In this document: positions 1-21,898 of the stretch, one piece after another | How positions within the stretch are numbered: the first letter of the stretch is position 1 | Layout of the letters: each line of letters begins with the position of its first letter | Source: a bacterium | GTDB lineage: Bacteria > DYJV01 > JALVYZ01 | DNA length: 21,898 nt | NCBI GenBank assembly: GCA_027037705.1 | Contig: JALVYZ010000357.1 | Coordinates: forward strand, 469 to 22,366 | Reading direction: 5' to 3' | Notes under the pieces: model-generated | Told to the model about the DNA's origin: nothing | Seen by the model: the letters and a program-made list of their open reading frames with translations, nothing else | Databases searched by the model: none | Translations under genes and position numbers: made by a program

Positions 1-62
1 GTTCATATCCCATTTCATATGGATAAAATTAAATTATCAAAAAAAATTTTTTTAGTCAAATA

Positions 63-695
63 TTAAGATTTCATTCTATAATTTACATTTGCAAGAGTTA
101 AAATTTTTAATTCTTCTGCTTTTGTAAAAATTTCTGCTCTCTCTTGAGTTACTTTTTTTACAAATTCTTCATCCTTTATTGAAGGAAGGTTAATATCAAC
201 ACTGTACATTGCAGCTTTTACACAAGCTTCAGCAATGTATGCTCCTACACCAACATCACTTATTGCCATTTTATTTCCAAATTTAGATAATTTTTCAGCT
301 TCTACTAAAATTTCAAGACATGCTTTTGAAATTTCCAAAGGAACTATTGTTGCATTTTTTGCAGCTTCCTGAAGTGCTTGTTTTCTCTTTTCCTTTTCTT
401 CATCTGTATTTTTCGGCATTCTGAATGCTTCCATATATTTATTGAATGCATCAATATCTTTTTGAGTTAATTCTTTTAATTTTTCCATTATTTTCATTGT
501 ATTTTCAAGAATCTCTTTGGCCTGATCCTGATAATCTTCATAACCTTTTTTCCCAATTGTTAAATTTGCTACCATACAAACCATTGCTGCAGCGTTTGTT
601 GCTGTAACTGCTGATACATTTCCTCCACCAGGAGTTGGACTGCTTGAAGCTGCGACTTCTAAAAATTCATTTATTGTTTTATCATATAAACTCAT
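63..695 (-). CDS. fchA: Methenyltetrahydrofolate cyclohydrolase / cyclodeaminase family (FchA)
   Basis: 210 residues from the chosen start. This is a stand-alone FTCD_C-type (formiminotransferase-cyclodeaminase C-terminal) protein. Family members either hydrolyse 5,10-methenyl-THF to 10-formyl-THF or deaminate formimino-THF. The visible family signature is the N-terminal TPGGG segment, followed by an Ala-rich helix and a VGVGAYIAEA stretch in the second half; the whole protein is helical with no signal peptide. A longer frame begins with an ATG at 705-707, but a GGAGG lies inside that extension, five bases before the ATG at 693-695, so I take the inner ATG as the start. It is the second gene after folD on the same strand, across a 131-bp repeat-filled gap. 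That partner makes the cyclohydrolase (FchA) role likelier than formimino-THF deamination, and no histidine or purine degradation gene is nearby. Confidence 0.88.
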   Translation of the reverse strand: MSLYDKTINEFLEVAASSSPTPGGGNVSAVTATNAAAMVCMVANLTIGKKGYEDYQDQAKEILENTMKIMEKLKELTQKDIDAFNKYMEAFRMPKNTDEEKEKRKQALQEAAKNATIVPLEISKACLEILVEAEKLSKFGNKMAISDVGVGAYIAEACVKAAMYSVDINLPSIKDEEFVKKVTQERAEIFTKAEELKILTLANVNYRMKS

Positions 696-700
696 TTTTT

Positions 701-705
701 CCTCC
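701..705 (-). promoter_or_regulatory. Shine-Dalgarno that sets the fchA start
   Basis: GGAGG on the minus strand, followed by five A residues and ATG at 693-695. It overlaps codons 1-3 of the longer open frame, which argues against the upstream ATG at 705-707. Confidence 0.8.
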
Positions 706-714
706 ATATTTAAT

Positions 715-764
715 TATTGTAATTCATGGTTATTAATAGTAATTCGTTGTTATTTGTTGTTATT
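715..764. repeat. Five degenerate 10-bp tandem units
   Basis: In exact 10-bp register on the plus strand (715-724, 725-734, 735-744, 745-754, 755-764) every unit fits NNTNGTWATT. The last two units, CGTTGTTATT and TGTTGTTATT, differ at one base. The array fills the left part of the folD-fchA gap and starts 20 bases upstream of the fchA start codon. Confidence 0.65.
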
Positions 765-779
765 AATTTAAACTTTTCC

Positions 780-821
780 CACTTCACTATTCACTAACCT
801 CAACTAACTTCAACAACCTTA
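780..821. repeat. Degenerate 7-bp repeat tract
   Basis: About six heptamer-phased units made of words such as CACTTCA, CTATTCA and CTAACCT. Read on the minus strand, the tract contains the heptamer AAGGTTG (plus-strand CAACCTT, 814-820). The same word recurs in the repeat tracts at 10957 and 14021. The periodicity is looser than in the 14007-14041 array. Confidence 0.45.
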
Positions 822-826
822 AATAA

Positions 827-1699
827 TTAATATAACCCTTGCAATTTCATTGCTTTTAAAACATTTTGCATAATAATTGATGTTGTTAATGAACCAACAC
901 CACCAGGAACTGGTGTAATAGCTGAAGCTACTTCTTTAACTTCGTCAAATTCCACATCGCCAACTATTGTAGTTGTTCCATCTTCTTTTGTGACTTCATT
1001 GATTCCAGCGTCGATTACAACAGTTCCTGGGCTTACCATGTCTTTTGTAACAAGACCCTTTCTACCTGCAGCTGCTACAATAATTTCAGCTTGTCTTGTA
1101 ATTGAAGGCATATCTTTAGTTCTTGTATGACAAACTGTAATTGTTGCATGTCTTGTAATTAATAAAGACGCTAATGGCCTTCCAACAGTGTCGCCTCTTC
1201 CAATTAAAGCCACTCTTTTACCAACTAAATCAATTCCACTTCTTACCATTAATTCTATACAGCTTAATGGAGTTGCTGGAATTAAAGCCAAATGTTCCTG
1301 TCCCCCAAAAATGTATCCTCTGTTTACAGCAGTTACACCATCAACATCTTTTACAGGCAAAATTGCATTCATCACTTTTTCTTTTGCAATATGTTTTGGT
1401 AATGGAAGTTCAACTAAAATTCCATGTGTGTCTTTATCATTGTTAAGTTTTTCAATAAATTTAATAACTTCTTCTTCAGGAGTGTCTTCTGGCATTTCAG
1501 TAAGTTCAACTTTTACTCCAACTTTATCGCCAACTTTAATCTTGGATTTAGCATACCATTTACTTGCAGGATCTCCACCAACCAAAATTACTGCTAATTT
1601 AGGAGTTAATCCTTTTTCTTTTAATTTTTCTGTTTCAGCAATAATTTCTTTTCTAATTTCTTCTGCAATTGGCATACCTTTAATAATTTTTGCACTCAT
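827..1699 (-). CDS. folD: Methylenetetrahydrofolate dehydrogenase (FolD), cyclohydrolase site altered
   Basis: 290 residues, the usual FolD length. FolD oxidises 5,10-methylene-THF with NAD(P) and normally also hydrolyses methenyl-THF in the cytoplasm. The YxxxK pair (Tyr49, Lys53), KDVDG with Asp118 and Asp120, and the Rossmann motif GRGDTVGRP at 167-175 are present. Three deviations stand out. The usual VQLPLP is VELPLP, placing Glu97 where the catalytic Gln sits; the codon reads GAA. GRS is GRG. The C-terminal PGGVGP is PGGVGS. In studied homologues the Gln is important for the cyclohydrolase step, and a separate cyclohydrolase-family gene (fchA) lies downstream, so this protein may act mainly as a dehydrogenase; that is inference. 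AGGAG at 1706-1710 supports the ATG at 1697-1699. Confidence 0.93.
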   Translation of the reverse strand: MSAKIIKGMPIAEEIRKEIIAETEKLKEKGLTPKLAVILVGGDPASKWYAKSKIKVGDKVGVKVELTEMPEDTPEEEVIKFIEKLNNDKDTHGILVELPLPKHIAKEKVMNAILPVKDVDGVTAVNRGYIFGGQEHLALIPATPLSCIELMVRSGIDLVGKRVALIGRGDTVGRPLASLLITRHATITVCHTRTKDMPSITRQAEIIVAAAGRKGLVTKDMVSPGTVVIDAGINEVTKEDGTTTIVGDVEFDEVKEVASAITPVPGGVGSLTTSIIMQNVLKAMKLQGLY

Positions 1700-1724
1700 T
1701 TTCCTCTCCTTTTTGTGGCTTTTT

Positions 1725-1767
1725 TAACTTTCAGCGAAAGTTATACATATTAATTGTATTTTGTCAA
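1725..1767 (-). promoter_or_regulatory. folD promoter with a palindrome at the transcription start
   Basis: Minus-strand TTGACA (1762-1767), 16-bp spacer, TATAAC (1740-1745). A perfect inverted repeat, TAACTTTC-AGC-GAAAGTTA (1725-1743), overlaps the -10 box and the predicted start near 1733. This is a typical repressor-operator position. Because transcription would begin inside it, a complete RNA hairpin is less likely. Confidence 0.6.
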
Positions 1768-1779
1768 CAATATTTTTTA

Positions 1780-1808
1780 TTGACATATTTTTTATTTGTT
1801 ATTAGTAT
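1780..1808 (+). promoter_or_regulatory. Promoter of the cyclic-di-GMP gene
   Basis: Perfect TTGACA (1780-1785), 17-bp spacer, TAGTAT (1803-1808). The predicted start near 1815 is only about five bases before the ATG at 1820, so the mRNA would have almost no leader. The -35 box is 12 bp from the -35 box of the divergent folD promoter. Confidence 0.5.
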
Positions 1809-1819
1809 TAGAGTCAGCG

Positions 1820-4255
1820 ATGGATGATAATATCCTTTCTGCAATATCAAATCTTCCAAATGTGGCTTTTATGATTTATCAAGAAAAAATTGTATATGCT
1901 AACAAATGTGCGATAAATAAACTTGAATATAGTTTAGAGGAATTAAAGGAAAAATCAATTGAAGACTTTGTCCCTGAACCATATAAAAATAAAGTAATTT
2001 TAACTAAAGAAAGAAGATTAAAAGGTGAAATTTTTGAAGAAGAATATTTTGATTTCCCAATTATTACAAAAAATAATCTAATTTTAAGATGTGCAATTTT
2101 TGGATATTCTATAAATTTTAATGGTAAAAACTCTGGTTTACTTGTAGCTCTTGATATAACAGAAAAAATACTTCTTGAGAGAACAATAAACTTAATCGGT
2201 AAAGTACATGAATTAGGTGTAAACTTAAAAGATGAAGATAAGTTTATTCATGAAATATGTAATGCATTCACTCATGAATTAGAAATTCCTTTCTCTTTTG
2301 TAGCAAAATTTAAAAATGAAACAATTGAAATATTTCATTTTTGTGGCTCTAAAAATTTTGAAAAGAAAAATTTTATAAATTTTATTACAAAAAAAGAGAT
2401 TATAACAAATTTGTTTAAAAACAGAATTGTTGCAAAAAGATTGGAAATTAACGGTTTTAGATCTTTTTGTTGCATTCCTATAATTTTGAATAAGAATTTA
2501 AAATATGTTTTTTGCATATTTTCAATTTACACAAATTTTATGGATAATTTAAATTTAGAGTTATTAGAAAAACTCAAAGAAACAATTGTTTCAAATATAG
2601 AAAAAATAGAAAAAGAAACTAATTTAGAAATACTTTATAATGCATTAGAAAACAGCCCTGATTGGGTCTTAATTACAAATAAAGAGGGAAAAATAATTTA
2701 TGTTAATAAAGCTGTAGAAAAGTTATCAAAATATTCCAAAGATGAATTAATAGGGAAAAAACCATCATTGTTAAGTTCCGGTTATCATAAAAAGAAATTT
2801 TACGAAAAGATGTGGGGAAATTTACTGAAAGGAGAACCTTATAGTTTTGTGGTCTTAAATAAAGATAAATTTGGACATCCATTTAAATTAGACCAGACAA
2901 TTATCCCAGTCAAAATTGACAATGAAATAAGGTATTTTGTAAGTGTTGGAAAAGATTTATCTAGAGAAGAAAAGTTAGAATATGAAATATTAACATTAAA
3001 ATATAAAGATCCTGTAACAGGACTTTTTAATAGATATGGTTTTTTAATAGAGATTCAAAATATAATTAATAACTTTAAAATAGGTGAAAAAGGGGTTTTA
3101 TTAATTTTAGATATTTATAACTTTTCGCATATAAATAATATTTATTCAGAAAAAATCGGTGATGAGATATTAAAAGAAATAGCTAATTTCTTAATAAAAA
3201 TTAGTAAAGATTCTATTATTGCAAGAATAGGCGGAGATGAATTCGCTATTTTTAAAAAGATAGAGTATAAAAATATAATAGAGTATGTTCATAGTTTGGT
3301 TGAAATATTTAAAATTTCAAAATTTTCCTCTCATGAAATTGTTATAGGTATTAATATTGGGGCTTCGGTTTATCCTGATGACACTGAAGATATAAATCAA
3401 CTTATTACTAATGCCACCACTTCATTAAACATTGCAAAAACAAAAGGTGAAAATCAATATGAGTTTTTTAATAAAAAAATTGAAAATTATATAGTTAAAA
3501 AAAAGGAAGAGAAAGATTTAATAATATATGCCCTTGAAAATGAGCTTTTTGAAATTTTTTTCCAACCTTATTTTTATATTCATAATTTAACTCTTGCAGG
3601 ATTTGAGGCACTTTTGAGAATTAATCATCCTGAAAGAGGAATAATAACTCCATATTATTTTATAGATACTTTAGAAGAATCTGAATTTTTATTTGAAGTT
3701 GAAAAATTAATAATAAAAACTATAGGAGAAACCCTTTTAAGATGGGAGAAAAGATTTTTTAATTATAAGCCTATTTCAATAAATTTAACATCAAGAAGTT
3801 TTAAAAACCAAGAAGTTATTGAATTTTTAATTTACTGGTTAAAAAAATTAAAAAAACCTTTTTTAAATATAGAATTAACAGAAAGACTTTTTATTGATAA
3901 TTTTGAATATACTGTAAATATTATAAATAAATTAAAAAAGTTCGGAGTTTCAATTTCACTTGATGATTTCGGCACAGGATACTCTTCTATCTCATATTTA
4001 ACGGAAATTCCAATTGATATAATAAAAATTGATATTACATTTATAAGAAAAATGTTAGAAGATATCAAAACTAAGGAAATTGTGGAAGTAATAGTTATCC
4101 TTGCAAAAAAGTTAGGTTTTAAAACAATCGCAGAAGGTGTTGAAACAACTGAACAATTGGATTATTTAAAAGAAATACAATGTGATATTGCTCAAGGATA
4201 TTTACTTGGTAAACCCTGTCCAATTAAAGAAGCTGAGAACTATTTTAATTTATAA
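1820..4255 (+). CDS. PAS-GAF-PAS-GGDEF-EAL cyclic-di-GMP signalling protein
   Basis: 811 residues from the ATG at 1820. The frame continues upstream to a TTG at 1796, but that codon lies between the promoter boxes and has no ribosome site. Approximate domains: PAS 7-117, a GAF-like segment 125-262, PAS 275-387, GGDEF 397-550, EAL 567-807. No transmembrane helix or signal peptide is evident, so it is probably cytosolic. GGDEF is intact (471-475), but the RxxD inhibitory site usually found just before it is absent. The EAL domain keeps its main metal and catalytic residues: Glu596, Asn655, Glu685, Asp715-Asp716 in DDFGTGYSS, Lys736, Glu772 and Gln792. Both c-di-GMP synthesis and hydrolysis are possible; an intact EAL favours net phosphodiesterase activity. 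The 3' end overlaps the convergent radical-SAM gene by 16 bp. No Shine-Dalgarno is visible. Confidence 0.9.
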   Translation: MDDNILSAISNLPNVAFMIYQEKIVYANKCAINKLEYSLEELKEKSIEDFVPEPYKNKVILTKERRLKGEIFEEEYFDFPIITKNNLILRCAIFGYSINFNGKNSGLLVALDITEKILLERTINLIGKVHELGVNLKDEDKFIHEICNAFTHELEIPFSFVAKFKNETIEIFHFCGSKNFEKKNFINFITKKEIITNLFKNRIVAKRLEINGFRSFCCIPIILNKNLKYVFCIFSIYTNFMDNLNLELLEKLKETIVSNIEKIEKETNLEILYNALENSPDWVLITNKEGKIIYVNKAVEKLSKYSKDELIGKKPSLLSSGYHKKKFYEKMWGNLLKGEPYSFVVLNKDKFGHPFKLDQTIIPVKIDNEIRYFVSVGKDLSREEKLEYEILTLKYKDPVTGLFNRYGFLIEIQNIINNFKIGEKGVLLILDIYNFSHINNIYSEKIGDEILKEIANFLIKISKDSIIARIGGDEFAIFKKIEYKNIIEYVHSLVEIFKISKFSSHEIVIGINIGASVYPDDTEDINQLITNATTSLNIAKTKGENQYEFFNKKIENYIVKKKEEKDLIIYALENELFEIFFQPYFYIHNLTLAGFEALLRINHPERGIITPYYFIDTLEESEFLFEVEKLIIKTIGETLLRWEKRFFNYKPISINLTSRSFKNQEVIEFLIYWLKKLKKPFLNIELTERLFIDNFEYTVNIINKLKKFGVSISLDDFGTGYSSISYLTEIPIDIIKIDITFIRKMLEDIKTKEIVEVIVILAKKLGFKTIAEGVETTEQLDYLKEIQCDIAQGYLLGKPCPIKEAENYFNL

Positions 4256-5166
4256 AAAATTCCTCTATCGCCTTTTATTTTTGTAATTCTTTTTTCTTCT
4301 TCAAGTTCTCTTAAAATTTTATTTAATTCATTCACATGGAGATTTGTCATTTTCATTAGATCTTCTAAAGTTAAAGGTCTTCTTTCAAGGCAATTAATTA
4401 TTGTTGAAAAATTATTACTTTTTTCTAATTCGATATTTTTATTTTTAAAGCTAATAATTTCTGCTTTTTTACCAAAAATATTTTTTATTTCATTTAATTT
4501 ATTAATACTTACAGGTGCTACAAATTCCTCTGCTGGAGGTCTATCAACTGTATTAATTTGGATTTTATCTGGATTTATTTTTTTGATTACATTTTTTAAG
4601 TTTAAAATTTCATTATAAGAATCATTTAAATTTTTAATTATAAATACTTCTAAATAAATTTTTTTGTAAAAGTTTTTTCTTAAATTTATAAGACCTTCTA
4701 TAATTTTATTCAATTTTAAATCTTTATGAGGTCTATTTATAAGTTTAAAAGTATTTTCATTTGCAGAGTCGAGAGAAGGAATAATTAGATCAGCTTTTTT
4801 TATTTCTTCAATAATTGAGTTATTTAAAAATAAAGTTCCATTGGTTAAAATTACAATTTTATATTTCGAAAAGTTTTTTTTCAAAAAATTAATTATTTCA
4901 CCAATTTTTGAATATAAAAGTGGTTCTCCAGCTCCAGAAAAAGTTATATAGTCAATTTTTGGCTTATTTTTTAAAAAATATTCAAGTTCTTTAATTATTT
5001 CATTGCAATCAAAAAATTCTTTTCTTTCATTAATTAAATTAGTAGTTCTACCACATTCACAATATATGCAATTTAAATTACATGTTTTATATGGCACAAG
5101 ATCTATTCCAAGTGATAATCCAAGCCTTCTTGAAGGTACAGGTCCAAAAAGATATTTATAATTCAT
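4240..5166 (-). CDS. Radical SAM protein, COG0731-like
   Basis: 308 residues. The radical-SAM cluster motif CxxxCxxC is Cys29, Cys33, Cys36, with an extra Cys38. It is preceded by an N-terminal GPVPSRRLG segment characteristic of the COG0731 Fe-S oxidoreductase group. SGAGEP (SAM-binding GGE-like) and ILTNGT follow. After about residue 255 comes a small helical C-terminal region (about 260-308) resembling a winged helix, which could bind nucleic acid. Substrate unknown. The start overlaps the 3' end of sfsA by 11 bp, so it is the last gene of a three-gene operon. The 3' end overlaps the convergent GGDEF-EAL gene by 16 bp. Relatives are often labelled wyosine-synthesis-like, but that pathway is archaeal/eukaryotic and I do not assign it here. 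Confidence 0.8.
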   Translation of the reverse strand: MNYKYLFGPVPSRRLGLSLGIDLVPYKTCNLNCIYCECGRTTNLINERKEFFDCNEIIKELEYFLKNKPKIDYITFSGAGEPLLYSKIGEIINFLKKNFSKYKIVILTNGTLFLNNSIIEEIKKADLIIPSLDSANENTFKLINRPHKDLKLNKIIEGLINLRKNFYKKIYLEVFIIKNLNDSYNEILNLKNVIKKINPDKIQINTVDRPPAEEFVAPVSINKLNEIKNIFGKKAEIISFKNKNIELEKSNNFSTIINCLERRPLTLEDLMKMTNLHVNELNKILRELEEEKRITKIKGDRGIFYKLK

Positions 5167-5857
5167 TTATATCCTCACATAATGGAAGTATTTTTTCAAA
5201 ATATACTGTTTCATTTTTAAATGATAGTAATACTGGATAAATTTTTACTTTTTTCTCTAAAAGCTTTTTGAAATTTTTCGCAAACTCAGGGTCTGTATCA
5301 AAATTTGGCATAAAGCATTTTGAATCTTTTCTAAAAATCAAAATTAAAATCGCAGAATTTCCAAGTTCAATTAATTCTTTTAAATGTCTTGTACCTCTTT
5401 TAGTTGGAGCATCTGGGAATAATGCTATGCCATTTTTGGTTAATGTACATCCTTTAACTTCAAGCCAAAGCTCATTTTGTTTATTTGTAAGTTTAAAATC
5501 AATTCGACTATTATTGTATTTTACTTCTGCCTGAATTTTATCATATTTTTTAAATTCTTTAATAATTCCTTTTTGAATAATTTTTTCTGCTATTTTTCTA
5601 TGATTCCCTGAATGAACTAATACCCAATGGTCATTTTTAAAAGCTGCAATTAAATCAAATTTTGTTTTTCTGTGAGGTTTATCTTCTTTTTTTATTAGAA
5701 TTTTATTACCTTCAAATAAAAGTTCTTTTAACCTTCCTGGGTCATGTACATGAATTTCAATTTCTTCATTGTTTAATTTTGCAGTAGCAAGAAATTTATT
5801 GATTCTTTTTAAAAAAATAGCTTTTTCTATTGGAGAGATTTTAAGTAATTCAATCAT
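5156..5857 (-). CDS. sfsA: SfsA family protein
   Basis: 233 residues, standard SfsA length. Family signatures: FLKRINKFLA near the N-terminus, HDPGRLKELL, RKTKFDLI, and the C-terminal block with LEVKGCTL, FPDAPTKRGTRHLKEL. The ExK within LEVKGC and the upstream Asp of SRIDF resemble a PD-(D/E)xK nuclease-like core. In E. coli, SfsA was named for stimulating sugar fermentation and described as DNA-binding; its biochemical role is not settled. Its ATG overlaps the acetyltransferase stop codon as ATGA, and its 3' end overlaps the radical-SAM gene, so translation is probably coupled. Confidence 0.9.
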   Translation of the reverse strand: MIELLKISPIEKAIFLKRINKFLATAKLNNEEIEIHVHDPGRLKELLFEGNKILIKKEDKPHRKTKFDLIAAFKNDHWVLVHSGNHRKIAEKIIQKGIIKEFKKYDKIQAEVKYNNSRIDFKLTNKQNELWLEVKGCTLTKNGIALFPDAPTKRGTRHLKELIELGNSAILILIFRKDSKCFMPNFDTDPEFAKNFKKLLEKKVKIYPVLLSFKNETVYFEKILPLCEDINEL

Positions 5858-8436
5858 AATTCAAGCATAATATAAACAGTTTCACCTTCAAAGCCAATTA
5901 TTTTAAAACCAAATTTTTTTACAAAATTTATCATTTTTCTATTTTCAGCTAATACTGTTCCATAAATTTTTTTAATATTTCTATCTTTTGCAATATAAAT
6001 TAATTTTTCCATTAATATTTTAGCAACTCCTTTTCCCTGCCATGCATCTGTAACAACAATAGCAAATTCATATTTATCTTCATAAGGTATATAACTTAAC
6101 CTATTTACTCCAATTATTTTCTCTTTTCCATTTTCTTTTATTAATGCAACAATAGCAATTTCTCTGTCATAATCAACATGAGTAAACATAGCAATTTGTT
6201 CATGAGTTATTTGTGATGTGTATGTAAAAAATCTGTAATACTGAGTTTGTCTTGATAAAGAATAAAAAAATTCAATATGTAAAGGTTCATCTTCTGGTCT
6301 AATTGGTCTTATGAAAACTTCTGTGCCATCAGGTAGTTTTTCAAGAAATTCATATTCACTTGGATATGGTCTAATTGCAAGATGCTGTGGAGCTTTTACT
6401 TTTGTTTCTTTTAATTCTATAAATGCATTTACAATATGAATCTTTTTATTACTAACCAATACTGGATCAATTATAATTCTATAAATTTCAGAATGATTTG
6501 AAATTAAATGGGAAATTCTTACTAAAATTTCTTCAAGTTCTAATAGATTAATTAAGTTTTTTTGCTTTAATCTTTCAAAATCTTTTAATTTTGCAATTAA
6601 TCTTTGAGCTAAAAATCTATTTAAAGGAGGGAGCATAATTACTTTATTAAATCCACCTTTATAAGATAAATAAATATATGGTCCAAATTCAATATCTGTT
6701 TCCATTCCTATCCTAAATTCAAAGTCAATATCAAATATCATTTTTTGAATATTGAATTTAGTTTTTATTTTTCTATTTTTTATGATTTCATTAAGTTTTT
6801 TATAAAAATGGTTTAATGTTTCTTCATTATTAATATATTTATAACCTTTTTCTCCTTTTATAAATTCATCAAGTTTTAAAACAACAGGAAAACCTAATTT
6901 TTTAACAATTTTTTTTGCTTCATTAAAATTAGAACATATATATGTTTCATTTACATTAATTCCGTAAAATGAAAGAATTTGTTTTGATTCGTAATCAGAA
7001 AGGATTAATTTGTTCTTTTCAATTAAACTTTTTATATATTCAGCAGTTTTTTCTTTATCATACAGAATATCTTTATCAAAACTTGGTGTAAATGCTATCT
7101 GTTTTTCAAGGCTTCTAAAATATTTTATTGAGTAATAATAAGAGTTTACAGCATATTCAATATTAAAAAAGATTAAAATATCTTCAGTTTGTAACTCTTT
7201 AAGCCTTGCTCTTTCTGTTGATTTTCCTCCAATACATATATAAATGATTTTACATTTCCTATACTTTTTCATAAATTCTTTTGTGGTTTTTATTATAAAA
7301 ACAGGATCTATAAATCTATTTAGCAAAAGAACCACCATTAAAGTTTGAAATTCCTCAGAGAAAAAACATTTTTCAATTGTATCAACAATCATTTTATTAT
7401 CAGCATTCATAGTTAAATCTATAGGATTAATAATCAAATGATTATCAATTATTATCTTTTTTAACTCATCTTTTAAATCTTGTGATAGATCCTGTAATTT
7501 AAATCCTTTTTCTTCAAGAATATCAGAAATAAAAATATTTAAAGTTTTAGCATTGGAGATTATACATAATTTTTCACCATAGGAAATTTTTTTCTTTGAA
7601 AGAATATCTCCACATATAAAAAGTTCTGTAAAATCGTTAACTCTAACTGCGCCAGCTCTCCTAAATGCAATATCATAAACTATATCTTCACCTGGAGTTT
7701 TACCAGTTGAAAATTTTATTATTTTTTTCCCAATTTCACTTTTTCCAGTTTTTACGATTATAACTGGCTTTACTTTCGCAACAGCTCTTACAGCAGAGAG
7801 AAATTTTCTTGGATGTTTTAAATTTTCCACAAACAACAGAATTGTTTTTACATCGTTTTGATAGGCTAAATAGTCAATTGCATCTCCAAAATCTATTCCA
7901 GCCAATGTCCCAAGATCTATAATGTAACTAAATCCAATTCCTCGTTCTTTTGTAATATCTATTATTGAATGGATGACAGAACCACTTTGTGATATAAAAG
8001 CGATATCGCCTTTTGCTGGGAGATCAGGGAATAGAGAAATATTTAAATTTTTATTTACACACATGAAGCCAAACGAATGTATACCTAAAAGTTTAATATT
8101 TTTTCTTTTTATTTTTTCAATAATTAATCCTTCATAGAAATCATCATCAATGGTTATTTTCCCTGATGTTATTATAAGATTTTTTACTTTTATATTCCCT
8201 AAATTGTCTATAATATCTGGAATATCTTTTAAGGGAACAGTAATAATTAGTAAATCAACATTGTTTTTAAAATTTTTTATCTTTTCTAAATCAAATTCTA
8301 TTTTATAAAAATTTTCAATTTCTGGAATATTTAGATTATCTATTAAAGTAAAAGCTCGACAATGAGGGTTTGAAAAATTTCCTATTATTGCAACTGATTT
8401 TGGATTAAATAAATCTTTAAAAATTAATGCTCCCAT
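5854..8436 (-). CDS. Pat-like protein acetyltransferase: acyl-CoA synthetase-like domains plus GNAT
   Basis: 860 residues. Order: CoA-binding Rossmann domain (about 5-130), succinyl-CoA-ligase-like domains (about 140-455, SQSG at 149-152), ATP-grasp-like domain (about 475-690), C-terminal GNAT domain (about 700-855) with acetyl-CoA loop QGKGVA at 800-805. This is the layout of the Pat/YfiQ lysine acetyltransferases. The SHTG segment that carries the phospho-histidine in ADP-forming acyl-CoA synthetases aligns to FSTG at 242-245, with Ser243 in place of His. The usual HKxDxGG of the ATP-grasp part is also lost (KGEKGYKY). I infer a regulatory or sensing synthetase part and an active GNAT part. 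Likely targets would be metabolic enzymes such as acetyl-CoA synthetase. The ATG has no clear Shine-Dalgarno. First gene of an operon with sfsA and a radical-SAM gene. Confidence 0.88.
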   Translation of the reverse strand: MGALIFKDLFNPKSVAIIGNFSNPHCRAFTLIDNLNIPEIENFYKIEFDLEKIKNFKNNVDLLIITVPLKDIPDIIDNLGNIKVKNLIITSGKITIDDDFYEGLIIEKIKRKNIKLLGIHSFGFMCVNKNLNISLFPDLPAKGDIAFISQSGSVIHSIIDITKERGIGFSYIIDLGTLAGIDFGDAIDYLAYQNDVKTILLFVENLKHPRKFLSAVRAVAKVKPVIIVKTGKSEIGKKIIKFSTGKTPGEDIVYDIAFRRAGAVRVNDFTELFICGDILSKKKISYGEKLCIISNAKTLNIFISDILEEKGFKLQDLSQDLKDELKKIIIDNHLIINPIDLTMNADNKMIVDTIEKCFFSEEFQTLMVVLLLNRFIDPVFIIKTTKEFMKKYRKCKIIYICIGGKSTERARLKELQTEDILIFFNIEYAVNSYYYSIKYFRSLEKQIAFTPSFDKDILYDKEKTAEYIKSLIEKNKLILSDYESKQILSFYGINVNETYICSNFNEAKKIVKKLGFPVVLKLDEFIKGEKGYKYINNEETLNHFYKKLNEIIKNRKIKTKFNIQKMIFDIDFEFRIGMETDIEFGPYIYLSYKGGFNKVIMLPPLNRFLAQRLIAKLKDFERLKQKNLINLLELEEILVRISHLISNHSEIYRIIIDPVLVSNKKIHIVNAFIELKETKVKAPQHLAIRPYPSEYEFLEKLPDGTEVFIRPIRPEDEPLHIEFFYSLSRQTQYYRFFTYTSQITHEQIAMFTHVDYDREIAIVALIKENGKEKIIGVNRLSYIPYEDKYEFAIVVTDAWQGKGVAKILMEKLIYIAKDRNIKKIYGTVLAENRKMINFVKKFGFKIIGFEGETVYIMLEL

Positions 8437-8672
8437 TTAAAAATAGAGTAAATTTTAATTAAAAAATTGTCAATATTAAATTTGACTTTTTTTAATATTT
8501 CTTATAGAGTGCACCAAAAGCTAATGATGTTTGGTAATAGTAATTTGTAATCGATCACATTTTTGACTTGAGATTTAGATTTAATAATTGCATTCCCTAC
8601 TATTAGAAGGGATATATCAAAAATCTATTTATGGATTATATATTATATTTTTGTTAAAAAAAGAGGGTAAAT
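8437..8672. promoter_or_regulatory. Divergent intergenic region between the acetyltransferase operon and rph
   Basis: 236 bp without a gene or recognised riboswitch. For rph the best promoter is TTGACT (8482-8487), 15 bp, TATAGA (8503-8508), predicting a leader of about 155 nt. An inverted repeat ACCAAA/TTTGGT (8513-8518 and 8530-8535, 11-nt loop) sits at its predicted start, and a weak stem TCCCT/AGGGA lies at 8594-8612. On the minus strand TTGACA (8468-8473) with a poor -10, TACTCT (8445-8450), would place the start within a few bases of the acetyltransferase ATG. GAGGG at 8663-8667 serves rph. Confidence 0.4.
8546..8559. promoter_or_regulatory. 14-bp palindrome, CRP/FNR-type operator candidate
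   Basis: TGTAATCGATCACA is symmetrical except for one base pair (TGTRAT-CG-ATYACA). Length and half-site style resemble CRP/FNR-family operators. It is isolated in the middle of the divergent gap, about 30 bp downstream of the predicted rph start. Confidence 0.3.
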
Positions 8673-9380
8673 ATGAAAAGAAAAGATGGAAGAACTTTTA
8701 ATATGATTAGACCTGTAAGAATTACAAAAGACTATACTATGTATGCTGAAGGATCAATATTAATTGAAATGGGTGAAACAAAAGTTATATGTAATGTTTC
8801 TGTTGAAGAGAAAGTACCACCTTTTTTAAAAGGGTCCGGCACTGGTTGGATAACGGCTGAATATTCAATGTTGCCAAGAGCAACTGAACAAAGGAAAATT
8901 AGAGATGTTGTTAAAGGTAGAATTGATGGCAGAACTCATGAGATTCAAAGATTAATAGGAAGGTCATTGCGATCTGTAATAGATTTGTCTTCTCTTGGAG
9001 AAAAAACTCTCTGGGTAGATTGTGATGTAATTCAGGCTGATGGCGGGACAAGGACAGCATCAATAACAGGAGCATACATTGCTACATGCCTTGCTATTAA
9101 AAAACTAAATTTAAAACATAATCCTATAAAAGACTATCTTGCAGCTATAAGTGTTGGAATAATAAATGGTCAACCAATGCTTGATTTAAATTATGAAGAA
9201 GACTCACAAGCTGAAGTAGATATGAATTTTGTAATTACAGGAAAAGGAGAATTTGTTGAAATTCAGGGTACTGGAGAAAAAAGGAGCTTTACAGAAAAAG
9301 AATTTGAAATATTAAAGGATCTTGCAAAAAAGGGAGTTCAGAAATTAATAGAACTTCAAAAGAGAATTTTAGAAAAATGA
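8673..9380 (+). CDS. rph: Ribonuclease PH
   Basis: 235 residues, full family length. RNase PH is the phosphorolytic 3'-to-5' exonuclease that trims tRNA and other RNA 3' ends, working as a hexamer in the cytoplasm. The RNase PH signatures are all present: [12 protein letters not shown] at the N-terminus, [26 protein letters not shown] with the phosphate-contacting arginine, [20 protein letters not shown], and [18 protein letters not shown] near the C-terminus. GAGGG lies five bases before the ATG. The stop overlaps the next ATG as ATGA, a common rph-rdgB arrangement. Confidence 0.97.
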
Positions 9381-10687
9381 AAGAAAAGATAATTTTTGCA
9401 ACAAAAAATAAAGGCAAATTAAAGGAATTTAAAGAATTATTGATTGAAAACAATTTAAAATACGAAGTATTATCTTTAAATGACTTAGAAGATGTGCCAG
9501 AAATTATAGAGAATGGAAAAACTTTTAAAGAAAATGCATATATTAAAGCAAAAAGGATTTTTGATAAGTATCATTTGCCAGTTATAGCAGATGATTCAGG
9601 TATAATAGCAGAAGTTTTAGGTGACAGACCTGGAGTCTATTCAGCAAGATTTGCTGGAGAAAATGCAACTGATGATGAAAATAACAGAAAATTAATAAAT
9701 GAATTGAAAGATAAAGCAAATAAAAGAGCTTATTTTCAATGTGTGTTATGTTATATTAATTCTATAGGAGATGTTTTTTTTACTGATGGTAAGTGCTATG
9801 GAGAGATTATAGATACTCCAAAAGGAGAAAATGGTTTTGGATATGATCCTATTTTTTTTATACCTGAATTTAATAAAACAATAGCAGAACTTGACTCTAA
9901 TACTAAAAATAAAATAAGCCATAGAGGAAAAGCATTTAAAGAACTTGTAAAAATTTTAAAATCTGAGATAAAACTGTCATTTGTTATCCCTGTATATAAT
10001 GAAGAAGAAAATTTAAAGTTATTACATGAAAAAATAAGAAAAGTTATTGATGAAAAATTAAAATTTAATTGTGAGATAATATTTGTTGATGATGGTAGTT
10101 TTGATAATAGTTTAAAAATATTAAAAGAACTCAAAAAGGATGATAATGAAATAAAAATAATTTCATTTGAAGAAAATAAAGGACAATCAGCTGCAATGGC
10201 AGCAGGTTTTTCTTATGCAAAAGGAGGATTAACCGCTACTTTGGATGCTGATCTTCAAAATGATCCTGATGATATTCCAATGATGTTGCAATATATTGAT
10301 GAATATGATGTTGTATGTGGAATAAGAGCTAAAAGGCATGATAATTTTATTAGAAAAATAAGTTCTAAAATTGGAAATAATATTAGAAATTGGGTCACAA
10401 AAGATAATATAGTTGATACAGGTTGTTCTCTAAAAGTCTATCGAACTTATTATTTAAAGAAGATAAAAATGTTTAAAGGTATGCATAGATTTTTGCCAAC
10501 TTTGTTAAAGTTAGAAGGAGCAAAGGTGACTCAAGTTAATGTAAAACATCATCCAAGAAAATATGGTGAATCAAAATATGGTCTTGGCATTGCAAGTAGA
10601 GCAGGAAAAGCATTTATAGACTTACTTGCTGTTAGATGGATGATCTCTCGTCATATTAATTACAAAATAAAGGAACTAATAGAATGA
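9377..10687 (+). CDS. rdgB: Fused RdgB NTP pyrophosphatase and family 2 glycosyltransferase
   Basis: 436 residues in one open frame. Residues 1-195 are a complete RdgB/HAM1 protein that removes dITP/XTP from nucleotide pools: [11 protein letters not shown], catalytic DDSG at 72-75, [10 protein letters not shown], and NGFGYDPIF...ISHRGKAF. After a link of two to four residues, 199-436 form a GT2 domain of the dolichyl-phosphate-mannose-synthase type: [30 protein letters not shown], metal-binding DAD at 290-292, and GESKYG near the end. It lacks transmembrane helices. There is no stop, ATG or ribosome site near the junction (about 9955-9980), so the fusion looks real, although a lost single base between two formerly overlapping genes would look the same. 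It overlaps rph and the LABN gene by ATGA. The LABN neighbour suggests that the GT2 part glycosylates a polyprenyl-phosphate or lipid A. Confidence 0.9.
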
Positions 10688-10971
10688 ATTTAACAACAAC
10701 TGATAAAATTTGGCTTGGAATAGGATTTTTAGCTCAATTTTTATTTTCAATGAGATTTATAGTCCAATGGATTGCTTCAGAAAAGAAAAAGGAGAGTATT
10801 ATTCCAATTTACTTCTGGTATTTTTCATTAGGAGGAGGAATACTTCTTCTTTTATATGCTATTCATAGAAAAGATCCAGTATTTATTTTAGGGCAGGGTA
10901 TGGGTGTTTTTATATATATAAGGAACTTGATGCTAATTTATAAAAAGAGAAGAAAAAAGGTTGAGGGTTGA
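10684..10971 (+). CDS. LABN (lipid A biosynthesis N-terminal domain) small membrane protein
   Basis: 95 residues with three predicted membrane segments (about 8-25, 41-60, 66-86). The family pattern is clear: RFIVQWIASEKKKESIIP, FWYFSLGGG, LLLYAIHRKDPVFILGQ, YIRNL. The domain is named from the N-terminus of some LpxB proteins but also occurs alone, commonly next to GT2 genes, and its exact job is not established. Here it starts by ATGA overlap with the GT2 half of the fusion, so the two probably act together on an envelope glycolipid. Its last codons (KVEG) are encoded by the first units of a heptamer repeat (AAGGTTG, AGGGTTG), so the repeat reaches into the coding sequence. Confidence 0.88.
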   Translation: MNLTTTDKIWLGIGFLAQFLFSMRFIVQWIASEKKKESIIPIYFWYFSLGGGILLLLYAIHRKDPVFILGQGMGVFIYIRNLMLIYKKRRKKVEG

Positions 10972-10984
10972 AAGTAGAAGAAAT
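10957..10984. repeat. Heptamer repeat, LABN 3' end to DedA leader
   Basis: Four 7-bp-phased units: AAGGTTG, AGGGTTG, AAAGTAG and the eroded AAGAAAT. The first is identical to units in the 780-821 and 14007-14041 tracts. The tract covers the LABN stop codon and most of the short gap before DedA, which may explain why DedA has no clear Shine-Dalgarno. Confidence 0.5.
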
Positions 10985-10993
10985 TAAATAAGT

Positions 10994-11599
10994 ATGAAGA
11001 AAATTATTTCATTTATAGTAAATACAATTTTTTCTCTTGGTTATCCTGGAATAGTTGCTTTAATGTTTTTAGAATCATCTTTTTTCCCTTTCCCAAGTGA
11101 AGTTGTTATTCCTCCTGCTGGTTATCTTGCTTCTCAGGGAAAAATGAATCTTTTATATGTTATTATTTGTGGAATAATTGGTAGTGTTTTGGGAGCATTA
11201 TTTAATTATTACATTGCTTTGATATGGGGAAGAAAATTTATATTAAAATTTGGTAAATACTTTTTTTTAAATGAGAAAAAATTAAATAAATGTGAAATCT
11301 TTTTTGAAAAGCATGGACATATTAGTACCTTCATAGGAAGATTACTTCCTGCAATTAGACAGTATATTTCATTTCCAGCAGGTCTTGGAAGAATGAATCT
11401 TTTCTTATTTGTAGTTTTTACTGCTCTTGGAGCTGGAATATGGGTGATAATTTTAGCTTATATTGGATACTGGGTGGGAAACAATAAAGAACTTGTGGTA
11501 AAATATTCACATATTGCTACTGGCGGACTTTTAGTTTTTTGTATTGTAGTTATATTCCTATATATTAAAAAAATTAGAGTTGGTAAAAAAGTTTCTTAA
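10994..11599 (+). CDS. DedA family membrane protein
   Basis: 201 residues. DedA proteins are inner-membrane proteins linked to proton-motive force and, in recent work on the family, to recycling of the undecaprenyl-phosphate carrier. Visible signatures: an acidic membrane-embedded motif in [23 protein letters not shown] (about 24-46), and [22 protein letters not shown] (about 113-134) with the conserved arginines of the re-entrant region. Hydrophobic segments lie near 10-30, 50-75, 135-160 and 172-192. A carrier-lipid role would fit the upstream GT2/LABN pair. The ribosome site is weak. The 3' end overlaps the convergent metallo-hydrolase gene by four bases. Confidence 0.9.
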
Positions 11600-12222
11600 A
11601 AAAATGGATTATATCTCTTTTCATATCCGATTGTAGTCTGTGGACCATGCCCTGGTAAAACTTTTGTATCATCAGGCAAAATAAATAATTTAGTTCTAAC
11701 AGAATTTATTAAAGTATTATAATCTCCTCCTGGCAAATCTGTTCTTCCAATTGATCCAGCAAATAAAGTATCTCCTACAAATACAACATCATAACCCTCA
11801 AGAATAAATGAACAGGAACCTCTTGAATGACCTGGTGTATGAAGTGTTATTAATTTAATTTCTTCTCCAACATTGATGACATCACCATCATTAATTAATA
11901 TATCTGCTGGGGGAGAGTCTTTCACTCTTAATCCAAATAGTAATCCATGAGATGAAATGTTAGTAATATCATTTGCATCACCTGGATGAATAATTATCTC
12001 AGCATCTGTATTCTCTTTTAAATCAGCGTTCCCACCAACATGGTCAAGATGACCATGAGTATTTAAAATATATTTTAAGTTTAATTTAGCTCTTGCTAAA
12101 AAAGATAAAATGTCATCTACATCTCCACCTGGATCAATAACAATAGCTTCTTTAGTTTTTTCACATCCTAAAATAAAACAATTAACTTGAAGTGGACCTA
12201 CAACTAAACTTTGAAAAATCAT
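11596..12222 (-). CDS. Metallo-beta-lactamase-fold hydrolase, glyoxalase II-like (YcbL type)
   Basis: 208 residues. The dinuclear metal motif THGHLDH gives His56, His58, Asp60 and His61. Further ligands are in [24 protein letters not shown] (with the bridging Asp) and LPGHGP. Length and the GRTDLPGGD segment match the short YcbL/hydroxyacylglutathione-hydrolase-like group, which lacks the long C-terminal glutathione-binding helices of true GloB. Substrate cannot be named; a thioesterase acting on a small thiol ester is a reasonable guess. The ATG is preceded by AAAGGAG with a six-base spacer. It is a single-gene unit with its own promoter. Confidence 0.9.
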
Positions 12223-12246
12223 AAAAAACTCCTTTAATTTTTTTCT

Positions 12247-12274
12247 AATATAGTTTATTTAAGGAATGAGTCAA
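12247..12274 (-). promoter_or_regulatory. Promoter of the metallo-hydrolase gene
   Basis: Minus-strand TTGACT (12269-12274), 16-bp spacer, TATATT (12247-12252). Each box matches consensus at five of six bases and the distance to the ATG is about 25 bp. Confidence 0.55.
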
Positions 12275-12308
12275 TATCATAATTCAATATATTGTTCAAC
12301 TGTTTTTG

Positions 12309-12314
12309 AGGAGG
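12309..12314 (+). promoter_or_regulatory. Shine-Dalgarno that sets the cysteine hydrolase start
   Basis: AGGAGG five bases before the ATG at 12320. An open frame extends upstream to 12266, but those 18 codons overlap the divergent promoter and have no family similarity. Confidence 0.85.
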
Positions 12315-12319
12315 TTAAT

Positions 12320-12874
12320 ATGAAAAAGGCTATAATAGTGGTTGATATGACAAAAGATAATGTTACGGGAATTTTTGAAAAATTATGTGAGCCAATTATT
12401 CCTGTGATCAATGACTTAACTGAAGTTTTTAGAGAAAACAATTTTCCTGTTATTTTTGCCAATGATAGTTTTTTTGAAGAAGATTTTATCTTTAAAGGTA
12501 AAATGCCACCGCATTCATTAAGATATACAGAAGGAAGTGAAGTTACTGACAAATTAATAGTTAAAGATGGCGATATAATTTTACCCAAAAGAAGGTTTTC
12601 TGCTTTTTTTAAAACAGATCTTGATATGACTCTTAGAACTAAAAAGGTAGAACAGGTTTGTGTATGTGGTATAACATCAACTTTTTGTGTACTTGCTACT
12701 GCTTTTGACGCGTTTTGTAATGATTTTGCAACTGTAATAATTGAAGATGCCACAACTGCACATAAAATTGAATTTCATGAGCAAGTTATGAATTTTTATA
12801 GGAAAAATCCTTTACAGCCTTATTTTGAAATAAAAACCTCAAAACAGATAATAGAGGAGATAGAGAATGTTTAA
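12320..12874 (+). CDS. Isochorismatase-like cysteine hydrolase
   Basis: 184 residues from the start set by AGGAGG. The catalytic triad of the cysteine-hydrolase/isochorismatase superfamily is visible: Asp9 in VVDM, Lys90 in ILPKRRFSAF, and Cys123 in GITSTFCVLATAFDAF. The conserved DA of IEDATTAH follows. This points to an amide or imide hydrolase (nicotinamidase, carbamoylsarcosine- or ureide-type) rather than isochorismatase proper, which commonly lacks the Cys. The usual nicotinamidase metal site DxHxxxH is not seen: the region reads NDSFFEEDF, so nicotinamidase is not favoured. Cytosolic. The 3' end overlaps argJ by eight bases, suggesting co-translation with an arginine-pathway enzyme. 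Confidence 0.85.
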   Translation: MKKAIIVVDMTKDNVTGIFEKLCEPIIPVINDLTEVFRENNFPVIFANDSFFEEDFIFKGKMPPHSLRYTEGSEVTDKLIVKDGDIILPKRRFSAFFKTDLDMTLRTKKVEQVCVCGITSTFCVLATAFDAFCNDFATVIIEDATTAHKIEFHEQVMNFYRKNPLQPYFEIKTSKQIIEEIENV

Positions 12875-14003
12875 TTTTGCATCTGTAAATGCAGAGATTA
12901 AATATAAAGATAGAGATGACCTTGCTATTGTTTATTCTGAAAAGCCTTTTTTTGTGAAAGCTGTATTTACAAAAAATAAATTTAGAGCAGCTCCAGTAAA
13001 TTTTTGTATTGATAGATTAAAAAAAAATAAGAAATTTAATGCTATCATTGTTAATTCTGGAAATGCTAATGCCTGTACAGGAAAGCAGGGATATTTAGAT
13101 TGTGAATTAATTGAGAGAAAATTAAAAGAAGAATTTCAAATTGAAAATGGGATATTAATAGCTTCAACAGGTGTAATTGGAGTAAGGTTACCACTTGAAA
13201 AAATTTGTAAAAAAATATCTATCCTAAAAAAGAATTTATCTTCAGAAAATTACGAAGATTTTGCAAAAGCAATTATGACAACTGATACTGTCCCCAAAAT
13301 TGTAGAATATAAAAATGGTAAATTTAGAATATTTGGAATAGCAAAAGGTGCAGGGATGATCCATCCAAATATGGCTACAATGCTTGCATTCATTTTTACA
13401 AATGCAAATATTGAGCTAAAAAAAATAGATAAAGCTTTCAAAGATGTAATTGATAGAACTTTTAATTCTATTAGTGTTGATGGGGATACAAGTACTAATG
13501 ATTCTGTCTTTTTATCTATTTTACCAGAAGAAGATGTTGAATTTAACGAATTTATAAATGGTTTAAGGTATGTATGTGAAAATTTAGCAAAAAAAATTGT
13601 TGAAGATGGAGAAGGTTCAACAAAATTTATTGAAATTAATGTAATTAATGGAAATAATAAAGAAAAATGTAAACAAATTGCAGAAACAATAGCAAAATCA
13701 CCACTTGTTAAAACAGCTTTTTTTGGGAATGATCCTAATTGGGGAAGAATAATCTGCGCTATTGGATATTCAAATGTTGATTTTAATCCTGAAAATATTA
13801 TTTTAACAATTGGTCAACATAAAGTTTTTGAAAATGGTATGGAATCTCCTGAATTTTCAGAAGAGAAAGTATATGAATATCTTAAAAATAATAGGAATGT
13901 TTCTTTAACTGTTAATCTAAATGAAGGAAAAGCATCTTGGAAATATTATACATGTGATTTTTCATATGAATATGTAAAGATTAATGCTGAATATAGGACA
14001 TAA
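12867..14003 (+). CDS. argJ: Glutamate N-acetyltransferase / amino-acid acetyltransferase (ArgJ)
   Basis: 378 residues, slightly short at the N-terminus for the family. ArgJ transfers acetyl from N-acetylornithine to glutamate, recycling the acetyl group of arginine synthesis; some also use acetyl-CoA. VNSGNANACTG, KGAGMIHPNMATML, FNSISVDGDTSTND, GNDPNWGRI and the C-terminal YVKINAEYRT are all intact. The precursor cleaves itself before Thr171 (NMA/TML), which becomes the catalytic nucleophile of the beta chain. Whether it is mono- or bifunctional cannot be read from the sequence. No other arg gene is in the window. GAGGAG within the preceding gene serves as ribosome site. The stop codon is directly followed by the 14007 repeat array. 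Confidence 0.96.
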   Translation: MFNFASVNAEIKYKDRDDLAIVYSEKPFFVKAVFTKNKFRAAPVNFCIDRLKKNKKFNAIIVNSGNANACTGKQGYLDCELIERKLKEEFQIENGILIASTGVIGVRLPLEKICKKISILKKNLSSENYEDFAKAIMTTDTVPKIVEYKNGKFRIFGIAKGAGMIHPNMATMLAFIFTNANIELKKIDKAFKDVIDRTFNSISVDGDTSTNDSVFLSILPEEDVEFNEFINGLRYVCENLAKKIVEDGEGSTKFIEINVINGNNKEKCKQIAETIAKSPLVKTAFFGNDPNWGRIICAIGYSNVDFNPENIILTIGQHKVFENGMESPEFSEEKVYEYLKNNRNVSLTVNLNEGKASWKYYTCDFSYEYVKINAEYRT

Positions 14004-14006
14004 AAT

Positions 14007-14041
14007 AAGGAGGAAGGCTGAAGGTTGAAGGAGGAAGGTAG
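14007..14041. repeat. Five 7-bp tandem units, AAGGNNG
   Basis: Units at 14007, 14014, 14021, 14028 and 14035 read AAGGAGG, AAGGCTG, AAGGTTG, AAGGAGG, AAGGTAG. The AAGG core and final G are invariant. It begins three bases after the argJ stop codon. Confidence 0.8.
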
Positions 14042-14044
14042 TAG

Positions 14045-14116
14045 ATGAGTAGAAGCGAAGATGCGAAGATGCTAAATTATGTAAATGAGAAAAAGGGTAA
14101 ATGCGTAGATGCGAAA
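14045..14116. repeat. Nine degenerate 8-bp tandem units (left arm), consensus ATGCGWAR
   Basis: In exact 8-bp register from 14045 there are nine units such as ATGAGTAG, ATGCGAAG, ATGCGTAG. Position 7 is A in all nine, position 5 is G in eight, position 1 is A in eight. The units are the reverse complement of those in the right array (14148-14251), so the two arrays face each other across a 31-bp AT-rich spacer. Confidence 0.75.
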
Positions 14117-14147
14117 AAAAAGATACAGTATATTCTAATTGATGTAT

Positions 14148-14251
14148 GAACTCATTAACAAATATACACATTTACTCATTTACGCATACACGCATATACT
14201 CATTATCGCATATATGCATCCACGCATTTACACATATACTTATTAACGAGT
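14148..14251. repeat. Thirteen degenerate 8-bp tandem units (right arm), consensus WTACNCAT
   Basis: Thirteen consecutive octamers in register (for example TTACTCAT 14172, TTACGCAT 14180, ACACGCAT 14188, CCACGCAT 14220). The last base is T in all, position 7 is A in 12, position 4 is C in 12, position 6 is C in 10. ACGCATTTAC (14222-14231) is a perfect 10-bp complement of GTAAATGCGT (14097-14106) in the left arm, so a long imperfect hairpin is possible. There is no spacer between units, so this is not a CRISPR. Confidence 0.8.
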
Positions 14252-14300
14252 TATGGACCATGAATCCCGAGTCCCGAACCACAAAAAAGGGAGTTAAATA
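14252..14300. other. Rest of the argJ-mazG gap: 7-bp repeat pair and mazG ribosome site
   Basis: ATCCCGA (14264-14270) and GTCCCGA (14271-14277) form a direct 7-bp repeat, GC-richer than the surroundings. GGGAG at 14289-14293 serves the mazG ATG at 14301. No promoter for mazG is recognised. Confidence 0.5.
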
Positions 14301-15083
14301 ATGGAGATAAAAAATCTTGTTGATGTTATAAAAAAATTGAGAAGTCCTGAGGGATGTCCTTGGGATAGAAAACAAACTCCAGAATCTTTAATCCCACAAT
14401 TATTGGAGGAAGTTTATGAACTTATTGATGCTATATATGAAAAAGATAGTGAAAAGATTAAAGAAGAGTTAGGAGATGTTTTACTTCATATAGTTTTTCA
14501 GGCAGTTTTTTTAGAAGAGAAAAATCAATTTACAATTGAAGATGTGATCAAAGAGATTGTTGATAAAATTATTAGAAGACATCCTCATGTTTTTGCAAAT
14601 AAAAAGATAAATTCAATTGAAGAATTGAATATAACATGGGAAAAAATTAAAGCGAAAGAGAAGGGTAAGGAAAATAGAGGAATTTTAGATGGAATCCCAA
14701 ATTCTTTGCCTGCTTTAATGTATGCTTATAAAGTTACAAAAAAGGTTCAAAAAGTAGGTTTTGATTGGCCTGATTTAGCAAATCTTTTTGAAAAGTTAAA
14801 TGAAGAATTTTTAGAATTTGAAGAAGCATTAATATCTAAAAATAAAAAATCAATTGAAGAAGAATTTGGAGATATATTGTTTATGCTTGTTAATTTAGCA
14901 AGAAAGTTAAAAATTAATCCAGAAGAAGCATTAATGAAAACAAATAAAAAATTTATAAAAAGGTTTAAATTTATAGAAGAAAATTTGAAAAAAGAAAATT
15001 TAGAATTTAATGAGGTTGATTTAGAGTATATGGATAAGTTATGGGAAAAAGCAAAACTTTTAGAAAAATCTGTGAAAAAATGA
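14301..15083 (+). CDS. mazG: Nucleoside triphosphate pyrophosphohydrolase MazG
   Basis: 260 residues, the two-domain full-length MazG. It hydrolyses NTPs and dNTPs to monophosphates and pyrophosphate, cleaning nucleotide pools. The N-terminal opening GCPWDRKQTPESL, the metal motif EEVYE (Glu36, Glu37, Glu40) with EELGD (Glu55, Glu56, Asp59), and RRHPHVF are present. The second MazG half repeats the helical pattern (EEFLEFEEA...EEFGDILF), with VGFDWPD between the halves. It has its own good ribosome site and stands downstream of the repeat arrays. With RdgB it gives the window two independent NTP-cleansing enzymes. Confidence 0.96.
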   Translation: MEIKNLVDVIKKLRSPEGCPWDRKQTPESLIPQLLEEVYELIDAIYEKDSEKIKEELGDVLLHIVFQAVFLEEKNQFTIEDVIKEIVDKIIRRHPHVFANKKINSIEELNITWEKIKAKEKGKENRGILDGIPNSLPALMYAYKVTKKVQKVGFDWPDLANLFEKLNEEFLEFEEALISKNKKSIEEEFGDILFMLVNLARKLKINPEEALMKTNKKFIKRFKFIEENLKKENLEFNEVDLEYMDKLWEKAKLLEKSVKK

Positions 15084-15229
15084 GTGATTTTGATTTATGT
15101 ATAAAAAATAACACATTAAAAAATATTGTGATTTCAGTATGTTATAAAAAAGTTAATATTTTAAAATTGTTTTACATTTTTTTAACAAAAACTGTTAATA
15201 ACCTGTGGAAAAGTTTGTGGATTAAATTT
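15084..15229. other. AT-rich gap with two DnaA-box-like 9-mers
   Basis: No convincing gene. The stretch near 15165-15195 is almost pure A/T. It runs into TGTTAATAA (15194-15202), TGTGGAAAA (15204-15212) and TGTGGATTA (15216-15224). The last two each differ by one base from TGTGGATAA, the complement of the DnaA box TTATCCACA; they lie in the same direction 12 bp apart. An AT-rich unwinding-type tract beside such boxes looks like part of a replication origin, but only two good boxes are visible and no dnaA or dnaN lies in the window. Confidence 0.35.
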
Positions 15230-15258
15230 TGTGATAGTAAAAATAAATGGGATATAAT
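15229..15258 (+). promoter_or_regulatory. fxsA promoter
   Basis: TTGTGA (15229-15234), 18-bp spacer and a perfect TATAAT (15253-15258). The predicted start near 15265 leaves a leader of about 25 nt to the ATG at 15291. Confidence 0.55.
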
Positions 15259-15280
15259 CATTTTGATTAAAATTTAAGCA

Positions 15281-15285
15281 AGGAG
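15281..15285 (+). promoter_or_regulatory. Shine-Dalgarno that sets the fxsA start
   Basis: AGGAG, five bases before the ATG at 15291. It overlaps an in-frame GTG at 15285-15287, which is therefore unlikely to be the start. Confidence 0.8.
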
Positions 15286-15290
15286 TGAAT

Positions 15291-15683
15291 ATGTTATATT
15301 TAATAGCAATATTTATTGGGATTCCTATAATTGAACTTTATTTAATTATTAAAATAGGCGCATTTATAGGAGCTTTTAACACTATTTTAATAATTTTTGG
15401 TACAGGAATACTTGGAGCATATTTAGCAAAAAAAGAAGGTTTACAGGTTTTAAGGAATATTGAAATGTGTCTTGCAAATGGTGAGCTTCCTTCATATCAT
15501 ATAATTGAAGGTTTTTTAATTTTAATTGCAGGTTTTTTATTATTAACTCCAGGTTTTTTAACTGATATTTTTGGATTTTTAATTTTATTTCCTGCAACAA
15601 GATTTATTTTTATTAAATTTGTGATAAATTACTTAAATAAAAAGATAGAAAAAGGTGAAGTTAAAATATTTCTCAATTTTTAA
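15291..15683 (+). CDS. fxsA: FxsA family membrane protein
   Basis: 130 residues from the start set by AGGAG. Hydrophobic segments lie near 2-20, 24-45 and 70-108. The pattern matches FxsA: an early IPIIELYLIIKIG, GTGILGAYLAKKEGLQVL, and LLTPGFLTDIFGFLILFPATR. FxsA is an inner-membrane protein named because its overproduction relieves F-plasmid exclusion of phage T7; its normal function is not known. It has its own promoter and heads a tight plus-strand run. The last 29 bases overlap the next reading frame. Confidence 0.88.
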   Translation: MLYLIAIFIGIPIIELYLIIKIGAFIGAFNTILIIFGTGILGAYLAKKEGLQVLRNIEMCLANGELPSYHIIEGFLILIAGFLLLTPGFLTDIFGFLILFPATRFIFIKFVINYLNKKIEKGEVKIFLNF

Positions 15684-16560
15684 ATCTTTTTTAGATTACA
15701 AGATTTATAATAAGCCTTTTTTAGCAGGTTTTAAATTAACCTATAAATGTAATTTAAAATGTCATCATTGTCCTTTCTGGAAAAATAAAGGTGATGATTT
15801 ATCTTTTAAAAATGTAAAAGATGTTTTAGATAATATGTATTATGAAGGAGCAAGAGTAATTATCTTTGAAGGTGGAGAGCCAACTTTATGGAAAGATAAT
15901 AATTTTACATTTAATGATGTTTTAGATTATGCAAAAAAAAAGTTTATAAGTGTTAATTTTACAACAAATGGACTAAATGGTTTTGAATATAACGCTGATG
16001 CAATATGGGTAAGTTTTGATGGGTTAGAGAAAAATCATAACAAAATTAGAGGAGAGGGTGTTTTTGAAAAAGTTATTAAAAACTTGGAGGATTATAGAAG
16101 AAAAAAGATATTTTTTGTAAATAAAAGAAAAGTTTTTGCAAATATCTGTATTAACTCTTACAATGTCCATGAGATTCCAAAGTTGATAATTTTTTTAAAA
16201 AAGTTTATAGATGGAATAACAATTCAATTTTATTATCCATATGAAAATGATTTTTCTTTGTTTGTAAATAAAAAAGAGAGAGTATGGATATTAAATAAAT
16301 TAAAAGAATTAAAAAAGAGAGGATATCCTATACTGGATTCTTTATCCTGTTTAGATGATTTGAAATATAATACATGGAAATGCCATCCAGAATTATTAAT
16401 TAATGCAGAGCCAGATGGTACAATTATTAAAGGTTGTTATGTAAAAAATAGAGGTGAAATAAATTGTAAGTATTGCGGTTTTGCAGCTCATGTAGAGCTT
16501 TCGAAAGCATTTGATTTGAAATTTGGATCAATACTTACAGGGATAAAAGCTTTTTGTTAG
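15655..16560 (+). CDS. Radical SAM protein with C-terminal cysteine cluster
   Basis: 301 residues if it starts at GTG 15655. CxxxCxxC is Cys32, Cys36, Cys39, followed by a GGEPT SAM-binding motif and FTTNG. The C-terminal region has Cys243, Cys261, Cys271, Cys274 and a terminal Cys301, in a CHPELLINAEPDG...KGC layout that resembles a SPASM/twitch-like auxiliary Fe-S cluster. Such proteins often modify peptides or build cofactors, but no precursor-peptide gene is recognised beside it, so the substrate is unknown. The start is uncertain: the GTG lies inside fxsA, overlaps it by 29 bp and has no well-spaced Shine-Dalgarno, yet no other usable start occurs before the first cluster cysteine. Confidence 0.78.
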   Translation: MKLKYFSIFKSFLDYKIYNKPFLAGFKLTYKCNLKCHHCPFWKNKGDDLSFKNVKDVLDNMYYEGARVIIFEGGEPTLWKDNNFTFNDVLDYAKKKFISVNFTTNGLNGFEYNADAIWVSFDGLEKNHNKIRGEGVFEKVIKNLEDYRRKKIFFVNKRKVFANICINSYNVHEIPKLIIFLKKFIDGITIQFYYPYENDFSLFVNKKERVWILNKLKELKKRGYPILDSLSCLDDLKYNTWKCHPELLINAEPDGTIIKGCYVKNRGEINCKYCGFAAHVELSKAFDLKFGSILTGIKAFC

Positions 16561-16569
16561 GAGTTTTAA

Positions 16570-17295
16570 ATGAAAAATTATAAAGAGGAATTTTTAAGAT
16601 TAATAAAATCAGCCAATAAAATTACAGTAATTACAGGTGCTGGTATTTCTGCAGAAAGTGGTGTCCCAACTTTTAGAGGGGAAGATGGATTATGGAAAAA
16701 TTATAGAGCTGAAGAACTTGCAACGCCTTATGCGTTTCAGAAAAATCCACAACTTGTATGGGAATGGTATAACTGGCGAAGAGAGTTAATCTCAAAATGT
16801 GAGCCAAATCCAGCTCATAAATTTTTAGTTAAATTAGAAAAAGAAAAAGGAGATAATTTTCTCTTAATAACACAGAATGTTGATGGTTTGCATAGGAAAG
16901 CTGGTAATAAAAGAATAATTGAAATTCATGGCTGCATATGGAGAGTTAAATGTGTAAACTGTGCATATAAAGATTATAATTATGATATTCCTATTAAAAT
17001 TTTACCTAAGTGCCCAGAATGTGATGATGTGTTGAGGCCAGATGTAGTATGGTTTGGAGAGTCTCTTGATTATAATGATTTACAAAAGTCAATAGAAGCA
17101 TGTATTAAATGTGATTTGTTAATTGTAATTGGAACTTCTGGAGTAGTTCAGCCTGTGGCTTCTTTTCCATTTCAGGCGAAATCCAACAATAAAAATTTAA
17201 AATTAATTGATATAAATCCAGTAAAAAATCCAATTTCAGAGATTGCTGACCTTTATATTCCTTATAAATCAGGAGAATTTTTAAAAGATGTATAA
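16570..17295 (+). CDS. cobB: NAD-dependent protein deacylase (sirtuin, SIRT5/CobB class)
   Basis: 241 residues. Sirtuins remove acyl groups from lysines using NAD, forming O-acyl-ADP-ribose and nicotinamide. The sequence has the NAD loop GAGISAES (23-30) with FRG, the TQNVDGLH segment, catalytic His120 in HG, and a zinc site Cys128, Cys131, Cys148, Cys151. Tyr67 and Arg70 form the YxxR pair that marks class III enzymes able to remove succinyl or malonyl groups as well as acetyl. GTSGVVQPV and IDINP complete the cofactor pocket. AGGAG lies six bases before the ATG. The 3' end overlaps rlmE by eight bases. A Pat-like acetyltransferase 8 kb upstream is a plausible counter-enzyme. Confidence 0.95.
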   Translation: MKNYKEEFLRLIKSANKITVITGAGISAESGVPTFRGEDGLWKNYRAEELATPYAFQKNPQLVWEWYNWRRELISKCEPNPAHKFLVKLEKEKGDNFLLITQNVDGLHRKAGNKRIIEIHGCIWRVKCVNCAYKDYNYDIPIKILPKCPECDDVLRPDVVWFGESLDYNDLQKSIEACIKCDLLIVIGTSGVVQPVASFPFQAKSNNKNLKLIDINPVKNPISEIADLYIPYKSGEFLKDV

Positions 17296-17857
17296 AAGAA
17301 AAGATTATTTTTACAAGAAAGCAAAAGAAGAAGGTTTTCGTTCAAGAGCTGCTTATAAATTAATTGAAATTCAAAAAAAGTACAAAATTTTTAAAAAAGG
17401 AGACTATGTTCTTGATTTGGGATGTGCTCCTGGTGGATGGATTCAGGTTGTATTAAAATTTATAGGCAAAGATGGAAGAATTAAAGGTATAGATCTATTA
17501 GATGTAAAACCTTTTAAAGAAGAGAATGTTGAAATTATTAAAGGTGATATTTATGAGTACAATTTTGAGAATGAAAAATTTGATGTGATAATTTCTGATA
17601 TGGCTCCAAATACAAGTGGGATAAAACATGCTGATTATTATCGCTCTTTTGAACTTTGTGAATATGCATTCAAAATAGCACAAAATTGTTTAAAAAATAA
17701 TGGAAATTTAGTAATGAAAATTTTTCAGGGAAAAGAATTTAATGAATTAAGGGGAGTTTTAAAGAAAAACTTTAAAGAAGTATCTGTTTTTAAACCAAAA
17801 AGTTCAAGAAGTAGTTCTGTTGAAACATATATTGTTTGTAAAGGAAAAAGTTTATGA
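17288..17857 (+). CDS. rlmE: 23S rRNA uridine-2'-O-methyltransferase RlmE (FtsJ/RrmJ)
   Basis: 189 residues, slightly shorter than E. coli RlmE. RlmE methylates the 2'-O of U2552 (E. coli numbering) in the 23S rRNA A-loop and helps late 50S assembly. The SAM motif DLGCAPGGW (43-51) and the K-D-K-E tetrad of 2'-O-methyltransferases are all seen: Lys24 in SRAAYKL, Asp104 in SDMAPN, Lys144 in MKIFQG, Glu179 in SVETYIV. The start overlaps the sirtuin gene by eight bases. The stop forms an ATGA with a 12-codon open frame ahead of proS. Confidence 0.95.
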   Translation: MYKRKDYFYKKAKEEGFRSRAAYKLIEIQKKYKIFKKGDYVLDLGCAPGGWIQVVLKFIGKDGRIKGIDLLDVKPFKEENVEIIKGDIYEYNFENEKFDVIISDMAPNTSGIKHADYYRSFELCEYAFKIAQNCLKNNGNLVMKIFQGKEFNELRGVLKKNFKEVSVFKPKSSRSSSVETYIVCKGKSL

Positions 17858-17892
17858 TTAAATTTAGTGATTTGTTTTTAATGAAACTGTAA
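17854..17892 (+). CDS. Possible 12-codon leader ORF before proS
   Basis: ATG at 17854 overlaps the rlmE stop as ATGA, and the frame ends at TAA 17890-17892, 19 bases before the proS ATG. AAGGA at 17841-17845 is a possible ribosome site. The predicted peptide, MIKFSDLFLMKL, resembles nothing I know and has no proline codons, so classic attenuation by prolyl-tRNA is not supported. It could be chance or a coupling ORF. Confidence 0.2.
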   Translation: MIKFSDLFLMKL

Positions 17893-17911
17893 TGCTAAAA
17901 AAGGAGGTAGT

Positions 17912-19603
17912 ATGAAATACAGTGAGTATTTTATTCCAACATTGAAAGAGAGCCCAGCAGATGCAGAAGTAATAAGTCATAAACTTATGGTAAGAGGTGG
18001 CATGATTAGAAAATTAGCTGCTGGAATATATATTTATCTCCCACTTGGATTGAAATTTATTAAGAACATTGAAAATATTGTTAGAGAGGAAATGAATAGA
18101 GCTGGAGCAATTGAGTTATTGATGCCCTCAGTTATTCCTGCTGAATTATGGCAGCAAACTGAGAGATGGTATCATTACGGTAAAGAGCTTTTAAGAATTA
18201 AAGATAGACATAACAGAGATTTTTGTTATGGTCCAACTCATGAAGAAGTAATTACCGATTTAGTTAGTAAAGAAATCCGTTCATATAAACAATTACCTGT
18301 GAATTTTTATCAAATTCAGACAAAATTTAGAGACGAGATAAGGCCAAGATTTGGTTTAATGCGTGGAAGAGAGTTTATTATGAAAGATGCTTACAGTTTT
18401 GATGTTGACGAAGAAGGAGCAGAACTCAGTTATAAAAAAATGTATGATGCATATTGTAAAATTTTTGAAAGATGTGGACTTGATTTTAGAGTGGTTGAAG
18501 CTGATACAGGTGCTATAGGAGGAAGTTTTTCTCATGAGTTTATGGTTTTAGCTAAAACAGGAGAAGATGAAATTGTAACTTGTAATAACTGCGGTTACAG
18601 TGCAAATTTAGAAAAAGCTCCTGTTTTAAAAAAAGAATATTCTGAAAATATATCAAATGAAAAGGAGTTAACATTAGAAAAAGTATATACTCCTGATGTA
18701 AAATCTATAGAAGATGTTAGTAAATTTTTAAATGTACCTAAAAATAAAATTGTAAAGACTATTATACTCACAGATGGAGAAAATGTTGTAGCTGCAATGG
18801 TTAGAGGCGATTATGATATTAATATAGTAAAAGTTAAAAATATTCTTGGATGGGATGTGGTGTTCTTTGCCACTGAAGAGACAGTAAAAGAAGTGACAAA
18901 TGCTCCAAGTGGTTTTGCAGGACCTATCGGAATAAAATGTAAAATTATTGCAGACTATTCAATCAAAGGTTTAAAAAATTTTGTTGTTGGTGCAAATGAA
19001 AAAGATTATCATTTTAAAAATGTAAATTTTAAAGATTTTGAAGAAGTTGAATTTTACGATATTAGAAATGCTGTAAAAGGAGACGAATGTCCAAAATGCA
19101 GTAATGGAACTTATGAGCTATTTAGAGGCATTGAAGTAGGACACATTTTTAAACTTGGAACAAAATATTCTGAAAAATTAAATGCAACTTATTTAGATAA
19201 AGATGGTAAAGAGAGATTAATAGTAATGGGATGTTATGGAATTGGTATTGGTAGAACTGCTGCTGCAGCAATTGAGCAAAATCATGATGATGATGGAATG
19301 ATATTACCTGAACCTATTTCACCATTTAAAGTTTATTTATTACCAGTTAATTATAAAGATGAAAAAATTAAAAATATTACAGATAATATTTATGAAAAAT
19401 TGAAAGAAAAAAATATTGAAGTGTTACTTGATGATAGAGATGAAAGACCAGGAAAAAAGTTTAAAGATGCAGATCTTTTAGGTTTTCCATACAGAATTAC
19501 TGTGGGTAAAAAAGCTAAGGATGGTATAGTAGAACTTATTTATAGAAAGAATAAGGATAAAAAAGAAGTAAAAGTTGATGAGATTTTTGAATGGATAAAA
19601 TAA
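17912..19603 (+). CDS. proS: Prolyl-tRNA synthetase, bacterial type
   Basis: 563 residues, normal for the bacterial ProRS type. It charges tRNA-Pro with proline. N-terminal LMVRGGMIRKLAAGIYIYLPLG is the usual opening. Class II motif 2 appears as FRDEIRPRFGLMRGREFIMKDAYSF (about 138-162) and motif 3 as GCYGIGIGR. A YbaK-like editing insertion (about 225-400), flanked by small cysteine-containing segments (CNNCGY and CPKC), should clear mischarged Ala-tRNA-Pro. The last 100 or so residues are the anticodon-binding domain (LLPVNYKDEKI...LLDDRDERPGKKFKDADLLGFPYRI). AGGAGG precedes the ATG by six bases. The 3' end overlaps rlmB by 13 bases. Confidence 0.97.
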   Translation: MKYSEYFIPTLKESPADAEVISHKLMVRGGMIRKLAAGIYIYLPLGLKFIKNIENIVREEMNRAGAIELLMPSVIPAELWQQTERWYHYGKELLRIKDRHNRDFCYGPTHEEVITDLVSKEIRSYKQLPVNFYQIQTKFRDEIRPRFGLMRGREFIMKDAYSFDVDEEGAELSYKKMYDAYCKIFERCGLDFRVVEADTGAIGGSFSHEFMVLAKTGEDEIVTCNNCGYSANLEKAPVLKKEYSENISNEKELTLEKVYTPDVKSIEDVSKFLNVPKNKIVKTIILTDGENVVAAMVRGDYDINIVKVKNILGWDVVFFATEETVKEVTNAPSGFAGPIGIKCKIIADYSIKGLKNFVVGANEKDYHFKNVNFKDFEEVEFYDIRNAVKGDECPKCSNGTYELFRGIEVGHIFKLGTKYSEKLNATYLDKDGKERLIVMGCYGIGIGRTAAAAIEQNHDDDGMILPEPISPFKVYLLPVNYKDEKIKNITDNIYEKLKEKNIEVLLDDRDERPGKKFKDADLLGFPYRITVGKKAKDGIVELIYRKNKDKKEVKVDEIFEWIK

Positions 19604-20304
19604 TTTATGGATTAAATCCTGTAATTGAAGCATTAAATTCTGAAAATGTAACAATTGATAAAATTTTTATTTTAAAATCAAAAAGAGATAAAAGAATTCA
19701 AACTATAATTAATCTTGCAAAAAAAGAAAATGCAAGAATAAGATTCTATGATAAAAAATTTTTTAATAAATTCAAAGAATTTAATCATCAAGGTGTTGTC
19801 GCAGAAGTAGTTGATTTTAAATATTCAGAATTAGAAGAGATTTTATATAAAAATTTCATTGTAATTTTAGATGGAATTACTGATGTACAAAATTTTGGAA
19901 ATATTATTAGAACATGCGAGTTTTTTGGTGTTAGTGGAATAATTATTCCCAAAGACAAATCTGCGACTATTAACTCAACTGTAATTAAAACATCCTCAGG
20001 AGCAGTTTTTAATATACCAATTGTAAAAGTTACAAATTTAAATAATACAATAGAAAAATTTAAAGATAACGATTATAAAGTTGTTGGGACGTCCTCACAT
20101 GGAAATAATACATTTGAGGATATAAAAGCAACAGAAAAGATTGTACTAATTATTGGAAATGAAGAAAAAGGGATTAGAAAATCTTTACTTAAAAAATGTG
20201 ATTATATTGTAAATATAAAAGGGAAAGGCAAAACTGAATCTCTAAATGTTGTAAGTGCTACATCAATTTCTGTTTATGAAATAAATAAAATATTGAAGAT
20301 ATGA
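19591..20304 (+). CDS. rlmB: 23S rRNA guanosine-2'-O-methyltransferase RlmB / TrmH family (SpoU)
   Basis: 237 residues. An N-terminal substrate-binding domain (about 1-75, opening YGLNPVIEAL) precedes a SPOUT knot methyltransferase domain. Motif 1 is LDGITDVQNFGNIIRTCEFFGV with the catalytic-type Asn/Arg, motif 2 IIGNEEKGI and motif 3 SLNVVSATSISVYEI. The family methylates 23S rRNA G2251 (E. coli numbering) or tRNA G18; the N-terminal domain favours RlmB. Motif 3 has VVSAT where SVAA is more common, so the exact target is not certain. It overlaps proS by 13 bases and pcm by ATGA. Confidence 0.9.
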   Translation: MDKIIYGLNPVIEALNSENVTIDKIFILKSKRDKRIQTIINLAKKENARIRFYDKKFFNKFKEFNHQGVVAEVVDFKYSELEEILYKNFIVILDGITDVQNFGNIIRTCEFFGVSGIIIPKDKSATINSTVIKTSSGAVFNIPIVKVTNLNNTIEKFKDNDYKVVGTSSHGNNTFEDIKATEKIVLIIGNEEKGIRKSLLKKCDYIVNIKGKGKTESLNVVSATSISVYEINKILKI

Positions 20305-20921
20305 ATTCTTTTAAAGATTCAAGAGAAAAATTAATAAGATTTCTAAGGGATAATGGAATAACAGATAACAAAGTTATAGAGGCTTTTGAAAAAATCCCAA
20401 GACATTTTTTTGTCCCAGAAGTTTTAAAATTTGATGCATATAAAAATTCTGCTTTGCCATTAGGATTTGGTCAAACAATTTCCCAACCATTAACTGTTGC
20501 AATGATGACACAAGAGCTTGAATTAGATGAAAATCATTCTGTTTTAGAAATAGGAACAGGTAGTGGATTCCAAACTGCAATTTTAGCATATTTAGCAGAT
20601 AGAGTATTTACCATAGAGAGATTTAAAGACTTCACAGTTAGAGCAAGAAAAATTCATGAAAAATTAAATTTAATGAATATAGTATATAGAATTGGAGATG
20701 GTTCTTATGGATGGGCTCAATTTGCCCCATTTGACAGAATAATAGCAACAGCTGCATTTGATAATATTCCAGAAATTTTGATTAAGCAATTGAAAATAAA
20801 TGGTATTTTAATTTCTCCTATAAAGTCTAAAAGTTCTCAATTTATTTTAAAAATAAAGAAATTAGAAGATAAAATAGAAGAAGAGTTTTTAAAAGAGTGT
20901 AATTTTGTGGAAATAATATGA
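20301..20921 (+). CDS. pcm: Protein-L-isoaspartate O-methyltransferase
   Basis: 206 residues, typical length. PIMT methylates isoaspartyl residues in damaged proteins using SAM, starting their repair. The signature blocks are IPRHFFVPE, ALPLGFGQTISQPLTVAMM with the family Ser, the SAM motif VLEIGTGSGFQTAILA, and DRIIATAAFDNIP. It overlaps both neighbours by ATGA, so it is probably translated together with rlmB and the following glycosyltransferase. In many Gram-negatives pcm travels with stress genes such as surE, but none is seen here. Confidence 0.95.
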   Translation: MNSFKDSREKLIRFLRDNGITDNKVIEAFEKIPRHFFVPEVLKFDAYKNSALPLGFGQTISQPLTVAMMTQELELDENHSVLEIGTGSGFQTAILAYLADRVFTIERFKDFTVRARKIHEKLNLMNIVYRIGDGSYGWAQFAPFDRIIATAAFDNIPEILIKQLKINGILISPIKSKSSQFILKIKKLEDKIEEEFLKECNFVEII

Positions 20922-21898
20922 AAGTTCTTATTGTTAATACAGGTAGATTCGGTGATACAATTCAATCAGTACCTTTAATTTTGGGATTAAAAAAAAAATA
21001 TCCAGAATGTAAAATTTTTTATCTCTGTCTTGAAAATTTTAAAGCAGTAGCTGAAATTATTCCTGAAATCGATTTAATTATTCCTATAAATTTTAGTTCA
21101 ATACTAAAAAGCATAGATAATAATTTTATAGATCATGCGTATATTGAATTAAAAAAAATATTTAATGAAATTAATTTAAAATTTGACATTTTAATAAACA
21201 TTTCATTTTCTACTTTAAGTGCAGTTATTTCTTCAATTATTAATGCCAAAGAAAAAAAAGGATTAATACTAAATGAAAAAAATGAATTTGTAGCATATGA
21301 TAACTGGAGTAGGTTTTTTCTTGCAATAGTTAATAATAGAATCTCTTCACCATTTAATTTAGTTGATATATTTTCTAAAATAGGGGGTGTTGTTTCTGGA
21401 AAAATAAGAATATCTCTACCTAAAAATATAAAAAATATTGGATTTCAAATGGGAGCTTCCACATATGACAGACGATGGCCAGTTGAAAAGTTTTCACAAC
21501 TTGCAAAAATAATATTAGAAAGGGATAAAAACATAAAGATTTATCTATTTGGTAGTAAAAATGAAATAGAATTATCAAAAAGATTTGAAAGTTATTTTAA
21601 TCATTCAAATATAATAAATCTAATTGGTAAAACATCTATAATAGACCTTTATAAAATTTTAAAAGATAAAATTGATGTTCTTATAACAAATGATACTGGA
21701 ACAATGCATCTTGCCTGGTATGCAGGTAAAAAAGTTATAGAATTATCTTTAGGTCCTGCTCTATATAATACAACTGGACCTGTTGGTGAAGGGCATATCG
21801 TTATTCAGCCAGATATTGAATGTTCCCCATGTAGTTATCAAACAAATTGTCTTAATTTAAATTGTCATAATTTAGTATCTCCTGAATTAATAAATAGT
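20918..21898 (+). CDS. Family 9 glycosyltransferase (heptosyltransferase-like), cut by the window end
   Basis: 327 codons are visible with no stop before the right edge. It opens with MKVLIVNTGRFGDTIQSVPL, the N-terminal nucleotide-sugar transferase signature of GT9. Further along come GFQMGAS...RRWPVEKFSQLA and NDTGTMHLAWYAGK, the donor-binding block of heptosyltransferases. Near the visible end a cysteine group (CSPCSYQTNCLNLNC, about 305-319) is like that in some GT9 enzymes. It probably adds a core sugar (heptose or similar) to lipopolysaccharide on the cytoplasmic face of the inner membrane. The start overlaps the pcm stop as ATGA. Confidence 0.88.
   Translation, partial: MKVLIVNTGRFGDTIQSVPLILGLKKKYPECKIFYLCLENFKAVAEIIPEIDLIIPINFSSILKSIDNNFIDHAYIELKKIFNEINLKFDILINISFSTLSAVISSIINAKEKKGLILNEKNEFVAYDNWSRFFLAIVNNRISSPFNLVDIFSKIGGVVSGKIRISLPKNIKNIGFQMGASTYDRRWPVEKFSQLAKIILERDKNIKIYLFGSKNEIELSKRFESYFNHSNIINLIGKTSIIDLYKILKDKIDVLITNDTGTMHLAWYAGKKVIELSLGPALYNTTGPVGEGHIVIQPDIECSPCSYQTNCLNLNCHNLVSPELINS

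Follow-up and report, generated by a model that had tools for sequence, protein, structure and literature searches.

What keeps two facing arrays of degenerate 8-bp repeats in strict phase when their individual units have diverged so widely? The question is raised by the gap between argJ and mazG in the window, the 21,898-nucleotide stretch of bacterial DNA analysed here, in which an earlier note had described two opposed octad arrays and had suggested that the constraint lies on spacing and on a few positions rather than on simple slippage. Its coordinates, octad phase and unit counts hold on re-measurement. The left arm is composed of nine phased ATGCGWAR-type octads (14045-14116) and the right arm of twelve to thirteen phased WTACNCAT-type octads (14148-14251), the latter type being the reverse complement of ATGNGTAW; in both arms each unit matches the consensus at 5-8 of 8 positions, and the thirteenth right-arm unit, TAACGAGT, is a marginal match. 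The two opposed arms are separated by a 31-bp spacer (14117-14147) with a core, GATACAGTATATTCTAATTGAYGTATRAACTCAT, which starts at 14122, extends into the right arm and is conserved in the window and in up to seven other copies. A perfect 10-bp complement between the arms was also verified: GTAAATGCGT at 14097-14106 reads identically on the opposite strand at 14222-14231.

All features of the locus are given on the forward strand. Domain matches on the flanking open reading frames place the arrays, as previously claimed, between argJ (12867-14003; PF01960, E 7e-143) and mazG (14301-15083; PF03819, E 2e-38), the latter preceded by a probable Shine-Dalgarno motif, AAGGGAG, recognised from the sequence at 14287-14293. 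Two further arrays, absent from the earlier note, adjoin the octads: a 7-bp G-rich GAAGGNN array (GGAGGAAGGCTGAAGGTTGAAGGAGGAAGG) at 14007-14040 and, at 14252-14279, a 7-bp C-rich CCCGANN-type array (TATGGAC CATGAAT CCCGAGT CCCGAAC) belonging to a downstream-side word family. The octad phase stands clearly above background: lag-8 identity over 70 bp reached 0.69 and 0.67 in the two arms and 0.51 in the next best place of the window, while among 300 controls generated from the window by a first-order Markov model the mean maximum was 0.52 and the highest 0.63. Elsewhere in the window, positions 9377-10687 hold a single 436-aa open reading frame, named by eye, which appears to join an RdgB/HAM1-type nucleotide pyrophosphatase and a GT2-type glycosyltransferase.

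What the earlier note missed is that the array belongs to a dispersed element, of which it is a single copy, and that the polarity of this element is locked to transcription. In the window's genome (a draft of 2.05 Mb in 496 contigs, 93% complete), a three-octad pattern with up to two mismatches gave 96 matches and the whole element used as a DNA query gave 72, corresponding by our own count to approximately 46 distinct intergenic places. The refuting conditions named in the earlier note, an absence of further copies and equally long phased runs in shuffled controls, therefore do not hold. The statistics reported here derive from 375 kb of contigs, picked partly for carrying arrays, genome-wide counts being taken from the searches, and their basis is one species, one draft genome and home-made gene calls. 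These contigs hold 22 loci with both arms and 13 with a single array, and in several copies the right arm stands alone. Alignment of the copies revealed that the spacer GATACAGTATATTCTAATTGAYGTATRAACTCAT is common to eight of them; a ninth row (C62c), which is a contig-end overlap with C394, was left out. The left-arm order of unit types, ATGCGTAG AAGCGNNA ATGCGAAG ATGCG, is kept in roughly nine loci, not all of which have the spacer, and the unit order of the window's left arm recurs in copies C338, C453, C305a and C305b. Since eight copies have both spacer and unit order in common, the array is to be regarded as a single dispersed element, with divergence of its units occurring in place, and the strict octad phase is largely inherited, the array having been copied as a block before its units diverged. 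The end of contig C62 (15460-15521) and the start of C394 overlap within an element copy, indicating that the assembly broke there and that copies at contig ends may be counted twice. No octads were found in G001, the sole other genome of the same order examined, in which mazG is present (55% identity) in a different gene context.

Recent slippage as the sole cause of the arrays can be discarded, given that neighbouring units resemble each other no more than distant units do (5.39 vs 5.39 of 8) and that unit order is common to different loci. The suggested constraint on spacing and a few positions was supported by comparing substitutions by unit position in five homologous copies: variable columns amounted to 16/65 at unit positions 1, 2, 3 and 5 and to 34/68 at positions 4, 6, 7 and 8 (P = 0.004, the pairwise counts between copies not being independent). 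The A and T at left-arm positions 1-2 do not change between copies, while position 4 is the most variable (46% in the left arm, 53% in the right). Since position 4 would supply a G-C pair, this pattern is the opposite of what a constraint on pair strength would produce.

The proposal that the arms could form a long hairpin stood in part. The window element has a predicted minimum free energy (MFE) of -50.1 kcal/mol (z -5.6), with 0/200 shuffles as low, and the fold of the whole argJ-mazG gap has a z of -3.15; a strong hairpin can therefore form, but the exact pairing of arm to arm is not conserved. Arm duplexes within a locus (-30.0 kcal/mol) are not more stable than duplexes of arms swapped between loci (-30.9 kcal/mol; P = 0.79), shuffling the unit order inside the arms leaves the mean MFE unchanged (-30.3 vs -30.0), and the lengths of left and right arms are uncorrelated (rho 0.14). 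Exact pairing is consequently not maintained, and the strength of the hairpin derives from the complementary vocabularies of the two arms. A fine-tuned hairpin as the main constraint is rejected by the arm swaps and unit-order shuffles, the results being consistent with a constraint that acts on word and phase and allows pairing in any register.

The element has a regular orientation. The ATGCG-arm precedes the CGCAT-arm in 22/22 two-armed copies, and the arms differ at their variable positions, the favoured words being ATGCGAAA, ATGCGTAG and ATGCGAAG in the left arm and, once reverse-complemented, ATGCGTAA, ATGCGTAT and ATGCGTTA in the right arm, so that every element has a direction. When arm vocabulary was scored with a leave-one-out procedure, this direction coincided with that of the flanking genes in 22/22 cases, two of them with small margins (0.5 and 1.8 log units). 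Arrays occur in 24/84 co-directional gaps and in 1/33 convergent or divergent gaps (P = 0.002). On contig C394, two elements are oppositely oriented, each aligned with its local genes, which indicates that the reference is transcription rather than replication. The end of the right arm lies at a median of 24 nt, usually 20-24 nt, from the next start codon and beside the Shine-Dalgarno sequence, and on contigs C146, C475, C394 and C62 nearly the entire gap from stop codon to Shine-Dalgarno is occupied by the element. One lone right arm (locus L008) is located between sucC and sucD, as read from the translated flanks, two genes which are as a rule co-transcribed.

The co-directional gaps also hold other phased word families, each nearly restricted to the sense strand and confined to one part of the gap. 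In the upstream part these are GAAGGNN (13 sense vs 1 antisense gaps), GGAGTNN (14 vs 3) and GTTAGTTNAG (9 vs 0), and in the downstream part AATAACNACA (11 vs 0), AACACNN (12 vs 0) and ACGAANN (4 vs 0). In gaps that hold words, GC skew is +0.58 for the upstream half and -0.24 for the downstream half, compared with +0.17 and +0.07 in gaps without. These degenerate phased families, with periods of 6, 7 and 10 bp, follow a strand-locked order, with G-words after the upstream stop and C-words before the downstream start; examples of filled gaps are window positions 14007-14040 and 14252-14279, C305:20040-20383 and C62:5301-5659.

With its phased head-to-tail units within the 6-9 bp range, dispersed and mainly intergenic, the element shows the features of the short tandem repeat class. 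REP, BIME and REPIN sequences are likewise dispersed intergenic inverted repeats, often found between co-transcribed genes and able to form RNA hairpins, and REPINs depend on RAYT transposases. Their arms, however, have no tandem units, whereas here the arms are tandem arrays and no RAYT was found in the genome (93% complete). Among cyanobacterial STRRs, several degenerate tandem heptamer families, reportedly described by Mazel et al. in 1990, are said to be dispersed in the intergenic DNA of one genome. The presence of several dispersed degenerate families in one genome is a likeness, the unit of 7 bp instead of 8 bp a difference, and we know of no STRR described as a paired-arm element with a conserved spacer. 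PMC4692102 cites, as reference 39, the STRR heptanucleotides of Calothrix and other cyanobacteria.

Along with the STRRs, the nearest published parallels are two further heptad systems. The Xanthomonas GGGAATC/(GGGANTN)n and Nostoc GGGGA(C/T)T repeats are degenerate phased heptads with fixed core positions; in Xanthomonas they form more than 180 dispersed intergenic copies per genome, mostly between co-oriented genes, including 70-75 close convergent array pairs per genome, always one per strand (Rehm et al. 2015, PMC4692102). The same convergent arrangement with one array per strand is found here in 22/22 pairs. The Xanthomonas units are nevertheless 7 bp long and carry a G-tract associated with quadruplexes, whereas the ATGCGWAR unit is 8 bp long, AT-rich and without G-tract. 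Moreover, Xanthomonas arrays show no strand preference with respect to genes (30-35% each way) and are sited close to the upstream gene. The octad elements, by contrast, are all in sense (22/22), with the right arm adjoining the next gene. No common spacer is reported for the Xanthomonas arrays (PMC4692102), whereas here one is common to eight copies. The TAACTGA direct repeats of marine Beggiatoaceae, Cyanobacteria and Bacteroidetes, patchy across distant phyla with no known transfer mechanism, are oriented in sense and immediately precede start codons (MacGregor 2015, PMC4679880), a placement which the octad element shares. They are near-exact 7-bp units in 2-6 copies, arranged as single arrays with one inverted repeat in 170 sets, in contrast to the degenerate octads in paired arms described here, and they usually replace the Shine-Dalgarno sequence, which the window-type element keeps beside it. 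With a period of 8 and not 7, the element is not a member of the published STRR, GGGANTN or TAACTGA families; it unites features of GGGANTN and TAACTGA and adds to them an 8-bp unit, a common spacer and complete sense polarity.

An exact scan for three consecutive octads across approximately 85,000 genomes returned 93 stretches from scattered phyla, against a chance expectation of about 0.1 by our own arithmetic, which any tandem repeat would exceed. AGTGAAT heptads with at least 10 matches were found in 5/18 octad-bearing genomes and in 0/59 unselected genomes besides that of the window (P = 0.0004), namely in Oscillatoria SIO1A7 (145 matches), Endomicrobia (79), CSMAG_2929 (45), Paludibacteraceae (16) and a deltaproteobacterium (10). 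Opposed heptad pairs have the same arm order in 9/9 cases in the Oscillatoria and Paludibacteraceae stretches, and several Oscillatoria pairs have a common spacer, GATAATTGGCTTTCTTAACTTTT, and thus the anatomy of the window element with another word; unlike in the window's genome, Oscillatoria pairs are found in convergent and divergent gaps too. The occurrence of AGTGAAN and of the convergent layout in a cyanobacterium and in Paludibacteraceae (Bacteroidales) suggests a common generating process. A broader reading, which we consider unlikely, is that convergent degenerate pairs, with G-words on the left, C-words on the right and a conserved spacer, constitute a general intergenic class across unrelated phyla, made by a shared enzyme or process, with a small shared vocabulary (ATGCGNNN, AGTGAAN, GGGANTN, WWACTCAT) and, in the present genome, a sense-strand grammar filling co-directional gaps.

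In Oscillatoria sp. SIO1A7 (L275, L276, L279, L280, L282), the arms of the convergent AGTGAAN pairs differ in their favoured word, AGTGAAT prevailing in one and AGTGAAA in the other. Paludibacteraceae RGIG4417 (L056, L062, L071, L093) has dispersed, near-identical copies of a two-armed octad element, made up of ATGCGAAAx3, a spacer of about 40 bp and TTTTCGCATx3. Gammaproteobacterial plasmids of Psychrobacter and Klebsiella (L304, L305, L306) bear long, perfect intergenic arrays, (ATACTCAT)n, (TTACTCAT)n and (TAACTCAT)n, in which the right-arm word is undecayed. Two viral contigs (L300 and L303, at about 1170 and 7761) present in succession a stop codon, three ACATGCGT units, a Shine-Dalgarno sequence and a start codon, a position like that in the window's genome; in the viral collection as a whole, eight stretches with ATGCG arrays were found and no family resembling the window element.

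Searches for known identities were negative. In Rfam nothing scored above the gathering threshold, the sub-threshold hits being mir-297 (25.7 vs 90 bits) and ST7-OT4_3; no intrinsic terminator (GC-rich stem followed by a T run) was found in 13850-14400, and no promoter above chance at the element. In the genome, 93% complete, the RAYT/IS200-type transposase domain (Y1_Tnp, PF01797) was absent with positive controls, and no reverse transcriptase was found. The open literature returned no relevant paper on the octad words themselves. A coding function is unlikely, as the 8-bp period shifts the reading frame, and the small open reading frames over the arrays are considered incidental.

The window array belongs to a family of non-coding intercistronic repeats, dispersed and directional, and we tentatively propose, with somewhat less than even confidence, that these act through a transcribed insulating hairpin. 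The molecular function which we infer comprises transcription as intercistronic RNA, a protective or insulating hairpin and retention in one orientation. The element would be transcribed as spacer or leader RNA, and its two arms would zip into an imperfect, register-tolerant hairpin in which short core helices recur at intervals of about 8 nt, separated by loops. Since pairing between such arrays is possible in many registers, conservation would be required of the core word and the 8-nt phase, and not of exact partner units. Such a hairpin might protect the upstream message at its end and insulate it from the ribosome-binding site downstream, perhaps in a manner akin to the REP/BIME elements of enterobacteria, and the element would have spread via DNA copying, with retention in the sense orientation only. 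In favour of this reading we count the approximately 46 places, the spacer and unit order common to eight copies, the fixed arm order and the sense polarity in 22/22 copies, the co-directional gaps, the place at the Shine-Dalgarno sequence, the sucC-sucD arm, the fold (z -5.6), the lower rate of change at core positions and the reversal of orientation with gene direction on C394; against it, the lack of fine-tuning in the pairing, the variability of position 4 and the copies with a right arm only.

The absence of maintained arm pairing in swaps and shuffles would be expected of a neutral or selfish remnant, that is, an old slippage-born octad array, copied around and decaying without function, whose place and polarity mark where it was tolerated. 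The perfect plasmid arrays indicate that arrays of this kind do arise by slippage, no common function is apparent among the flanking genes, and the same gaps hold many further word families, all of which agree with such an origin. We nonetheless hold it to be doubtful, given that substitutions between homologous copies are uneven across unit positions and that sense polarity in 22/22 copies together with Shine-Dalgarno adjacency is hard to obtain without selection or a directional insertion process.

That same sense-locked placement beside the Shine-Dalgarno sequence, along with the lone right arms at several loci, a constraint on word positions rather than on pairing and the published precedent of equally placed TAACTGA repeats (PMC4679880), would suit phased mRNA binding sites, with an RNA-binding protein of S1, cold-shock or CsrA type reading octads upstream of start codons to tune translation. 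However, the arms differ as RNA (AUGCG vs CGCAU), so that a single protein would read one arm only, no such protein was identified, and the downstream genes show no shared function, which makes this account rather improbable. A DNA cruciform element, or a mobile inverted repeat of REPIN type relying on a RAYT (IS200/IS605-type) transposase for its movement, would explain two opposed arms around a spacer, dispersed and intergenic, yet this reading appears highly improbable: the genome, 93% complete, yielded neither a Y1_Tnp domain nor a reverse transcriptase, the arms are tandem arrays and not single short palindromes, and a mobile palindrome is not expected to be sense-locked in 22/22 copies.

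Families of degenerate 7-8-bp repeats abound in scattered groups of bacteria, and their origin and role have been little studied. The octad element provides a clean case: a homologous family with measurable polarity, strict orientation with transcription and a fixed site by the ribosome-binding site, in which the pattern of change between copies separates a constraint on words from a constraint on pairing.
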